From NCBI GenBank assembly GCA_913053875.1, contig CAJXGN010000003.1:248001-312000 (forward strand): DNA of 64,000 bases. The letters are read 5' to 3'. The stretch is from an uncultured Agromyces sp. Its GTDB lineage: Bacteria; Actinomycetota; Actinomycetes; Actinomycetales; Microbacteriaceae. Both the position numbers and the translations under genes were made by a program. This document shows positions 1-64,000 of the stretch, one piece after another (the stretch's first letter is position 1; each line of letters opens with the position of its first letter). A model generated the notes under the pieces. That model was not told where the DNA came from, made no database searches, and saw only the letters and a list, made by a program, of their open reading frames with translations.

Positions 1-1
1 G

Positions 2-862
2 GAGCCCGGGTACCTCGCGGAGCGCCGCGAGATCCTGCAGCGGCACGGGCTCGAGGTGTACGCGATCTCGAACCACCTCACCGGCCAGGCCGTGTGCGAC
101 GACCCGATCGACTTCCGGCACGAGGCCATCGTGCGCTCCTACACCTGGGGCGACGGCGACGCCGAGGGCGTGCGGCAGCGTGCGGCCGAGGACATGCAAC
201 GGTCGGCGCGCGTCGCGCGGGCGCTCGGCGTCGACACGGTCGTCGGGTTCACCGGGTCGAAGATCTGGCCGTACGTGGCCATGTTCCCGCCGGTGCCGGC
301 GTCGGTGATCGACGCGGGGTACGAGGACTTCGCGAACCGGTGGAACCCCATCCTCGACGTGTTCGACGCCGAGGGCGTGCGGTTCGCCCACGAGGTGCAC
401 CCGTCGGAGATCGCGTACGACTACTGGACGTCGGTGCGCACGCTCGAGGCGATCGACCGCCGGGCGGCGTTCGGGTTCAACTGGGACCCCTCGCACATGG
501 TGTGGCAGGGCATCGACCCGCTCGGCTTCATCGTCGACTTCGCCGACCGCATCTACCACGTCGACTGCAAGGACACGCGGCTCCGCCCGCCGAACGGCCG
601 CGCCGGCATCCTCGGGTCGCACCTGCCGTGGGGCGAGCCGCGCCGCGGGTGGGACTTCGTCTCGACCGGGCACGGCGACGTCGACTGGGAGGGCGCGTTC
701 CGCACGCTCGACGCGATCGGGTACGACGGCCCCATCTCGGTGGAGTGGGAGGACGCCGGCATGGACCGCCTGCACGGTGCGGCGGAGGCCGTCGGTCGCA
801 TCCGCTCGATGCTGTGGCCCCGGCCCGAGGGCTCGTTCGACGCGGCGTTCTCGAACCAGTAG
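2..862 (+). CDS. Sugar phosphate isomerase/epimerase, TIM-barrel family (5' end outside window)
   Basis: The frame is open from the window edge, so the start lies upstream. The residues match the xylose-isomerase-like TIM barrel (AP endonuclease 2 fold) used for sugar or inositol isomerases. Metal-ligand style segments are visible in order: HEVHPSEIAYD, FNWDPSHMVW, YHVDCKDT and ISVEWED, supplying the Glu, Asp and His residues typical of the barrel's C-terminal strand ends. It probably interconverts a ketose or inosose in the cytoplasm; the substrate cannot be read from sequence. The gene stops 21 bp before the convergent amidase-like gene, with no clear hairpin between them. Family confidence is good, exact function unknown. 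Confidence 0.8.
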   Translation, partial: EPGYLAERREILQRHGLEVYAISNHLTGQAVCDDPIDFRHEAIVRSYTWGDGDAEGVRQRAAEDMQRSARVARALGVDTVVGFTGSKIWPYVAMFPPVPASVIDAGYEDFANRWNPILDVFDAEGVRFAHEVHPSEIAYDYWTSVRTLEAIDRRAAFGFNWDPSHMVWQGIDPLGFIVDFADRIYHVDCKDTRLRPPNGRAGILGSHLPWGEPRRGWDFVSTGHGDVDWEGAFRTLDAIGYDGPISVEWEDAGMDRLHGAAEAVGRIRSMLWPRPEGSFDAAFSNQ

Positions 863-883
863 CCGGATGCCCCGGGGCGGCCG

Positions 884-1642
884 CTACCCGGGGATGCTCC
901 AGTAGTACACGTCGGCGCCGGGATGCAGCACCGTGATCGCCCAGTCGACCGAGCGGTCCCAGGTGTGATCGGTGTGCCCGGCGTACTCGATCAGCACCGT
1001 GCCGTCGTCGCGCGGCTCGACGGCCGTGACGACGCCGGTGTGGTCGCGGTCGCCCGAGTTGTCCCAGTCGAACTGCACGACGTCGCCGGGCTTCACGAGC
1101 TCGCGCTGGTCGTCGGTGAGCGCGGTCGCCTGCTCGGGCCGCGCCTGCAGGTAGCGCATCAGGTTCGTCGAGCTGATCCACGGCGAGCTCGAGCGGTAGG
1201 GGTTGCCGCCGGGGTCGTGCCACCACTCGGCGTCCTGCTCCCAGCCGCGCGCGAACAGCGTCTGGCTCGTGAAGTTCACGCAGTCGTTGTTCGGGATGTA
1301 CCCGAATTGCTCGCTGTCGCGCTCGCGCCAGTGGGCGTGCGCGTACTCCAGTTGCGCGGTCACGGCTGCGCTCAGCCCCTCGGTGTCGAGCACGGCGATG
1401 TCGTCGGTGCCCTCGGGATCGGGCGGCGGGCCGATGCTCGCGGGGGCGGCCTCCGCGGTCGGCACCGGGCGGAGGTCGGCCTCGGGCGGGCCCGTCGCGG
1501 CGACCGGGACCACCGAGTCGGCGCCGACGGCGGCGGTCAGCAGGCCCCAGCCGACCGCGGCGCCGGCGAGCACGGCGGTGACGCCGGCGGCGACCCAGAC
1601 GGTGCGCCGACGGGTCGACGGATGCGCCGCCCCCGAGCCCAT
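884..1642 (-). CDS. Membrane-anchored amidase-domain protein (Amidase_6 type)
   Basis: A 252-residue protein with a basic N-terminus and one hydrophobic segment at about residues 15-40, followed by a Pro/Ala-rich linker (40-80) and a C-terminal domain. The domain holds NDCVNFTSQ (Cys121) and DHTGVV (His201), the Cys-His pair of the putative amidase domain PF12671, which resembles NlpC/P60 and CHAP peptidases. The anchor points to an extracytoplasmic role, perhaps on cell-wall peptides. Cys121 in an N-C-x-N-F context and a WW-containing middle region fit this family rather than CHAP. No neighbour suggests a pathway. The target is unknown. Confidence 0.75.
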   Translation of the reverse strand: MGSGAAHPSTRRRTVWVAAGVTAVLAGAAVGWGLLTAAVGADSVVPVAATGPPEADLRPVPTAEAAPASIGPPPDPEGTDDIAVLDTEGLSAAVTAQLEYAHAHWRERDSEQFGYIPNNDCVNFTSQTLFARGWEQDAEWWHDPGGNPYRSSSPWISSTNLMRYLQARPEQATALTDDQRELVKPGDVVQFDWDNSGDRDHTGVVTAVEPRDDGTVLIEYAGHTDHTWDRSVDWAITVLHPGADVYYWSIPG

Positions 1643-1777
1643 GCGCCCAGACTATGGCCGGAACGGGCCATGCGGAATGGCCGGATCGCGCGATGAGGCG
1701 CCGCCGCGTTCGGAGTGGAATCGAGGCATCGACACCGCACGAGACACGGGCGGGACGGCACAGGGGAGCTGAGCACG

Positions 1778-2182
1778 ATGATCACCACCACCACCTACGA
1801 CACCGACACCGACACCGCCGACGTGCGCGTCGCCGCCTCGATGGCCCGCGGCATGCGCTGCGGCTGGTACCGCACGCTGTTCGAGCTCGGCCCGGTCACG
1901 GTCGACGCCTTCGCCGACGAGGTCGGCATCGGGCGCGCCGCGGCGACCGGCTGGATCGGCCGTCAGGTCGACGCGGACGTGCTCCGGGTCGTCGGCACGG
2001 ATGCCACGGGCGAGCCGCTCGTGCTGCTGCCGGGCGAGCACGTGACCGCGCTGCTCGGCGACCGCGGTGAGGACGAACTCTCGGGTGCGCGCGCGATGGC
2101 GCTGCACTACCGTGACCGCATGGCACCCGTCGTGCGCGCGGTCGGCGACCACGGCCTGCGCGTGCTCGCCGACGCCGCCTGA
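1778..2182 (+). CDS. Small winged-helix-like protein of unknown function
   Basis: A 134-residue protein. The ATG at 1778 is preferred because AGGGGAGC lies about 8 bases upstream; an in-frame ATG at 1715 has no such site. Residues 20-75 (ARGMRCGWYRTLFELGP, then VDAFADEVGIGRAAATGWIGR) read like a DNA-binding winged helix of the kind found at the N-terminus of small-molecule methyltransferases or as single-domain regulators. The C-terminus is short and has no recognisable ligand domain. The LuxR-fused hydrolase follows 23 bp downstream with its own promoter-like box. Role inferred only from the fold. Confidence 0.6.
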   Translation: MITTTTYDTDTDTADVRVAASMARGMRCGWYRTLFELGPVTVDAFADEVGIGRAAATGWIGRQVDADVLRVVGTDATGEPLVLLPGEHVTALLGDRGEDELSGARAMALHYRDRMAPVVRAVGDHGLRVLADAA

Positions 2183-2205
2183 CGGGCGCGCCCTACACTG
2201 GGGCC

Positions 2206-3270
2206 GTGGAGCCCGGGGATCAGCTGATCCGCTACGCCGAGGTCGGCGGCCGACAGGTCGCCTGGACCTCGGTCGGCTCCGGCCCGCCGCTCGTGCTCGG
2301 CGGCTGGTGGTGCAGCCACCTCGCGCTCGACTGGGAGCAGGCGCAGTTCCGCGACCTCGTCGCGACGCTCGCCGCCCACCGCACGGTGATCCGCTACGAC
2401 CGGCCCGGCGGCGGCGCCTCCGGGCACGACGACGCGCCGCCCGCCGACCTCGACGAGGAGCTCGCCCTGCTCGAGGGTGTCGTCGAGGTCGCCGTGCGCG
2501 ACGCACCGGTCACCATGTTCGGGGTCTCCTCGGGCGGCGCGGTGTCGTCGCGGTTCGCGGCCGAGCACCCCGAACGGGTCGACGCGCTCGTCATGTACGG
2601 CACGTTCGCGAACGGCGCCGAGATCGCCCCGCCGCAGGCTCGGCAGGGCCTGCTCGAGGTCATCGGCACGCACTGGGGATTCGGGTCGCGGGTGCTCGCC
2701 GACCTGTTCCTGCCCGAGGCCACGGCCGCCGAGCGGGACGAGTTCGTCGCCTACCAGCGGCGGTCGGCGTCGCGCGAGTCGGCGGCGGCCTCGATGGCGG
2801 AGCTGTACGCCTTCGACTCGACCGGCCATCTCGGGCGGGTGACGGCGCCCACCCTCGTGCTGCACCGCCGCGAGGACCGCGCGATCCCGTTCGCGCTCGG
2901 CGCCGACGTGGCCTCGCGCATCCCGGGCGCGGAGCTCGTCGAGCTGCACGGGCTCGACCACTTCCCGTGGCGTGGCGACCGGCGCGCGGTCACGGACGCG
3001 GTGCTGCGGTTCCTCGGTGCGGAGATCGGGTCGGCGCCGGCGCCCGGCCCCGAGGCATCCGCACCCGAACCGCCCACGACCGACCTGAGCACGCGCGAAC
3101 TCGAGGTGCTGCGGCTCGTCGCGCGCGGCGACACCGACCAGCAGATCGCGGTGGCGCTCGTGCTGAGCCCGCACACCGTGCACCGGCACCTCGCCAACAT
3201 CCGCACCAAGCTCGGCGTGCCCTCGCGCGCCGCGGCGGCGGCCTGGGCGCTGCGGCACGACCTCATCTGA
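2206..3270 (+). CDS. Alpha/beta hydrolase fused to a LuxR-type DNA-binding domain
   Basis: A 354-residue two-domain protein. Residues 8-272 are an alpha/beta hydrolase with nucleophile Ser108 in GVSSG, Asp224 in RREDRAIPF and His252 in GLDHFPW, so the triad looks complete. After a Pro/Ala/Glu linker (275-292) comes a LuxR/GerE helix-turn-helix (293-350: STRELEVLRLVARG, then SPHTVHRHLANIRTKL). The layout suggests a regulator whose hydrolase-like domain senses or degrades an ester or lactone ligand. Start: GTG at 2206, six bases after TACACT (2194-2199), so the message is probably leaderless. No similar gene is adjacent and the target genes are unknown. Confidence 0.8.
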   Translation: MEPGDQLIRYAEVGGRQVAWTSVGSGPPLVLGGWWCSHLALDWEQAQFRDLVATLAAHRTVIRYDRPGGGASGHDDAPPADLDEELALLEGVVEVAVRDAPVTMFGVSSGGAVSSRFAAEHPERVDALVMYGTFANGAEIAPPQARQGLLEVIGTHWGFGSRVLADLFLPEATAAERDEFVAYQRRSASRESAAASMAELYAFDSTGHLGRVTAPTLVLHRREDRAIPFALGADVASRIPGAELVELHGLDHFPWRGDRRAVTDAVLRFLGAEIGSAPAPGPEASAPEPPTTDLSTRELEVLRLVARGDTDQQIAVALVLSPHTVHRHLANIRTKLGVPSRAAAAAWALRHDLI

Positions 3271-3285
3271 GCGCGCACCGCGAGA

Positions 3286-3327
3286 GGCGCGGACGCCGCG
3301 GGGTGGAACTCCCGTGGCATCCGCGCC
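3286..3327. terminator. Imperfect hairpin between convergent genes
   Basis: GGCGCGGA-GCC-CGGG pairs with CCCG-GGC-TCCGCGCC across an 8-base loop, with two single mismatches. It lies between the hydrolase-LuxR gene and the convergent ABC ATPase gene and could end transcription from both sides. There is no T-run, as is usual in high-GC actinobacteria. Confidence 0.55.
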
Positions 3328-3345
3328 GCTCTCATGTGTCGCGGG

Positions 3346-4086
3346 TCAGATCTCCTGCACCGATCCGCCCGCGATCCGCAGCCGCCGTTCGGCGCGCTTG
3401 GCAACCGCGGAGTCGTGGGTCACGATCACGAGCGTGAGCCCGCGATCGCGCCAGAGTCCCTCGAGGAGGTCCATGATCTCGTCGCGGGTCTGCTCGTCGA
3501 GATTGCCGGTGGGCTCGTCGGCCAGTAGCACGTCGGGCTCCTTCACGAGGGCCCGCGCGATCGCGACGCGCTGCTGCTGGCCGCCCGAGAGCTCGCTCGG
3601 CACGTGCCCGGCACGTTCGGCGAGGCCGACCTGGGCGAGGGCGTCGGATGCCCGTCGGCGGCGCTCCTCGGCCGGCACGCCCTGCGGCTCGAGCGCCGTC
3701 TCCACGTTCTCCTGCGCGGTGAGCGTCGGGATGAGGTTGAAGCCCTGGAAGACGAACCCGATCTCCTTCGCGCGGAGCTTCGCGAGCTTGCGGTCGGGCA
3801 GCTTCGACAGCACGTCGTCGCCGAGTCGCACGTCGCCGGAGGTCGGCCGGTCGAGGGCGCCGAGCATCTGCAGCAGCGTCGACTTGCCGCCGCCGGTCGG
3901 CCCCTGGATCGCGACCATCTGGCCGGCCGGGATCGTGAGCGACACGTCCTTCAGCGCGGTCACGATGCGCGACGACTGCCGGTAGGTCTTGCCGACCTTG
4001 TCGAGGGTGTACATGGCGGTTCCCTTCGGGGTGGCCGGGTCGGCCGGGGTGGGGAGGGTGATCGAAGTGGTGCTCGGGGCGCTCAT
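3346..4086 (-). CDS. ABC transporter ATP-binding protein, MacB/LolD type
   Basis: A 246-residue ATPase with Walker A GPTGGGKST (about 62-70), Q-loop FVFQGFN, signature LSGGQQQR and Walker B VLLADEPTGNLD. It should energise the FtsX-like permease encoded just upstream, in the MacB/LolD/FtsE class that moves substrates or force across the membrane without importing. The ATG at 4086 overlaps the permease stop as ATGA, implying coupled translation. A second ATG at 4014 (MYTLDKV) has AAGGGA at good distance and removes a 24-residue low-complexity leader, so it may be the true start. The two-component system lies divergently beyond the permease, a usual arrangement for antibiotic or envelope-stress exporters. 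Confidence 0.9.
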   Translation of the reverse strand: MSAPSTTSITLPTPADPATPKGTAMYTLDKVGKTYRQSSRIVTALKDVSLTIPAGQMVAIQGPTGGGKSTLLQMLGALDRPTSGDVRLGDDVLSKLPDRKLAKLRAKEIGFVFQGFNLIPTLTAQENVETALEPQGVPAEERRRRASDALAQVGLAERAGHVPSELSGGQQQRVAIARALVKEPDVLLADEPTGNLDEQTRDEIMDLLEGLWRDRGLTLVIVTHDSAVAKRAERRLRIAGGSVQEI

Positions 4087-5591
4087 GCGACGCTCCGAAG
4101 GGCCTCGGCCGGACGCAGCCGCGAGGCGCGCCAGCCTCCGATCGCGCCGGCGACGAGTCCGCCCAGCACTGCCAGGCCGACCGCGACGAGCACGACCGAG
4201 ACGGTCACCGGTGCGGTGAGCACGATGTCGGAGGTCGTGGTCGCTGCGGCGAACGGGCCGCCGTCCCCGGTGAGTCCCATCCGGTCCGCCGCCTCAGCCG
4301 CCGCCGCGGGCGCCTCGCCGCCGCCGAACGCCTGCACCGACCCGGCCGAGCCCGACAGCGTGGGCTGGATGAGCGTGATGGCGCCGATGCCGACGAGGCC
4401 GATCACGATGCCGAGGGCACCGCCGATGAGGCCCTGCACGAGCGACTCGCCCGCGACCTGGCCGACCACGCGGCGGTTCGACCAGCCGATGGCCTTGAGG
4501 GTGCCGAACTCGCGCGTGCGGCGGGTCACGCCCGACACGGTGAAGAGCACGGCGATCAGGAACGCGGCCGCGAGCACCGCGACCGAGAGCCACAGGCCGA
4601 GCGACGAGACGAGCGTCGACGCCGAGGAGAGCGAACCAGAGACCGATGACGCGAGGTCCTCCTGCGTGTTCACGGTCGCCTCGGGCAGCGCCTCCTCGAG
4701 GCTCGCCTGCACGGCGGTGATGTCGGTCGACGACGCGGCCTGCACGTAGACCGTGGAGACCTGGCCCTCGAGGCCGGCGAGCGCCTGCGCGGTGTCGAGC
4801 GGCAGGTAGACGTTCGCGCCGGTCGAGGCGTCCGCGGTGTCGGCGGTCACGAGTCCGACGATCTCCATGGTCGTGCCGCCGACGTCGATCGTGTCGCCGA
4901 CGGCGAGCTCGGCGGTCGTCGCGTACGCGGAGTCGAGGAGCGCCACGTCGGCACCCGCATCCGCCGCCTCGAGCCCGCGGCCCTCGGTCACGGCGGCCGA
5001 CGACAGCGGCCCGAGCGCGGATGCCGCGGGGTCGATGCCGAGCACCGTGAACGAGTCGACGTCGAACGCGCTGCCGCCGGCGCCGTCCGCACCGCCGGTC
5101 GGCGGAGCCTCGGCGCCCGCCTCGCCGGGCGCGCCCCCGCCGCCCTGCAGCTGCGAGAAGTCGGGCAGCTCGCCCGAGAACGTCGTGTTGGAGAGGGACA
5201 GCGCCGCAGCGGCATCCGCCACCCCCTCGGTCGACAGCGCGGTGTCGAGCGCGGTGTCGTCGAATGTCGCCGTTCCCATGCCGGTCGTCAGCCGGGAGTC
5301 GGAGACCGTGGTCGAGCCCTCGGCGTCGTCGGTCTCGCCATCCTCGGCGCCGAACTCGAAGCGGCCGCCCCCGGGGCCGCCCTCGCCCGGGCCCGTGGGC
5401 GCCTGCGTGACGGTGATGTCGGTGCCGACGCCGTAGACCGACTCGAGCACGGATGCCTGTGCGTCGCGCACACCCCCCGACAGTGCGTTGACGATCATGA
5501 CGAGTGCGATGGCCAGGGCCATGCCGATCGCCACGATGAGGGTCTGTCTGCGTCGGCCCGCGAGCTCGCGGCGCAGGTAGGTGAGGAACAT
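4083..5591 (-). CDS. ABC transporter permease, FtsX/MacB type
   Basis: A 502-residue permease with one N-terminal membrane segment (about 18-37), a long extracytoplasmic MacB periplasmic-core-like domain (40-325) rich in acidic, Gly, Ser and Thr residues, and three C-terminal segments (about 330-355, 385-410, 460-485). The region TRRTREFGTLKAIGWSNRRV is the conserved cytoplasmic coupling loop of FtsX-domain proteins. It pairs with the overlapping ATPase gene. The loop at about 60-175 carries several low-complexity Gly/Ala/Glu stretches. Substrate unknown; divergence from a response regulator suggests induction by an envelope signal. Confidence 0.88.
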   Translation of the reverse strand: MFLTYLRRELAGRRRQTLIVAIGMALAIALVMIVNALSGGVRDAQASVLESVYGVGTDITVTQAPTGPGEGGPGGGRFEFGAEDGETDDAEGSTTVSDSRLTTGMGTATFDDTALDTALSTEGVADAAAALSLSNTTFSGELPDFSQLQGGGGAPGEAGAEAPPTGGADGAGGSAFDVDSFTVLGIDPAASALGPLSSAAVTEGRGLEAADAGADVALLDSAYATTAELAVGDTIDVGGTTMEIVGLVTADTADASTGANVYLPLDTAQALAGLEGQVSTVYVQAASSTDITAVQASLEEALPEATVNTQEDLASSVSGSLSSASTLVSSLGLWLSVAVLAAAFLIAVLFTVSGVTRRTREFGTLKAIGWSNRRVVGQVAGESLVQGLIGGALGIVIGLVGIGAITLIQPTLSGSAGSVQAFGGGEAPAAAAEAADRMGLTGDGGPFAAATTTSDIVLTAPVTVSVVLVAVGLAVLGGLVAGAIGGWRASRLRPAEALRSVA

Positions 5592-5665
5592 CGGTCTCCT
5601 TCGTGGATGTGGGGCCCGACGGGACAGGGGCTCCCGCCGGGCATCGGCGACGCTAGGCGGCGGCG

Positions 5666-5762
5666 CTATGGCGGTGCTCGGGCGCGCCTATGGGGTCGCT
5701 ATGGGTCGCACCCGCAACTCCACAGGCGAGCCATAGGCGGGTCATAGGAAGATGCGGATACT
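5666..5762. promoter_or_regulatory. Control region with 11-bp-spaced CTATGG repeats between ABC genes and two-component genes
   Basis: Three CTATGG copies (5666-5671, 5688-5693, 5699-5704) are followed by two inverted copies, CCATAG (5731-5736) and TCATAG (5742-5747). The second and third copies, and the two inverted ones, are each 11 bp apart, one helical turn, as for OmpR-family dimers. GATACT at 5757-5762 is a likely -10 for the response regulator, six bases before its ATG, so that message would be leaderless. The inverted pair then sits at the -35 position, as for an activator site. Confidence 0.6.
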
Positions 5763-5768
5763 GGTGTC

Positions 5769-6527
5769 ATGCCCTCCTCACTGAGCCGCGAGCAGCCGCA
5801 CGCCGAACACCGCAGCCCCGCCATCGCCAAGCCCGACGGCAGCCCCGTGCGGGTGCTCGTCGTCGACGACGAGGCGCAGCTGGCCGACTTGCTGAAGATG
5901 GCCCTGCGCTACGAGGGGTGGGAGGTGCGCACCGCGGGCGACGGCCAGGCCGCCATGCGGGTCGCGCGCGAGTTCCGCCCCGACGCGATCGTGCTCGACG
6001 TGATGCTGCCCGACATCGACGGCCTCGAGGTGCTGCAGCGCCTGCGCGCCGAGGGCGACGAGACGCCGGTGCTCTTCCTCACCGCGAAGGACTCGCTCGA
6101 CGACCGTCTCGCGGGCCTCACCGCGGGCGGCGACGACTACGTCACCAAGCCGTTCAGCCTGGAGGAGGTCGTCGCCAGGCTCCGCGGGCTGATCCGCCGA
6201 TTCGTGCGCTCGACCGCCGCCACCGACCCGGTGCTCGCGGTCGGCGACCTCACGCTCGACGAGGACTCCTACGAGGTGGCGCGCGCGGGCGAGCCGATCG
6301 AGCTCACCGCGACCGAGTTCGAGCTGCTCCGCTTCCTCATGCGCAATCCGCGCCGCGTGCTCTCGAAGGCGCAGATCCTCGACCGGGTGTGGTCGTACGA
6401 CTTCGGCGGCAAGGCGAGCGTGGTCGAGCTCTACATCTCCTACCTGCGCAAGAAGATCGACGCCGGACGCGAGCCCATGATCCACACCGTGCGCGGCGCC
6501 GGCTACATGATCAAGGCGACGGCATGA
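5769..6527 (+). CDS. OmpR/PhoB-family response regulator
   Basis: A 252-residue protein with a receiver domain at about 28-142: acidic pair Asp33-Asp34, phospho-acceptor Asp77 in IVLDVMLPD, and conserved Lys127 in TKPF. A winged-helix effector domain follows at about 155-250 (LTATEFELLRFLMRNP, SYDFGGKASVVELYISYLRKK). The first 27 residues are a disordered leader not typical of the family. It overlaps the kinase gene by four bases (ATGA). It probably binds the CTATGG repeats upstream and so controls itself and the divergent ABC exporter; that link is inference from position. Confidence 0.93.
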   Translation: MPSSLSREQPHAEHRSPAIAKPDGSPVRVLVVDDEAQLADLLKMALRYEGWEVRTAGDGQAAMRVAREFRPDAIVLDVMLPDIDGLEVLQRLRAEGDETPVLFLTAKDSLDDRLAGLTAGGDDYVTKPFSLEEVVARLRGLIRRFVRSTAATDPVLAVGDLTLDEDSYEVARAGEPIELTATEFELLRFLMRNPRRVLSKAQILDRVWSYDFGGKASVVELYISYLRKKIDAGREPMIHTVRGAGYMIKATA

Positions 6528-7981
6528 CGGATGCCACGCGCGGGCGCCGGCCCTGGACCCTCGAGCGCCGGCTCATCGTCGCGCTCGTCGCGTTGCTCGC
6601 GGCCGTGAGCGCCGTGATCGGCACCGTGAGCGTGGTGGTCGTGCACTCGAACCTCGTCGACCGCGTCGACGACCAGCTCGCCTCGGCCACCGAACGCGGA
6701 CGGGTCGCGATCATCGAGCCGCCGCCCGGCACCTCCGGCGACGACGACGGCCGGGTGCTCGCCGCGCGCGGGCAGGCCGTCGGCACCATCGCGGGCATCG
6801 TGCTCGACGACGAGGTGCGCCAGGCCGCCGTGCTCGAGGAGGACGGCGAGATCGGTCAGCTCGACGCCGACCAGCTCGCCGCGCTGTCGACCGTGCCCGC
6901 CGACTTCCAGCCGCACTCGGTCGACCTGGGCGGCGACCTCGGCGCGTATCGCGCCATGGTCGTCGGCACGCCGGGCGGGGCGCGGTTCGTCATCGCCCTG
7001 CCGCTCGCGATCGTCGAGGCGACCACGGCGCAGCTCGCGACCGTGATCACGCTCGTCGCGATCGCGGGGCTCGCGCTGGCCGCGCTGATCGGCAGCCTGC
7101 TGGTGCGGCGCGCGCTGGTGCCGCTGCAGCGCGTCGCGGCGACCGCCGAGCGCGTCTCGACGCTGCCGCTCGAGCGCGGCGAGGTCGAGCTCGCCGAACG
7201 CGTGCCCGACTCCGACACCGACGAGCGCACCGAGGTCGGTCGCGTCGGTGCATCCTTCAACCGCATGCTCGACCACGTCGGCTCCGCGCTCAGTGCGCGT
7301 GCCGAGAGCGAGGCGAAGGTGCGCCGGTTCGTCGGCGACGCGAGCCACGAGCTGCGCACGCCGATCGCGTCGATCCGCGGCTACGCCGAGCTCACCCGCC
7401 GCTCGACCGAGGAGGTGCCGCCTGACGCGGCGCACGCGCTCGACCGCATCGAGTCGGAGTCGCTGCGCATGTCGGCGCTCGTCGACGACCTGCTGCTGCT
7501 CGCCCGGCTCGACGAGGGGCGCGAGCTGCGCCGCGACGAGGTCGACCTGTCGGCGCTCGTGGTCGATGTGGTCGGCGATGCGCACGTCGCGGGGCCGGGG
7601 CATCGCTGGGAGCTCGACGTGCCAGAGGAGCCCGTGCTCGTCTCCGGCGACCTGTCGCGCCTGCACCAAGTGCTCGCGAACCTGCTCGCGAACGCGCGCG
7701 TGCACACGCCCGAGGGCACGGCCGTGTCGGTGGCCCTCGCGGTCGACGGGCCGGAGGCAGTGGTGACGGTCGCCGACGACGGGCCGGGCATCGACCCCGA
7801 CCTGCAGCGCACCCTGTTCGAGCGCTTCGCGCGCGGGGACGCCTCGCGCTCGCGTGCGACCGGCAGCACCGGGCTCGGGCTCGCGATCGCCCGCGCCGTG
7901 GTGGTCGCCCACGGCGGATCGATCGGGGTCGAGTCCGAGCCCGGGAGCACGGTGTTCACCGTCAGGCTGCGGCGGGCGTGA
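6524..7981 (+). CDS. Sensor histidine kinase, partner of the upstream response regulator
   Basis: A 485-residue kinase. Two membrane segments (about 17-40 and 168-194) enclose an extracytoplasmic sensor of about 125 residues. HAMP follows (195-258), then the dimerisation box with His275 in DASHELRTPIASIRGY, N-box NLLANARVHTPEG, G1 VADDGPGID and G2 GLGLAIA. This is the MprB/CutS-like layout for high-GC Gram-positives. The frame is open well upstream, but ATG at 6524 overlapping the regulator stop is the sensible start. The 3' end overlaps the convergent flavoprotein gene by 20 bp. Confidence 0.93.
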   Translation: MTDATRGRRPWTLERRLIVALVALLAAVSAVIGTVSVVVVHSNLVDRVDDQLASATERGRVAIIEPPPGTSGDDDGRVLAARGQAVGTIAGIVLDDEVRQAAVLEEDGEIGQLDADQLAALSTVPADFQPHSVDLGGDLGAYRAMVVGTPGGARFVIALPLAIVEATTAQLATVITLVAIAGLALAALIGSLLVRRALVPLQRVAATAERVSTLPLERGEVELAERVPDSDTDERTEVGRVGASFNRMLDHVGSALSARAESEAKVRRFVGDASHELRTPIASIRGYAELTRRSTEEVPPDAAHALDRIESESLRMSALVDDLLLLARLDEGRELRRDEVDLSALVVDVVGDAHVAGPGHRWELDVPEEPVLVSGDLSRLHQVLANLLANARVHTPEGTAVSVALAVDGPEAVVTVADDGPGIDPDLQRTLFERFARGDASRSRATGSTGLGLAIARAVVVAHGGSIGVESEPGSTVFTVRLRRA

Positions 7982-8477
7982 ACCGCTCGGCGGGCGTGCC
8001 CGTCGACACCCGACCCGCCGCGCGGGTCGGGTCGGTCATCGCCATGACCGGCACGCCGATGCCGTAGGTGACGAAGTCGCCGTGCGGGCGCACCGCGACG
8101 CCCACGAGCGGGCCGTCGGGGCCGTCCTCGGTGAGGTCGAGCCCGTGGGTGAGGGCGTCGAGCGCCTCGCGGGGCATCCGCTCGGCCGGCACCAGCTCGG
8201 CGGTGCCGCGGAAGGTGATCGTCGCGTCGGGCACGCGCACCCACGGGGCGAACCAGACGCGCCGGTGGACGGGCGCGGTCACCGACACGTGCGGGCTGGC
8301 GGCGATGTGCCGCGCCTTCCACATGTGCGCGTAGGTCGTGAACCACACCACGCCGTCGGCCACGTGGGAGAGCACCCCCGCGGTGCGTGCCTCGCCGCGC
8401 GCGGTGGTCGTGCCCACCACGACGAACGGGCGCTTCGCCAGTTCCTCCCAGACCTGCTCGGTCGTCACGTCCGCCAT
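7962..8477 (-). CDS. Pyridoxamine 5'-phosphate oxidase-like (split beta-barrel) flavoprotein
   Basis: A 171-residue protein with the split beta-barrel seen in PPOX and F420/FMN-binding oxidoreductases: KRPFVVVGTTTARGEARTAG, then VWFTTYAHMWKARHIAASP and VHRRVWFAPW. It may reduce or bind a flavin or F420 substrate in the cytoplasm. The ATG at 8477 has AAGGAG about 8 bases upstream, better than an in-frame start at 8534. It is divergent from the TetR gene, and the spacer carries three copies of a TetR-like palindrome, so it is probably the regulator's target. Cofactor and substrate are not decidable here. Confidence 0.8.
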   Translation of the reverse strand: MADVTTEQVWEELAKRPFVVVGTTTARGEARTAGVLSHVADGVVWFTTYAHMWKARHIAASPHVSVTAPVHRRVWFAPWVRVPDATITFRGTAELVPAERMPREALDALTHGLDLTEDGPDGPLVGVAVRPHGDFVTYGIGVPVMAMTDPTRAAGRVSTGTPAERFTPAAA

Positions 8478-8502
8478 GTCCCCATCTCCTTCTGATCGTT
8501 GG

Positions 8503-8569
8503 TTGACAATGTCACATGACAATGTCAAGTGCACGATAGGGTGATGTGGTTGACGTTGTCAAGTAGGCT
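8503..8569. promoter_or_regulatory. Three TTGACnnnGTCAA operators and divergent promoters
   Basis: TTGACAATGTCAC (8503-8515), ATGACAATGTCAA (8516-8528) and TTGACGTTGTCAA (8550-8562) are near-identical palindromes; the first two abut. On the minus strand TTGACA (8562-8557), 18 bases, TATCGT (8538-8533) is a promoter for the flavoprotein gene, with site 3 on its -35 and sites 1-2 downstream. On the plus strand TAGGCT (8564-8569) lies seven bases before the TetR ATG, a leaderless promoter next to site 3. Binding by the adjacent TetR protein is inferred. Confidence 0.75.
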
Positions 8570-8576
8570 GGAACGC

Positions 8577-9167
8577 ATGGAACCCACCGTCGTCGCCGGC
8601 CGCGAGGCACTGCTCGCGTCGCTCGAGCGACTGGCGCGCGAGCGCGGGCTCGCCAACGTCGGCCTGCGCGAGGTCGCGCGTGACGCCGGACTCTCGCATG
8701 CGGCACCCGCGCACTTCTTCGGTTCGCGCGAGGGCATGCTGCGCGCGCTCGCGGGGGAGGGGCTGCGCCTGCTCTACGAAGACGTCTGCGAGGCGCAGGA
8801 GGCGCCCGGCGCGGTCGGCCGCGAGCGGCTGGTCGTCGACGCGCTCGCCTTCGTGCGCTTCGCCCTGGCGCATCCGGCCCACTTCGACGCAGTCTTCCGC
8901 ACGCCCGCCGCGCTGCGCGGCGACGCGCAGTTCGAGGCGAGGCGCGCCGAGGCGCTCGGGTCGCTGCGCGAGCTGGTCGAGCTCGTGCGCGCCGAGGGCG
9001 GGCTCGGGCCGGACGCCGACATCGACACCGTCGTGCTGCAGCACTGGGCGCTGAGCCACGGGGTCGCGTCGCTCGCGATCGACGGCATGCTCGGGCCCGA
9101 CGGCGACCCTGCGATCGCCGAGGCGGCCGAGCGCATCGTGCGCGGGCACGTGGCCGGGCTGCCCTGA
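8577..9167 (+). CDS. TetR/AcrR family transcriptional regulator
   Basis: A 196-residue regulator. The N-terminal helix-turn-helix covers about 12-58 (LANVGLREVARDAGLSHAAPAHFFGSREG, compressed here), with the TetR recognition helix ending in HFFGSREGML. The C-terminal part, ALAFVRFALAHPAHFDAVFR, resembles the WHG ligand-binding domain. ATG at 8577 sits seven bases after TAGGCT, so the transcript is probably leaderless. It should repress itself and the divergent flavoprotein gene through the three TTGACnnnGTCAA palindromes. The inducer is unknown. Confidence 0.9.
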   Translation: MEPTVVAGREALLASLERLARERGLANVGLREVARDAGLSHAAPAHFFGSREGMLRALAGEGLRLLYEDVCEAQEAPGAVGRERLVVDALAFVRFALAHPAHFDAVFRTPAALRGDAQFEARRAEALGSLRELVELVRAEGGLGPDADIDTVVLQHWALSHGVASLAIDGMLGPDGDPAIAEAAERIVRGHVAGLP

Positions 9168-9209
9168 TCGCACTCGATCCCGATCCGGCCGCCCGACCGC
9201 CCGCAGAAA

Positions 9210-9253
9210 GTTGACAGCAGTCAACCATCGCAATATGGTTGACCGTCATCAAC
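9210..9253 (+). promoter_or_regulatory. Promoter with two GTTGAnnnnnnTCAAC palindromes ahead of the exporter
   Basis: GTTGACAGCAGTCAAC (9210-9225) and GTTGACCGTCATCAAC (9238-9253) share the outer GTTGA/TCAAC arms and lie 28 bp apart. TTGACA (9211-9216), 17 bases, TATGGT (9234-9239) gives a good sigma-A promoter whose elements fall inside the two palindromes, so a bound repressor would block it. The arms differ in spacing from the TetR sites at 8503-8562, so the downstream MarR protein is the likelier ligand; this is inference. Confidence 0.7.
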
Positions 9254-9270
9254 TTTCAGGAAGGGGTCAC

Positions 9271-10965
9271 GTGACCGCCACCGCATCCACGCCGGTCGTC
9301 TCCGACGGCGCCCCCGCGCCCATGTCGCGCCGCGAGACGCTCAACGCGATCTCGGGGCTCATCCTCGGCATGTTCGTCGCCATCCTGTCCGGCACGGTCG
9401 TGTCCACCTCGCTGCCGCGCATCATCTCGGACCTCGGTGGCGACCAGTCGAGCTACACCTGGGTGGTGACCGCGGCGCTGCTCGCGACCACCGTCACGAC
9501 GCCCATCTGGGGCAAGTTCGCCGACCTGGTGAACCGCAAGCTGCTCGTGCAGCTCGCGCTCGGCCTGTTCGTGCTGGGGTCGGTGCTCGGCGGCTTCGCG
9601 CAGGACGCATCGATGCTCATCGGCTTCCGCGTCATCCAGGGGCTCGGGGCCGGCGGCCTCATGGCACTCGTCCAGATCGTGATCGCCGACATCATCTCGC
9701 CCCGCGAGCGCGGACGGTGGATGGGGCTGATCGGCTCGGTCATGGCCGTTGCGACCATCGGCGGCCCGCTCATCGGCGGTCTCGTCACCGACGGCATCGG
9801 CTGGCGGGCCAACTTCTTCATCGCGCTGCCGTTCGCGATCGCCGCGATCGTGCTCATCCAGGCGACGCTGCACCTGCCCGCGCGGCCGAAGCGGAAGGTG
9901 AAGGTCGACTACCTCGGCGCGGTGCTCATCGCGAGCGGCGTCAGCCTGCTGCTCGTCTGGGTGACCCTCGGCGGCAGCCAGTTCGCGTGGGCGTCGCTCG
10001 AGTCGTACCTGATGATCGGCGGTGCCGTGCTGGCGCTGGTCGCGGCCGTCGTCGTGGAGCTCGTGGTCGACGAGCCCATCGTGCCGCTCTCGCTCTTCCG
10101 GAACCGCACCTACGCGCTCTCCGTCGTCGCGAGCCTCTCGGTGGGCGTCGCGATGTTCGGCACCACGATCTTCCTCGCGCAGTACATGCAACTCGCCCGC
10201 GGGGCGACGCCGACCGAGTCGGGCCTGCTCACGATTCCCCTGATCGTCGGCCAGATGGGCTCCTCGATCGTCGCCGGCCAGTTGATCAGCCGGTACGGGA
10301 AGTGGAAGCGCTACCTGGTCACGGGCTCGGTGCTCGCGATCGCCGGCCTCCTGCTGATGAGCACGCTCCACTACGACACGCCCTACGGCTTCGTCGCCCT
10401 GTTCATGTTCGTGCTCGGCGCCGGCCTCGGCACGGTCATGCAGAACCTCGTGCTGGTCGTGCAGAACGACACCCCGGCGGCCCAGCTCGGCGTCGCGAGC
10501 TCGGGGGTCGCGTTCTTCCGCAGCCTCGGTGGTACCGCGGGCGTGGCGGTCATGGGCGCTGTGCTCGGCTCGCGCGTCGCCGACCTCGTGCGCGACGGAC
10601 TCGCGGGCCTCGACCCGGAGCAGCTCGCCGGTGCGCAGGGGCTCGCCGACGGCGGCATCCCCGACCTCGCGGAACTCCCGGGCCCGGTGCGCACCGTCGT
10701 CGAGTCGGCCTACGGGCTCGGCGTCGCCGAGGTGTTCCTCATCGCTGTGCCGCTCGCCGTGGTCAGCCTCATCGCGATCTGCTTCCTGCCGAACAAGCCG
10801 TTGCAGACGGTCACCGCCGCGCAGCGGCTCGCCGAGGAGGCGGAGGAGGCCGTGGTCGAGCTCGCCGACGCCAAGCTCGCTGTCGTCGTGGACGACGAGC
10901 CGCACCAGCGCGCCGACGGCGACACCGCGCGCAACGAGCGCGCCGAGCGCGGCTCGACTGCATAG
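9271..10965 (+). CDS. MFS multidrug exporter, DHA2 (EmrB/QacA) family, 14 membrane segments
   Basis: A 564-residue major facilitator. The GTG at 9271 follows AGGAAGGGG at five bases. Motif A-like LWGKFADLVNRK (read as IWGKFADLVNRK), motif C region GPLIGGLVTDGIGWRANFFIALP and 14 hydrophobic segments place it in the drug:H+ antiporter DHA2 class. The C-terminus (from about 525) is a charged cytoplasmic tail. It probably exports toxic compounds or a metabolite using the proton gradient. It forms an operon with the MarR gene 10 bp downstream and is likely repressed through the promoter palindromes. Confidence 0.92.
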   Translation: MTATASTPVVSDGAPAPMSRRETLNAISGLILGMFVAILSGTVVSTSLPRIISDLGGDQSSYTWVVTAALLATTVTTPIWGKFADLVNRKLLVQLALGLFVLGSVLGGFAQDASMLIGFRVIQGLGAGGLMALVQIVIADIISPRERGRWMGLIGSVMAVATIGGPLIGGLVTDGIGWRANFFIALPFAIAAIVLIQATLHLPARPKRKVKVDYLGAVLIASGVSLLLVWVTLGGSQFAWASLESYLMIGGAVLALVAAVVVELVVDEPIVPLSLFRNRTYALSVVASLSVGVAMFGTTIFLAQYMQLARGATPTESGLLTIPLIVGQMGSSIVAGQLISRYGKWKRYLVTGSVLAIAGLLLMSTLHYDTPYGFVALFMFVLGAGLGTVMQNLVLVVQNDTPAAQLGVASSGVAFFRSLGGTAGVAVMGAVLGSRVADLVRDGLAGLDPEQLAGAQGLADGGIPDLAELPGPVRTVVESAYGLGVAEVFLIAVPLAVVSLIAICFLPNKPLQTVTAAQRLAEEAEEAVVELADAKLAVVVDDEPHQRADGDTARNERAERGSTA

Positions 10966-10975
10966 GATGCCCGGC

Positions 10976-11422
10976 ATGAGCCCCTCGCGCCCCGCCGTTG
11001 CCGACTCCGCGATCGGCGCCGTCGAGCAGCAGCTCGGGGTGCTGTTCAATCGCGTGCGCGTGCTCTGGAAGGAGCAGGCCGCGAGCGTGCACCCCGACCT
11101 GCAGCCCATCGGCTACAAGCTGCTCAGCGCGCTGGTGCGGGGCGGGCCCGCGCACTCCGGCGCGCTCGCCGAGCAGCTCGCGACGGACAAGTCCGTGGTG
11201 AGTCGCCAGGTGCGCATCCTCGCCGACCTCGGCCTGGTCGAGAGCCGCGTCGACGAGCGCGACGCGCGAGCCCGGCTGTTGGTCGCCACGCCCGTCGGCG
11301 AAGCGCGCGTGCTCGAGGTGCGCTCGGGAGCGCAGAGCGAGCTGCGCGAGCGGCTCCGCGGCTGGCCGGAGGGTGACGTGGCGAAGTTCGCCGAGTTGCT
11401 CGCCCGCATGAACGAGGGGTGA
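10976..11422 (+). CDS. MarR family transcriptional regulator
   Basis: A 148-residue winged-helix regulator: SALVRGGPAHSGALAEQL, TDKSVVSRQVRILADLGLVE and the wing DERDARARLLVATPVGE match the MarR DNA-binding domain (about 38-118). Two ATGs are possible; the one at 10976 is preferred since TAGGAT (10963-10968) would make it leaderless and AGGA would serve as a weak ribosome site. It probably senses the exporter's substrate and represses the operon. Confidence 0.9.
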   Translation: MSPSRPAVADSAIGAVEQQLGVLFNRVRVLWKEQAASVHPDLQPIGYKLLSALVRGGPAHSGALAEQLATDKSVVSRQVRILADLGLVESRVDERDARARLLVATPVGEARVLEVRSGAQSELRERLRGWPEGDVAKFAELLARMNEG

Positions 11423-11453
11423 GCGGATGCCCCGGGGCCGCGCACCGCGCCGA

Positions 11454-11483
11454 TTTGGTGCAGCACGGGGCATCCGTTAGCAT
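11454..11483 (+). promoter_or_regulatory. Promoter for the rplJ-rplL operon
   Basis: TTGGTG (11455-11460) and TAGCAT (11478-11483) are separated by 17 bases. It precedes a 220-base leader, as expected for the L10 operon. Transcription would start near 11490. Confidence 0.6.
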
Positions 11484-11703
11484 TGCCTGAGCCAAAGACC
11501 GTCGGTCGTCGGCGCGCGGAAACGCGAGTCGATCGAAGCAGTACGCGAGTACGGGCCCACGCAGGTGACACGAAACAGACTTCCGGGAGCGATCCCGAAT
11601 CTCCAGCTCCGTGCGCTTGCGCCGGAGCTTTTCTCATGTGCGCCGCCGGTCGGAAGCCGCATCACACAGCCCGTGGGGTGCGAAGAAGACATAAGGAGTG
11701 GCC
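11484..11703 (+). ncRNA. Ribosomal protein L10 leader with intrinsic terminator
   Basis: The 5' region of rplJ is long and structured, as in the L10 leader family, where L10 (with L7/L12) binds its own mRNA. A clear intrinsic terminator lies inside: AGCTCCG-t-GCGC-tt-GCGC-CGGAGCT followed by TTTT (11605-11632). It sits about 70 bases before the rplJ start, so it can act as an attenuator. AAGGAG precedes the rplJ ATG by five bases. The individual L10-binding kink-turn was not modelled. Confidence 0.75.
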
Positions 11704-12219
11704 ATGGCGAACAAGGAAGCCTCGGTTGCCGAACTCACGGAGAAGTTCGAGGGTTCGACCGCCGTTCTGCTGACTGAATACCGCGGCCTCACGGTTGCCC
11801 AGCTCAAGGAGCTGCGTAACGCCATTCGTGAGGACGCGAGCTACGCCGTGGTGAAGAACACGCTGACCAAGATCGCGGCCAACAAGGCCGGGATCACCGC
11901 GTTCGACGACGACCTCCAGGGTCCGTCGGCGATCGCGTTCGTGCACGGTGACCCGGTCGCCGTCGCGAAGTCGCTGCGTGAATTCGCCAAGGCGAACCCC
12001 CTCCTCGTGGTCAAGGGCGGCTACTTCGATGGCAAGCCCCTGACCGCCGAAGAGGTAGGCAAGCTCGCCGACCTCGAGTCCCGCGAAGTGCTGCTCGGCA
12101 AGCTCGCCGGCGCCTTCAAGGCCTCGCTGTTCGGAGCCGCATATCTGTTCAACGCACCGCTGTCGCAGGCCGTTCGCACGGTCGACGCGCTGCGTCAGAA
12201 GCAGGAGTCCGCAGCGTAG
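11704..12219 (+). CDS. rplJ: 50S ribosomal protein L10
   Basis: A 171-residue protein, the usual bacterial length. [18 protein letters not shown], then [35 protein letters not shown] and [13 protein letters not shown] are classic L10 segments. It forms the base of the ribosomal stalk and binds L7/L12 dimers through its C-terminal helix (about 145-171). The ATG at 11704 is chosen over GTG 11698 because AAGGAG is correctly spaced from it. Autoregulated through the upstream leader. Confidence 0.98.
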
Positions 12220-12265
12220 GCGCGAGCCTCGCATGCGGTGAGTACACCAACAAAGGAGATTAGAA

Positions 12266-12658
12266 ATGGCAAAGCTGTCCACTGAGGAGCTGCTCGAGCA
12301 GTTCAAGGGCCTGACCCTCATCGAGCTCTCGGAGTTCGTCAAGGCGTTCGAGGAGACCTTCGAGGTCACCGCCGCCGCCCCCGTCGCCGTTGCCGCTGCC
12401 GGTGCTCCGGCCGCCGGTGGTGGCGACGCCGCCGCCGAGGAGGAGAAGGACGAGTTCGACGTCATCCTCGAGGCTGCCGGCGACAAGAAGATCCAGGTCA
12501 TCAAGGTCGTCCGCGAGCTCACCTCGCTCGGCCTCGGCGAGGCCAAGGCCGTCGTCGACGGTGCCCCCAAGGCGGTCCTCGAGGCTGCCAACAAGGAGAC
12601 CGCGGAGAAGGCCAAGGAGGCCCTCGAGGGCGCCGGCGCCACCGTCACGCTCAAGTAG
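12266..12658 (+). CDS. rplL: 50S ribosomal protein L7/L12
   Basis: A 130-residue stalk protein. The N-terminal dimerisation helices ([20 protein letters not shown]) are followed by an Ala/Gly/Pro hinge (about 36-55) and the factor-binding C-terminal domain ([20 protein letters not shown], then [17 protein letters not shown]). AAGGAG lies seven bases before the ATG. It follows rplJ by 46 bp in the same transcription unit. Confidence 0.98.
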
Positions 12659-12690
12659 TACGCGCCCCCGCCAGGGGGCTCGCACGACGC

Positions 12691-12732
12691 CGAGGGCGTC
12701 GCTTCCGGATTCGTCCGGAGGCGGCGCCCTCG
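12691..12732 (+). terminator. Long hairpin after rplL
   Basis: CGAGGGCG-GC-CCGGA pairs with TCCGGA-GC-CGCCCTCG around a TTCG tetraloop with small internal mismatches. It begins 32 bases after the rplL stop and is the probable end of the L10 operon transcript. Confidence 0.6.
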
Positions 12733-12805
12733 TTCGCGTCTGCAGGGGGCGCAGGCCCGCCGTGGTCCGGCCCGAGACCGTCCGCCGAGTCGTCGACACC
12801 CGTCG

Positions 12806-12946
12806 GAGAGCGCTTCCTTGGCCAGTTTCGAGAAAGCCATTTCTCGGTCACGACCGGGTCACGAGACCGCATGAATTCTGGGAAAGCGCTTGCGCGAGGC
12901 ATCCGCTGCTGTTAGAAATGTGCATCAAGTGAGATAGCGCTTTCTC
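12806..12946. promoter_or_regulatory. Cluster of LacI-type AGCGCT operators (promoter of a lost sugar operon)
   Basis: GGAAAGCGCTTGCGCG (12881-12896) and GAGATAGCGCTTTCTC (12931-12946, one mismatch from a perfect 16-bp palindrome) are LacI-family operators. GGAGAGCGCTTCC (12805-12817) is a third, weaker copy, and CGAGAAA-GCCA-TTTCTCG (12829-12846) is a separate inverted repeat. They fill the 305-bp stretch between rplL and the solute-binding remnant, which holds no gene. The adjacent LacI-PmoA protein is the likely ligand. Confidence 0.65.
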
Positions 12947-12963
12947 ACCGATGATCGACGGAG

Positions 12964-13350
12964 ATGATCGGAGGCCGAAGTTGGCATCAGCACCAGGCCT
13001 CGTCGAAGACCGAGCACCCCGCCGAGGTCGCGCTCTTCCTCGACTTCCTCGCCAACAGCGAGGACGCGGCCGACCTGCTGCTCACCGAGCGCGGCGTGCC
13101 GGCCAACGAGGTCATCCGCGCCTACGTCACCCCGCAGCTGGACGACGTGAACAAGTCGGTCGTCGAGTTCCTCGACGCACTCGGACCGGAGGTCGGCGAC
13201 GCGCCGCCCGCCACGCCTCCGGGCGGCGGCGCGATCGAGGACGTCATCGACCAGAACACGCAGAAGGTGCTGTTCGGCGAGCTCACCCCCGAGGAGGCGG
13301 CCGACGCCTTCATCGAGGAGCTGCAGCGCGCACTCGACGACGCGATGTGA
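12964..13350 (+). pseudogene. C-terminal remnant of a sugar ABC solute-binding protein
   Basis: About 115 residues match the end of an extracellular sugar-binding protein: HPAEVALFLDFLANSEDAAD, LTERGVPANEVIRAYVTPQL and LTPEEAADAFIEELQRALDD. The first three quarters, including signal peptide and lipobox, are absent; LacI operators lie only 20-80 bp upstream, so an internal deletion has fused the old promoter region to the gene's 3' end. No matching permease genes follow. The ATG at 12964 has GGAG nearby, so a short protein might still be made, but it cannot bind sugar as a full receptor. A domain-sized regulator is a less likely reading. Confidence 0.75.
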
Positions 13351-13380
13351 CCTCCCCCTGAAGACGGCCCCGGCCGTCTC

Positions 13381-13419
13381 GGAGCGGCTGCCGCGTTGTC
13401 CGTTCGCGGCAGCCGCTCC
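13381..13419 (+). terminator. Strong hairpin after the binding-protein remnant
   Basis: GGAGCGGCTGCCGCG (13381-13395) pairs perfectly with 13405-13419 around a 9-base loop. A smaller GC-only hairpin (GACGGCC/GGCCGTC, 13364-13379) precedes it. The pair separates the remnant from the LacI-PmoA gene. Confidence 0.7.
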
Positions 13420-13521
13420 GGTCGAGATCGCCGCCACCGTGCGGTCTCACGCCGAGCCCGGCGCCCCCGGCCGGGCTCGGCACCACTAACTTTGAAGACG
13501 AAGCAGACACGCGGAGGACCC

Positions 13522-15387
13522 GTGACGAACACCTCGCCCCGACCGGTCACCATCGCCCAGGTGGCCGCCTTCGCGGGCGTCTCCCAGGCCTCGGTCTCCC
13601 GGGTGCTCAACCGCAACCAGACCGTCGACCCGGCGATCGCCGCCAAGGTGCGCGACGCCGTGGAGAAGCTGAACTACTCGCCGAGCCCCGCCGCGCGCAA
13701 CCTGGTGCGCGGGCGCAGCAACACTATCGCCCTCGTCGTGCCCGACCTGGAGAACCCCATGTTCCAGGGCGTGCTCAAGGGACTCAGCCGCGCGGCCTAC
13801 GCCGACGGCTACCGGGTGCTCGTGGCCGACACCGCCGAGCGGGTCGGCGACGAGGAGGAGGTCGTGCTCGAGGCGCGGTCGCGCTGCGACGCACTCGTGC
13901 TCGTCGCGCCCCGCATGTCGAACGAGCGCCTCGAGTCGCTCGTGAGCCGCGTCGGCCCCGTCGTGGTCGTCAACCGCCCCGTCGCGGGCGACCCCGCGGC
14001 CGAGCTCTCGGTCGACTACGAGAGCGGCATCCGCGCGCTGGGGGAGCACTTCATCTCGCTCGGCCACACCCGCATCGCGTACCTCTCCGGCCCGCCGCAG
14101 TCGTATGCCGACGTGCTGCGGCGCCGCGGACTCGCCGAGCTCGTGGCCCGGCACGACGGCTTCGAGGTCGTCGACGTGCCCGCCGGCTCGCAGGTGGAGG
14201 ACGGCTACCGCGCCGCCGACGCCGTGCTCGCCTCGGGCGCGACCGGCGCCATCGCGTTCAACGACCTCGCCGCGCTGGGCCTCCTCGCCCGCCTGCGCGA
14301 GGTCGGCGTCGAGGTGCCGGTCGAGATCTCGGTCGCCGGCATCGACGACATCCCCCTCTCCAGGTTCTCCGCCCCGTCGCTCACGACCATGTCGGTGCCC
14401 CGCGTCGAGATCGGCGAGCAGGCCTGGCAGCGGCTCAAGGGCGCGATCGCGGGCGCTGCGGCGACGCATCCGCTCTCCTACCGCCCCATCCTCGAGGCGC
14501 GCGGCAGCACCGGGCCGGCGCCCGAGGCGACCGGCTGGCTGAGCCCGGGCCGCCCGCTGCTGCGCATCGGCGACGGCGTCGTCGCGCGGTACGAGGAGGG
14601 CACCTCGATCGACTCCGTGCTGTCGCCGCGGCCGTACCTGCATCCGGTCGAGACCCTCGGCGGCGTGCGCGTGACCGACAGCCACCCGACCGATCACCTG
14701 CACCACTTCGGCATCGGCGTCGCCCTGCCCGACATCAACGGCACCTCGTACTGGGGCGGTCGCACCTACATCCAGGACGTCGGCTCGGTCATGCTCGAGA
14801 ACCAGGGCCGGCAGCGCCGCGACGAGCTGCGCGTCGACGGCGAGCGGCTCACCGAGCGCCTCACCTGGATCGACGAGCGCAACGTCGCCCAGCTCAGCGA
14901 GGTGCGCACGCTCACCGGCTCGCCCGTGCGGGTCGGCGAGGGCGACGCGTGGGTGCTGCGCTGGCGCACCGTGCTCAAGGCGAACTTCGGCGCGCTCGAG
15001 TTCGGGTCGCCCGCGACGAACGGGCGCGAGGGCGCGGGCTACGGCGGCATCTTCTGGCGCTTCCCCGAGTGGAAGGCGATGGTGGTGACCGCCGACGGCC
15101 CGGGCGAGGAGCTCGGGCACGGCTCGCGCTCGCCGTGGTTCGCGGTCGTCGACCCGGAGCGCAAGGTGACCGTGCTGCTGCACCAGCCCCGGGGCGCCCC
15201 GCTGCCGTGGTTCGCCCGCGTCGCCGAGTACGTCGGCATCGGCCCGGCGCTCGCGTGGGACGAGATCCTGCACGTGCCCGAGGGCGGCACCGTCGAGCTC
15301 GGACTCGACGCGCTGCTCATCGACCGCGTCATCACCGACCCCGCGGAACTCGCCGACCTCGCGGGCCGGCTCGCCGCGGATGGGTGA
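13522..15387 (+). CDS. LacI-family regulator fused to a PmoA/DUF6807 domain
   Basis: A 621-residue fusion. Residues 8-340 are a complete LacI regulator: helix-turn-helix VTIAQVAAFAGVSQASVSRV, then a periplasmic-binding-like sensor ending near GSTGPAPE. From about 355 to the end is a PmoA-family (DUF6807) domain: YLHPVETLGGVRVTDSHPTD, HLHHFGIGVALPDING, YGGIFWRFPEWKAMV. DUF6807 proteins are usually separate and accompany Gfo/Idh/MocA dehydrogenases, as here. GTG at 13522 follows GGAGG. The fusion may couple sensing to handling of the same sugar. It probably binds the AGCGCT operators 0.6 kb upstream. Confidence 0.85.
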   Translation: MTNTSPRPVTIAQVAAFAGVSQASVSRVLNRNQTVDPAIAAKVRDAVEKLNYSPSPAARNLVRGRSNTIALVVPDLENPMFQGVLKGLSRAAYADGYRVLVADTAERVGDEEEVVLEARSRCDALVLVAPRMSNERLESLVSRVGPVVVVNRPVAGDPAAELSVDYESGIRALGEHFISLGHTRIAYLSGPPQSYADVLRRRGLAELVARHDGFEVVDVPAGSQVEDGYRAADAVLASGATGAIAFNDLAALGLLARLREVGVEVPVEISVAGIDDIPLSRFSAPSLTTMSVPRVEIGEQAWQRLKGAIAGAAATHPLSYRPILEARGSTGPAPEATGWLSPGRPLLRIGDGVVARYEEGTSIDSVLSPRPYLHPVETLGGVRVTDSHPTDHLHHFGIGVALPDINGTSYWGGRTYIQDVGSVMLENQGRQRRDELRVDGERLTERLTWIDERNVAQLSEVRTLTGSPVRVGEGDAWVLRWRTVLKANFGALEFGSPATNGREGAGYGGIFWRFPEWKAMVVTADGPGEELGHGSRSPWFAVVDPERKVTVLLHQPRGAPLPWFARVAEYVGIGPALAWDEILHVPEGGTVELGLDALLIDRVITDPAELADLAGRLAADG

Positions 15388-16522
15388 GCGGATGCCACGG
15401 GGCGGCGTGCCGCGCATCGGCATCGCCGGAATCCACGGCCACGGCGCCACGCACGTCGTCGAGGCGCTGCGGCTCGAGGGCCTCGGGCGTGCGCGGCTGA
15501 TCGCGGTCGCCGACCACCGGGCCCCCGAGTCGCCGGTCGGGGAGGCCGCCGTCTTCGCCGACGCGGCGGCGATGATCGCCGACGCCGACCTCGACGTCGT
15601 GGTGCTCTCCACCCCGATCCACACCCACGTGCCGCTCGCGCGTGCCGCGCTCGAGGCGGGCGCCCACGTGCTGCTCGAGAAGCCGCCCGCCCCCTCGCTC
15701 GCCGAGCTGGCCGAGCTCGACGAGGTCGCCCGGCGTGCGGGGCGATCGGTGCAGGTCGGGTTCCAGAGCCTCGGGTCGTCCGCGGTCGGCGCGGTGCGCG
15801 ACCTCGTCGCCGGCGGTGCGATCGGCGCGGTGCGCGCCTACGGTGCCCTCGGCACCTGGGTGCGGCCGGTCGACTACTGGACCCGCAGCGCGTGGGCGGG
15901 CCGGCGCGAGCTCGACGGCGTGCCCGTGGTCGACGGCGCGGTGACGAACCCGCTCGCGCACGCGGTCGCAACGGCGCTCGCCGTGGCCGGAGCGCGGACG
16001 GCCGACGACATCGCCGACATCGAGCTCGACCTGCTTCGGGCCAACGACATCGCGGCCGACGACACGTCGTCGCTCGTCGTCCGGCTGGCGGACGGGCGCA
16101 CGATCGCGGGTGCGCTCGCGCTCACCGCGTCGGTGCGGAGCGAGCCGTGCGTGACGGTCGAGGGGGAGTCGGGGCGCATCGTGCTCTGGTACACGCTCGA
16201 CGTCGTGCAGGTCGTGCGCGACGGCGAGCCGTTCCCGGCCACCACGCGGCATCCGCGCGCCTCGCTGCTCGAGAACCTCATCGACCACGCGGTCGACGAG
16301 GTCCCCCTGCTCGTGCCGCTCGCGGCGACCGCGGCGTTCACCCGCGTGCTCGACGCAGTGCGCACCGGCCCGGACCCGCGGCGCATCGCCGCCGAGCACG
16401 TGGCCCGCGTGCGCGACGACGCGGCCGAGCACCTCGTGGTGCGCGATCTCGAGCACTGGGCGGCTCGGGTCGTCGCCGAGCAGGCGACGTTCTCGGCCGT
16501 CGGCGCGCCGTTCGCGCGCTGA
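15380..16522 (+). CDS. Gfo/Idh/MocA-family oxidoreductase
   Basis: A 380-residue NAD(P)-dependent dehydrogenase. The Rossmann start is GIAGIHGHGATHVVEAL rather than the standard G-x-G-x-x-G, followed by VVLSTPIHTHVPLA and the family's catalytic ELEKP-like LLEKPPAP. The C-terminal domain (about 130-330) carries DGAVTNPLAHAV, placing the catalytic His. It likely oxidises a sugar or cyclitol. It overlaps the LacI-PmoA gene by 8 bp, so they form one operon; Gfo/Idh/MocA and PmoA genes often travel together. An ATG at 15392 is an alternative start. Confidence 0.85.
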   Translation: MGERMPRGGVPRIGIAGIHGHGATHVVEALRLEGLGRARLIAVADHRAPESPVGEAAVFADAAAMIADADLDVVVLSTPIHTHVPLARAALEAGAHVLLEKPPAPSLAELAELDEVARRAGRSVQVGFQSLGSSAVGAVRDLVAGGAIGAVRAYGALGTWVRPVDYWTRSAWAGRRELDGVPVVDGAVTNPLAHAVATALAVAGARTADDIADIELDLLRANDIAADDTSSLVVRLADGRTIAGALALTASVRSEPCVTVEGESGRIVLWYTLDVVQVVRDGEPFPATTRHPRASLLENLIDHAVDEVPLLVPLAATAAFTRVLDAVRTGPDPRRIAAEHVARVRDDAAEHLVVRDLEHWAARVVAEQATFSAVGAPFAR

Positions 16523-16558
16523 GGGCGCGTCGGCCCCGGGGCATCCGCTCGCCGTCGT

Positions 16559-17572
16559 TCAGCGCGCCGGCGCGGAGGTGCTGGAGCGCACCACGAGCTT
16601 CACGGGCAGGTCGACGTCGTGGGGCGCCTGCTCGTCGTCGCCCTCGCCGAGCAGCGACATGGCCCAGCGCACCGCCTGCTCACCCTGCTCGACCGGGCGC
16701 TGCTCGACCGTCGTGAGGCCGAACATGCCCGCGTTCTCGTGCCCGTCGATGCCGACGATCGACAGGTCGGCGGGGATGCCGAGCCCGAGCCGGCGCGCGG
16801 CGATGTGGGTGCCGAACGCGATCTCGTCGCACGCCGCGAACACCGCGGTCGGCCGATGCGCCGGGTCGCCCAGCAGCTGGAGCGCGGCCGAGAAGCCTTC
16901 CGACATCGAATACTCGGTCGGCAGGTACGGCGCGTCCGCGATGCCCGCCTCGGCCATCGCCTCGCGGAACCCGGAGACTCGGCTGCCCTGCACGCCCTCG
17001 CGGTCGCGCTCGGCCTCCTCGCCGCCGAGCAGCACGATGTCGCGGTGCCCGAGGCGCAGCAGGTGCCGGGTCGCGAGGCGGGCGGTCTCGCGATGGTCGA
17101 CGGCCAGGCGCACGGCCGCCGACAGCATGGTGCCGCCGATCGTGACCACGGGCCGACCAGTGCGGGCGAGTCGATCGGACTCGTCCGGGCTCAGGTCGAC
17201 GTCGACCCCGATGACCGCGTCGACGCGACGGCGCTGCAGGTAGTACTCGAAGATGCGACGGCGCGCCTCGGGCTCGACCGCGAGGTTGTAGAGCACGAGG
17301 TCGTACCCGCGAGCCAGCATCGCCCGTTCGAGGCCTTCGAGCACCTCGCCGAAGTACCAGCGGTTGACGAAGCGGATGAGCACGCCGATCGACTTGCTGC
17401 GGCCCGTGACCAGGCTCGCGGCGTTCGGCGAAGCGATGTACCCGATCTCCGCCGCAGCGGTGACGACGCGGTCGCGCGTGGCCGGCGAGACGGCCCCGCG
17501 GCCGCTCAGCGCACGTGACGCGGTGGCCTTCGACACCCCGGAGAGGCGCGCGACATCCGCGATCGACGGCAT
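16559..17572 (-). CDS. LacI-family repressor of the adjacent sugar ABC operon
   Basis: A 337-residue LacI regulator with helix-turn-helix SIADVARLSGVSKATASRAL, hinge region SPNAASLVTGRSKSIGVLI and a sugar-sensing domain. The ATG at 17572 is chosen because AGGGAGG precedes it; upstream in-frame codons would add an unrelated 46-residue leader. It is divergent from the binding-protein gene. Palindromes GGAACCGGTTCC in the spacer are the likely operators for both directions. Confidence 0.92.
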   Translation of the reverse strand: MPSIADVARLSGVSKATASRALSGRGAVSPATRDRVVTAAAEIGYIASPNAASLVTGRSKSIGVLIRFVNRWYFGEVLEGLERAMLARGYDLVLYNLAVEPEARRRIFEYYLQRRRVDAVIGVDVDLSPDESDRLARTGRPVVTIGGTMLSAAVRLAVDHRETARLATRHLLRLGHRDIVLLGGEEAERDREGVQGSRVSGFREAMAEAGIADAPYLPTEYSMSEGFSAALQLLGDPAHRPTAVFAACDEIAFGTHIAARRLGLGIPADLSIVGIDGHENAGMFGLTTVEQRPVEQGEQAVRWAMSLLGEGDDEQAPHDVDLPVKLVVRSSTSAPAR

Positions 17573-17630
17573 CGACGCCTCCCTCCCTCGGAAGATGCAC
17601 GGCCGAGTGTAGCCGGACGGTCGACAGAGC

Positions 17631-17749
17631 GGAACCGGTTCCAGAATCGAACCCCGGACGTGATCGATTCGTGACATATCAGTCCTTGTGTCTCCATACC
17701 GGGCGTGCATACCGTAGGGCTGGAACCGGTTCCGATCGGAGCGGTTCCC
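17631..17749. promoter_or_regulatory. GGAACCGGTTCC operators and promoter of the sugar ABC operon
   Basis: Perfect palindromes lie at 17631-17642 and 17722-17733, with a degenerate copy GGAGCGGTTCCC at 17738-17749. TTGTGT (17686-17691), 18 bases, TACCGT (17710-17715) is a plausible promoter for the binding-protein gene; the operators flank it at about 91-bp centre spacing, which would allow looping by a LacI tetramer. Confidence 0.75.
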
Positions 17750-17779
17750 AGGAACTCCAACTCAACGAGGAGATGAGAG

Positions 17780-19138
17780 ATGAGCACCATTCGGAAGCGC
17801 CGACTGCTCCTGCCGCTCGCGGTGGCGGCCACGGTCGGCTTCGCGCTCACCGCCTGTACGGGGGACATCGCAGACGAGCAGGCCGGCGACACGGACTGCG
17901 CCGACTACGAGGAGTACGGCACCTACGACGGGGCGAGCGTCACCATCGGCGCCACCATCGTCGACATCGAGGCGGACCGGCTCGTCGAGTCGTGGACCGA
18001 CTTCTCCAACTGCACCGGCATCGAGATCGACTACCAGGGCTCGCAGGAGTTCGAGGCGCAGATCGCGGTGCTCGCCGAGGGCGGCAACGCCCCCGACATC
18101 GGCTTCGTGCCCCAGCCCGGCCTGGTCCAGCGCCTCGCCGAGGGTGGCTGGCTGATCCCGGCATCGGCCGACGTCGAGGCCAACGCAGACGAGTGGTGGA
18201 CCGAGGACTGGAAGGCCTACGGCACGGTCGACGACGTCTTCTACGGCGCGCCGCTCATGTCGAACGTCAAGGGCTACGTCTGGTACTCGCCGGCGGAGTT
18301 CGAGGAGAACGGCTGGGAGATCCCCGCGACGCTCGATGAGCTGCGCGACCTCTCCGACGAGATCGCGGCCGCGGGCGACCACAAGCCGTGGTGCGTCGGC
18401 CTCGAGTCGGGCGTCGCGACCGGCTGGCCCGGCACCGACTGGGTCGAGGACTACGTGCTCCGCCTGCAGGGCGCCGACTACTACGACCAGTGGGTCACGC
18501 ACGAGATCCCGTTCAACGACGAGGGCATCGTCGAGGCGTTCGACGAGGTGGGCGAGTACCTCAAGAACGAGGACATGGTCAACGGCGGCATCGGCGACGT
18601 GTCGACGCTCGTGACCGAGGCGTTCGGCACGGCCGGACTCCCGATCCTCGACGGGGAGTGCTCGCTGCACCACCAGGCCTCGTTCTACGAGACCTTCTGG
18701 AACCCCGAGGGTGGCGACGAGGTGACGGTCGCCTCGAACGGCGACGTGTTCGCGTTCATGCTCCCGCCGGCCGAGGCGGGCGACCCGCTGGCCGTCACGG
18801 GCGGAGGCGAGACCGTCGTGGCCTTCACCGACGCCGAGGAGGTCGAGGTGGTGCGCACGTACCTCTCGAGCGACACCTGGGCGAACAACCGCGTGAGCCT
18901 CGGCGGCGTCATCAGCGCGAACCTCGGGGTCGACCCGGAGAACGCGTCGAGCGAGCTGCTCGTGCAGTCGATCGAGATCCTGCAGAACCCGGAGACCACG
19001 TTCCGGTACGACGGATCCGACCTGATGCCCGGTGCCGTCGGCGCCGACTCCTTCTGGAGCGGGATCGTCGACTGGGTGACGGGCAGCGACACGCAGTCGG
19101 TGGTCGACGCCATCGAGTCGAGCTGGCCCAGCAGCTAG
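17780..19138 (+). CDS. Sugar ABC transporter substrate-binding lipoprotein
   Basis: A 452-residue family-1 solute-binding protein. The N-terminus is a lipoprotein signal with lipobox ALTAC (Cys26). The mature part starts with an acidic linker and continues with two-lobe segments such as GCTGIEIDYQGSQEFEAQIA (here CTGIEIDYQGSQEFEAQIAV) and NAPDIGFVPQPGLVQRLAE. The length and the following AglF/AglG-like permeases suggest an alpha-glucoside or oligosaccharide. GAGGAG precedes the ATG. It is repressed, by inference, by the divergent LacI protein. Confidence 0.92.
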   Translation: MSTIRKRRLLLPLAVAATVGFALTACTGDIADEQAGDTDCADYEEYGTYDGASVTIGATIVDIEADRLVESWTDFSNCTGIEIDYQGSQEFEAQIAVLAEGGNAPDIGFVPQPGLVQRLAEGGWLIPASADVEANADEWWTEDWKAYGTVDDVFYGAPLMSNVKGYVWYSPAEFEENGWEIPATLDELRDLSDEIAAAGDHKPWCVGLESGVATGWPGTDWVEDYVLRLQGADYYDQWVTHEIPFNDEGIVEAFDEVGEYLKNEDMVNGGIGDVSTLVTEAFGTAGLPILDGECSLHHQASFYETFWNPEGGDEVTVASNGDVFAFMLPPAEAGDPLAVTGGGETVVAFTDAEEVEVVRTYLSSDTWANNRVSLGGVISANLGVDPENASSELLVQSIEILQNPETTFRYDGSDLMPGAVGADSFWSGIVDWVTGSDTQSVVDAIESSWPSS

Positions 19139-19166
19139 CGCGCCCCGCCGCGTTCGCGGCATGATC

Positions 19167-19195
19167 GAGGGGGCGGGGTCGAACCCCGCCCCCTC
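19167..19195 (+). terminator. Intercistronic hairpin between binding protein and permease genes
   Basis: GAGGGGGCGGGGT pairs perfectly (13 bp) with 19183-19195 around CGA. In binding-protein operons such hairpins stabilise the upstream message and reduce read-through, so the receptor is made in excess of the permeases. Confidence 0.65.
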
Positions 19196-19231
19196 GCATC
19201 CCCAGATTTCAATGACGAATCGGGAGAGACG

Positions 19232-20200
19232 GTGACGACCGAAGACCTTCTCGGGAAGATCCTGCAGGTGGTGATGGGCCTCGTCGTGTTCGCGGCGATC
19301 GTCGGCCTGCTCATCTTCTTCATCGACAAGGCGCCCAAGAAGGGGCGCGACTACTGGCAGCTGGCGGGCTTCCTGCTCCCCGCCCTGATCCTCGTGGCGA
19401 TCGGCCTCGTCTGGCCGGCGATCCGCACCACGTTCCTGGCCTTCCAGGACAACTCGGGCGCCTGGTCGATGGACAACTTCGTCTGGATGTTCACGCAGCC
19501 CGCGGCGATCCGCACGCTGATCAACACGGTCGTCTGGGTGCTGCTCGTGCCGACGTTCGCGACGGTCGTGGGACTCGCGTACGCGATCTTCATCGACAAG
19601 TCGCGCGGGGAGCGGTACTTCAAGGCGCTGGTGTTCATGCCGATGGCGATCTCGTTCGTCGGCGCCGGCATCATCTGGCGGTTCGTGTACGAGTACCGCT
19701 CGGGCGACCGCGAGCAGATCGGCATCCTGAACGCCATCGTGGTCGCGTTCGGCGGCGAACCCGTGCAGTGGCTCCAGACCGACCCGATCAACACGATCCT
19801 GCTGATCGTCGTCATGATCTGGATCCAGACCGGGTTCGCGATGGTCGTGCTGAGCGCTGCGATCAAGGGCATTCCGACCGAGCAGATCGAGGCGGCCCAG
19901 CTCGACGGCACGAACGCCTGGCAGCGGTTCCGGAACGTCACGGTCCCGGGCATCCGCGGCTCGATCGTGGTGGTGCTCACGACCATCTCGATCGCGACGC
20001 TGAAGGTCTTCGACATCGTGCGCACCATGACCGCCGGAAACTTCAACACGTCGGTCGTGGCGAACGAGATGTACACGCAGGCGTTCCGCGCGAGCGAGGT
20101 GGGACGCGGTTCCGCACTCGCGCTGATCCTCTTCGTGATGGTGCTGCCGATCATCGTCTACAACATCAGAATCCTGCGCCAGCAGAGGGAGATCCGATGA
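19232..20200 (+). CDS. Sugar ABC transporter permease, MalF/AglF type
   Basis: A 322-residue membrane protein starting at GTG 19232 after GGGAGAG. It has about seven to eight hydrophobic segments, an extra N-terminal one (LQVVMGLVVFAAIVGLLIFF) as in AglF-type permeases, and the EAA loop IPTEQIEAAQLDGTNAWQRF that docks the ATPase. It pairs with the overlapping second permease. No ATPase gene is present in this operon. Confidence 0.92.
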   Translation: MTTEDLLGKILQVVMGLVVFAAIVGLLIFFIDKAPKKGRDYWQLAGFLLPALILVAIGLVWPAIRTTFLAFQDNSGAWSMDNFVWMFTQPAAIRTLINTVVWVLLVPTFATVVGLAYAIFIDKSRGERYFKALVFMPMAISFVGAGIIWRFVYEYRSGDREQIGILNAIVVAFGGEPVQWLQTDPINTILLIVVMIWIQTGFAMVVLSAAIKGIPTEQIEAAQLDGTNAWQRFRNVTVPGIRGSIVVVLTTISIATLKVFDIVRTMTAGNFNTSVVANEMYTQAFRASEVGRGSALALILFVMVLPIIVYNIRILRQQREIR

Positions 20201-21189
20201 GCACCACCGGAACCTCGTCAGTCCTGCCCCCCGACCGCGGCACGGAGGAGGAACTCGAGCGCGGGCTCGAGCGGGAGGAGTCGAAGCCCGCCCGGGTCAA
20301 GAAGCGACTCACCTCGCGGACCGCGACCATCGCGGCGCTCATCATCGCCGTGCTGTGGACCATCCCGACCTTCGGGCTGTTCCTGTCGTCCTTCCGGCCG
20401 GCGGAGCTCATCCGCACGACCGGCTGGTGGACCATCTTCCAGAACCCCGGGTTCACGCTCGAGAACTACCAGGACGTGCTGCTCTCGCCGTCGGTCTCGT
20501 CGCCGCAGCTCGGCGCATACTTCGTGAACTCGATCGCGATCGCCATTCCGGCCACGATCTTCCCGCTCGTGTTCGCGTCGATGGCCGCGTACGCGTTCGC
20601 CTGGATCAAGTTCCGCGGCGTGCACGTACTGTTCATCCTGGTGTTCGCGCTGCAGATCGTGCCGCTGCAGATGGCCCTCGTGCCCCTGCTGCAGTTCTTC
20701 TCGACCTACCTGCGACCCATGCAGGCGTGGCTGCACGACGTGGTGCCGATCATCCCCGAACAGAACTACCTGCCCGTCTGGATCGCGCACACGATCTTCG
20801 CGCTGCCACTGGCGATCTTCCTGCTGCACAACTTCATCGCGGAGATCCCGAGCGACGTCATCGAGGCGGCGCGCGTCGACGGGGCATCCCACGGCCAGAT
20901 CTTCTTCCGGATCGTGCTGCCGCTCGCCATGCCCGCGATCGCGTCCTTCGCGATCTTCCAGTTCCTCTGGGTCTGGAACGACCTGCTCGTGGCGCTGATC
21001 TTCTCGGGCGGCACGCAGGACGTCGCGCCACTGACGCAACGATTGGCCGAGCTCACGGGCAGTCGCGGGCAGGACTGGCAGCGCCTGACGGCGGCGGCGT
21101 TCGTGTCGCTGGTCGTGCCGCTGATCGTGTTCTTCAGCCTGCAACGCTACTTCGTGCGCGGGCTCCTGGCCGGATCGACGAAGGGGTGA
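20197..21189 (+). CDS. Sugar ABC transporter permease, MalG/AglG type
   Basis: A 330-residue permease starting within the previous stop (ATGA at 20197). After a charged cytoplasmic leader of about 45 residues come six hydrophobic segments and the EAA loop IPSDVIEAARVDGASHGQIF. The segment QNYLPVWIAHTIFALPLAIF is typical of the alpha-glucoside subgroup. The operon ends here without an ATP-binding gene, so a shared MsiK-like ATPase encoded elsewhere is expected. Confidence 0.92.
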   Translation: MSTTGTSSVLPPDRGTEEELERGLEREESKPARVKKRLTSRTATIAALIIAVLWTIPTFGLFLSSFRPAELIRTTGWWTIFQNPGFTLENYQDVLLSPSVSSPQLGAYFVNSIAIAIPATIFPLVFASMAAYAFAWIKFRGVHVLFILVFALQIVPLQMALVPLLQFFSTYLRPMQAWLHDVVPIIPEQNYLPVWIAHTIFALPLAIFLLHNFIAEIPSDVIEAARVDGASHGQIFFRIVLPLAMPAIASFAIFQFLWVWNDLLVALIFSGGTQDVAPLTQRLAELTGSRGQDWQRLTAAAFVSLVVPLIVFFSLQRYFVRGLLAGSTKG

Positions 21190-21227
21190 CCGCCGTCACG
21201 ATCTGAACGCATTCCGAACCCGGGTAC

Positions 21228-21260
21228 GCCCGGCCGCGGCAGGGGAACCCGCGGCCGGGC
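21228..21260 (+). terminator. Terminator hairpin of the sugar ABC operon
   Basis: GCCCGGCCGCGG (21228-21239) pairs perfectly with 21249-21260 around a 9-base loop, 38 bases after the last stop codon. Confidence 0.7.
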
Positions 21261-21321
21261 CTGCCCGTGTCGGTCGCCGGAAATCCACTGTTCAGCGGGT
21301 GAATCCGGCGCCGATCGGGTG

Positions 21322-21491
21322 TTGACGATCGCTCGACTCAGGGCTAGCGTCGAAGGCGAGCACCACCGCAGGACTTGCCGGCAACAGGGGGCCGGCACCG
21401 GGGGAAACACCGGGCCCGGTCGACGCAGCGACGCGTTTCGACCGGGCCCATTCCCGTGCGTCACGGTGCTCGCGACGAAGGGGGAACGACG
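21322..21491 (+). promoter_or_regulatory. Good promoter and structured 5' leader of a small secreted protein
   Basis: TTGACG (21322-21327), exactly 17 bases, TAGCGT (21345-21350) is one of the best promoters in the window. The leader is about 135 bases, unlike the leaderless genes around it. It folds into GGGCCCGGTCGA (21412-21423) with its perfect complement at 21438-21449, plus a GCCGG/CCGGC helix near 21377-21396. No riboswitch class could be assigned. Confidence 0.6.
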
Positions 21492-21767
21492 ATGTTCAGG
21501 AGAGCACTGATCGGGGCGGCGGCGGCCGGCCTGCTCGCCGTGGGGTTCGCAGCACCCGCGCATGCGGCGCCGGGGAACGGCGGGCCGCCCGACTGCAACT
21601 GGGGGCAGCTCACGCAGTACGCCATCCTGGAGCTCGACTTCGAGCAGGGCCCGCATGCCTCGGGTGAGGCGACGCCCCGAGCCGGCCTCGCGAACGTGTT
21701 CCCCGACCTGACGGGACGCGCGAAGCTGCAGGCCACCTGCGAGCTCATCGAGGGGCTGCTGCCCTAG
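21492..21767 (+). CDS. Small secreted protein of unknown function
   Basis: A 91-residue precursor. Residues 1-26 are a signal peptide (FRRALIGAAAAGLLAVGFAA, cleavage after AHA). The mature part of about 65 residues has two Cys (in PPDCNW and ATCELI) that could form a disulfide, and a GQLTQYAILELDFEQGPHAS stretch. The ATG at 21492 follows GGGGAA. It has its own strong promoter and long leader, so it is a real and probably abundant product. No family recognised. Confidence 0.7.
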   Translation: MFRRALIGAAAAGLLAVGFAAPAHAAPGNGGPPDCNWGQLTQYAILELDFEQGPHASGEATPRAGLANVFPDLTGRAKLQATCELIEGLLP

Positions 21768-21844
21768 CGGATTCCGCTCGCCCAGGGGCCCGCCACGACC
21801 GTCGTGGCGGGCCCGACCCATGTGCTCCGGGCGAAAATGCATGC

Positions 21845-21868
21845 ATATGTGCATATATCGCCTAGGGT
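21845..21868 (+). promoter_or_regulatory. AT-rich repeat and leaderless -10 of the ABC exporter
   Basis: TGCATA occurs twice, 8 bp apart, inside ATGCATATGTGCATAT, a rare AT-rich island and a possible operator. TAGGGT (21863-21868) lies seven bases before the ATG at 21876, so the message is likely leaderless. Confidence 0.5.
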
Positions 21869-21875
21869 GGGGTGC

Positions 21876-23795
21876 ATGACACTTCACGGCCAGAGCGGCC
21901 CGCCCGGCGGCGGCCCCGGCGGACAGGTCGGGCGCTTCGGAAAGCCGCGCACCCGCATCAGCGCCGCCGACGAGGACGCGCAGCGTGCCGAGAACGCCGA
22001 GGCGCCGAAGATCCCGCACCTCGGCCGGCGCATCGCCGCCCTCTTCCGCCCCTACCGTCGCGGCCTCGCCATGGTCATCGCCCTCGTCTTCGTCGGCGCC
22101 GCGCTCAGCGTCGTTCCGCCGCTGCTCACCGAGCAGGCCTTCGACCAGGGGCTCTTCCCGGCCGACGGCGGCGGTCCGAACCTCACCGTGCTCGCCGAGA
22201 TCGTCGGCCTCATGATCGTCATCTTCATCGCCTCGGCGATGCTCGGTGTCTGGCAGACCTGGCTCACCGCGAACATCGGCAACAAGGTCATGGGCGACCT
22301 GCGGGTGCGCCTGTTCGAGCGCCTCCAGTCGATGGAGCTCGCATTCTTCACGCGCACGAAGACCGGCGTGATCCAGTCGCGCCTGCAGAACGACGTCGGC
22401 GGCGTGGCATCCGTGCTCACCAACACCGTCTCGAGCGTGCTCGGCAACACCGTCACCGTGATCGCGGCGTTCGTCGCCATGCTGCTGCTCAGCTGGGAGC
22501 TCACGCTCATCGCGCTCGTGCTCATGCCGTTCATGGCGCTCGCGCAGCGGCGCGTCGGCCGCGTGCGCGCGAAGATCGCCGCGAAGACCCAGGAGTCCCT
22601 CTCCGAGATGACGGCCATCACGCAGGAGACACTGTCGGTCTCGGGCATCCTGCTGTCGAAGTCGTTCACGCGCCAGGCCGCCGAGACCGCGCGGTACTCC
22701 GACGAGAACCGCAACCAGATCAGCCTGCAGGTGCGCCAGGTGATGTCGGGGCAGTGGTTCTTCGCGCTCGTGAACATCTTCCTGTCGTCGATCCCGGCGA
22801 TCGTCTACCTGGTGTCGGGCTGGCTCATCACGGGCGGCAGCGCCGACATCACAGCCGGCACCATCGTCGCGTTCACGACCGTGCAGGCGCGCCTGCTGTT
22901 CCCGATGCTCGGCATCATGCGGGTCGCGCTCGACGTGCAGACCTCCATGGCGCTGTTCGCCCGCATCTTCGAGTACCTCGACCTGCGGCCGGCGATCACG
23001 GATGCCCCCGAGGCGATCGACGTCCCCACCGGCGACGCGCTCGGGCGGGTCGAGTTCGACGGCGTCTCGTTCGCGTACCCCGACGCCGCGGGCGACGCGC
23101 GCCCCACCATCGACGACATGAGCTTCCGCATCGAGCCCGGGCAGTACGCCGCGTTCGTCGGTCCGTCCGGGGCCGGCAAGACGACCGTGTCGTACCTCGT
23201 GCCGCGCCTGTTCGACGCGACGAGCGGCTCGGTGCGGTTCGCGGGGGAGGACGTGCGCGACCTGTGCGGCGACTCGCTGCTCTCGCACGTCGGCATCGTC
23301 AGCCAGGAGACGTACCTGTTCCACGCGTCGATCTCCGACAACCTCCGGTATGCGAAGCCGGATGCCTCGGATGCGGAGCTCGAACGCGCCGCGCGCGCCG
23401 CCAACATGCACGAGACGATCATGTCGTTCCCCGACGGGTACGACACGCTCGTGGGCGAGCGCGGCTACCGCCTCTCGGGCGGGGAGAAGCAGCGCATCGC
23501 GATCGCGCGCGTGCTGCTGAAGGACCCCGAGGTGCTCGTGCTCGACGAGGCGACGAGCGCGCTCGACACCATCTCGGAACGCGTCGTGCAGGACGCGCTC
23601 GACGACGCCGCGCGCGGCCGCACCACCATCGCGATCGCGCACCGGCTGTCGACCGTCGTGAGCGCCGACGTCATCTTCGTGGTCGTCGGCGGCCGCATCG
23701 TCGAGCGCGGCTCGCACGCCGAGCTGCTGGCCGCCGACGGCGTCTATGCGCGACTCTACGAACGGCAGGCGGAGGGCGCGCCGGTCGCGGACTGA
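21876..23795 (+). CDS. ABC exporter with fused membrane and ATPase domains
   Basis: A 639-residue type-IV ABC exporter half-transporter. A Gly/Pro-rich cytoplasmic leader (1-50) precedes six membrane helices (about 60-345), then the nucleotide-binding domain with Walker A GPSGAGKTT, signature LSGGEKQR, Walker B VLVLDEATSALD and the H-loop His in AIAHRLST. It should act as a homodimer in lipid, peptide or drug export. Nothing adjacent identifies the cargo. Confidence 0.93.
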   Translation: MTLHGQSGPPGGGPGGQVGRFGKPRTRISAADEDAQRAENAEAPKIPHLGRRIAALFRPYRRGLAMVIALVFVGAALSVVPPLLTEQAFDQGLFPADGGGPNLTVLAEIVGLMIVIFIASAMLGVWQTWLTANIGNKVMGDLRVRLFERLQSMELAFFTRTKTGVIQSRLQNDVGGVASVLTNTVSSVLGNTVTVIAAFVAMLLLSWELTLIALVLMPFMALAQRRVGRVRAKIAAKTQESLSEMTAITQETLSVSGILLSKSFTRQAAETARYSDENRNQISLQVRQVMSGQWFFALVNIFLSSIPAIVYLVSGWLITGGSADITAGTIVAFTTVQARLLFPMLGIMRVALDVQTSMALFARIFEYLDLRPAITDAPEAIDVPTGDALGRVEFDGVSFAYPDAAGDARPTIDDMSFRIEPGQYAAFVGPSGAGKTTVSYLVPRLFDATSGSVRFAGEDVRDLCGDSLLSHVGIVSQETYLFHASISDNLRYAKPDASDAELERAARAANMHETIMSFPDGYDTLVGERGYRLSGGEKQRIAIARVLLKDPEVLVLDEATSALDTISERVVQDALDDAARGRTTIAIAHRLSTVVSADVIFVVVGGRIVERGSHAELLAADGVYARLYERQAEGAPVAD

Positions 23796-23858
23796 CCCCC
23801 GGGCGGGGTACGTTGCTCCCAGTCGCGCGTGCGCGCGGCGGAGATTGGGGGATTTCCG

Positions 23859-24665
23859 ATGTCAGATCCGCGACCCGAGAAGCGCGTGGCGGCGACGCCG
23901 CTCGAGCACACGCCGGCCGAGACGCCCGCCGGGCCGTCGACGTTCGCGACGCTCGCCGCCGAGTTCTTCGGCACGTTCGTGCTCGTGCTGGGCCTCATCA
24001 GCGCCGCGCTGTTCGCCTCGGACTTCGGCGTGGGTGACAACGGCAGCTCGCTCGGGGTCGGCTTCGTCGGCGTCGCGCTCGCCGTGGGCCTCGCGATCAT
24101 CGCGGGCGCCTACACGTTCGGGCCCATCTCGGGCGGGCACTTCAACCCGGCCGTGACGCTCGGCCTCGCGGCGGCGGGCCGCTTCCCGTGGCGCGGTACG
24201 GCCGGCTACATCGTCGCGCAGGTGCTCGGCGGCGCGGCCGCGACGAGCATCATCGCGCTCATCGGCTCGTCGCAGGCCGGCTGGTTCGACGCGGCCCGCG
24301 AGGGCGGGTTCGCGAGCAACGGGTGGGACGCGCTCTCGCCTGGCGGCTTCGGCTTCGGCGGCATGGTCGTGGTCGAGATCGTGTTCACCGCGCTGCTCGT
24401 CGCCGTCGTGATCGGCGTCACGCACCCCAGCCGCGGCAACCCGGCGTTCGCCGGCCTCGTGATCGGCCTCACGGTCACGCTCATCCACCTCGCGACCATC
24501 CCGATCGACAACACGTCGGTGAACCCCGCGCGCTCGATCGCGACCGCGATCTACGGCGGCGGCGACGCACTGGCGATGCTCTGGGCGTTCATCGTGTTCC
24601 CGATCGTGGGCGCGTTGCTCGCGGGCTTCACGTTCCGGCTGCTGTTCGACGGCACGAAGCGATAG
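23859..24665 (+). CDS. MIP-family aquaporin (AqpZ-like)
   Basis: A 268-residue channel with six membrane segments and both NPA boxes: HFNPAVT (Asn96) and TSVNPARS (Asn222). Of the aromatic/arginine filter, His210, Thr219 and Arg225 keep the spacing of AqpZ, but the Phe43-equivalent is Val76, which should widen the pore slightly. Extended N-terminus (about 28 residues) and a 25-residue insertion before the sixth segment are unusual. The ATG at 23859 follows GGGGGA. Water channel likely; a wider selectivity is possible. Confidence 0.9.
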   Translation: MSDPRPEKRVAATPLEHTPAETPAGPSTFATLAAEFFGTFVLVLGLISAALFASDFGVGDNGSSLGVGFVGVALAVGLAIIAGAYTFGPISGGHFNPAVTLGLAAAGRFPWRGTAGYIVAQVLGGAAATSIIALIGSSQAGWFDAAREGGFASNGWDALSPGGFGFGGMVVVEIVFTALLVAVVIGVTHPSRGNPAFAGLVIGLTVTLIHLATIPIDNTSVNPARSIATAIYGGGDALAMLWAFIVFPIVGALLAGFTFRLLFDGTKR

Positions 24666-24704
24666 CCACCCGCGCGGAATCGCACGTCGTCCGCGGCGGT
24701 CCGG

Positions 24705-25421
24705 TCAGATCTCGACCGGGCCGCCGCGATCGTCGAGCAGGTCGTTCATCAAAGCGATCTCGGCCGCCTGGCTCTCGAGGATGGCCCGCGCGAGGCTCGT
24801 GACCACCGGGTGGGTCGAGCGCGCCAGCAGCGCCTCCGACATCTCGAGCGCGCCCTCGTGGTGGCGGATCATGAGCGTCAGGAAGATGCGCTCGGCCTCG
24901 ATGCCCTCGGCGGCGCGCAGCGTCTCGACCTGGTCGAACGTGGCGAGCCCCGGCATCGGGTCGCCGGGCGAGTGCGTGCTCGCGTCGTGGTCGGCGTGCT
25001 CACCCTCGGCGCCCGCGAGCGCGGGGCGGGTCATCCACGTCATCTGCGGCTCGCTGCCGGCCTGCGGCAGGCCCCACTCCTCCAGCCAGCCGTACATCTG
25101 GCCGGCCTGCTGCGCCTGCACGGTCGCCATGTCGTAGGCGAGCCGCTCGATGTCGGGGTCATCGCTCGTGTCGCGGATGATCAGTGCGAGGTCGACGCCC
25201 TGGAGGTGGTGCACCTGCATGTCGCGCGCGAACCCGGCCTCGGCGCTGACCGTCGTCGGGTCGGCCTGCCCGAGCGTCGAGATGCGCCCGAGCGCGAACG
25301 ACACCGCGACCAGCGCGACCACGACGAGCGCCCCCACGACGAGTGCGCCGACGCGACCGAGGCGGCCGCGCTGCGCGGGCGCCTCGGATTCGTCGGGCAC
25401 CGGCCCGGGGGCATCCGTCAT
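24705..25421 (-). CDS. DUF305 family protein, membrane anchored
   Basis: A 238-residue protein with one membrane segment near 24-48 and a four-helix DUF305 domain outside the membrane: FARDMQVHHLQGVDLALIIR and LMIRHHEGALEMSEALLARS, with the paired His motifs characteristic of this ferritin-like fold. His/Asp-rich EGEHADHDASTH lies between the halves and could bind metal. It overlaps the DUF3105 gene by one base (TGATG), so the two are coupled; they are commonly neighbours in actinobacteria. Function of the pair is unknown, possibly copper-related. Confidence 0.88.
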   Translation of the reverse strand: MTDAPGPVPDESEAPAQRGRLGRVGALVVGALVVVALVAVSFALGRISTLGQADPTTVSAEAGFARDMQVHHLQGVDLALIIRDTSDDPDIERLAYDMATVQAQQAGQMYGWLEEWGLPQAGSEPQMTWMTRPALAGAEGEHADHDASTHSPGDPMPGLATFDQVETLRAAEGIEAERIFLTLMIRHHEGALEMSEALLARSTHPVVTSLARAILESQAAEIALMNDLLDDRGGPVEI

Positions 25422-26089
25422 CAGGACTCGCGGCCGGGGCCGTCGACGCCGCCGGTGCACAGCGCACCCGGCTCGGGCACGAGGTCGCTGCGCCAGTACT
25501 CCTCGAGGTACTCCTCGATGCGCTCGTCATCGGCCGACTCGACCTGCAGCTGCGTGTTCCAGCCGCTCAGCACGATGGGGGAGGGCAGGCCCTCGAAGGG
25601 CGACAGGATGACGTAGCTCGACGGCAGCTTCGCGCGCAGCGCGGAGAGCTCGTCGCCGGAGAGCGACGGGTCGTAGGTGACCCAGATCGCGCCGTGCTCC
25701 ATCGAGTGCACGGCGTTCTCGCTCGGCACCTGCTCGGTGTAGACGCCGCAGTTCAGCCATGCGGGGTTGTGCTCGCCGCCGGCGGGCGGGGTCTGCGGGT
25801 AGTCGACCACGCCCTCGACGTGCAGCGAGGAGTTCTCGAAGGTCTGCACGCCCTCGACCTCGGCGCCCGACCCGCCCGCGGTGTAGTTCGCGGCCTGGGG
25901 CGTGAGCACGATCGAGACGATGATCACCGCGACCACGACGACGGCGCCTGCGATCGCGGCGCCGATGCCGATGCGCTTGTTGCGCTTCTGGCGGGCCTGC
26001 TCGCGCTTGTAGGCCTCGAGCTTCTTCGCTCGCTGCTCGGCGCGCTGCTGCTTGACGGTCGGCTTCTTGCCGGGCGGGGTCGCACTCAC
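25421..26089 (-). CDS. DUF3105 family membrane-anchored protein
   Basis: A 222-residue protein. A Lys/Gln/Arg-rich cytoplasmic stretch (8-40, helical) precedes a membrane segment (41-63); the outer domain contains PPAGGEHNPAWLNCGVY, ENAVHSMEHGAIWVTYDP and a final Cys, conserved in DUF3105. His107, His128 and His132 may bind metal. The GTG at 26089 follows GAGAGAGG; an ATG 36 bases upstream is possible. First gene of a two-gene unit with DUF305. Confidence 0.88.
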   Translation of the reverse strand: MSATPPGKKPTVKQQRAEQRAKKLEAYKREQARQKRNKRIGIGAAIAGAVVVVAVIIVSIVLTPQAANYTAGGSGAEVEGVQTFENSSLHVEGVVDYPQTPPAGGEHNPAWLNCGVYTEQVPSENAVHSMEHGAIWVTYDPSLSGDELSALRAKLPSSYVILSPFEGLPSPIVLSGWNTQLQVESADDERIEEYLEEYWRSDLVPEPGALCTGGVDGPGRES

Positions 26090-26203
26090 GGGTGTGCCTC
26101 TCTCGAACCTGGGGGGTTGCTCCATTCGAACGTATCGGACCGGCGGATCTCTTCCCAGAGGCGGCATCCGCAGTGCATTCACAGGGGCGGGTGGGGCGAG
26201 CGG

Positions 26204-26233
26204 ATGACACGTGCCGATCCGTGCCGCTAGAGT
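26204..26233 (+). promoter_or_regulatory. Promoter of the cbs leader
   Basis: ATGACA (26204-26209), 18 bases, TAGAGT (26228-26233). The -10 ends seven bases before GTG at 26241, so transcription should begin at the first base of the leader-peptide start codon. Confidence 0.6.
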
Positions 26234-26240
26234 CGTAGCC

Positions 26241-26267
26241 GTGATCCCTTCGCTGTGTTGTCGCTGA
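26241..26267 (+). CDS. Leaderless cysteine-containing leader peptide (M-I-P-S-L-C-C-R)
   Basis: GTG ATC CCT TCG CTG TGT TGT CGC TGA encodes eight residues with adjacent Cys6-Cys7, using TGT twice although TGC is the usual Cys codon in this genome's genes. It is placed as a leaderless frame behind TAGAGT and lies 98 bases upstream of cbs, a cysteine/methionine gene. Leaderless poly-Cys short frames act as cysteine-responsive attenuators in mycobacteria; the same role is inferred here. Confidence 0.65.
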   Translation: MIPSLCCR

Positions 26268-26353
26268 ACGTCGCTCATCCCGCCGGTCTCCCGGCATGAC
26301 CGATCGCTCGCCGCATCCGGCCCGCGCCTCCGCAGCGCCCGGCGAGCAGACGT
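26268..26353 (+). promoter_or_regulatory. Foldable attenuator region between leader peptide and cbs
   Basis: ACGTCGCTC (26268-26276), right after the leader stop, can pair with GAGC-a-GACGT (26344-26353), which abuts the cbs ribosome site GAAGGA (26354-26359). The same 3' arm can instead pair as CGGCGAGC (26340-26347) with GCTCGCCG (26306-26313). GCCGG-TCTC-CCGGC (26282-26295) is a third helix. A ribosome stalled at the Cys codons would cover 26268-26276 and switch the fold. Read by eye, not energy-modelled. Confidence 0.55.
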
Positions 26354-26365
26354 GAAGGACAACGA

Positions 26366-27730
<1,365 letters not shown>

Positions 27731-27828
27731 AGACGTCAGTTTTCAGGAACGAGACGCGTCCAGGCATCCGAACCAGGCGCACATTCAGCCCACAGACTTG
27801 ATCCGACCCCGATTCGAGGAACATCACC

Positions 27829-28989
27829 ATGACCACTCCTGAAAAGCGCCTCGGCTTCGCCACGCGCGCGGTGCACGCCGGCCAGGCGTTCGACCCCACG
27901 ACCGGCGCGGTGATCCCGCCCGTGCACCTCACCTCGACCTACGTGCAGGACGGCATCGGCGGCCTCCGCGGCGGCTACGAGTACTCGCGCGGCGGCAACC
28001 CCACGCGCACCGCGCTCGAGACCCAGCTCGCCGCGCTCGAGGGCGGCACGCACGGCCTCAGCTTCGCGTCGGGCCTCGCCGCCGAGGACGCCCTGCTGCG
28101 CGCGGTGCTCGCGCCCGGCGACCACGTCGTCATCGGCAACGACGTCTACGGCGGCACGCACCGCCTCATCAACCGCATCCACGGTGCCTGGGGCATCCGC
28201 CACTCGACCGTCGACACCAGCGACCTCGACGCGGTTCGCGCCGCGATCGAGCCGGCCACGAAGGTGCTCTGGGTCGAGACCCCGTCGAACCCGCTCATGA
28301 AGATCTCGGACGTCGCGGCCCTCGTCGCACTCGGCCACGAGGCCGGCACGCTCGTCGTGGTCGACAACACGTTCGCCTCGCCCGCGCTGCAGCAGCCGCT
28401 CGCGCTCGGCGCCGACGTCGTCGTGCATTCGACGACCAAGTACCTCGGCGGCCACTCCGACGTGGTCGGCGGCGCCCTCATCACGAGCGACGACGAGCTC
28501 GAGCAGCAGGTGCGGTTCATCCAGTTCGCGGCGGGCGCGGTGTCGGCCCCGTTCGACGCGTTCCTCACCAGCCGCGGCATCAAGACACTGGCATTGCGGA
28601 TGCGGCAGCACTCGGCCTCCGCGCAGCAGATCGCCGAGTCCGTGCTCGACCACCCCGCGCTCACCCGGGTGCTGTACCCGGGGCTGCCGTCGCACCCGGG
28701 CCACGCGCTCGCCGCGTCGCAGATGTCGGGCTTCGGCGGCATGCTCACGCTCGACTTCGCGGGCGGCGCTGCCGCCGCGCGTCGCTTCGCCGAGACGACG
28801 TCGCTGTTCCAGCTCGCCGAGTCGCTCGGCGGCGTCGAGTCGCTCGTCAACTACCCGTCCGAGATGACCCACGCGTCCGTCAAGGGCACCCCCGCCGAGG
28901 TGCCCGAGTCGATCGTGCGCCTGTCGGTCGGCGTCGAGGAGACCGCGGACCTGGTCGCCGACGTCGTCGACGCGCTCGACCGGCTGTAG
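27829..28989 (+). CDS. metB: Cystathionine gamma-synthase (Cys/Met metabolism PLP family)
   Basis: A 386-residue PLP enzyme with Lys204 in HSTTKYLGGHSD, Tyr/Arg substrate-phosphate residues in YEYSRGGNPTR and Asp179 in VVVDNTFASP. The family includes cystathionine gamma-synthase and gamma-lyase; actinobacterial members next to cbs often work in either direction, so it may make cystathionine for methionine or split it to cysteine. GAGGAA precedes the ATG. The 98-bp gap after cbs contains no strong terminator. Confidence 0.88.
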   Translation: MTTPEKRLGFATRAVHAGQAFDPTTGAVIPPVHLTSTYVQDGIGGLRGGYEYSRGGNPTRTALETQLAALEGGTHGLSFASGLAAEDALLRAVLAPGDHVVIGNDVYGGTHRLINRIHGAWGIRHSTVDTSDLDAVRAAIEPATKVLWVETPSNPLMKISDVAALVALGHEAGTLVVVDNTFASPALQQPLALGADVVVHSTTKYLGGHSDVVGGALITSDDELEQQVRFIQFAAGAVSAPFDAFLTSRGIKTLALRMRQHSASAQQIAESVLDHPALTRVLYPGLPSHPGHALAASQMSGFGGMLTLDFAGGAAAARRFAETTSLFQLAESLGGVESLVNYPSEMTHASVKGTPAEVPESIVRLSVGVEETADLVADVVDALDRL

Positions 28990-29102
28990 CGCGGGCGCGG
29001 CGCCGCGGCGCGGCATCCGCTCGACCCTGCCTCGCCCTGCCCGGGCCGGGCCGTCGGCGCCAGCCTCTGGCGGGTCGCGTGCCGGTGCGGTATGACGGTC
29101 AC

Positions 29103-29762
29103 ATGAGGGAAGATGCGGTCACCCGCTGGGTGGAGCGGTACCGACGGGCGTGGCTGTCGAACGACCCGGGCGATATCCGCGCGCTCTTCACCGAGCACGC
29201 GGAGTACACGAACACGCCGGGCACCGAGCCGTACCGCGGGCACGACGAGATCGTGTCGTGGTGGCTGGAGGAGGCCGACGGCCCCGACGAGACCACGTTC
29301 ACGTGGGAACCGCTGCTCGTGGGCGACACCCGCGCGATCATCGAGGGACGCACGGTCTACCGGGGCTCGACCGCGTACCGCAACCTCTGGGTGATCGACC
29401 TGGCGCCCGATGGGCGCGCCACCGCGTTCACCGAGTGGTGGGTCGAGGAGGAGGCCGACGACCTCGAGTTCGGGCAGGACGACGCGGACGACGGGTTCGA
29501 CGACGACGACGAGGACGCCGGCGACGCCGACGCGGACGAGGACGCCGACGAGGACGAGTCGGACGATTTCAGCGACGACACCGACGACCTCGACGACGAC
29601 GAGTACGACTGGGACGATGACGACGAGGAGGAGTCGGCCGAGGACGACGCCGAGGACGACGCCGAGGACGACTTCGACGACGACCTCGACTACGACTACG
29701 ACGACGACGTGGACGTCGACATCGACGGGGAGGACGCGCCGGACCCGGACGCCTCGCGCTGA
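29103..29762 (+). CDS. SnoaL/NTF2-like protein with a very acidic C-terminal tail
   Basis: A 219-residue protein. Residues 1-118 are a SnoaL-like NTF2 fold (VTRWVERYRRAWLSNDPGDI, TAYRNLWVIDLAPDGRA, FTEWWVEEE). The remaining about 100 residues are almost entirely Asp and Glu with a few Ala, Tyr and Phe, giving a strongly negative, disordered tail. The coding DNA there is a GAC/GAG-dominated near-repeat. The ATG at 29103 lies six bases after TATGAC. Tail may bind cations, basic proteins or keep the protein soluble. Function unknown. Confidence 0.75.
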   Translation: MREDAVTRWVERYRRAWLSNDPGDIRALFTEHAEYTNTPGTEPYRGHDEIVSWWLEEADGPDETTFTWEPLLVGDTRAIIEGRTVYRGSTAYRNLWVIDLAPDGRATAFTEWWVEEEADDLEFGQDDADDGFDDDDEDAGDADADEDADEDESDDFSDDTDDLDDDEYDWDDDDEEESAEDDAEDDAEDDFDDDLDYDYDDDVDVDIDGEDAPDPDASR

Positions 29763-29785
29763 CGGGAGTCGGGGAGGATGGAGAC

Positions 29786-30616
29786 ATGACCGCTCCCCTG
29801 CGCGCGTTGAACGACGGCAACTCCCTCCCGCAGCTCGGCCTCGGCACCTACCAGCTGAACGACGGCGAGGGCGTGGCCGCGATGGTCGCCGCACTCGAGT
29901 CGGGCTACCGCATGCTCGACACCGCGGTGAACTACGGCAACGAGGAGGCGGTGGGCGAGGCGCTGCACCGATCGGGGGTCGATCGCAGCGACGTCGCGGT
30001 CACCTCGAAGCTGCCGGGCCGCGACCACGGGTTCGACGAGACGCTCGCGAGCATCGAGGGGTCGCTCGAGCGGCTCGGCCTCGACTGGATCGACCTGCAC
30101 CTCATCCACTGGCCCAACCCGAGCGTCGACAGGTACGTCGACGCGTGGCGGGCCATGATCAAGGCGCGCGAGCGTGGCATGGTGCGCTCGATCGGTGTCT
30201 CGAACTTCACCATCGGGCACCTGACCCGCCTCATCGACGAGACGGGCGTCGTGCCGGCGGTCAACCAGGTCGAACTGCACCCGTACTTCCCGCAGGGCGA
30301 GCAGCGGGCGTTCCACGCCGAGCAGGGCATCGTGACCGAGAGCTGGAGCCCGCTCGCGCGCCGTACCGAGCTGCTGTCCGAGCCGGTCGTGACGGAGATC
30401 GCCTCCGCGCACGGGCGCACCGCGACGCAGGTGGTGCTGCGCTGGCACGTGCAGCTGGGGTCGATCCCGATTCCGAAGTCGTCGGATGCCTCGCGGCAGC
30501 GCGAGAACCTCGACGTGTTCGACTTCACGCTGGCGCAGGACGAGGTCGACGCGATCTCGGGGCTCGAGCGCGGCCGGCTGTGGGACGGCGACCCGGAGAC
30601 GCACGAGGAGATGTAG
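29786..30616 (+). CDS. Aldo/keto reductase (AKR5-like)
   Basis: A 276-residue TIM-barrel reductase with the full tetrad Asp45, Tyr50, Lys75 and His108 (MLDTAVNYGNE, VTSKLPG, LIHWPNP) and the NADPH-binding segment IPIPKSSDASRQREN. Related enzymes reduce 2,5-diketo-D-gluconate, methylglyoxal and other aldehydes. GGGGAGG precedes the ATG. It is monocistronic and lies upstream of the arabinose genes but beyond a palindrome block. Confidence 0.92.
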   Translation: MTAPLRALNDGNSLPQLGLGTYQLNDGEGVAAMVAALESGYRMLDTAVNYGNEEAVGEALHRSGVDRSDVAVTSKLPGRDHGFDETLASIEGSLERLGLDWIDLHLIHWPNPSVDRYVDAWRAMIKARERGMVRSIGVSNFTIGHLTRLIDETGVVPAVNQVELHPYFPQGEQRAFHAEQGIVTESWSPLARRTELLSEPVVTEIASAHGRTATQVVLRWHVQLGSIPIPKSSDASRQRENLDVFDFTLAQDEVDAISGLERGRLWDGDPETHEEM

Positions 30617-30704
30617 GCGCGGGGGCGCCGTGGCGCCCCATGCGCGCGCCCCGCGCGCTCGTCCGCCCCGCGCCGCGCCGCCTCGCCCGCGCCCCACGGT
30701 GGTG

Positions 30705-30764
30705 GACGACCGTTCGTCGGTTCGCCGACCGAACGTTCGGTCGGCCAGCTGACGAACGGTCGTC
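30705..30764. repeat. Nested palindrome block upstream of the arabinose operon
   Basis: Outer arms GACGACCGTTCGTC (30705-30718) and GACGAACGGTCGTC (30751-30764) are perfect 14-bp complements. Centred between them is a perfect 22-bp palindrome (30724-30745) with half-site GCCGACCGAAC. The three share the core ACCGWWCG, which looks like a set of TetR-type operators or a cruciform-forming terminator after the aldo/keto reductase gene. Confidence 0.6.
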
Positions 30765-30792
30765 GACCGCGACGACGACGCGTCCGATGGTG

Positions 30793-30840
30793 TTGCCCGG
30801 CGCGATCGTGAGCGCTAACGTGGGTTCCGTTAGCGCTCAC
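30793..30840 (+). promoter_or_regulatory. Arabinose operon promoter with tandem LacI operators
   Basis: TTGCCC (30793-30798), 17 bases, TAACGT (30816-30821). GTGAGCGCTAAC (30808-30819) covers the -10 and GTTAGCGCTCAC (30829-30840) covers the start region; they are exact inverted copies, 21 bp centre to centre, two helical turns. Each is itself close to a palindrome. The LacI-type AraR encoded at the end of the operon is the likely repressor. Confidence 0.75.
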
Positions 30841-30881
30841 GGAATGACGCGCAGCGCACGACCGACGTCGAAGGAGACCGC

Positions 30882-31610
30882 ATGGCCCCGCCCGCGCCCC
30901 AGTACCCCGAGTTCGGGCCCGAGGTCGAGGCATCCATCGCCGCGGTGCGGGAGGACGTCGCGCGGCTGCACGGCGAGCTCACCCGCTACGGGCTCGTGAT
31001 CTGGACGGGCGGCAACGTGTCGGGCCGCGTGCCCGGCGCCGACCTGTTCGTGATCAAGCCGTCGGGCGTCTCGTACGACGACCTCGCGCCCGACAACATG
31101 ATCCTCTGCGACCTCGACGGCGACGTGGTGCCGGGCAGCGCCGGCTCGGAGCGCAACCCGTCGAGCGACACCGCCGCGCACGCCTACGTCTACCGGCACA
31201 TGCCCGAGGTCGGCGGCGTCGTGCACACTCACTCGACGTTCGCGGTCGCGTGGGCGGCGCGCGGCGAGGAGATCCCGTGCGTGATCACGGGCATGGCCGA
31301 CGAGTTCGGCGGGCCGATCCCGGTTGGGCCGTTCGCGATCATCGGCGACGACTCGATCGGCCGCGGCATCGTCGAGACGCTCACCGGGCACCGCTCGCGC
31401 GCCGTGCTCATGCAGAACCACGGCCCGTTCACGATCGGCGTGAACGCGAAGGACGCCGTGAAGGCGGCGGTGATGGTCGAGGATGCCGCGCGCAGCGTGC
31501 ACTACGCCCGCGAGGCGGGGCCGCTCATCCCCATTTCGCAGGAGCAGATCGACGCGCTGTACGCGCGCTACCAGAACGTGTACGGCCAGGGCGGGGACGC
31601 ACGGCGATGA
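30882..31610 (+). CDS. araD: L-ribulose-5-phosphate 4-epimerase
   Basis: A 242-residue class II aldolase-fold epimerase: TGGNVSGRVPGADLFVIKPS binds the phosphate, VVHTHSTFA supplies two zinc His, and MQNHGPFTIG the third. It converts L-ribulose 5-phosphate to D-xylulose 5-phosphate, the last step of arabinose use. AAGGAG lies upstream of the ATG. First gene of araD-araB-araA-araR and overlapping araB by four bases. Confidence 0.95.
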   Translation: MAPPAPQYPEFGPEVEASIAAVREDVARLHGELTRYGLVIWTGGNVSGRVPGADLFVIKPSGVSYDDLAPDNMILCDLDGDVVPGSAGSERNPSSDTAAHAYVYRHMPEVGGVVHTHSTFAVAWAARGEEIPCVITGMADEFGGPIPVGPFAIIGDDSIGRGIVETLTGHRSRAVLMQNHGPFTIGVNAKDAVKAAVMVEDAARSVHYAREAGPLIPISQEQIDALYARYQNVYGQGGDARR

Positions 31611-33277
31611 GCGCGACGCAGATCGCGGCGCAGATCACCGAGGGGCGCACCGCGCTCGGCATCGAGTTCGGCTCGACCCGAATCAAGGCGTGCCTCATCG
31701 GCGACGACCCGACCGACGTGCTCGCCGTCGGCAGCCACGAGTGGGAGAACGCCTTCGTCGACCGCACCTGGACCTACGCGCTCGACGACGTCTGGGCGGG
31801 CCTCCAGGCCGCGTACGCCGACCTCGTCGCCGACGCCGTGCGCCGCCACGGCGTCGCGCCCACCACGTTCGGCGCCATCGGCGTCTCGGCCATGATGCAC
31901 GGCTACCTCGCGTTCGACGCCGCGGGCGAGCAGCTCGTGCCGTTCCGCACCTGGCGCAACACCTCGACCGGGCCGGCCGCGGCCGAGCTCAGCGAGCGCT
32001 TCGGCCTGAACATCCCGCTGCGCTGGTCGATCGCGCACCTGCACCAGGCCGTGCTCGACGACGAGCCGCACGTGCCCGAGCTCGCGTCGATCACGACCCT
32101 CGCCGGGTACGTGCACCGCCGGCTCACCGGCCGCGACGTACTCGGGGTGGGGGACGCCTCGGGCATGTTCCCGATCGACTCGGCGACGGGCACCTACGAT
32201 GCGGCGCTCGTCGCCTCGTACGACGAGCTGGTCGCCGAGCGCGCGCCGGGGCTGCAGGTCGCGGAGCTGCTGCCGACCGTGCTGCCCGCTGGCGCGGACG
32301 CCGGGTCGCTCACGCCCGAGGGCGCCGCGCTGCTCGACCCGAGCGGTGCGCTGCAGCCGGGCATCCCGCTCTGCCCGCCCGAGGGCGACGCCGGCACCGG
32401 CATGGTCGCGACGAACTCGGTCGCGCCGCGTACCGGCAACGTGAGCGCCGGCACGAGCATCTTCGCCATGGTCGTGCTCGAGGGCGCGCTCGCCTCGGCG
32501 CACGAGGAGCTCGACCTCGTCACCACGCCCGCGGGCGACCCGGTCGCCATGGTGCACTGCAACAACGGCGCCAGTGAGCTGGCCGCGTGGGTCGGCGTGT
32601 TCGAGCGGTTCGCCGAGGCGGCCGGCCAGCCGGTGTCGACGGATGCCGCGTTCCAGGCGCTCTTCCGCGAGGCGCTCTCCGGGGCGGCGGATGCCGGCGG
32701 CGTCATCGCGTACAACCAGCTCGCGGGCGAGCCGATCGCGGGGCTGGCCGAGGGCCGCCCCATGGTCGTGCGCACGCCCGACAGCGACCTCACGCTCGGC
32801 AACCTCATGCGCGCCCAGCTCTACGGCGTGTACGGCACGCTCGCGCTCGGCATGCGCGTGCTCGCGGCCGAGGGCGTCGCCATCGACCGCATGTTCGGCC
32901 ACGGCGGCATCTTCCGCACGGCCGGCGTCGCGCAGCGCTTCCTCGCCGGGGCGCTCGACGCGCCGGTCGCGGTCGGCGAGACCGCGGCCGAGGGCGGGGC
33001 GTGGGGCATCGCGGTGCTCGCGCGGTATGCGACCGAGGCATCCGACGCAGGAGCATCCGCTTCGGGGGCACCCGACGCAGGGGTATCCGCTTCGGGGGCA
33101 TCCGCCGTAGGAGCATCCGCCCTCGATCTCGCCGCCTGGCTCGACGAGCGCGTCTTCGCGGACGCCGATGTCGAGACCGTCGCACCCGACCCGGCCGACG
33201 TCGCCGGGTTCGCCGCCTACCTCGACCGCTACCGCGCCGGCCTCGCCGCCGAGTCCGCCGCCGTGGAGGCGCTCTGA
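31607..33277 (+). CDS. araB: L-ribulokinase-like FGGY carbohydrate kinase
   Basis: A 556-residue kinase starting at ATGA within the araD stop. FGGY signatures include GIEFGSTRIKACLIG (phosphate 1), SAMMHGYLAFD, TGNVSAGTSIFAMV and the C-terminal MFGHGGIFRTAGVAQRFLAG. Position between araD and araA indicates ribulokinase, though the sequence is nearer XylB-like kinases than classical AraB. Residues about 478-505 are an ASxxG pentapeptide repeat, inserted in a loop before the last helices; see the repeat entry. It phosphorylates L-ribulose with ATP. Confidence 0.88.
   Translation: MSATQIAAQITEGRTALGIEFGSTRIKACLIGDDPTDVLAVGSHEWENAFVDRTWTYALDDVWAGLQAAYADLVADAVRRHGVAPTTFGAIGVSAMMHGYLAFDAAGEQLVPFRTWRNTSTGPAAAELSERFGLNIPLRWSIAHLHQAVLDDEPHVPELASITTLAGYVHRRLTGRDVLGVGDASGMFPIDSATGTYDAALVASYDELVAERAPGLQVAELLPTVLPAGADAGSLTPEGAALLDPSGALQPGIPLCPPEGDAGTGMVATNSVAPRTGNVSAGTSIFAMVVLEGALASAHEELDLVTTPAGDPVAMVHCNNGASELAAWVGVFERFAEAAGQPVSTDAAFQALFREALSGAADAGGVIAYNQLAGEPIAGLAEGRPMVVRTPDSDLTLGNLMRAQLYGVYGTLALGMRVLAAEGVAIDRMFGHGGIFRTAGVAQRFLAGALDAPVAVGETAAEGGAWGIAVLARYATEASDAGASASGAPDAGVSASGASAVGASALDLAAWLDERVFADADVETVAPDPADVAGFAAYLDRYRAGLAAESAAVEAL
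33038..33121 (+). repeat. 15-bp coding minisatellite in araB
   Basis: Five units of 15 bp (33038, 33053, 33068, 33083, 33098) and a partial sixth, built on GCATCCGACGCAGGA and GCATCCGCTTCGGGG alternating, so a 30-bp higher-order period. They encode ASDAG, ASASG, APDAG, VSASG, ASAVG. In-frame slippage would change the loop length without breaking the kinase. Confidence 0.8.
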
Positions 33278-33341
33278 CCCGGGGCGGATGCGCTGCGGCA
33301 TCCGCAAGCCCCGTCGCATCCGTCCCGCCCTTCTCGCACCC

Positions 33342-33393
33342 GACCCGCACCACCTGACCCGCACCACCTGACCCGCACCACCTGACCCGCACC
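33342..33393 (+). repeat. 14-bp tandem repeat between araB and araA
   Basis: GACCCGCACCACCT is repeated exactly at 33342, 33356 and 33370, with a 10-base partial copy at 33384. It lies in the 133-bp spacer, ending 9 bases before the araA ribosome site AAGGAG. Copy number could change spacer length or RNA folding. Confidence 0.85.
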
Positions 33394-33410
33394 GCCCGCA
33401 AGGAGACATC

Positions 33411-34934
33411 ATGACCCGCACGCCGCTCACCACCTCGCTCGACGCGTACGAGGTGTGGTTCGTCACCGGCAGCCAGCACCTCTACGGGCCCGAGACGCTC
33501 GAGCAGGTCGCACAGCAGTCGCGGCAGGTCGCCGAGACGCTTGGCGAGGCATCCGCAGTGCCCGTTCGTGTCGTCTGGCTGCCCGTGCTCACCGACGCCG
33601 ACGCGATCAAGCGGGTCGCGCTCGAGGCGAACGCCGCGCCGAACGTGATCGGCGTCGTCGCCTGGATGCACACGTTCAGCCCCGCCAAGATGTGGATCGC
33701 CGGGCTCGACGCGCTGCAGAAGCCGCTCGCGCACCTGCACACGCAGGCGAACGTCGAGCTGCCGTGGAGCGAGATCGACTTCGACTTCATGAACCTGAAC
33801 CAGGCGGCGCACGGCGACCGCGAGTTCGGGTACATCCAGACCCGGCTCGGCGTGCCGCGCACGACCATCGTCGGCCACGCGAGCGACCCGCGCGTGCAGC
33901 AGCGCTTCGCGACCTGGCAGCGCGCGGCGGCCGGGCTCGCCGCGTCACGGTCGCTGAAGCTCGCCCGGTTCGGCGACAACATGCGCTACGTCGCCGTGAC
34001 CGAGGGCGACAAGACCGAGGCCGAGCTGCGACTCGGCGTGCAGGTGAACACGTGGGGCGTGAACGAGCTGGCGGATGCCGTCGCGGCGGCGTCCTCGGCC
34101 GAGGTCGACGTGCTCGTCGCCGAGTACGAGGACCTCTACGACGTGGTGCCCGAGCTGCGGCGCGGCGGGGAGCGCCACCAGTCGCTGCGCGACGGCGCCG
34201 CGATCGAGCTCGGACTGCGGGCGTTCCTCGAGGAGGGCGGGTTCGGGGCGTTCACGACCTCGTTCGAAGACCTGGGGGCGCTGAAGCAGCTGCCCGGTCT
34301 CGCGGTGCAGCGGCTCATGGCCGAAGGCTACGGGTTCGGCGCCGAGGGCGACTGGAAGACCGCGATCCTCGTGCGCGTCGCGAACGTGATGGGCGCGGGG
34401 CTGTCCGGCGGTGCGTCGCTCATGGAGGACTACACCTACGACCTGACGCCCGGGCGCGAGCTGATCCTCGGCGCGCACATGCTCGAGGTGTCGCCGTCGC
34501 TCACCACGGCGAAGCCGTCGCTCGAGATCCACCCCCTCGGCATCGGCGGGAAGGAGGACCCGGTGCGCCTGGTCTTCACGGCCGACCCCGGGCCCGCCGT
34601 CGTGGTCGCGATGAGCGACATGCGCGACCGGTTCCGGCTCACCGCGAACGTGGTCGAGAACGTCGCCTTGCCTGCGCCGCTGCCGAAGCTGCCCGTCGGC
34701 CGTGCCGTCTGGAAGCCCACGCCCGACTTCGCGACGAGCGCCGCCGCGTGGCTCGCCGCCGGCGCCGCGCACCACACGGTCATGTCGACCGCGGTGGGCG
34801 TCGACGTGTTCCGCGACTTCGCGACCATGGCCGGCGTCGAGCTGCTCGTCATCGACGAGGAGACCACCCAGCGCGGATTCGAGCAGGAGGTGCGCTGGAA
34901 CCAGGCGTACTACCGGCTCGCACAGGGGCTGTAG
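33411..34934 (+). CDS. araA: L-arabinose isomerase
   Basis: A 507-residue enzyme of standard length. [18 protein letters not shown] is the family N-terminus; metal-binding Glu and His lie in [22 protein letters not shown] and [20 protein letters not shown] (given here in part). It converts L-arabinose to L-ribulose using manganese. AAGGAG is seven bases before the ATG. Third gene of the arabinose operon. Confidence 0.97.
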
Positions 34935-34952
34935 GCGGGGGAACGGGGCGAC

Positions 34953-36209
34953 ATGGCGACGGATGCGGGGAGGCCGGCGGGGTCCGCTGCCGGCGAGGCA
35001 TCCGTGCCCACCATATTCGACGTCGCGCGGCTCGCCGGCGTCTCGCACCAGACCGTGTCGCGGGTGCTGAACGGGCGGGCGGATGTCGCGGCGGCGACGC
35101 GCGCCCGGGTGCAGCGGGCGATCGCCGACCTGCGATACACGCCGTCGCCCGCGGCGCGCGCGATGGCGAGCCGGCGCTCGCGTTCGCTCGGGCTGATCCT
35201 CGCCGGGCGACCCGACTACGGGCCCACGAGCGCCGCCCTCGAGTTCAACCAGGCGGCGTACGCGGCCGGGTACACCGTCAGCCAGGTGAGCATGCGCTCG
35301 CTCGAGCCCGCCGCTCTGCGCGAGGCGGTGCAGCGGCTCGTCGTGCAGCGTGTCGAGGCGATCGTGCTCATCTCGGGCGAGCGCGGCGGCGTCGAGGTCG
35401 TCGGCTCGCTCGACGTGGGGATGCCCGTCGTGGCCGTGGCATCCGAGCCCGTCGCCGGCGTGCGCCGCGTCTCGATCGACCAGGCCGCGGGCGCGCGGGC
35501 GGCTGTGGAGCACCTCGCGGGGCTGGGGCATCGGGAGATCCGGCACGTCGCCGGGCCAGCCCGCTGGATGGACGCGGCCGAACGCGTGCGCGGCTGGCGC
35601 GAGGCGATGGCCGCGCGCGGCCTGCCCGTGGTGGAGCCGATCGAGGGGGAGTGGCTGCCCGACTCGGGGTATGCGGCGGGGCTGGCGCTCGCGGCGGATG
35701 CCACGGCGACGGCCGTGTTCGTCGGCAACGACCAGATGGCGCTCGGCCTGCTGCACGCGCTCCGCGATGCGGGCCGGCGCGTGCCCGAGGACCTCAGCGT
35801 CGTCGGCTTCGACGATGAGCCCGAGGCCGCGCACTTCGCGCCGCCGCTCACGACGCTCCGCCAGGACTTCGACGCGCTCGGCCGCGACACCATGTCGCTC
35901 GTCGCCGCGCTGCTCGCCGCGCCGCCCGTGGCATCCGTCGCCCCCGCGCCGGCCGCGCCTTTCGCGTCCGCCGCCCCCGCGCCGGCGCCGTCCGCTGCGC
36001 CCGCCCCCGCGCCGCCCGCTCCTTTCGCCTCCGACGACCCGGCCGCCTCCGCCGCCCCGGCCGCCTCGGCCACATCCGCCGCCTCGGCCACTCCGGCGAC
36101 CTCCCCCGACCCGGCCGCGTCCGCCGACCCGGCCGCGTCCGCCGACCCGGCCCCCCGCACCCCCTCCCTCATCGTCCGCGCGAGCACCGCGCCCCCGCCC
36201 CGCCCCTAG
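34953..36209 (+). CDS. araR: LacI-type arabinose repressor with a low-complexity insertion
   Basis: A 418-residue LacI regulator: helix-turn-helix TIFDVARLAGVSHQTVSRVL (about 27-46), sensor domain, dimerisation region to about 325. Normally the chain ends soon after with a VVRASTAPP-like strand. Here about 70 residues of Ala, Pro, Ser and Asp interrupt, and the expected end (SLIVRASTAPPPRP) resumes afterwards. The insertion lies on the C-terminal side, away from DNA and sugar sites. It probably binds the tandem AGCGCT operators before araD. Gene symbol is by role; this is not the GntR-type AraR of Bacillus. Confidence 0.88.
   Translation: MATDAGRPAGSAAGEASVPTIFDVARLAGVSHQTVSRVLNGRADVAAATRARVQRAIADLRYTPSPAARAMASRRSRSLGLILAGRPDYGPTSAALEFNQAAYAAGYTVSQVSMRSLEPAALREAVQRLVVQRVEAIVLISGERGGVEVVGSLDVGMPVVAVASEPVAGVRRVSIDQAAGARAAVEHLAGLGHREIRHVAGPARWMDAAERVRGWREAMAARGLPVVEPIEGEWLPDSGYAAGLALAADATATAVFVGNDQMALGLLHALRDAGRRVPEDLSVVGFDDEPEAAHFAPPLTTLRQDFDALGRDTMSLVAALLAAPPVASVAPAPAAPFASAAPAPAPSAAPAPAPPAPFASDDPAASAAPAASATSAASATPATSPDPAASADPAASADPAPRTPSLIVRASTAPPPRP
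36108..36152 (+). repeat. 18-bp tandem repeat in the araR insertion
   Basis: GACCCGGCCGCGTCCGCC occurs exactly at 36108 and 36126 with a half copy at 36144, encoding DPAASA. The rest of the insertion (about 35935-36107) is a degenerate GCC/CCG-rich stretch of the same composition. Confidence 0.8.
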
Positions 36210-36253
36210 CGTTGCCGGATCGCTTCACGGCGCGGGCCCGTCCTGATCACACG

Positions 36254-36284
36254 GGCCCGCGTTCGAACGCGGGCCGACGTGACT
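36254..36284 (+). repeat. Left copy of a hairpin repeat flanking the AbiEi-like gene
   Basis: A perfect 22-bp palindrome (36254-36275, half-site GGCCCGCGTTC) continues into GAACGCGGGCCGACGTGACT. The segment 36261-36284 matches 37473-37496 at 22 of 24 positions. It begins 45 bases after araR and may also end its transcript. Confidence 0.7.
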
Positions 36285-36417
36285 GGGCCGGGCCGAACGT
36301 CCTTGCGTCGTGCACCGTGCGCCGCATCGGCTCCTCCACAGTCACCAACGGCGTGACGGGAATCGTCGTCGGGCTCGTCGGAGCTCGTCACGGTCAGCCG
36401 CGCTGGAGGCTCGCACC

Positions 36418-37428
36418 ATGAGTTCCGACCCCGACGATGTACTCGAACGCTCCGACGAGCTGAAGCTTCTCAGCACAGCCCACCTCATGAGAGGGGGAGC
36501 GACGAAGCGGCAGATCCAGCGTGGCGTGCAAGAGGGTGCCCTGATTCGCATACGACGCGGAATCTTCGCGCCGAGAACTGCGTGGGAGTCGGCGCGGCCT
36601 GAGGACCGTCACGCGGCGCTCGTACGCGCAACGCTCGCGATCGCCAGCCGCGACGACCGGCCGGTCAGCCACCTCTCGGCCGCGGCACTCCACGGGCTCC
36701 CGATCGTGGGACGTGTCCCGGCGGAGGTGCACCTGTGGGACGGAACTGCAGGAGGAGGCAGCTCGGCACCAGGCCTGCGGACGCACCGCGGCGGCACACG
36801 ACCCGACACGGTCGAGATCGACGGCCTCGTGGTCACCTCGTTGGCGCGCACCGTGGTCGACGTCGCTTCGACCGAGCCGTTCGTCACAGCGGTATGCGTC
36901 CTCGACGCGGCACTTCGCAGGTCGTCCGATGAGGCTGGGGATGAGTCCGAGGACGAGTCCGCGCCGAACGACGAAGCCGTATTGAACGGAAGCCTGCTGG
37001 CCGGGGAGTTGGCGCGAGCCGGCATCCGTCGAGGGCAGGCTGCAGCGATGCGGGCGATCGAGTTCGCCGACCCGAGGAGTGGAAGCGCGGGGGAGTCGCT
37101 GAGTCGCGCGGGGATGTACCAACTCGGGTTCGAGGTGCCCGAACTCCAGGTGCGGTTCGAACGTCGTGGTCGTGCCCCCGCCGAAGTCGACTACTTCTGG
37201 CGTTCGAAGGGCATCATCGGTGAATTCGATGGCGTCCAGAAGTATGTGCGCGAGGAGTTCCTGCGGGGGCGCGATCCGGCTGATGTGGTTGTCGAGGAGA
37301 AGCTGCGCGAAGACGAACTCCGCAACGCACCTGGCGTACGCGGGTTCGTGCGCTGGGACTGGACGGTTGCGCGCTCGCCGCGTCGACTCGCCGCGGTCCT
37401 GGGGGCGGCCGGGGTGCCGCGCGTCTGA
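36418..37428 (+). CDS. Solitary AbiEi-antitoxin-like protein with a DUF559/PD-(D/E)xK-like C-terminus
   Basis: A 336-residue protein. Residues 12-60 (LKLLSTAHLMRGGATKRQIQ, LIRIRRGIFAP) are the winged helix of AbiEi-type antitoxins, with the following SHLSAAALHGLPI region typical of that family. The C-terminus (about 255-330: EVDYFWRSKGIIGEFDGVQK) has the E-x-D, E-F-D-G, K pattern of the DUF559 nuclease fold. No AbiEii toxin gene is next to it. Codons ending in A or T are more frequent than in neighbouring genes, and a repeat flanks it on both sides, suggesting transfer. GGAGG precedes the ATG. Function unknown. Confidence 0.72.
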   Translation: MSSDPDDVLERSDELKLLSTAHLMRGGATKRQIQRGVQEGALIRIRRGIFAPRTAWESARPEDRHAALVRATLAIASRDDRPVSHLSAAALHGLPIVGRVPAEVHLWDGTAGGGSSAPGLRTHRGGTRPDTVEIDGLVVTSLARTVVDVASTEPFVTAVCVLDAALRRSSDEAGDESEDESAPNDEAVLNGSLLAGELARAGIRRGQAAAMRAIEFADPRSGSAGESLSRAGMYQLGFEVPELQVRFERRGRAPAEVDYFWRSKGIIGEFDGVQKYVREEFLRGRDPADVVVEEKLREDELRNAPGVRGFVRWDWTVARSPRRLAAVLGAAGVPRV

Positions 37429-37446
37429 CTTCTTCCCCACTACTTC

Positions 37447-37496
37447 GGCCCGCGCTTGGAACTTCGGCACGTGTTCGAACGCGGGCCGATGTGATT
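37447..37496 (+). repeat. Right copy of the hairpin repeat flanking the AbiEi-like gene
   Basis: GGCCCGCG (37447-37454) pairs with CGCGGGCC (37480-37487) in an interrupted hairpin; the 3' arm and following bases GTTCGAACGCGGGCCGATGT copy the left element. It starts 19 bases after the gene's stop. Confidence 0.65.
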
Positions 37497-37541
37497 TGAA
37501 CGGGCCGCTGCGATCTCGACGGGGAAGCGCCGGAACGGGGA

Positions 37542-37575
37542 GCGGCCCGCACCCGGGTGAACGGGTGCGGGCCGC
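37542..37575 (-). terminator. Terminator of the xylose-type ABC operon
   Basis: GCGGCCCGCACCCG (37542-37555) and 37562-37575 are perfect 14-bp complements around a 6-base loop, 47 bases after the permease stop on the minus strand. Confidence 0.7.
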
Positions 37576-37622
37576 GAGCGGGCGGGCGGATGCCGCGGGG
37601 CGGCGCGCTACGCGCGACCGCG

Positions 37623-38933
37623 CTACGCGCGACCGGACGCGGTGCGCGAGCGCCGCGACAGCGCGTCGACGATGACCGCGAGGAGCAGCACGGCGCCGGT
37701 GACCATGAAGCGCACCGACGAGTCGAGGTTCAGGAGCGTCAGTCCCGACGCGATCGACGCGATCACGAGGATGCCGAGCAGCGCCGAGAACGCCGAACCG
37801 CGACCGCCGAAGAGGCTCGTGCCGCCGATGACCGCCGCGGCGATCGCGTTCAGGTTGATGTCGCCGCCGCCCGAGCTCTGGTTCGCCGCCGCGAGGCGCG
37901 CCGCGGCCATGAGGCCGCCGACCGCCGCGAGCGTCGAGCAGAGCATGAACACCGACAGGTAGATGCGCTTGACCCGGATGCCCGCGCGGCGCGCCGCCTC
38001 GACGTTGCCGCCGACCGCGTAGACCGAGCGACCCCAGCCCGTGCGGGTGAGGAAGAAGTTCATGATCACCACGAGGGCGAGGAAGAACACGAACATGACG
38101 CTCACGCCGCGGCCGGTGTTGAGATACCAGACCGCGATGCCGAGCAGCACGAGGATCGCACCGGCCCGGAGCAGGATCGACACCGGTGACGCGCTCGAGA
38201 GGTTCGCCGCGGCGCGTCGACGGCCCGTGAACCAGAGCTGCATCGCGTACGCGGCTGCGGTCAGCACGACCAGCGTGTACGCGAGCCACTCGGGCAGGAA
38301 CATCTGCTGGGCGAACTGCACGATCCACGAGTCGAACGGGATGTTGATCGACCCGGTGCGGCCGAGCACCCAGAGCTGCAAGCCGAGGAAGCCGAGGAGG
38401 CCCGCGAGCGTGATCACGAAGCTCGGCACGCCGAACCGGTTGTAGAGCAGTCCGTAGAACAGGCCGATCGCCATGCCGGCGATGATCGACGCGAGGATCG
38501 AGACGACGAGCGGCCAGTCCAGCTGCACGAAGGTCACGGCGAGGATCGCCGCCGACAGGCCCGAGACCGAGCCGATCGACAGGTCGATCTCGCCGAGCAG
38601 CAGCACGAGCACGACGCCGAGCGCGAGCGTGCCGGTCGCGGCCATCTGCAGCGTGAGGTTCACGAGGTTCGTCGGCGAGAGGAACACCGGGTTCAGCGCC
38701 TGGAAGACGCCCCAGATGATGATCAGGCCGATGACGACGGGCAGCGACCCGAGGTCACCGCCGCGCACTCGGTTGCCGAACTCGCGGATCGCCCCGCCGA
38801 CGCCCTTGTGCTGGATCAGACGTTCGTCGTGCAGGTCGGCGTACTCGGCCTGGAGCACCTGGGCCTGCTCGCCGGTCGCGGTCGAGGGCTCGTTGGTGGG
38901 GGCATCCGTGCCCGAACGGTCGGTGGTGCTCAT
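37623..38933 (-). CDS. xylH: Sugar ABC transporter permease, CUT2/XylH type
   Basis: A 436-residue permease with about ten hydrophobic segments after a 60-residue cytoplasmic leader. LVLLLGEIDLSIGSVSGL and GGTSLFGGRGSAFSALLG are hallmark stretches of the ribose/xylose permease family. A central insertion (about 215-260) matches XylH-type members. ATG overlaps the ATPase stop as ATGA. With the binding protein and ROK regulator it forms a xylose-type importer; the sugar is inferred from family resemblance. Confidence 0.9.
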   Translation of the reverse strand: MSTTDRSGTDAPTNEPSTATGEQAQVLQAEYADLHDERLIQHKGVGGAIREFGNRVRGGDLGSLPVVIGLIIIWGVFQALNPVFLSPTNLVNLTLQMAATGTLALGVVLVLLLGEIDLSIGSVSGLSAAILAVTFVQLDWPLVVSILASIIAGMAIGLFYGLLYNRFGVPSFVITLAGLLGFLGLQLWVLGRTGSINIPFDSWIVQFAQQMFLPEWLAYTLVVLTAAAYAMQLWFTGRRRAAANLSSASPVSILLRAGAILVLLGIAVWYLNTGRGVSVMFVFFLALVVIMNFFLTRTGWGRSVYAVGGNVEAARRAGIRVKRIYLSVFMLCSTLAAVGGLMAAARLAAANQSSGGGDINLNAIAAAVIGGTSLFGGRGSAFSALLGILVIASIASGLTLLNLDSSVRFMVTGAVLLLAVIVDALSRRSRTASGRA

Positions 38934-39781
38934 GCCTCAGGCTCCTCGTCGAGGTCGTCCCCGGGAACGGGGGTCGCCGCGGTCTTGGCCGCGGCGCGTC
39001 GGGTGACGGCGTTGTCGGTGGCGCCGGTGATGGCCGAGATGATGGTCTCGCTCGTGACATCCGACACCCGGAAGGTGCCGTTGTTGCGACCGAGGCGCAG
39101 CACGACCACGCGGTCGGCCACCGCCATGACGTCGGCCATGTTGTGGCTGATCAGGATGACGCCGTGGCCGCGTTCGCGCAGGCGCTCGACGAGGTTCAGC
39201 ACCTCGGCGGTCTGGGCGACGCCGAGCGCGGCGGTCGGCTCGTCGAGGATCACGATGCTGGGCTCGCCGATGAGCGAACGGGCGATGGCGACCGTCTGAC
39301 GCTGGCCGCCCGAGAGGGACGCCACGGCGATGCGCACCGACGGGATCTTGGCGCTCAGCTCGCGCAGGAGGCTCCACGAGCGCTGCTCCATCTCGACCTC
39401 GTCGAGCGTGCCGCCGCGGGTCAGCTCCTGGCCGAGCCAGAGGTTCGATACGACGTCGAGGTTGTCGCAGAGCGCGAGGTCCTGGTAGACGGTCGCGATG
39501 CCGAGGTCGCGCGAGTCGGTGGGGCTCTGGATGGAGACCGTGCGCCCCTCGAACTCGATCTCGCCCGAGTCGGGCGGGTGTACACCGGCGAGCACCTTGA
39601 CGAGCGTGGACTTGCCCGCTCCGTTGTCGCCGACGAGGGCGACGACCTCGCCCTGGTGCACGTCGAGCTCGATGTCCTTGAGCGCCTGCACGGCGCCGAA
39701 GCGCTTGCTCACGCCCCGCAGTCGCAGCACGTTCTCGTGCGGCCGGCCGCCGGACTGCTTGGTGGGTGACGTCACTGTCAT
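38930..39781 (-). CDS. Sugar ABC transporter ATP-binding protein, single-domain CUT2 type
   Basis: A 283-residue ATPase: Walker A VGDNGAGKST, signature SLSGGQRQ, Walker B SIVILDEPTAALG. CUT2 ATPases such as XylG and RbsA usually carry two fused domains of about 500 residues; this one has a single domain like FrcA, so it should work as a homodimer. The ATG at 39781 follows GAGGATGAG; one three codons upstream is poorer. The C-terminal 30 residues are charged and variable. Confidence 0.92.
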   Translation of the reverse strand: MTVTSPTKQSGGRPHENVLRLRGVSKRFGAVQALKDIELDVHQGEVVALVGDNGAGKSTLVKVLAGVHPPDSGEIEFEGRTVSIQSPTDSRDLGIATVYQDLALCDNLDVVSNLWLGQELTRGGTLDEVEMEQRSWSLLRELSAKIPSVRIAVASLSGGQRQTVAIARSLIGEPSIVILDEPTAALGVAQTAEVLNLVERLRERGHGVILISHNMADVMAVADRVVVLRLGRNNGTFRVSDVTSETIISAITGATDNAVTRRAAAKTAATPVPGDDLDEEPEA

Positions 39782-39848
39782 GTGTCTCATCCTCGTGACT
39801 CGGGTCCCCGTAGGGAAGGGGTGGCGGATGCCCCGCCGGGGCGGTGCG

Positions 39849-39889
39849 CGCGACGGGTCGGGAGGCGTGCGGCCTCCCGACCCGTCGCG
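39849..39889 (-). terminator. 18-bp intercistronic hairpin after the binding-protein gene
   Basis: 39849-39866 (CGCGACGGGTCGGGAGGC) pairs perfectly with 39872-39889 around a 5-base loop. It lies 9 bases after the binding-protein stop and before the ATPase gene, so it likely limits read-through and protects the upstream message. Confidence 0.75.
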
Positions 39890-39898
39890 AGGGCGGTG

Positions 39899-40984
39899 CT
39901 ACTGGATGCCGGCTGCGGCGCAGGCGTCCGCGTACTCGGCGGTGCAGATCTCCTCGACGGTGTAGAACCCGTCGGCGACGACCGTGTCCATGATGTTGTC
40001 CACGGTCACGACGACCGGCTCGAGCAGCGTCGACGGGGTGCCGTCCACGTCCACGTCACCGGTGACCTCCTCGCCGTTGGCGAGGGCGACCGCGATCTCC
40101 GCGGCGAGCTCGGCCTCGGCCTTGATCGCCTTGTAGATGGTCATGTACTGGTCGCCCGCGACGATGCGCTGGATGGCGGTGATCTCGGCGTCCTGACCGG
40201 TCACGACCGGCAGCGGGTCGATGTTCGCCGCACGCATGGCCGCGATGGCGCCGCCAGCGGTGCCGTCGTTCGCGGCGTACACCGCGACGAGGTCGTCACC
40301 GAACTGGGTGAGCTGGCCCGCGACCCACTCCTGGGCCTGGTCGGGGCTCCAGTCGGGGGTGTCGAACTCGGCGACCACGTTCAGGTCGCTGCCGTCGATG
40401 ACCGAGTGCGCGCCCGCCTTGAACAGCGTGGCGTTGCCGTCGGTCGGCGAGCCGTTCACCATCAGGATGTCGCCGGAGCCGTTGCCGTCGGCCTCGAGCT
40501 TCTCGACGAGCGCGGTGCCCTGCAGCTCGCCCACCTTCTCGTTGTCGAACGAGATGTAGTAGGCCAGGTCGCCGCCGGCGATCAGGCGGTCGTAGGAGAC
40601 GACCGGCACGCCCTGGGCGCTGGCCGCATTGACGATGCTGACGGCCGCCTCGGCGTCGACCGGGTCGAGCACCATGACGGCGATGCCCTGCGCGAGCGCG
40701 GACTCGGCCTGCTGCTGCTGCTTGGCCGCGTCCTGGTCGGCGTTCGAGTAGACGATGTCGTAGTCGCCGAGCTCGGCGACCTTCGCCTCGAACAGCGGGC
40801 GGTCGAACGCCTCGTACCGCGTGGTCTTCGACTCGGGGAGCAGGAGCGCGATCGCTGCGCCGTCGCCCGACGCGGAGTCGTCCCCGCCGTCGCTGCCGCC
40901 GTCGGTCGCACACGCGGACAGTGCACCGACCGCGAGCACCGCCCCGGCGGCGAGTGATGCGAGTCTCTTGATGGACTTCCTCAT
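39899..40984 (-). CDS. xylF: Xylose-type ABC substrate-binding lipoprotein
   Basis: A 361-residue CUT2 binding protein. Signal with lipobox LSAC (Cys25), then an Asp/Gly/Ser linker, then ALLLPESKTTRYEAFDRPLF, NADQDAAKQQQQAESALAQG and PVVSYDRLIAGGDLAYYISFD, which match D-xylose-binding proteins well. The ATG at 40984 follows GAGAGG; the 20 codons upstream do not look like signal peptide. First gene of a binding protein-ATPase-permease operon. Confidence 0.92.
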   Translation of the reverse strand: MRKSIKRLASLAAGAVLAVGALSACATDGGSDGGDDSASGDGAAIALLLPESKTTRYEAFDRPLFEAKVAELGDYDIVYSNADQDAAKQQQQAESALAQGIAVMVLDPVDAEAAVSIVNAASAQGVPVVSYDRLIAGGDLAYYISFDNEKVGELQGTALVEKLEADGNGSGDILMVNGSPTDGNATLFKAGAHSVIDGSDLNVVAEFDTPDWSPDQAQEWVAGQLTQFGDDLVAVYAANDGTAGGAIAAMRAANIDPLPVVTGQDAEITAIQRIVAGDQYMTIYKAIKAEAELAAEIAVALANGEEVTGDVDVDGTPSTLLEPVVVTVDNIMDTVVADGFYTVEEICTAEYADACAAAGIQ

Positions 40985-41027
40985 TGAAATACCTCTCACT
41001 AGGCCGCCCTCGTCGGCGGTGGACACC

Positions 41028-41064
41028 ATGTTCGTCCGATCCACGCCTTGGCGTCAAGTCTTGA
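41028..41064 (-). promoter_or_regulatory. Possible promoter and operator of the xylose-type operon
   Basis: On the minus strand TTGACG (41057-41052), 18 bases, GAACAT (41033-41028). The odd palindrome TCAAGTCTTGA (41054-41064) overlaps the -35 and could bind the ROK regulator encoded just upstream. The stretch 41065-41196 shows no further clear signal. Confidence 0.4.
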
Positions 41065-41196
41065 ACTCATGGGTTTGGTAACGGGATGGTCACGGTCAGG
41101 TCTCGAAGCCAAACGCCGTTCGGAAGTCGGCTCGAACGCGCGCTCGCACGCATCGCTTCGGGACGCCGGCCGTGCTCGCGTGCGACCCGCCGCCGC

Positions 41197-42387
41197 TCAC
41201 GCGGGGGTCTTGTCGGCGATCTCGATCGGCATGGGCGCGTTCTCGAGCGCCAGCGCGATCGCGCCCTGCAGTGCCGCACGGTCGGCCCACGAGGCCGTCA
41301 CGACCTCGGGGATGCCGTCGGCCGATGCGAGCGCCGAGCGCTCCAGCGCGTGCCGCAGCGGTGCGAGCAGCGTCTCGCCAGCGAGCCCGAGCTCGCCGCC
41401 CACGACGATGCGCTCGGGGTCGAACAGGTTGCTGAGGTTCGCCGCCGCGATGCCGATGTGCCGGCCGGCGTCGGCGATCACGCGCTGCGACGACGCGTCG
41501 CCGTCCTCCGCGGCGTGCACGAGGTCGGTCACCCGGTGCATCCCCGCGTCCTCGCGGAACAGGTCGAGCAGCGCCGGCCCGGCGGCGAGCGTCTCGAGGC
41601 AGCCGCGGTTGCCGCACCGGCAGATCGGTCCGTTCTCGTCGATCGTCACGTGGCCGATCTGCCCGGCCTTCCCGGTGACCCCGTGGAACGGCGTTCCGTC
41701 GATCATGAGCGCCGCGCTGATGTGATGGCCCACGTGGATGAAGGCGGCAGCGGGTGCCTCGCGCGCGGCGCCGCTGCGCACCTCGGCGAGCCCGCCCAGG
41801 TTGGCCTCGCTGTCGACGAACACGGGCAGGCCGACCCGGGCCTCGAGCGAGCCGCCGACGTCGATGCCCTCCCAGCCGCGCAGCAGTCCGGGCGTCGACA
41901 CCATGCCCGTGCGCCGGTCGACGGGCGCCGGGATGCCGAGGCCCACGGCCAGCAGGTCGGGGATCTCGGTTCCGAGCGAGTCGCACATGTCGCCGAGCAG
42001 CAGCACGACGCGGTCGAGTTCGGCGTCGTGCCGGTGGTCGAGCGAGAGCGGCACGTGCGTCTCCGCGACGACCGCGGTGCTCGCGTCGGCGATGGCGATG
42101 CGCAGGTGGCGCGAGGAGAAGTGCACGCCTGCGACCAGGCCGATCTCGTGCGAGAGCGTGACCAGCGTGGCGCGCCGTCCGCTGCGCGACGTGACCGACG
42201 TGTGCAGCACGCCCGACCCCGACAGCTCCTTGACGATGTTGGAGACGGTGGCGGGCGAGAGCCCCGTGGTTCCGGCGAGCTCGACCTGCGTCAACCGCCC
42301 GTGATGCCGGAGCGATTCGACGATTCTCGCCCGGTTGGCTTCACGAAGTGAAGTCTGCGAACCCGGCGTCGGGTTTCTGCGCGCCAC
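41197..42387 (-). CDS. ROK-family transcriptional regulator (XylR-like)
   Basis: A 396-residue regulator with N-terminal winged helix (ANRARIVESLRHHGRLTQ, TTGLSPATVSNIVKEL) and a ROK sugar-kinase-like domain containing the zinc motif CRCGNRGCLET and DSEANLGGLAE. Catalytic kinase activity is not expected. TAGGGT lies directly before GTG 42393, so transcription more likely starts at the next GTG, 42387. It is upstream of and in line with the xylose-type operon and probably represses it until xylose binds. Confidence 0.9.
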   Translation of the reverse strand: MARRNPTPGSQTSLREANRARIVESLRHHGRLTQVELAGTTGLSPATVSNIVKELSGSGVLHTSVTSRSGRRATLVTLSHEIGLVAGVHFSSRHLRIAIADASTAVVAETHVPLSLDHRHDAELDRVVLLLGDMCDSLGTEIPDLLAVGLGIPAPVDRRTGMVSTPGLLRGWEGIDVGGSLEARVGLPVFVDSEANLGGLAEVRSGAAREAPAAAFIHVGHHISAALMIDGTPFHGVTGKAGQIGHVTIDENGPICRCGNRGCLETLAAGPALLDLFREDAGMHRVTDLVHAAEDGDASSQRVIADAGRHIGIAAANLSNLFDPERIVVGGELGLAGETLLAPLRHALERSALASADGIPEVVTASWADRAALQGAIALALENAPMPIEIADKTPA

Positions 42388-42437
42388 ACGCACACCCTAC
42401 ACACAGAGCGTGCAGGCGGTGCATCGCGCCGTGCCGT

Positions 42438-42965
42438 TCAGGCATCCGGGACGGGCGCCCGGCGTGCCCGGACGGCTTCGAGGCCGCCGGATGCGGCGAG
42501 CAGCGCCTCGAGTATGCGGCGCGCCGCCCCGGCGTCGTCGGATGCCGGCCGCGGGGCCTGTGCTCGGCCGGTCGCCCGGGCGCGGTCCGGACCGGTCGCG
42601 GCCAGCGCCGCCCGCTCGAGCTCGCGCCTGATCGCGCGGGTCCGGTCGACGAGTTCCCGCCCCCGGGGCGTGAGGCGGATGCGGCGCACGCGTGCGTCTC
42701 GCGCATCGGGCACGCGCTCCGCGTAGCCGAGTGCCTCGAGCTCAGCGACGGACTTCGAGATCGCCTGCTGCGTGACGCCCAGCTCGCCGGCCAGTTCACC
42801 GACCGCGGGTTCGCCGGCGAGCAGTGCCTGGATGACGTATCCGTGCGACCTGCGAGCGCCGGGGTGCCCGGACTCGCGCAGCCGCGCGAGCACGTGGGCG
42901 TCCACCGCTGCGCCCGTCAGCGAGACGAGTGCGGGCAGGTCGATGTCGTCGGGCTCGAGGGGCAT
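42438..42965 (-). CDS. MarR family transcriptional regulator
   Basis: A 175-residue winged-helix protein: GYVIQALLAGEPAVGELAGE, LGVTQQAISKSVAELEALGY and the wing PDARDARVRRIRLTPRGREL. The last 45 residues are Ala/Arg-rich and longer than usual. The ATG at 42965 follows AGGA; the frame is open further upstream but over the promoter of the divergent gene. It probably binds GCACAA-n6-TTGTGT between the two genes. Confidence 0.88.
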   Translation of the reverse strand: MPLEPDDIDLPALVSLTGAAVDAHVLARLRESGHPGARRSHGYVIQALLAGEPAVGELAGELGVTQQAISKSVAELEALGYAERVPDARDARVRRIRLTPRGRELVDRTRAIRRELERAALAATGPDRARATGRAQAPRPASDDAGAARRILEALLAASGGLEAVRARRAPVPDA

Positions 42966-42992
42966 GCGTGCATCCTGCCACGGGCGCCGCAA

Positions 42993-43026
42993 TTCGACAT
43001 CCTCAGTTGCACAATATAGGTTGTGT
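42993..43026. promoter_or_regulatory. Promoter and MarR-type operator of the SnoaL-like gene
   Basis: TTCGAC (42993-42998), 18 bases, TAGGTT (43017-43022), then six bases to the ATG at 43029: leaderless. The inverted repeat GCACAA-TATAGG-TTGTGT (43009-43026) covers the -10 and is an AT-rich island in GC-rich DNA. Confidence 0.65.
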
Positions 43027-43028
43027 AT

Positions 43029-43463
43029 ATGGACGAGTCGCCCACCCAGACGATGCTCCGCTTCTACGATGCGCTCGCCGCCGGCGCGGCGGGAGAGGAC
43101 CTGCGCCACCACCTCGCTCCGGACGTGGTCGTCACGGAGCATCCGAACGCCATCGCGCCCGCCGGCGCCGTGCGCGACCTCGAGGAGATGCTCGACGCAT
43201 CGGTGCGCGGCGCCGGACTGCTCGCATGGCAGCGCTACGACGTGCGCGAGATCGAGGCGCACGGCGACCGCGTGATCGCGCGGCTCGACTGGTCGGGCGA
43301 GGTGGCCCGCGAGGCCGGACCGTTCGCGGCGGGGCAGGTGCTCCGGGCCCGCGTCGCGCAGTTCGCGAGGGTGGCCGACGGTCGCATCCGCGAGCTCGAG
43401 ACCTACGACTGCTACGAGCCGTTCGGGGCTGAGAGCCGCCGCTTGGACGAACGAAGGGTATGA
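43029..43463 (+). CDS. SnoaL-like (NTF2-fold) protein
   Basis: A 144-residue protein: TMLRFYDALAAGAAGEDLRH, VTEHPNAIAPAGAVRDLEEM, FARVADGRIRELETYDCYEP. The NTF2-like fold binds small hydrophobic molecules or acts as an isomerase or cyclase. ATG 43029 is preferred to GTG 43023 because of its spacing from TAGGTT. Likely regulated by the divergent MarR protein; substrate unknown. Confidence 0.82.
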   Translation: MDESPTQTMLRFYDALAAGAAGEDLRHHLAPDVVVTEHPNAIAPAGAVRDLEEMLDASVRGAGLLAWQRYDVREIEAHGDRVIARLDWSGEVAREAGPFAAGQVLRARVAQFARVADGRIRELETYDCYEPFGAESRRLDERRV

Positions 43464-43498
43464 CGCCCGAGTGGCTCGCTATCTGACCGTACGAAGGA

Positions 43499-43882
43499 TT
43501 ACGGCAGCAGCGCGCAATCCGGAACGGATGCCGCGAGACGAGCGTCGAGGGTCAGGAGCGAGCACCGGGCCGCCCTGGCGAGCACGACGTACATGGCGTC
43601 ATAGGCGCTGACATTGTGCCGCAGGGCATGGGCGGCAGGCAGCATGGGCATCATCGGCACCTGTTCGACGCCGAGCGCCTCGAGCTCACGGAACGCGCGC
43701 AACGCCTGCTCATCGGTGATCTGCTTGCTGAGCGACCATCCGCGGATGACGGAGGCGACCTCGACGGTGAGGTGCTGCGGCGCCAGAAGCTCGTGCCCGT
43801 CGATCAGCGCGGCCGCCCGTCGCCCTGCTTCGGTTCCGAACAGGATCTCGGCGACTGCGGATGCATCGACGACGAGCGTCAT
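43499..43882 (-). CDS. vapC: VapC-type PIN-domain toxin
   Basis: A 127-residue PIN ribonuclease with the acidic set Asp6 (VVDASAV), Glu41 (VEVASVI), Asp95 (SAYDAMY) and Asp113 (LTLDARL). VapC toxins cut tRNA or rRNA when released from their antitoxin. It overlaps the antitoxin gene by four bases (ATGA), the standard order antitoxin then toxin. All catalytic positions are intact. Confidence 0.92.
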   Translation of the reverse strand: MTLVVDASAVAEILFGTEAGRRAAALIDGHELLAPQHLTVEVASVIRGWSLSKQITDEQALRAFRELEALGVEQVPMMPMLPAAHALRHNVSAYDAMYVVLARAARCSLLTLDARLAASVPDCALLP

Positions 43883-44103
43883 CGACCGGGGCGCTGCTCG
43901 GCGAGCACCTGTGCTGCCGGTTCGAGCGTGGCGACGCCACGGCTCGCGATGCGTTCCAGCAGTTCGGCTCGGCTCGGACGCGTCGCCAGGCGGTCGAGTT
44001 CGCGCAGCAGATAGTCACTCAGCGAGCGGCCCTCGAGTGCAGCCTTCGCCTTGAGCGCACGACTCGTCTCCTCGGAGACGTTGCGAACCTGGATCGTTGT
44101 CAT
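43879..44103 (-). CDS. vapB: VapB-type antitoxin (FitA-like ribbon-helix-helix)
   Basis: A 74-residue protein: MTTIQVRNVSEETSRALKAK is a ribbon-helix-helix of the FitA class, followed by SLSDYLLRELDRLATRPS and a C-terminal toxin-wrapping tail. On the minus strand TATGCT, six bases, then ATG gives a leaderless start at 44103. It should bind VapC and repress its own promoter via CATGCAAC repeats. Confidence 0.92.
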   Translation of the reverse strand: MTTIQVRNVSEETSRALKAKAALEGRSLSDYLLRELDRLATRPSRAELLERIASRGVATLEPAAQVLAEQRPGR

Positions 44104-44135
44104 GCAACCAGCATATCGCGCATGCATGTTGCATG
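44101..44135. promoter_or_regulatory. vapBC operator
   Basis: CATGCAAC (44101-44108) and GTTGCATG (44128-44135) are perfect inverted copies 27 bp apart, enclosing TATGCT (minus strand), the vapB -10. GCATGCAT lies between them as an extra palindrome. The repeat overlaps the vapB start codon. Confidence 0.7.
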
Positions 44136-44171
44136 TAGGTGGATCCTCCTGCCCGATGCGAGACTGGACGC

Positions 44172-44741
44172 ATGGCACTGCACATCACCGGTGACGACGC
44201 CGCCGACGAGCTGCTCACGAACGACCCCTTCGCGCTCCTGGTGGGCATGCTGCTCGATCAGCAGGTCGCGATGGAGACCGCGTTCGCCGGCCCGGCCAAG
44301 ATCAGCGACCGATTGGGCACGACGGATGCCGCGGAGATCGCCGCGGTCGACCCCGACGACTTCGCGGCCGCGTTCAAGCAGCCGCCCGCGGTGCACCGCT
44401 TCCCCGGGTCGATGGCGGGACGCGTGCAGGCGCTCGCCGCGGCCGTGCGGGACGACTGGGGCGGCGAGGCATCCGCCATCTGGACACAGGGCGACCCGTC
44501 GGGCGCCGAGGTGCTGAAGCGCCTGAAGGCGCTGCCCGGATTCGGCGACCAGAAGGCGCGCATCTTCCTCGCGCTGCTCGGTAAGCAGTGCGGGCTAGAG
44601 GCGCCGGGCTGGCGCGAGGCCGCCGGCGCGTACGGCGAGGAGGGCTCGTTCCGCTCGGTCGCCGACATCACGTCGCCCGAGTCGCTCGCCAGGGTGCGCG
44701 AGACGAAGCGCGCGGCGAAGGCGGCCGCGAAGGCGAAGTAG
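44172..44741 (+). CDS. HhH-GPD-type base excision DNA repair protein
   Basis: A 189-residue protein of the actinobacterial endonuclease III-like family: NDPFALLVGMLLDQQVAMET, then the helix-hairpin-helix LKALPGFGDQKARIFLALLG. There is no iron-sulfur cluster Cys set, so it is the short variant. It probably excises damaged bases. The ATG at 44172 lies six bases after GAGACT. Ends in a Lys/Ala-rich tail. It follows vapB divergently. Confidence 0.85.
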   Translation: MALHITGDDAADELLTNDPFALLVGMLLDQQVAMETAFAGPAKISDRLGTTDAAEIAAVDPDDFAAAFKQPPAVHRFPGSMAGRVQALAAAVRDDWGGEASAIWTQGDPSGAEVLKRLKALPGFGDQKARIFLALLGKQCGLEAPGWREAAGAYGEEGSFRSVADITSPESLARVRETKRAAKAAAKAK

Positions 44742-44810
44742 GGCTCATCGAGCGACCCGCCCGCCCGTGGCATCCGAGTGTCGGCGGGTAGTGGCAGCAT
44801 GTCTGCCACA

Positions 44811-45053
44811 ACACAACATGTAGTGGTCGAGCGGATGCCTCCGGGCCGATGCGCGACACGCCGAACGGCACTCCACAGGAAGATTTTTCGCGACCGTGCA
44901 CAGGTGTGGATAACCGGGCGGATTCCGCGGAATTCCGCCACTCGGGGGCATCCGTGCTTGTGCACAACCGGTGGAGAACGTGGTGGAAAACTACATCCGT
45001 GTAACTACATCATCTTGTGGTCGTTCCCCGGGGTGAACACTAGATGTAGTATC
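44811..45053 (+). promoter_or_regulatory. nrd operon control region: NrdR-like boxes and a DnaA box
   Basis: The 380-bp stretch 44742-45121 has no gene. ACACTAGATGTAGTAT (45037-45052) and ACTACATCATCTTGTG (45004-45019) form a pair 33 bp apart, near the three-turn spacing of NrdR sites; related copies are AACTACATCCGTGTAA (44989-45004) and ACACAACATGTAGTGG (44811-44826). TGTGGATAA (44905-44913) is a perfect DnaA box on the minus strand, and TTGTGCACA (44959-44967) differs from a DnaA box by one base. TAGTAT (45048-45053) is a probable -10 inside the last NrdR site; a GCCCC/GGGGC hairpin follows at 45083-45096. Confidence 0.7.
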
Positions 45054-45121
45054 GGTCAGGCAGTTGCGGTACCAGGGGTCGGAGCCCCGTCCGGGGCCCG
45101 GAAATCAGAGGGGAACATCAG

Positions 45122-45355
45122 ATGTCGGTGACGGTCTACACCAAGCCTTCGTGCGTCCAGTGCAACGCGACCTATCGCGCGCTCGACAGCAAGGGCATCG
45201 AGTACGACGTGCTCGATCTCTCGACCGACGAGCAGGCGCTCGAGCAGGTCAAGGAGCTCGGCTACCTGCAGGCGCCGGTCGTGATCGCCGACGAGGACCA
45301 CTGGTCCGGGTTCCGCCCCGACAAGATCGCAGAACTCGCCTCCCGGCTCGCGTAA
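45122..45355 (+). CDS. nrdH: Glutaredoxin-like protein NrdH
   Basis: A 77-residue redoxin with the active site Cys11-Val-Gln-Cys14 and the C-terminal WSGFRPDKI motif that lets thioredoxin reductase serve it. It supplies electrons to NrdEF. GAGGGGAA precedes the ATG. First gene of nrdH-nrdI-nrdE-(endonuclease)-nrdF. Confidence 0.97.
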
Positions 45356-45420
45356 CGAGGTCCCACGGGTCGGGAGTCGAATCGCCGGACCCAGCAGACC
45401 AGACACGACCGGAGGCGGAC

Positions 45421-45834
45421 ATGACGAACCTCGTCTACTTCTCCAGCGTCTCGGGCAACACGCATCGGTTCATCGAGAAGCTCGGCCGCGAGGCCGTACG
45501 CATCCCGCTGTACCCCTCGGACGAGCCGCTGGCGGCCGACGAGCCGTACGTGCTCGTGCTGCCCACCTACGGCGGCGGCGACGGCAAGGGCGCCGTGCCG
45601 AAGCAGGTCATCAGGTTCCTGAACGACTCGCACAACCGCTCGCTCATCCGCGGCGTCATCGCCGCGGGCAACACCAACTTCGGAACGGGCTTCTGCATCG
45701 CCGGCGACATCATCGCCGAGAAGTGCGCGGTGCCCCTCCTGTATCGACTCGAACTCTTCGGAACGCCAGACGACGTCAGCGCCGTCAATGAGGGATTGGA
45801 CGCATTTTGGACGATGCAGCTGCAACCGCAGTGA
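45421..45834 (+). CDS. nrdI: Flavodoxin-like protein NrdI
   Basis: A 137-residue flavodoxin: [16 protein letters not shown] binds FMN phosphate, and [18 protein letters not shown] and [14 protein letters not shown] line the flavin site. It delivers oxidant for assembly of the dimanganese-tyrosyl radical of NrdF. CGGAGG lies upstream of the ATG. The stop overlaps the likely nrdE start. Confidence 0.97.
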
Positions 45835-47966
45835 TCGACGCACCTCGCACGTCGAGTGGCATGGACTACCACTCGCTGAACGCGATGCTGAACCTGTACG
45901 GGCCGAACGGGGAGATCCAGTTCGACAAGGACCGTGAGGCGGCGCGCGAGTACTTCCTCCAGCACGTCAACCAGAACACGGTCTTCTTCCACTCCCTCAA
46001 GGAGCGGCTCGACTACCTCGTCGAGAAGGAGTACTACGAGGGCGCCGTGCTCGAGCAGTACTCGTTCGAGTTCATCGAGCGCCTGAACGCGCTGGCGTAC
46101 TCGAAGAAGTTCCGCTTCGACACCTTCCTCGGCGCGTTCAAGTACTACACGAGCTACACGCTGAAGACCTTCGACGGCAAGCGCTACCTCGAACGCTTCG
46201 AGGACCGCGTCGTCATGACCGCGCTCGGCCTCGCGCAGGGCGACGAGGACCTCGCGACCCACCTGGTCGAGGAGATCATCGCGGGCCGCTTCCAGCCGGC
46301 CACCCCGACCTTCCTCAACACGGGGAAGGCGCAGCGCGGCGAACTCGTCTCCTGCTTCCTCCTCCGCATCGAGGACAACATGGAGTCGATCTCGCGCGGC
46401 ATCAACTCGGCGCTGCAGCTGTCGAAGCGCGGCGGCGGCGTGGCGCTGCTGCTCAGCAACATCCGCGAGGCCGGCGCCCCGATCAAGCAGATCGAGAACC
46501 AGTCGTCGGGCATCATCCCCGTGATGAAGCTGCTGGAGGACTCGTTCTCCTACGCGAACCAGCTCGGGGCACGCCAGGGCGCCGGCGCCGTCTACCTCAG
46601 CGCCCACCACCCCGACATCATGCGGTTCCTCGACACCAAGCGCGAGAACGCCGACGAGAAGATCCGCATCAAGACGCTGTCGCTCGGCGTCGTCATCCCC
46701 GACATCACCTTCGAGCTGGCGAAGAACAACGAGGACATGTACCTCTTCTCGCCGTACGACGTCGAGAAGGTCTACCAGAAGCCGTTCGGCGACGTGCCCA
46801 TCTCCGAGCACTACCGCGACATGGTGAACGACCCGCGCATCAAGAAGACGAAGATCAACGCGCGCCAGTTCTTCCAGACCCTCGCCGAGATCCAGTTCGA
46901 GTCGGGCTACCCCTACATCGTGTTCGAGGACACGGTGAATAAGGCGAACCCGATCAAGGGCCGCATCAACATGTCGAACCTGTGCTCCGAGATCCTGCAA
47001 GTCAACACCCCGACGACCTACAACGAGGACCTGTCCTACGACCAGATCGGCAAGGACATCTCCTGCAACCTCGGGTCGCTGAACATCGCGCTGACCATGG
47101 ACTCGCCGAACTTCGGCAAGACGGTCGAGACGGCCATCCGCGGCCTCACCTCGGTGTCGAACCAGTCGCACATCTCCTCGGTGCGCTCGGTGGAGGACGG
47201 CAACGACAAGTCGCACGCCATCGGCCTCGGCCAGATGAACCTGCACGGCTACCTCGCCCGCGAGCACATCCACTACGGCTCCGAGGAAGGCCTCGACTTC
47301 ACGAACATCTACTTCTACACGGTGCTGTTCCACGCGCTGAACACGTCGAACCTCATCGCGAAGGAGCGCGGCGAGACCTTCGACGGCTTCGCCGATTCGA
47401 AGTACGCCTCCGGCGAGTTCTTCCGCAAGTACACGGATGCGCCGTGGGTGCCGCAGACCGAGAAGGTCGCGCAGCTCTTCGCCGACGCCGACGTGCACAT
47501 CCCTACCCGGGAGGACTGGCGCGAGCTCGAGGCATCCGTTCGCGAATTCGGCATCTACAACCAGAACCTCCAGGCCGTGCCGCCCACCGGGTCGATCTCG
47601 TACATCAACAACTCGACGTCGTCGATCCACCCGATCGCGTCGAAGATCGAGATCCGCAAGGAGGGCAAGCTCGGGCGCGTGTACTACCCGGCGCCGTTCA
47701 TGACGAACGAGAACCTCGAGTACTACGAGGACGCGTACGAGATCGGCTACGAGAAGGTCATCGACACGTATGCCGCGGCGACGCAGCACGTCGACCAGGG
47801 CCTGTCGCTCACGCTGTTCTTCAAGGACACCGCGACGACCCGCGACATCAACAAGGCCCAGATCTACGCGTGGCGCAAGGGCATCAAGACCATCTACTAC
47901 ATCCGCCTGCGGCAGCTGGCGCTCGAGGGCACGGCCGTGGACGGTTGCGTCTCCTGCATGCTCTGA
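45831..47966 (+). CDS. nrdE: Class Ib ribonucleotide reductase large subunit NrdE
   Basis: About 711 residues from GTG 45831, which overlaps the nrdI stop as GTGA; TTG at 45807 and ATG at 45861 are also possible. The family core begins at [40 protein letters not shown] and NLCSEILQ carry catalytic Cys and the Asn/Glu pair, and the C-terminus CVSCML is the electron-accepting Cys pair served by NrdH. The gene is complete, with no intron or intein visible; the endonuclease gene begins four bases after its stop. Confidence 0.97.
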
Positions 47967-47970
47967 GACC

Positions 47971-49799
<1,829 letters not shown>

Positions 49800-49842
49800 T
49801 CCTCCACCAGTCGACCCGGGCGGCCCGGGCGCGCACAGAGAG

Positions 49843-49869
49843 GGGGCGGATGCGGCCGGCATCCGCCCC
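49843..49869. terminator. Terminator of the nrd operon
   Basis: GGGGCGGATGC (49843-49853) and GCATCCGCCCC (49859-49869) are perfect complements around 5 bases. The stem is made of the genome's abundant octamer. It lies between the convergent nrdF and CMD genes. Confidence 0.7.
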
Positions 49870-49898
49870 TTCGCGTGCGCGGTGTGCCGCGCGCCCGA

Positions 49899-50237
49899 TC
49901 AGTCCTCGGTGGCTGCGGCGACGGACTTGGCGATGCCCATGGCGGTGAAGCCCTTGGGCCAGCCGGTGTAGAAGGTCAGGTGGGTGATCGCCTCGACGAT
50001 CTCCTCCTGCGTGAGGCCGTTGGCGATGCCGAACGGGATGTGGAATCCCAGCTGGTCGGCATTGCCCCCGGCGGTCAGTGCCGCGATCGTGATCAGGCTG
50101 CGGTCGCGCTTGGACAGCTCCGGGCGCTCCCACACCTCGTCGAACAGCACCTGGTCGGTGTAGTGGGCCAGGGCCGGGGCGAAGTCGCCGAACGCCCGCT
50201 GGCCGCCGGTCCAGCCGGTGGCGGGGGAGTCGGTCAT
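49899..50237 (-). CDS. Carboxymuconolactone decarboxylase-family protein
   Basis: A 112-residue CMD/AhpD-fold protein: LSKRDRSLITIAALTAGGNA, LGFHIPFGIANGLTQEEIVE and ITHLTFYTGWPKGFTAMGIA. The Cys-x-x-Cys of AhpD peroxidases is missing, as in the CMD branch. AAGGAG precedes the ATG at 50237. Divergent from an XRE regulator whose operon ends in a cupin; CMD and cupin proteins often occur together under such regulators. Substrate unknown. Confidence 0.9.
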   Translation of the reverse strand: MTDSPATGWTGGQRAFGDFAPALAHYTDQVLFDEVWERPELSKRDRSLITIAALTAGGNADQLGFHIPFGIANGLTQEEIVEAITHLTFYTGWPKGFTAMGIAKSVAAATED

Positions 50238-50378
50238 GCGGTGCTCCTTCGTACTGGGTCGCTGCATGCGACCGGTGACGCCCACTCAACTCCGACCGGC
50301 TCGTCTTCGCGAGGCACCGGCGCTGCACGTACTGGCAGTGCCTGTTTTCCGCAGCCTGATCGGCCTACCGTGGGCAGC

Positions 50379-51284
50379 ATGGACAACCGAACCGAGGTGC
50401 GCGAGTTCCTCACTGCGCGTCGTTCCCGACTGACGCCGGAGGACGTCGGCCTGCCCCGCTTCGGCGGCCGTCGGCACGTGAAGGGACTGCGACGCGAGGA
50501 GGTCGCGATGCTCGCGGGCGTCTCGACCGAGTACTACGCGCGGCTCGAGCGCGGCGATCTCGGCGGCGTCTCCGAGCAGGTGCTGGACGCGCTCGCCGAC
50601 GTGCTGCAGCTCGACGAGACGGAGCGCGACCACCTGGCCCACCTCGCGCGCACGGCGTCGGCCTCGGGTCGCTCCCGTCGCCCGAAGCCGGCCCCGCACG
50701 CGGTGCGACCGGGCGTTCGCGCAGCGCTCCAGGCGATCACCGGCGCCCCGGCGTTCGTGCGCAACGGCGCGCTCGACATCCTCGCCGTCAACGATCTCGG
50801 CCGCGCGTACTATGCGCCCCTCTTCGAGGCCGTGGGCGATGCCGTCCCGAACCTCGCCACGTTCAACGTGTTCGACCCGGCCGCGCGCACGTTCTACCCG
50901 GACTGGACGCGTGCGGTCGACGGCACCGTGGCGGTGCTCCGCTACGAGGCCGCCCGCAGCCCGTACGACAAGCGCATCACCGAGGTGATCGGCGAGCTGT
51001 CCACCCGCAGCGAGGTCTTCCGCGACCGCTGGGCGAACGCGGTCGTGCACCGCCACGACGCAGGCCTGAAGGTCGCCGTGCACCCCGCCGTCGGCGAGTT
51101 GACGTTGCACATGGTCGGCACCGAGCTCCTCACGGAGCCGGGCCTGTCGCTCATGATCTACTCCGCCGAACAGGGAACGGCCGGCGAGGAGAAGCTCCGC
51201 CTCCTGGCGAGCTGGGCCGCGACCGAGCAATCGGCGCACGACTCCGAGCTGACCGAGGCGGCCCGCGAAAGGAAGACCGAATGA
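50379..51284 (+). CDS. XRE-family regulator with MmyB-like ligand-binding domain
   Basis: A 301-residue regulator: helix-turn-helix HVKGLRREEVAMLAGVSTEY and YYARLERGDLGGVSEQVLDA (about 33-85), then an MmyB-like PAS-related domain (about 110-270: APAFVRNGALDILAVNDLGR) known to bind fatty acids in relatives. TACCGT (50366-50371) lies seven bases before the ATG at 50379, so the message is probably leaderless. Overlaps the cupin gene by four bases. Likely controls the divergent CMD gene too. Confidence 0.9.
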   Translation: MDNRTEVREFLTARRSRLTPEDVGLPRFGGRRHVKGLRREEVAMLAGVSTEYYARLERGDLGGVSEQVLDALADVLQLDETERDHLAHLARTASASGRSRRPKPAPHAVRPGVRAALQAITGAPAFVRNGALDILAVNDLGRAYYAPLFEAVGDAVPNLATFNVFDPAARTFYPDWTRAVDGTVAVLRYEAARSPYDKRITEVIGELSTRSEVFRDRWANAVVHRHDAGLKVAVHPAVGELTLHMVGTELLTEPGLSLMIYSAEQGTAGEEKLRLLASWAATEQSAHDSELTEAARERKTE

Positions 51285-51682
51285 ACATCGAACCGTCGCT
51301 CCCCACCTCGAAGAACCCGCCCGAGCAGTTCGCGGGCGACGTGTGGTTCGACATGATCGCCTTTCCGCACGACGGCGACCAGCGCGCCGCCGCTGCGATC
51401 GTTCGCTTCGCGCCGGGCGGCCGCAGCGCGTGGCATTCGCACGCGCGCGGCCAGTACTGCCACGTCACGTCGGGCGTGGCGCGCTTCGGCACCCGCGACG
51501 GCAGCATGATCGAGGTCCACGCCGGGCAGACCGTCTACACGCCGCCCGGCGAGGAGCACTGGCACGCCGCCGCGCCAGGGGTGTTCATGGAGCACATCGC
51601 CGTCTTCGAGGGCGGCGACGATCCGAGCACCACCACGGTCTGGGCCGAACACATCACCGACGCGCAGTACGAGGGCCGCTGA
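51281..51682 (+). CDS. Cupin-domain protein
   Basis: A 133-residue single-domain cupin: GGRSAWHSHARGQYCHVTSG provides His52, His54 and Gln58, and PPGEEHWHAA the Glu/His of the second motif, a normal metal site. It may be a small quercetinase- or decarboxylase-like enzyme. ATGA overlap with the XRE gene shows coupling. Substrate unknown. Confidence 0.88.
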   Translation: MNIEPSLPTSKNPPEQFAGDVWFDMIAFPHDGDQRAAAAIVRFAPGGRSAWHSHARGQYCHVTSGVARFGTRDGSMIEVHAGQTVYTPPGEEHWHAAAPGVFMEHIAVFEGGDDPSTTTVWAEHITDAQYEGR

Positions 51683-51759
51683 CACGGGGCGGCGGATGGC
51701 GTTCGACTCCGACATCTCGGCCCCGGCCGGCGTCGGTGAGCCCGTGGGATCATCGGGGC

Positions 51760-52302
51760 ATGGCCCGAGCGAACGGCATCACCGCCGACCTGATCCTGCA
51801 TCCGGTACGCCTGCGCATCATCCGGGCGCTGCTGGGCGGGCGGCGGATGACGACGGCCGAGCTCGCGGCCGAGCTGCCCGACGTCGCGACCGCGACGCTG
51901 TACCGGCACGTGTCGGCGCTCGCGGACGCCGGGGTGCTCGACGTGGTGGGCGAGCGGGCCGCCCGCGGGGCGACTGAGCGCACCTACGAGCTGCATGACG
52001 GCACCACCCACGTCGGGGGAGTCGACCTCGCGGGCCTCGACGCCGACGCGCATCGCGCCGCGTTCGCGGCGTTCGTCGCCGGGCTGCTCGCCGACTTCGA
52101 CGCGTACCTCGCCAGGGACGACGTCGACCTCGAGGCGGATCGCGTCGGGTACCGGCACCGCGCGTTCTGGATGACCGACGAAGAGGTCGACGAGTTCGTC
52201 GACGGCCTCGGCCGTATCGCGGAGCGCTGGTCGGCCAACGGCCCCGGCCCGGGGCGCCGCCGCCGCGTGCTCTCCACGGTGCTGATCCCAGACGAGGAAT
52301 GA
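51760..52302 (+). CDS. ArsR/PadR-like winged-helix regulator
   Basis: A 180-residue protein: LHPVRLRIIRALLGGRRMTT, AELPDVATATLYRHVSALAD and a wing VVGERAARGATERTYEL, followed by a helical C-terminal domain (110-170, FMTDEEVDEFV-like). This is the helix-turn-helix family with a transport- or antibiotic-linked C-domain often paired with hydrolases. It precedes the alpha/beta hydrolase by 65 bp; an inverted repeat lies between. Likely represses that gene and itself. Confidence 0.85.
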   Translation: MARANGITADLILHPVRLRIIRALLGGRRMTTAELAAELPDVATATLYRHVSALADAGVLDVVGERAARGATERTYELHDGTTHVGGVDLAGLDADAHRAAFAAFVAGLLADFDAYLARDDVDLEADRVGYRHRAFWMTDEEVDEFVDGLGRIAERWSANGPGPGRRRRVLSTVLIPDEE

Positions 52303-52327
52303 CCGGGTCGGACGCCCGCTTGCAATG

Positions 52328-52343
52328 TTCTCATGATTGAGAA
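52328..52343. promoter_or_regulatory. Inverted repeat in an AT-rich island before the hydrolase gene
   Basis: TTCTCA-TGAT-TGAGAA is a perfect 16-bp inverted repeat within a 30-bp AT-rich stretch (52322-52351). It is the likely operator for the upstream winged-helix regulator or marks the promoter of the hydrolase gene. Confidence 0.5.
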
Positions 52344-52367
52344 TAATTGAATGCGGAAGGGATACGC

Positions 52368-53303
52368 ATGACGGCACCGCACGTTCGCACGACCGACCTC
52401 GAGTCGGAGCGCCGCTTCGAGGCATCCGATGGCACCTCGCTCGTCGGCGCGCTCGCGCGCCCCGAGGGCGAGGCGGTCGCGGCAGCGCTGCTGGTGCCCG
52501 GGTCGGGGCACGTCGATCGCGACAGCGACCACAAGCGGATGCGACTGGGCGTGACGCGCGACCTCGCGGCAGCGCTCGCCGGCGCCGGCGTCGCCTCGCT
52601 GCGCTACGACAAGCGGGGCGTCGGTGCGTCCGGCGGCGACTACCTGTCGGCCGGGTTGAGCGACAACGTGGCGGATGCCGCAGCGGCGCTCGCCGCGCTC
52701 CGCCGCGAGGTTCCGGGGCGGCCGGTCGTCGTCATCGGCCACAGCGAGGGCGGCATCATCGCGGCGCGGGTGGCCGCGGAGGAGTCGGATCTCGCGGGCG
52801 TCGTGCTGCTCGCCACGCCGGGGGTGCCCGGCGAGGAGATGCTCGCCTGGCAGGCCCGGCAGGTCGCCGGCGCGCTGCCGCCGTTCGCGCGCTTCATGGT
52901 GCGCCTGCTGCGCGTCGACGTGGTCGCCCAGCAGCGGCGCACGCTCGACAAGCTGCGCGCGAGCACCGGCGACGTGATCCGCATCCAGGGCCAGCGCATC
53001 AACGCGAAGTGGCACCGCGAACTCATGGCGTCCGACCCGTCGCGCGACCTGACCCGGGTCACGGCCCCAGTGCTCGCGATCACCGGCGGCAAGGACCTGC
53101 AGGTCGACCCCGACGACCTCGAGCGCATCGCCGCCGCGGCCGGGGGCCCGGTCGAGACCTGGCGGCCCGCCGACCTCACCCACGTGCTGCGCGACGACCC
53201 CGACGCGCCGTCACTCGGTTCGTACCGGCGGCTCCTCCGCCAGCCGACCGACGCCGCGCTGCTCGATCGGGTGGCGACCTGGGTGGTCGCCGCCGCGCGC
53301 TGA
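52368..53303 (+). CDS. Alpha/beta hydrolase (dienelactone hydrolase/esterase-like)
   Basis: A 311-residue hydrolase: oxyanion region LVPGSGHVDRDSDHK, nucleophile Ser in VVIGHSEGGIIAA, Asp in TGGKDLQVDPDD and His in PADLTHVLRDD. GAAGGGA precedes ATG 52368. The N-terminal beta region FEASDGTSLVGALARPEG fits the serine aminopeptidase/S33 group. Probable esterase; substrate unknown. Likely under the control of the preceding winged-helix protein. Confidence 0.88.
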   Translation: MTAPHVRTTDLESERRFEASDGTSLVGALARPEGEAVAAALLVPGSGHVDRDSDHKRMRLGVTRDLAAALAGAGVASLRYDKRGVGASGGDYLSAGLSDNVADAAAALAALRREVPGRPVVVIGHSEGGIIAARVAAEESDLAGVVLLATPGVPGEEMLAWQARQVAGALPPFARFMVRLLRVDVVAQQRRTLDKLRASTGDVIRIQGQRINAKWHRELMASDPSRDLTRVTAPVLAITGGKDLQVDPDDLERIAAAAGGPVETWRPADLTHVLRDDPDAPSLGSYRRLLRQPTDAALLDRVATWVVAAAR

Positions 53304-53341
53304 GCACCGAGCCTGCTGGGCCGCCGTGCGAGACTGACGCG

Positions 53342-54085
53342 GTGACCGACATCGAGCTGGCGCGCATCGACGGCGGCACCGTGCGGCTGCACGACGCCCG
53401 GCGCAAGGTGCGCTGGAGCGTCGAACTCGAGCCGTTCGAGATCGGGGTGTTCCCGGTCACGCAGGAGCAGCAGGCCGAGCTGCTCGGGGAGACCGCGCAT
53501 CACCCGCGGCGGCCGGCGACGGATGTCAGCTGGCTGCGCGCGATCCGCTTCTGCAACGCGGCATCCGAGTGGGAGGGCTTCGACCCCGCGTACGCGTTCG
53601 ACGGCGAGGAGGTCACCTGGCACGTCGACGCCGACGGGTACCGGCTGCCGACCGAGGCCGAGTGGGAGTTCGCCTGCCGCGCGGGCTCGAACCAGCCGCA
53701 GTACGGTCCGCTCGCCGAGGTCGCGTGGACGAGTGCCGACGGCGTGACCGCGCCGCAGGACATCGGCGGCAAGCTGCCCAACCTGAACGGCCTGTTCGAC
53801 ACGCTCGGCAACGTGTGGGAGTGGTGTTGGGACCTGCTCGACCCCGCCCGCTACGCCGACTACCGGGTGTTCCGCGGCGGCGGGTTCGCCGACGACGCCT
53901 GGAGCGTGCGCGCCTCGACCCGGCGCGGGGGAGCCCCGCGCATGCACCACGAGGACGTCGGGTTCCGCGTCGCCCGCGGCGGGTTCGACGGCACGGATGC
54001 CGCGCAGGGATGGTCCGCGCAGGCCGACCTCGAGCGTGCCGACGTCGACGGGCCGCTCCCGTCGGGGTGGACGCCGCGGCGCTGA
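53342..54085 (+). CDS. SUMF1/FGE-sulfatase-domain protein
   Basis: A 247-residue protein with the formylglycine-generating-enzyme fold: ELEPFEIGVFPVTQEQQAEL, ATDVSWLRAIRFCNAASEWE, GYRLPTEAEWEFACRAGSNQ, NGLFDTLGNVWEWCWD and VFRGGGF. The active-site Cys pair of true FGE is not evident, so it is more likely a structural relative (EgtB/PvdO-like). GTG 53342 is six bases after GAGACT, thus leaderless. No sulfatase gene nearby. Confidence 0.85.
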   Translation: MTDIELARIDGGTVRLHDARRKVRWSVELEPFEIGVFPVTQEQQAELLGETAHHPRRPATDVSWLRAIRFCNAASEWEGFDPAYAFDGEEVTWHVDADGYRLPTEAEWEFACRAGSNQPQYGPLAEVAWTSADGVTAPQDIGGKLPNLNGLFDTLGNVWEWCWDLLDPARYADYRVFRGGGFADDAWSVRASTRRGGAPRMHHEDVGFRVARGGFDGTDAAQGWSAQADLERADVDGPLPSGWTPRR

Positions 54086-54127
54086 GCGCGAGCGGGCGAC
54101 ACCCTGACTGAGTGCCGTCTCTGCGCT

Positions 54128-54151
54128 TGAGGGCCTGATGTTTCGCCCTCA
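54128..54151. terminator. Hairpin between convergent genes
   Basis: TGAGGGC (54128-54134) pairs with GCCCTCA (54145-54151); a GGCCCTCAGG copy follows at 54163. It lies between the SUMF1-like gene and the LuxR-type regulator gene, the only gene-free stretch there (103 bp). Confidence 0.5.
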
Positions 54152-54188
54152 GGCCAAGGATTGGCCCTCAGGCGGTGAGCGTTCTCTC

Positions 54189-56555
54189 TCAGTCCAACGG
54201 CACGAGGCCCCGGCGGGCGGCCGCCGTCGCGGCCTCGGCGCGGTTGCGCACGCCGAGCTTGCGGTAGATCGCGCCCGTGTGGTGCATGACCGTCTTGGGG
54301 GTGATGCGCAGGTCGGTCGCGATCTCCTTGTTGCGGAGGCCCCGCACGAGGAGGGCGAGCACCTGCGCCTCGCGGGCGGTGAGCCCGTCGGCGGACCGGT
54401 TCGGCGCGGCGGCACCGGCCGAGGGAGACGAGTCGTCGATCTCGTCGAGGTAGGTGGCGAGGGCCAGCAGCGTGCCGTCGCGGCCGAGCGTCGCGCCCTC
54501 CGCGGTGGCCGCGTCGAAGCCGGTGCGCCCAAGCTGCATCCGTATCGTCTCAAGGGAGCGCCGGTACAGGGCCGCGTGCCCGGGAGCCATGATCGCGAGC
54601 AGCGGCTCGGCGTGCGCGGCGACCGCGCCGTGCAGTCGCGCGCCGGTGCGCAGGTCACCGCGGAGCTTGGCGACCTCGACCGCGAGCATCACCGAGATGG
54701 GCAGGCCGTACAGCAGGTCGAGGCGGCGGAAGCGCTGCTGCCGGGCGCGGATCCACTCGGCGGCGGCCGACGTGTCGCCGCGTTGCACGGCGGTGACGGC
54801 GAGGGTGGCGAGCACGCCCAGCTCGCGCTGCGCGTCGTCGAGGTCGCGGCTCAGTGCGAGCGCCGACTCGAGCGTCACGAGCTGCTCGGGGTGCGGCACC
54901 GCGGCGGGCGGAAGGGAGTGCAGCACGAGGGCGGCGTGCACGATCGTGCGTCGGTCGTCGGTGCGGAGCGCGCGGTCGAGCCCGGACCTCGCGTACTCGG
55001 CGGCCTGGTCGAACTGCCGGAGATTGCTGTGCATCGACGCAAGCGAGACCTCGAACCGCCCGGCCCAGCGCGTGTGCCCGAGTTCGAGGGCGAGTCGGTG
55101 CCCCTCGGTGACCGCGGCGACCGCGGCGGCGGCGTCGCCCACCGAGGCGTAGGCGATGTACTGCGAGCGGAGCGCCTGCAGGAGCGGCAGTTGCTCGTCG
55201 CGGGTCTCGCGGGTCTCACGCGCGAGCCCGACCGCCTCCGCGACCCGGGCGGCGATGAGCTGCGCACGGTCGGCCGACGCAGGCCCCCAGCTCTCGAGCT
55301 GCACGAGCCAGAGCAGGGCGTCGCGCCGGGTGCTCGGGTCGCCGACCCCGCTCGCGCAGAGTTCGCCCATCAGGCGTTCGAGCGGCTGGATCTCGCCGCG
55401 GCGATGCGCGTCCCAGCCGAGATCGGCGGCCAGGCGCAGCGCGGTGCCGGGGTCGTGGTCGCCCAGCCAGGTCAGCGCGGCCACGCACTCGGCGAAGTCG
55501 TCGCCGAGCGTCTCGCGCGCGGTATCCTCGTCGGCATCCTCGACCGCGACCGCCGCCCGCCGGGCGAGCTCCGCGTAGTGCGCCGCATGTCGATCGCGCG
55601 CGTCCGTGGCGAGGCCGGACGCCTCGAGTCGGTCGGCCGCGAAGCCGTGCACCAACCGGCTCAGCCGGAAGGTCCCGTCGGCGCGCGTCGGGTCGAGTTC
55701 GACGAGGCGCAGGTCGAGCAGCTCGCCGAGCGCGTCGTAGCGTTGCGGGACCACCCCGTCGCTCACCGCCTCCATGGCCTCCAGGGTGAACGGGCCGCGG
55801 AACACGGCGAGCAGCTCGAGCAGGTGCTGCGCCTGCTCCGACGACATGCGCTGGCTCGCGAGCACGAGGTCGCCGACACCCGCGATGTCGGGCCCGGCGC
55901 CGAGCGGCGCGGTCAGCACACCGAGCGCGCGGCGCGGGTCGGAGACCACGGCCTCGAGCACGGGGAGCGACAGGAACGACAGGCGGCACGCGGCGAGCTC
56001 GATGGCGAGCGGGTTGCGGTCGACCGAGTCGCAGATGCGGTCGATCAGCTCGACGGTCTCGGTGGCGTCGTCGAGGCCGGCCCCGACGGACGCCGCGGAC
56101 CGGCGGAACAGCTCGCTCGCGGCATCCGCCCCCAACGGCCCGAGCAGCAGGCCCGCGCAGCCGTCGGCCCGGAGTTCCGGCACCGACTCGACGAGCACGG
56201 TGAGCGCGCCGTCGTGCGCGGCGAGTTCCACGAGCTGCGGGGCCACGGGTGCGAGCCGGTCGCCGCGGTGGAGCACGAGCAGCGATCGACCACCGTGCGC
56301 GGCGGGCAGTGCCACCGGCATCTGCGCCAGCACGTCGCGCACCGCCGCGAGCGCATCGCCCGGGTCGTCGCCGTGCAGTTCGAGTTGGCGCATGTCGCTG
56401 AAGTCGCGACTCGCGCGCTCGAGCACGCTGCGCATGAGCGCCGTCTTGCCCACCCCGCGCGGGCCGGTCACGTTCAGCACGTGCGCGCCGCCCGGCCGGA
56501 GGCCGTCATGGAGGCGCGTGCGCTCCTCGTCACGCCCGATCAGCGGCGCGTTCAC
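54189..56555 (-). CDS. Large ATP-binding LuxR-family regulator
   Basis: A 788-residue regulator of the AfsR/LAL sort. Residues 1-300 are an AAA/NB-ARC-like ATPase with Walker A GPRGVGKTA (31-39) and a winged region near 300-350; 360-700 are helical TPR-like repeats; 720-788 are a LuxR helix-turn-helix (LTAREAQVLALLVRGLRNKE, then TPKTVMHHTGAIYRKL). Starts at GTG 56555. It probably oligomerises with ATP on a signal and activates unknown genes. Confidence 0.9.
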   Translation of the reverse strand: MNAPLIGRDEERTRLHDGLRPGGAHVLNVTGPRGVGKTALMRSVLERASRDFSDMRQLELHGDDPGDALAAVRDVLAQMPVALPAAHGGRSLLVLHRGDRLAPVAPQLVELAAHDGALTVLVESVPELRADGCAGLLLGPLGADAASELFRRSAASVGAGLDDATETVELIDRICDSVDRNPLAIELAACRLSFLSLPVLEAVVSDPRRALGVLTAPLGAGPDIAGVGDLVLASQRMSSEQAQHLLELLAVFRGPFTLEAMEAVSDGVVPQRYDALGELLDLRLVELDPTRADGTFRLSRLVHGFAADRLEASGLATDARDRHAAHYAELARRAAVAVEDADEDTARETLGDDFAECVAALTWLGDHDPGTALRLAADLGWDAHRRGEIQPLERLMGELCASGVGDPSTRRDALLWLVQLESWGPASADRAQLIAARVAEAVGLARETRETRDEQLPLLQALRSQYIAYASVGDAAAAVAAVTEGHRLALELGHTRWAGRFEVSLASMHSNLRQFDQAAEYARSGLDRALRTDDRRTIVHAALVLHSLPPAAVPHPEQLVTLESALALSRDLDDAQRELGVLATLAVTAVQRGDTSAAAEWIRARQQRFRRLDLLYGLPISVMLAVEVAKLRGDLRTGARLHGAVAAHAEPLLAIMAPGHAALYRRSLETIRMQLGRTGFDAATAEGATLGRDGTLLALATYLDEIDDSSPSAGAAAPNRSADGLTAREAQVLALLVRGLRNKEIATDLRITPKTVMHHTGAIYRKLGVRNRAEAATAAARRGLVPLD

Positions 56556-56631
56556 GGGTCACCCCACGCATTTCGGCAGCTGTGCCATGGGTTGATCATG
56601 GCAGCCGCCGTGGCGGAATGGAATGGCCGGT

Positions 56632-57012
56632 TCAGTCCGCACGCATGCCGGGCGACCCGAGCACCCGCTCGACGGTCAGTTCGAGCACCACCCGCTCGGG
56701 GTTCGGGCGCGGCTGCCGGTAGCGGGCGGCGTAGAGCTCGACGGCGAGGGCGACCGACTCGGGGTCGGCGAGGATGCGCACCGGGCCCTCGAAGCCGATC
56801 CAGCGCCCGCCGTCGACCGACGCGACGGTCGCACGGCCGCTGCGCTCGGCGTTCAGGAACTTCTGCGAGCCGCGGCTGCCGATCACGCGCACGATGCCGT
56901 CGCGGTAGGTGATGCCGACGGGCACCGCGTGGATGCGGCCGTCGCTGCCCAGCGTGGACAGGGTGGCGAGGTGGCGTTCGGCCAGGAACTCGTGCGCGGC
57001 GTCAGTGATCAC
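56632..57012 (-). CDS. PPOX-class F420-dependent-like oxidoreductase
   Basis: A 126-residue split-barrel protein: FLAERHLATLSTLGSDGRIH, PVGITYRDGIVRVIGSRGSQ and RATVASVDGGRWIGFEGPVR match the F420/FMN PPOX branch common in actinobacteria. GTG 57012 is six bases after TAGCGT, so leaderless. This start region is part of a 31-bp repeat shared with the gene at 57362-58261. Substrate unknown. Confidence 0.88.
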   Translation of the reverse strand: MITDAAHEFLAERHLATLSTLGSDGRIHAVPVGITYRDGIVRVIGSRGSQKFLNAERSGRATVASVDGGRWIGFEGPVRILADPESVALAVELYAARYRQPRPNPERVVLELTVERVLGSPGMRAD

Positions 57013-57035
57013 CGGGCCACGCTACCCCGTCAGGT
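57005..57035 (-). repeat. 31-bp promoter/start module, copy 1
   Basis: Matches 58254-58284 at 30 of 31 positions. In gene direction it contains the stop of the upstream gene, TAGCGT (-10), GGCCCG and the start GTGATCAC of the downstream gene. Confidence 0.85.
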
Positions 57036-57254
57036 GGCCGGCGGTTCCGGCTCGTCGACACCGAGCCCGACCGCCCGGTGGTCCGGCTCCGCCTCGTCCG
57101 GCTCCGCATCGTCCGGCTCCGCCGAGCGCGGTTCCTCGCCGGGCTCGGTCTCGGTGCTCGGCTCCTCGAGTTCCTGGTCGGGAACCGCCTCGGTGTCCGG
57201 TTCGTCCGGCGTCTCGTCGGGAGCGGTGTCGTCGGCTCCGGTGGTGTCCGTCAT
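57030..57254 (-). CDS. Small acidic, disordered protein
   Basis: A 74-residue protein almost wholly Asp, Glu, Pro, Thr and Ala (for example DDAEPDEAEPDHRAVG), expected to be unfolded. CGGAGG lies 5 bases before ATG 57254, which supports translation. No family recognised. Its last codons and stop lie in the 31-bp repeat. Similar small acidic proteins occur in this group, but a chance frame cannot be excluded. Confidence 0.5.
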   Translation of the reverse strand: MTDTTGADDTAPDETPDEPDTEAVPDQELEEPSTETEPGEEPRSAEPDDAEPDEAEPDHRAVGLGVDEPEPPAT

Positions 57255-57361
57255 CGCGGCCTCCGTGGTCGTGGTCGGTGCTCCCACCCTGCAACGGCGA
57301 GTCGCCGTTCGTCACCGGGTTGACCGACGACGGGTGCGGGAGTACCGGACGGCGAAGGGGA

Positions 57362-58261
57362 TCACGACGTCGCGCCGTACCGCTCGACAGCTCCGAGCAG
57401 CGCGACGAGCATCGCGTTCAGCGGAGTGGGGATGCCGTGGCGGGCGCCGGCGCGCACGATCGCGCCGTTGCGGGCGTCGATCTCCATCGGGCGCCCCGCC
57501 AGGCGGTCGGCGTGCAGCGAGTTGATGCCGTCGCCGGGGCCCTGACGGTTCGCGGCGACGACCTCGTCGGCGAGGTCGTCGGGCAGGACGGCACCCTCGG
57601 CTCGGCCGACGGCGATCGTCTCGCGGATGATCTCCCGCATGAGGTCGGCGACCACGTCGTCGTGTGCGATGCGCGGCGGCGCCAGGGTCACCGCGTTCAC
57701 GGCGCCGACCGAGTTGACGCACAGCTTGCGCCAGAGGGCCGACCGCATGTCGTCGGTGGTGCGCACGTCGAGCCCCGAGCCCGCGAACACCTCGACGAAC
57801 GCGACCCCGGCGGGCGTATCCGGCACGGTGAGGATGCCCGCGCCGCGCTGTCGCACGACCCCGGGCGCGGTGCGCTCGGCCGGGAGGTCGATCATGACCG
57901 GCAGGAGTCGGTCGCGGTCGACGAACCGCTCGAAGCGCTCGACGTGCTCCACGCCGTTCTGCACGATCGCCACCCGCGTGCGCTCGTCCAGTAACCCGGG
58001 CAGCCAGCGAGCAGCACCCTCGGCGTCGTACGCCTTCGTCGTGACCAGCACCCAGTCGACCGGCGTCGCCTGCGCGGGGTCGGTGATGACGGATACCTCG
58101 GCGCGCACGACCGACTCGCCGTCGTGCAGTTCCAGTTCGCGGAACGGCGTGCGCACGGCGACGGTCACGGCGCTGCCCGCGCCGGAGGCGAGTCGTGCGG
58201 CCAGTGCGGTGCCGATGGCACCGGGCCCGATGACGGCGATCGTGGGTGTCTCGGTGATCAC
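57362..58261 (-). CDS. Ketopantoate reductase family protein (PanE/ApbA)
   Basis: A 299-residue NADPH enzyme: Rossmann IAVIGPGAIGTALAARLAS, VTTKAYD, VAIVQNGVEHVERF with the family Asn-Gly, catalytic Lys in WRKLCVNSVGAVNAVTLAP and GINSLHADRLAGRPMEID at the C-domain. It may make pantoate for CoA, though several PanE-like proteins of other function exist. GTG 58261 is six bases after TACCGT (leaderless) in the second copy of the 31-bp module. Confidence 0.9.
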   Translation of the reverse strand: MITETPTIAVIGPGAIGTALAARLASGAGSAVTVAVRTPFRELELHDGESVVRAEVSVITDPAQATPVDWVLVTTKAYDAEGAARWLPGLLDERTRVAIVQNGVEHVERFERFVDRDRLLPVMIDLPAERTAPGVVRQRGAGILTVPDTPAGVAFVEVFAGSGLDVRTTDDMRSALWRKLCVNSVGAVNAVTLAPPRIAHDDVVADLMREIIRETIAVGRAEGAVLPDDLADEVVAANRQGPGDGINSLHADRLAGRPMEIDARNGAIVRAGARHGIPTPLNAMLVALLGAVERYGATS

Positions 58262-58284
58262 CGGGCCACGGTACCCCGTCAGGT
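58254..58284 (-). repeat. 31-bp promoter/start module, copy 2
   Basis: One base different from 57005-57035 (TACCGT instead of TAGCGT in the -10). It again runs from the upstream gene's final codon and stop to the first codons of the downstream gene. Confidence 0.85.
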
Positions 58285-58560
58285 CGCGCGTAGGCCCGAG
58301 ATGCGGATGACCCCTGCGCGCAGCCCGTCGTCGGTGAGCTCCGACGTGCGCGTCAGCTCCGCATCCGACAGGTCGTAGGCGCCCGAGAGGCGATGTCGGA
58401 TGGCCGCCTCCTCGCCGTCGGGTCCGATCTCCTTGGCGTGCACCACGACGATGTCGTGCACCGTGCCGTCGCCGGCCGTGACGGTGACCGCCCAGCCGGA
58501 GTTCTGTCCGAAGTCGTTCAGGTGCGGACGGGCCACACCGTGCAGCGTGTCTTCCCCCAT
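58279..58560 (-). CDS. Conserved-looking hypothetical protein
   Basis: A 93-residue soluble protein: LHGVARPHLNDFGQNSGWAV and VTAGDGTVHDIVVVHAKEIG form a beta-rich N-half; the C-half is helical and acidic. TAGAGT lies six bases before ATG 58560, a leaderless start like its neighbours. No family recognised. Lies between the YdeI-like and ketopantoate reductase-like genes. Confidence 0.65.
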   Translation of the reverse strand: MGEDTLHGVARPHLNDFGQNSGWAVTVTAGDGTVHDIVVVHAKEIGPDGEEAAIRHRLSGAYDLSDAELTRTSELTDDGLRAGVIRISGLRAT

Positions 58561-58569
58561 GGGGTCACT

Positions 58570-59232
58570 CTACGACTCCGCACGCGCCGCCGCAGCAGCC
58601 CGTTCGACCCACTTCGGCTCGTCGCCGTAGCGCTGGAACGACACCAGCCGCCCCGCGGCGCTGTCGTCGATGAGCTGCTGGAGCCGCCGGTCGCGCGTCG
58701 CCTGCTGCTTCGCGGTGAGGATCCAGTTCGTCACGACGGCGCGGTACGAGGGGGTCGCCTCGTTCCAGAAGGCGGTGGCGGGGGCGGATGCCGCGAGCTG
58801 CTCGGCGTACTCGGGCGGCAGTTCCGTGAGCCGCGTCTCCGACGAGTACCCGGTCGCCTGGTCGGCACGCCGGCCCTCGAACGCGGCGATGCCGGCAGGT
58901 CGCATCCGCCCCTCGGCCGTCAACCGCTCGACGAGCGCGATGTTCACTGCCGACCAGACGCTCGTGCGCTTGCGCGGGGTCCAGCGCTGGCGCCGGGCGT
59001 CCTCGTCGATGCGCTGGCCGACCGAGTCGATCCAGCCGAAGCAGAGCGCTTCGGGCACCGCCTCCTCCCACGTGAGGCCCCGGTCTGGGACGTGCTTCTT
59101 GTAGAGCCCCATCCAGAGCTCGGTCTCGGTCTCGTGGTTCGCCACGAGCCAGGCGCGGAACTCCTCGGGCCCGGTGAAGAACAGCGCCGGTCGCTCGGGC
59201 GTGCCGCCGGGCGTTCCGATCTGGGCGGTCAT
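58570..59232 (-). CDS. YdeI/OmpD-associated family protein
   Basis: A 220-residue cytoplasmic protein: FTGPEEFRAWLVANHETETE, LWMGLYKKHVPDRGLTWEEA, VPEALCFGWIDSVGQRIDED and RRQRWTPRKRTSVWSAVNIA are typical of the YdeI family, linked to bacteriocin protection or stress by annotation only. A helical C-terminal repeat ends in RAAAAARAES. ATG 59232 is six bases after CACACT, probably leaderless. True role unknown. Confidence 0.88.
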   Translation of the reverse strand: MTAQIGTPGGTPERPALFFTGPEEFRAWLVANHETETELWMGLYKKHVPDRGLTWEEAVPEALCFGWIDSVGQRIDEDARRQRWTPRKRTSVWSAVNIALVERLTAEGRMRPAGIAAFEGRRADQATGYSSETRLTELPPEYAEQLAASAPATAFWNEATPSYRAVVTNWILTAKQQATRDRRLQQLIDDSAAGRLVSFQRYGDEPKWVERAAAAARAES

Positions 59233-59333
59233 GCGACGAGTGTGCCACCAGCCCCCGACGGGCGCACTCCCGCCCGATGCGTCCCGAACGTGGGACGATG
59301 GAACCGTCACGCCCGCCGAAACCGGGAGGTGCC

Positions 59334-59828
59334 ATGATCCGGGTGCACGTGCTCGGCGTCGCGCTCGACGCGTCGGGGCAGCACATCGTGCTGCTCGAAC
59401 CGCTCGAGGGCGAGTCCGGCGAGGGGCGCGTGCTGCCGATCTGGATCGGGTCGCAGGAGGCCACGTCGATCGTCATCGCGGTCGAGGGCGCACGGGCGCC
59501 GCGACCGCTGTCGCACGACCTCATCACGACGCTGTTCGAGGCGCTGGACGCCCGGGTGGAGCGGGTCGAGGTGACCCGGCTCGACGAGGGCACCTTCTAC
59601 GCCGAGCTCACGATCGTGACGCCGACCGGCACCCAGGTGCTCGACTCGCGGCCGTCGGACGCGATCGCGCTCGCGGTGCGCGCCGACGCGCAGTTGCTCG
59701 TCGCCGAGGAGGTGCTCGACGAGGCCGGCGTGCCGGCCGACATGGTCGACCTCGCGCGCGACGAGGAGAAGCTCGACGAGTTCCGGAAGTTCCTCGACAC
59801 GGTCGACCCGGAGGACTTCGAGGGCTGA
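59334..59828 (+). CDS. Bifunctional nuclease family protein (DUF151)
   Basis: A 164-residue protein: VLPIWIGSQEATSIVIAVEG, RPLSHDLITTLFEALDARVE and VLDSRPSDAIALAVRADAQL are the DUF151/BFN core; the C-terminus is an acidic helix. Plant members have RNase/DNase activity; bacterial function is uncertain. CGGGAGG precedes the ATG. Usually near MerR-family genes; not so here. Confidence 0.93.
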   Translation: MIRVHVLGVALDASGQHIVLLEPLEGESGEGRVLPIWIGSQEATSIVIAVEGARAPRPLSHDLITTLFEALDARVERVEVTRLDEGTFYAELTIVTPTGTQVLDSRPSDAIALAVRADAQLLVAEEVLDEAGVPADMVDLARDEEKLDEFRKFLDTVDPEDFEG

Positions 59829-59873
59829 GGACAGGGCGGGCCGCCGGCATCCGCTGCTCAGTATCATCGGGGG

Positions 59874-60269
59874 ATGCGACGCGCAGACGTGGTCCGTTCC
59901 CTGTTCGACGACGGCTGGAACCGTGGCGACTTCTCGCCCACGGCCGACTGGCTGGGCGACTACCGGGTGCACGTCGGCGGCCGCACCATGGAGCTCGACG
60001 TCGCGCGCACGGACGCGCTGCTCGCGCGCTGGCGCATCGGCTTCCCCGACCTGCGCTTCGACGTGCACCGCATGGTCGACGCCGGCGACGAGATCGCCGT
60101 GCACCTCACGCTCACCGGCACGCACCTGGGCGAGTGGAACGGCCGGCCCGCGACCGGCAACCGGGTGTCGGTGCCGCACGCCATGTTCTTCCGCTTCGAC
60201 GGTGATCGCCTCACCGACATCTGGGAAGTCGTCGACACGGGTGCGATGGACGCGCAGCTCGGCGCCTGA
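59874..60269 (+). CDS. SnoaL-like ester cyclase/polyketide-cyclase fold protein
   Basis: A 131-residue protein: VVRSLFDDGWNRGDFSPTAD, LRFDVHRMVDAGDEIAVHLT, TGTHLGEWNGRPATGNRVSV and FDGDRLTDIWEVVDTGAM match the SnoaL ester-cyclase group. TATCAT (59862-59867) lies six bases before the ATG, a clear leaderless start. No polyketide genes are near. Substrate unknown. Confidence 0.88.
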   Translation: MRRADVVRSLFDDGWNRGDFSPTADWLGDYRVHVGGRTMELDVARTDALLARWRIGFPDLRFDVHRMVDAGDEIAVHLTLTGTHLGEWNGRPATGNRVSVPHAMFFRFDGDRLTDIWEVVDTGAMDAQLGA

Positions 60270-60286
60270 CCGCCTCTGCCGGCCGG

Positions 60287-62176
60287 TCAGGTGGCCCGCG
60301 CCGCCTCGAGCGCGGCATCGCCGCTTCGCCGGCGGGCCACGCCCGCATACGCGAGCCCGAGGCCGATGAGCGCCCACACGCCGAGCGCGACGAGCGCGCC
60401 CCAGCCCGAGCCGACGTCGATGGCGGCGAGCAGCAGCACGTTCCCGGGCCCGGTCGGCAGGAACGCGGCGAGCGTCTCGAGCGCGTTCGGCACGGTCGAC
60501 GAGGTGCCCACGACGAGGGCGACCACCGCCACGAGCGCCGCGAGCGTGCGGCCGACGCCGTCGAACGCAGCCGCCAGCCCGTGGTTCACGACCGCGTAGA
60601 TCGTGCCGAGGAACACGCAGGCGGCGCCGAAGCCGATCCAGTACGCCGGGTCGACCGCGAGGAAGCCCGTCACCGCGAGCGCGACGACGAGGCCCTGGCC
60701 CGCACCGAGCGCCGCGGCCGGCCACGCCCCCGCGAGCATGAGCCGGAACGACGACGCCGACCCGAGCAGCCGCGCGGCAGGTACCGATCGCCACGCCAGC
60801 GCGATCACGAGCCCGCCGACCCACAGCGCGACGACCGCGAACAGCGGCACCGACTGCGAGCCCGCGGCGGGCAGGTCGAGCTCGGCCGACACCGGCTTCG
60901 CGACCACCGCCGAGAGCGTAGTGATGTCGTCGTCGGTGTAGGTCGGGATCTGCTCGACCGCCTCGGCGAGTCCGTCGGCGAGCTGCGCGGCCCCGCTGTC
61001 GACCTCGGCGGCTCCGGATGCGGCGGACTCGGCGCCCTCCGCCACCGACGCGCCGCCCGCGGCGGACTCGCCGGCCCCGGCCGCCACCTCGTTCGCCCCG
61101 GCGGCCGACGCGTCCACGCCCGCCACGAGCCCGGGGATTCCGTTCGCAAGTTGCTGGTTGCCGGCGGCGACCTGGTCGGCGCCCGCCGCGAGGGCGGCGA
61201 CGTCGCTGTTCGCGGTCTGCAACCGGCCGAGCGCCGCGGTGGCCCGGTCGCACAGGCCGCCCGGGCCGGGCAGTGCGCACAGGTCGGTCACGATGGTCGC
61301 GAACTCGGCCGTCGCGCCCGCGAGCGCGGCCGAACCGGCGTCGATCGCCGCCGCCACCTGCGCCGACCCGGCGGCGAGCTGCGCGGTCTGCCCGGGCAGC
61401 GGCTGCACCGACGAGTCGAGCTGCGCGAGGCCCGCGGCGAGCGACTCCGCGCCCGCGTCGAGCGAGTCGAGCCCGGCCGAGAGCTGCTCGGCGCCCGAGG
61501 CGAGCTCCTCGGTGCCCGACGCGAGGCTCGCCGCGCCGTCGGCCAGTTGCGCGGCGCCGTCGGCCGCCTCCCCGATCGACTGGTTGATCTGGTTGAACCC
61601 GTCGTACACGTTCGACAGGTACCGCTCGGTGAGCTGCTGGTTGAGCGTCGCGACGGCCTGCTCCACGAGCACGGCCGTGAGCGCGGGGTCGAGGTACGCG
61701 GTCGCGGGCGTGGTGGTCACCTCGAGGCTCGCCGGCACGGCGTCGGCGGCCGGCCCCGAGATCGAGGTGGCGTTCGCCGAGAACGACGGCGGAATGGTCA
61801 CGACCGCCGCGTACGTGCCCGCCTCGAGCCCGGTGCGCGCGTCGTCGTCGTTCGTGAGCACCCAGGCGAAGTTCGGTTCGGCGGGGGCGGGGGTGGCCGT
61901 GGCATCCGGCCCCGGATCGTCGGGCGCGCCCAGCCCCGCGTCGCCGCCGATGAGGTTCGCCGCGAACTCGCGCCCGAGCGGCACGGTCTGCCCGTTGACC
62001 GTCACCGGCTGGTCGTCGTTCACGATCGCCGCGGTGACCCGGTCGAGGTGCTGCGACGGCGCCGACAGCGCCCACGCGAGCAGCACCGCGACGAGCACGG
62101 GCAGGAGCAGCAGGCCGACGACGGTCGTCCACGCGGGCCGCTCGACCCCGCGCGTCGCGTCGAACGGCGCCCTCAC
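60287..62176 (-). CDS. YhgE/Pip-family membrane protein
   Basis: A 629-residue protein. One N-terminal membrane segment (about 18-38), a long extracytoplasmic domain and five C-terminal segments (about 440-620). The extracytoplasmic part (180-390) is a repetitive Ala/Gly/Ser/Asp array (AADGAAQLADGAASLASGTE) forming coiled-coil helices, as in YhgE/Pip proteins. GTG 62176 overlaps the MMPL stop as GTGA, so the two are coupled. Likely part of an envelope export or secretion system; relatives include phage infection protein and type VII-associated EsaA. Confidence 0.88.
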   Translation of the reverse strand: MRAPFDATRGVERPAWTTVVGLLLLPVLVAVLLAWALSAPSQHLDRVTAAIVNDDQPVTVNGQTVPLGREFAANLIGGDAGLGAPDDPGPDATATPAPAEPNFAWVLTNDDDARTGLEAGTYAAVVTIPPSFSANATSISGPAADAVPASLEVTTTPATAYLDPALTAVLVEQAVATLNQQLTERYLSNVYDGFNQINQSIGEAADGAAQLADGAASLASGTEELASGAEQLSAGLDSLDAGAESLAAGLAQLDSSVQPLPGQTAQLAAGSAQVAAAIDAGSAALAGATAEFATIVTDLCALPGPGGLCDRATAALGRLQTANSDVAALAAGADQVAAGNQQLANGIPGLVAGVDASAAGANEVAAGAGESAAGGASVAEGAESAASGAAEVDSGAAQLADGLAEAVEQIPTYTDDDITTLSAVVAKPVSAELDLPAAGSQSVPLFAVVALWVGGLVIALAWRSVPAARLLGSASSFRLMLAGAWPAAALGAGQGLVVALAVTGFLAVDPAYWIGFGAACVFLGTIYAVVNHGLAAAFDGVGRTLAALVAVVALVVGTSSTVPNALETLAAFLPTGPGNVLLLAAIDVGSGWGALVALGVWALIGLGLAYAGVARRRSGDAALEAARAT

Positions 62177-63999
62177 GAATGCCCCCACGACTCGGCGAGC
62201 TGCGGAGCACCGACCAACTCGAGCGGGACCCGGGCGACACCTGCGGGCAACAGGTCGTCGACGTCGGCCGGGTCGTCGCACGCGACGATCAGGGTGAGCG
62301 GATGCCCCGTGCGAGCCTCCGCACCGCGCCGCGCGTCGTCGAGCACGGCGCGAAGCTCATCTCGCGCGGCCGGGTCGGCCACGCCGTCGGCGCCGTCGAG
62401 CGCCACGACGATCGCGTCGCCGTGGAGCGCAACACGTAGCGCCGCGGCCGGGTCGTCGCCGACCAGCTCGGCCACCGCCGACCGGCCGCGCACCGACGCC
62501 GCCCGGGTCGGCAGCACGAGGTCGGCCACCTTGCAGCGCCCCTCGGCGATGCCCAGCCGACCGGTGAGCGCGAGCAGCAGGTCGGTGCGTTCCGCGGGGC
62601 TCCCCCCGGAGACGACGAGCACGTCGCCCGCGGGCACGCGCACGTCGAGCGGGTCGCCGCCCTCGGGCATCCGCTCGTGTCGGCACCCCTCGGCCGCGAT
62701 CGCGAGCCGGTCGCCGGGCTCGGGCCACGACGCCAGCTCGTCCTCCTTCGTGAGCCCCTCGCCCTCGACGTCGAACGACGGCAGCACCCGGTCGAGCCAC
62801 GCCGGCAGCCACCAGGCGTGCCGGCCGAAGGCCATGAGCACGGCAGGGATCAGGGTCATGCGCACGATGAACGCGTCGATCGCGACGCCCACCGCGAGCC
62901 CGAACGCGATCGGCTGCATCGAGGCCTCGCCGTTCAGGATGAACCCGCCGAACACGCTCGTCATGATGATCGCGGCGGCCGTGACCACGCGCGCCGACGC
63001 GTGGAAGCCGCGCTCGACGGCGGGCCGCGGCTCGTGGTGGTGCACCCAGTCCTCGCGCATGCGGCTGACGAGGAACACCTCGTAGTCCATCGCGAGGCCG
63101 AACAGCACGCCCATCACGATGATGGGCATGAAGCTCGTCACCGACCCGACCGACTCGACGTTCAGTGGCCCGGCGAGGAACCCGTCGACGAACACGAGGC
63201 TGGTCAGGCCGAACGCCGCGCCGATCGACAGCGCGTAGCCGAGCGCGGCCGTCACCGGCACCACGACCGAGCGGAACACCATCGCGAGCAGCACGAGCGA
63301 GAGTCCCACGACCAGCAGCCCGAACGGCAGCATCGACGCGCCGAGCCGCTCGGAGATGTCGATGCCGAGCGCCGTGTACCCGGTGACCGCGAGCGACACG
63401 GCGTACTGCTCGACGAAGTGGTCGTGCAGGCCGCGCAGCCGCTGCACGAGCTGCTCGGTCTCCGCCGAGTCGGGCGCGCCGGTCGGGATCACCTGGATCA
63501 CCGCGGTGTCGCCGGTCTCGTTCGGGGTCGACAGCGGCACGGATGCCACGCCGGGCACGTCCGCCACCTCGGCGGCGATGTCGTTCACGAGCGTGACCGG
63601 GTCGGTCGACTGGATGACCGAGCCGGTGAGGATGAGCGGCCCGTTCGCGCCCGCGCCGAAGTGCTCGGCGATGAGGTCGTAGGTCACCCGGCCCGGCGAC
63701 CCCTCGGGCAGCGACCCCGAATCGGGCAGCGCGAGCCGCAGCCCGAGCGCGGGGAACGCGGCCAGTGCAAGCAGCCCGGTCACGAGCACGATCGTGACCG
63801 GCGGCCACTTCGTGACGGCGCGCACCCAGTGGCCGAAGAAGCCGCCGGGGCGGTGGGCGGATGCCTCGGGCTCGGCGTCGTCGGCAGGAGTGTCGTCGGG
63901 CGTCGCGGCGTGGTTCGCCGTGCCCGGGGAGTCCGCCGGCTCAGGGGCATCCGCTTCGCTCTCGCCCTCGCTCGCGTCGGGTTCGGGCGCGTGCTTCCG
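62173..63999 (-). CDS. MMPL (RND-type) transporter, 3' part, with a C-terminal NTPase-like extension
   Basis: The frame is open to the window edge, so only the C-terminal 608 residues are seen. An acidic linker (first 50) leads to the second RND half: a membrane segment at WPPVTIVLVTGLLALAAFPA, an extracytoplasmic loop, then five segments including VMGVLFGLAMDYEVFLVSRM, the usual MMPL proton-relay site. After the last segment about 190 residues resemble a degenerate ABC nucleotide domain (VLVVSGGSPAERTDLLLALT in the Walker A place, IVVALDGAD in Walker B place). Lipid or peptide export is likely. Confidence 0.9.
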   Translation of the reverse strand, partial: RKHAPEPDASEGESEADAPEPADSPGTANHAATPDDTPADDAEPEASAHRPGGFFGHWVRAVTKWPPVTIVLVTGLLALAAFPALGLRLALPDSGSLPEGSPGRVTYDLIAEHFGAGANGPLILTGSVIQSTDPVTLVNDIAAEVADVPGVASVPLSTPNETGDTAVIQVIPTGAPDSAETEQLVQRLRGLHDHFVEQYAVSLAVTGYTALGIDISERLGASMLPFGLLVVGLSLVLLAMVFRSVVVPVTAALGYALSIGAAFGLTSLVFVDGFLAGPLNVESVGSVTSFMPIIVMGVLFGLAMDYEVFLVSRMREDWVHHHEPRPAVERGFHASARVVTAAAIIMTSVFGGFILNGEASMQPIAFGLAVGVAIDAFIVRMTLIPAVLMAFGRHAWWLPAWLDRVLPSFDVEGEGLTKEDELASWPEPGDRLAIAAEGCRHERMPEGGDPLDVRVPAGDVLVVSGGSPAERTDLLLALTGRLGIAEGRCKVADLVLPTRAASVRGRSAVAELVGDDPAAALRVALHGDAIVVALDGADGVADPAARDELRAVLDDARRGAEARTGHPLTLIVACDDPADVDDLLPAGVARVPLELVGAPQLAESWGHS

Positions 64000-64000
64000 G

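Follow-up and report, generated by a model that had tools for sequence, protein, structure and literature searches.

Two near-identical stop-promoter-start junctions in Agromyces: probable copying of one leaderless promoter followed by gene conversion

Introduction

Two genes lying close together on the minus strand of an Agromyces contig are preceded by almost the same 31 bases, which run from the end of the gene upstream through a predicted promoter into the first codons of the gene downstream. The stretch of DNA analysed here is 64,000 nucleotides long and is referred to as the window. An earlier note, made from its sequence, had proposed that recombination swaps genes around a fixed leaderless promoter. 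The locus raises the question of how two genes with different products came to share one junction, and how far the answer extends beyond this single place in the genome.

The repeated module and its neighbours

On the minus strand, the locus is arranged in the order OmdA-like gene (PF13376), gene A, module copy R2, panE, acidic gene, module copy R1, PPOX, and LuxR-type regulator. The main features are the following:

56632..57012, minus strand: PPOX, pyridoxamine 5'-phosphate oxidase family protein (PNPOx_N, Pfam), 126 aa
57005..57035, minus strand: R1, module copy between the acidic gene and PPOX; TGA 57032-57030, -10 box TAGCGT 57024-57019, GTG 57012-57010
57030..57287, minus strand: small acidic gene without a Pfam match at E <= 0.001; probable start ATG 57254 after GGAGG (by eye)
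57340..57367, minus strand: panE stop and the next bases, possibly what is left of a former PPOX start (some 10 bases, a weak resemblance judged by eye)
57362..58261, minus strand: panE, a panE/ApbA-like reductase (ketopantoate reductase, Pfam), 299 aa
58254..58284, minus strand: R2, module copy between gene A and panE, probably overwritten; TGA 58281-58279, -10 box TACCGT 58273-58268, GTG 58261-58259
58279..58560, minus strand: gene A, 93 aa, without a Pfam match at E <= 0.001; the gene that natively lies upstream of the promoter

Each copy of the module comprises the last sense codon and the TGA of the upstream gene, a -10 box, and the beginning of the downstream gene, with its GTG and first codons. 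The copies lie 1249 bp apart on either side of the panE-acidic block and, as direct reading of the minus strand confirmed, are identical at 30 of 31 bases, as the earlier note had stated; the sole mismatch is at module position 14 (58271 in R2, 57022 in R1). The flanking genes do differ, and the downstream pair is unrelated by Pfam (ketopantoate reductase vs PNPOx_N). Further copies, for which the same note had suggested searching the genome, did not turn up, as only R1 and R2 were found within 3 mismatches of the 31-mer in the 3.5-Mb genome of the window (G000), where a reversed control pattern gave 0 matches and a looser pattern (20 fixed bases, <=3 mismatches) added no copy. Applied to four genomes, the looser pattern found convincing copies only at the A/panE/PPOX locus, together with two 3-mismatch matches (one in G005, one in G023) that were taken as chance. 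The module was also absent, with up to 7 substitutions allowed, from 14 loci of other species (L040-L053), and in none of three genomes with distant A homologues (G034, G063, and G070; 63-65%) was it seen by eye directly behind A.

A predicted leaderless promoter

In Actinobacteria, leaderless genes have been described as making up around one fifth of all genes and as carrying a TANNNT signal about 12 bp before the start (PMC3160421). R1 and R2 resemble the genes described there in that both have such a box (TANCGT; TACCGT in R2 and TAGCGT in R1), which ends 6 nt before the GTG. The source describes the signal itself, whereas here the signal is duplicated and appears to have been converted between neighbours. 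Among 1992 candidate starts in 193 coding-like ORFs from 304 kb of G000 (the window and C3:8001-248000), TANNNT was found 26 and 20 times at 6 and 7 nt before an in-frame start, respectively (46 matches in all), and 0-7 times at each of the other distances from 0 to 30. In a second gene call, leaderless-like starts made up 13-18% of the called genes in the three genomes sampled. It is likely that R1 and R2 are leaderless promoters that drive leaderless expression, and the module is predicted to be active as a promoter, which agrees with the -10 box and leaderless start that the earlier note had read in it.

The shared signal does not account for the resemblance between the copies. When 47 leaderless-like starts from the 304 kb of G000 (R1 included, R2 outside owing to the ORF filter) were compared in the same 31-base frame, the 1081 pairs had a mean of 12.4 matches and a maximum of 21. 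Since such starts share at most 21 of 31 bases, the match of R1 and R2 is not explained by a common consensus and would require common descent. A stop triplet in any frame was present at -20 to -7 in 37 of the 47 starts, a count of little meaning because the TAG inside the -10 box is included.

Two further arrangements involving leaderless-like starts were seen in the window. At 58561..58572 (minus strand) the stop-promoter-start junction is even tighter, as the OmdA-like gene ends in a TAG that also supplies the first three bases of TAGAGT, the -10 box of the leaderless-like gene A. Two leaderless-like starts in the same frame and 27 bases apart lie at 8505-8580, behind two GACAATGTCA-type repeats that possibly represent an operator.

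The locus in related genomes

A sample of 60 genomes of the genus, which includes G000, was searched for the genes of the locus. Gene A was found in 7 of the 60, and panE in five at E <= 1e-20, three with 87-100% identity and two with 38-42%. The acidic region had some match in 37 genomes, exceeding 300 bases in 3 and short in the remainder. Against a collection of named genomes panE matched 69 loci, mostly of other phyla; the best among the matches listed were from Caulobacter and Steroidobacter (55-60%), and the nearest actinobacterial one among them was from Humibacter (54%). From this distribution, panE was probably acquired by horizontal transfer.

Three relatives (G005, G015, and G023) carry the locus in different arrangements. 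Over 202-237 kb, the identity is 92.0% between G000 and G005, 88.9% between G000 and G023, and 88.4% between G005 and G023, while at the OmdA-like gene, A, and PPOX it is G015 that stands furthest from the other three. These identities point to G015 as the outgroup and to G000 and G005 as the closest pair. With P denoting the promoter, G005 has the order of the window (A-P-panE-acidic-P-PPOX). In G015 the order is A-P-panE-PPOX, with the PPOX start lying within the panE stop and no acidic gene in between; of the 30 fixed bases in the module pattern its promoter shares only 22, so that homology is judged by position, and the LuxR regulator has no match in this genome at E <= 1e-30. In G023, A is joined through P directly to PPOX, and panE has no match at E <= 1e-20. 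The G023 promoter has one extra base (G) and GC at positions 8-9, and 17 bases are duplicated locally where A ends. A further place in this genome, 43 kb away, has a broken PPOX piece followed by the acidic gene and by the gene that follows LuxR in the window.

These arrangements bear on the earlier note in two ways. Hybrid junctions, which it had named as something to look for, do occur, as the A-P-PPOX junction of G023 illustrates, and the same copies in the same order in every relative, which it had named as refuting its proposal, were not found, as both order and copies vary among G005, G015, and G023.

Two further stretches were noted. In G023 (C1, 914.4-957.3 kb; L089, L180-L181), 43 kb separate the intact PPOX from the broken PPOX piece and the acidic gene; this stretch has no match of at least 100 bases with the window at E <= 1e-15, and at its far end lie a LacI-like regulator and a fucosidase-like gene (named by eye). 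In G015 (L037:3282-4710), about 1.4 kb with a 448-aa ORF lie between the OmdA-like gene and A, which retains its leaderless box, and the alignments on either side of this stretch overlap by 19 window bases.

Probable overwriting of R2 by R1

Comparison with G005 suggests that much of the identity between the two copies is secondary. In G005, R1 and R2 match at 26 of 31 bases and differ at positions 8, 9, 20, 21, and 28. The R2 of G000 differs from that of G005 at exactly these five sites and nowhere else in the 31 bases, and at 5/5 it has the base of R1; under five uniform substitutions, the probability of this agreement in both sites and bases is 2.4e-8. At positions 8, 9, 21, and 28, G015 agrees with the R2 of G005, so that at 4/5 sites the change is placed on the side of G000. 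At position 20, G015, the R2 of G005, and R1 have three different bases, and polarity is not assignable. R2 of the window thus carries the donor base at all five diagnostic sites while its flanks remain those of A and panE, and the direction is given by the outgroup at four of them. The five switched sites are read directly from the genomes, as are the junctions and their order in the four species.

In the lineage of the window, R1 would have overwritten R2 by gene conversion along a tract of 21 to 34 bases. This conversion would have replaced five bases, one of them in the second codon of panE, whose product begins with MIT in the window, MST in G005, and MRT in G015, so that two unrelated proteins now begin with MIT. 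It is most likely that the identity at 30 of 31 bases is largely secondary, conversion having raised it from a state like the 26 of 31 still present in G005.

Gene conversion between paralogous stretches is known in bacteria, and the present case resembles it in the one-way replacement at all diagnostic sites. It is unlike it in that the tract spans only 21-34 bases and covers a promoter together with the first codons of an unrelated gene. Such a tract is short for homologous recombination, which counts against the conversion account. Among the titles and abstracts listed in literature searches, none dealt with conversion from one leaderless promoter to another.

Proposed origin of R1 and copying of the promoter

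R1 itself appears to be composite. Its beginning, CCTGACGGGGT, is the 3' end of the acidic gene, which is also present in G023, where this promoter does not come next; the GG of R1 is likewise found at the 3' end of the acidic gene in G023. The middle of R1 is a promoter of the A type. Its end, GTGATCACC, is the PPOX start and belongs to the type (A/G)TGATCACCGA(C/T). Among 11 starts of PPOX from other species that were aligned besides G005, TGATCACCGA(C/T) occurs in 5 and TGCTGACCGA in the remaining 6, and the panE starts of G005 and G015 differ from this PPOX type. The beginning of R1 likely derives from the 3' end of the acidic gene with CCTGACGGGGT, and the end of the module likely from the PPOX start (A/G)TGATCACCGA(C/T). 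Three sources seem to be combined in R1, as would be expected of a rearrangement junction at short similarity. The acidic 3' end is joined to P within CCTGAC..GGT, a similarity shared with the end of A, from which a duplicated unit may be supposed.

Both copies would go back to one ancestral leaderless promoter P between A and panE. In G015, P probably served both panE and PPOX, because PPOX there overlaps the panE stop. Before G000 and G005 diverged, the acidic 3' end (CCTGACGGGGT) may have come to lie beside P at a second place, by duplication or unequal exchange. This joining would have run through the short similarity CCTGAC..GGT, with panE missing from that copy, and PPOX would thereby have gained a leaderless promoter of its own (R1). 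The simplest route for the copying would be a tandem duplication of P-panE-PPOX-acidic that was trimmed later. We infer this tandem-duplication step, the panE-lacking intermediate, and conversion within one genome rather than import from the sequences compared here. Two full copies of the duplicated unit are present in none of the four genomes with the locus, and a broken second PPOX is present in G023 only. The presence there of one intact PPOX after A-P and of a PPOX fragment ahead of the acidic gene is what would be expected if PPOX had once been duplicated. In G000 and G005, a few bases after the panE stop (about 10, a weak resemblance seen by eye) are similar to a lost PPOX start. The A-P-PPOX junction of G023 may have arisen by recombination between the P copies, or panE may have been lost independently there, by way of the similarity between its start and that of PPOX.

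The whole account, in which one promoter between A and panE was copied and R1 later overwrote R2 by conversion, is in our judgement fairly probable. Against it stands that a tandem duplication would have to be followed by the loss of panE, one PPOX, and one acidic gene, a series found stepwise in no sampled genome. The extra base and the 17-base duplication in G023 also count against it, so that an independent loss of panE is possible there.

Alternative explanations

The R1-type junction before panE may instead have been imported by homologous recombination from a relative in which A was already joined to an R1-like module, and G023, where A is joined to PPOX, illustrates that such donors occur. 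We consider this rather unlikely, as the switched sites all lie inside the repeat, with panE following directly, and as the G023 module departs from R1 in places, with GC at positions 8-9 and an extra G. Insertion of the panE-acidic block between direct repeats as a mobile or site-specific cassette, by a recombinase or with target duplication, would fit the repeats that enclose the block 1249 bp apart and the patchy presence of panE (high-identity matches in 3/60 genus genomes). It is nevertheless very unlikely. Pfam revealed no recombinase family in either block gene (panE and the acidic gene), the genome holds no other copies, and R1 looks put together from the end of the acidic gene, the promoter, and the start of PPOX rather than copied as a target. 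Mobility of such a cassette was rejected, as neither a recombinase among the two block genes nor repeated insertion sites in the genome were found and as G015 contradicts it by having panE without a second module copy.

Leaderless-like starts are common in G000, and a strong consensus needed by both genes could in principle have led to the same bases by convergence. This is scarcely credible, as the best other pair among 1081 reaches 21/31, no other near match exists genome-wide, and the match of R1 and R2 covers non-consensus bases and first codons; convergence was rejected on the genome-wide searches and the pairwise comparison of the 47 starts. It is also highly improbable that a short-read assembler copied one junction onto the other, even though G000 is in 26 contigs. 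The copies differ at position 14 and lie within one 335-kb contig, and the single-contig genome of G005 has the same gene order with both copies; assuming reads longer than 31 bases, an assembly error was rejected on these grounds. Finally, recurrent deletion and retention through the P copies might act as an adaptive switch by which one gene or another comes under P, for which the three partner combinations in four species (A-P-panE, A-P-PPOX, and acidic-P-PPOX) could speak. We give this reading very little credence, as it would have to be drawn from a comparison between species that covers four genomes and about three events.

Relation to known systems

Tandem duplication at short microhomology, selected through the activation of a transferred gene, has been described (PMC11111574). 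The likeness to the system described there lies in the short junction similarity, the duplication, and the activation of a transferred gene that we propose; the difference is that the described case was engineered and selected, whereas the event proposed here would be old, natural, and later trimmed. The locus also stands close to a further known process.

In horizontal regulatory transfer, or intergenic switching, the region upstream of a gene is replaced by another. The replacement of an upstream region is common to both, while the source in the present case would most likely be the neighbouring gene in the same genome. The locus alone reveals no new system and is a neat example of known processes. 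Its value would lie in being a well-resolved case in which a gene gains a promoter, and even new first codons, from its neighbour via very short recombination, and the compact leaderless junctions of these bacteria may make such swaps tolerable.

Leaderless junctions as possible exchange points

The proposal of the earlier note that recombination swaps genes around a fixed leaderless promoter holds up at this locus, given the hybrid in G023 and the varying order, but would be conjecture as a general mechanism, with one locus in four genomes behind it. The sequences point to gene exchange about a single promoter, seen at one locus among the four genomes searched. This looks like a clear mark left by ordinary DNA recombination and not like a system that plugs in genes throughout the genome. 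A broader idea would be that compact stop-leaderless promoter-start junctions are sockets, at which genes are swapped via tiny similarities with expression intact and which are kept alike by conversion. Such swaps would leave expression unbroken because the promoter and the start together take up about 25 bases behind the stop. We regard this idea of favoured exchange points as unlikely on the small sample studied here.

Gene-scale indels were surveyed in three pairwise comparisons that took in 304 kb from G000 and 400 kb from each of the other two genomes, G005 and G023. Five of 44 clean indels fell within -45..+20 of a leaderless-like start, a zone that 0.8-1.4% of random positions fall into. 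A cruder count with a zone of -60..+20 and merged sites gave 7/34 (p = 0.74, 0.11, and 0.05 at base rates of 24%, 12%, and 10%), the zone and the merging having been chosen after the list was seen. Better gene calls yielded 26 indel clusters, and leaderless starts accounted for 4/8, 6/11, and 6/16 of the gene-start clusters at 45, 60, and 100 bases upstream, with p = 0.02, 0.003, and 0.02 against the 15% leaderless share of called starts; the middle (60-base) zone was likewise chosen post hoc. When this locus is left out, the counts become 3/7, 5/10, and 5/15 (p = 0.07, 0.01, and 0.06 at 15%; 0.22, 0.07, and 0.28 at 24%). The leaderless share stays at 15% among genes that are not tightly packed behind a gene on the same strand. 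Gene calls place leaderless starts with greater certainty than other starts, which biases the test upward. The excess of indels at leaderless starts is weak, confounded, and sensitive to the zone, the base rate, and this locus, and it neither supports nor refutes the idea of sockets.

A case of similar appearance was noted in G005 (L192), where a 19-base operator-like repeat with a small palindrome (3288-3306 and 4556-4574) surrounds a stretch of about 1.25 kb. This stretch, which is absent in G000 and G023, holds an 86% paralogue of the adjoining gene and lies near a leaderless-scoring start.
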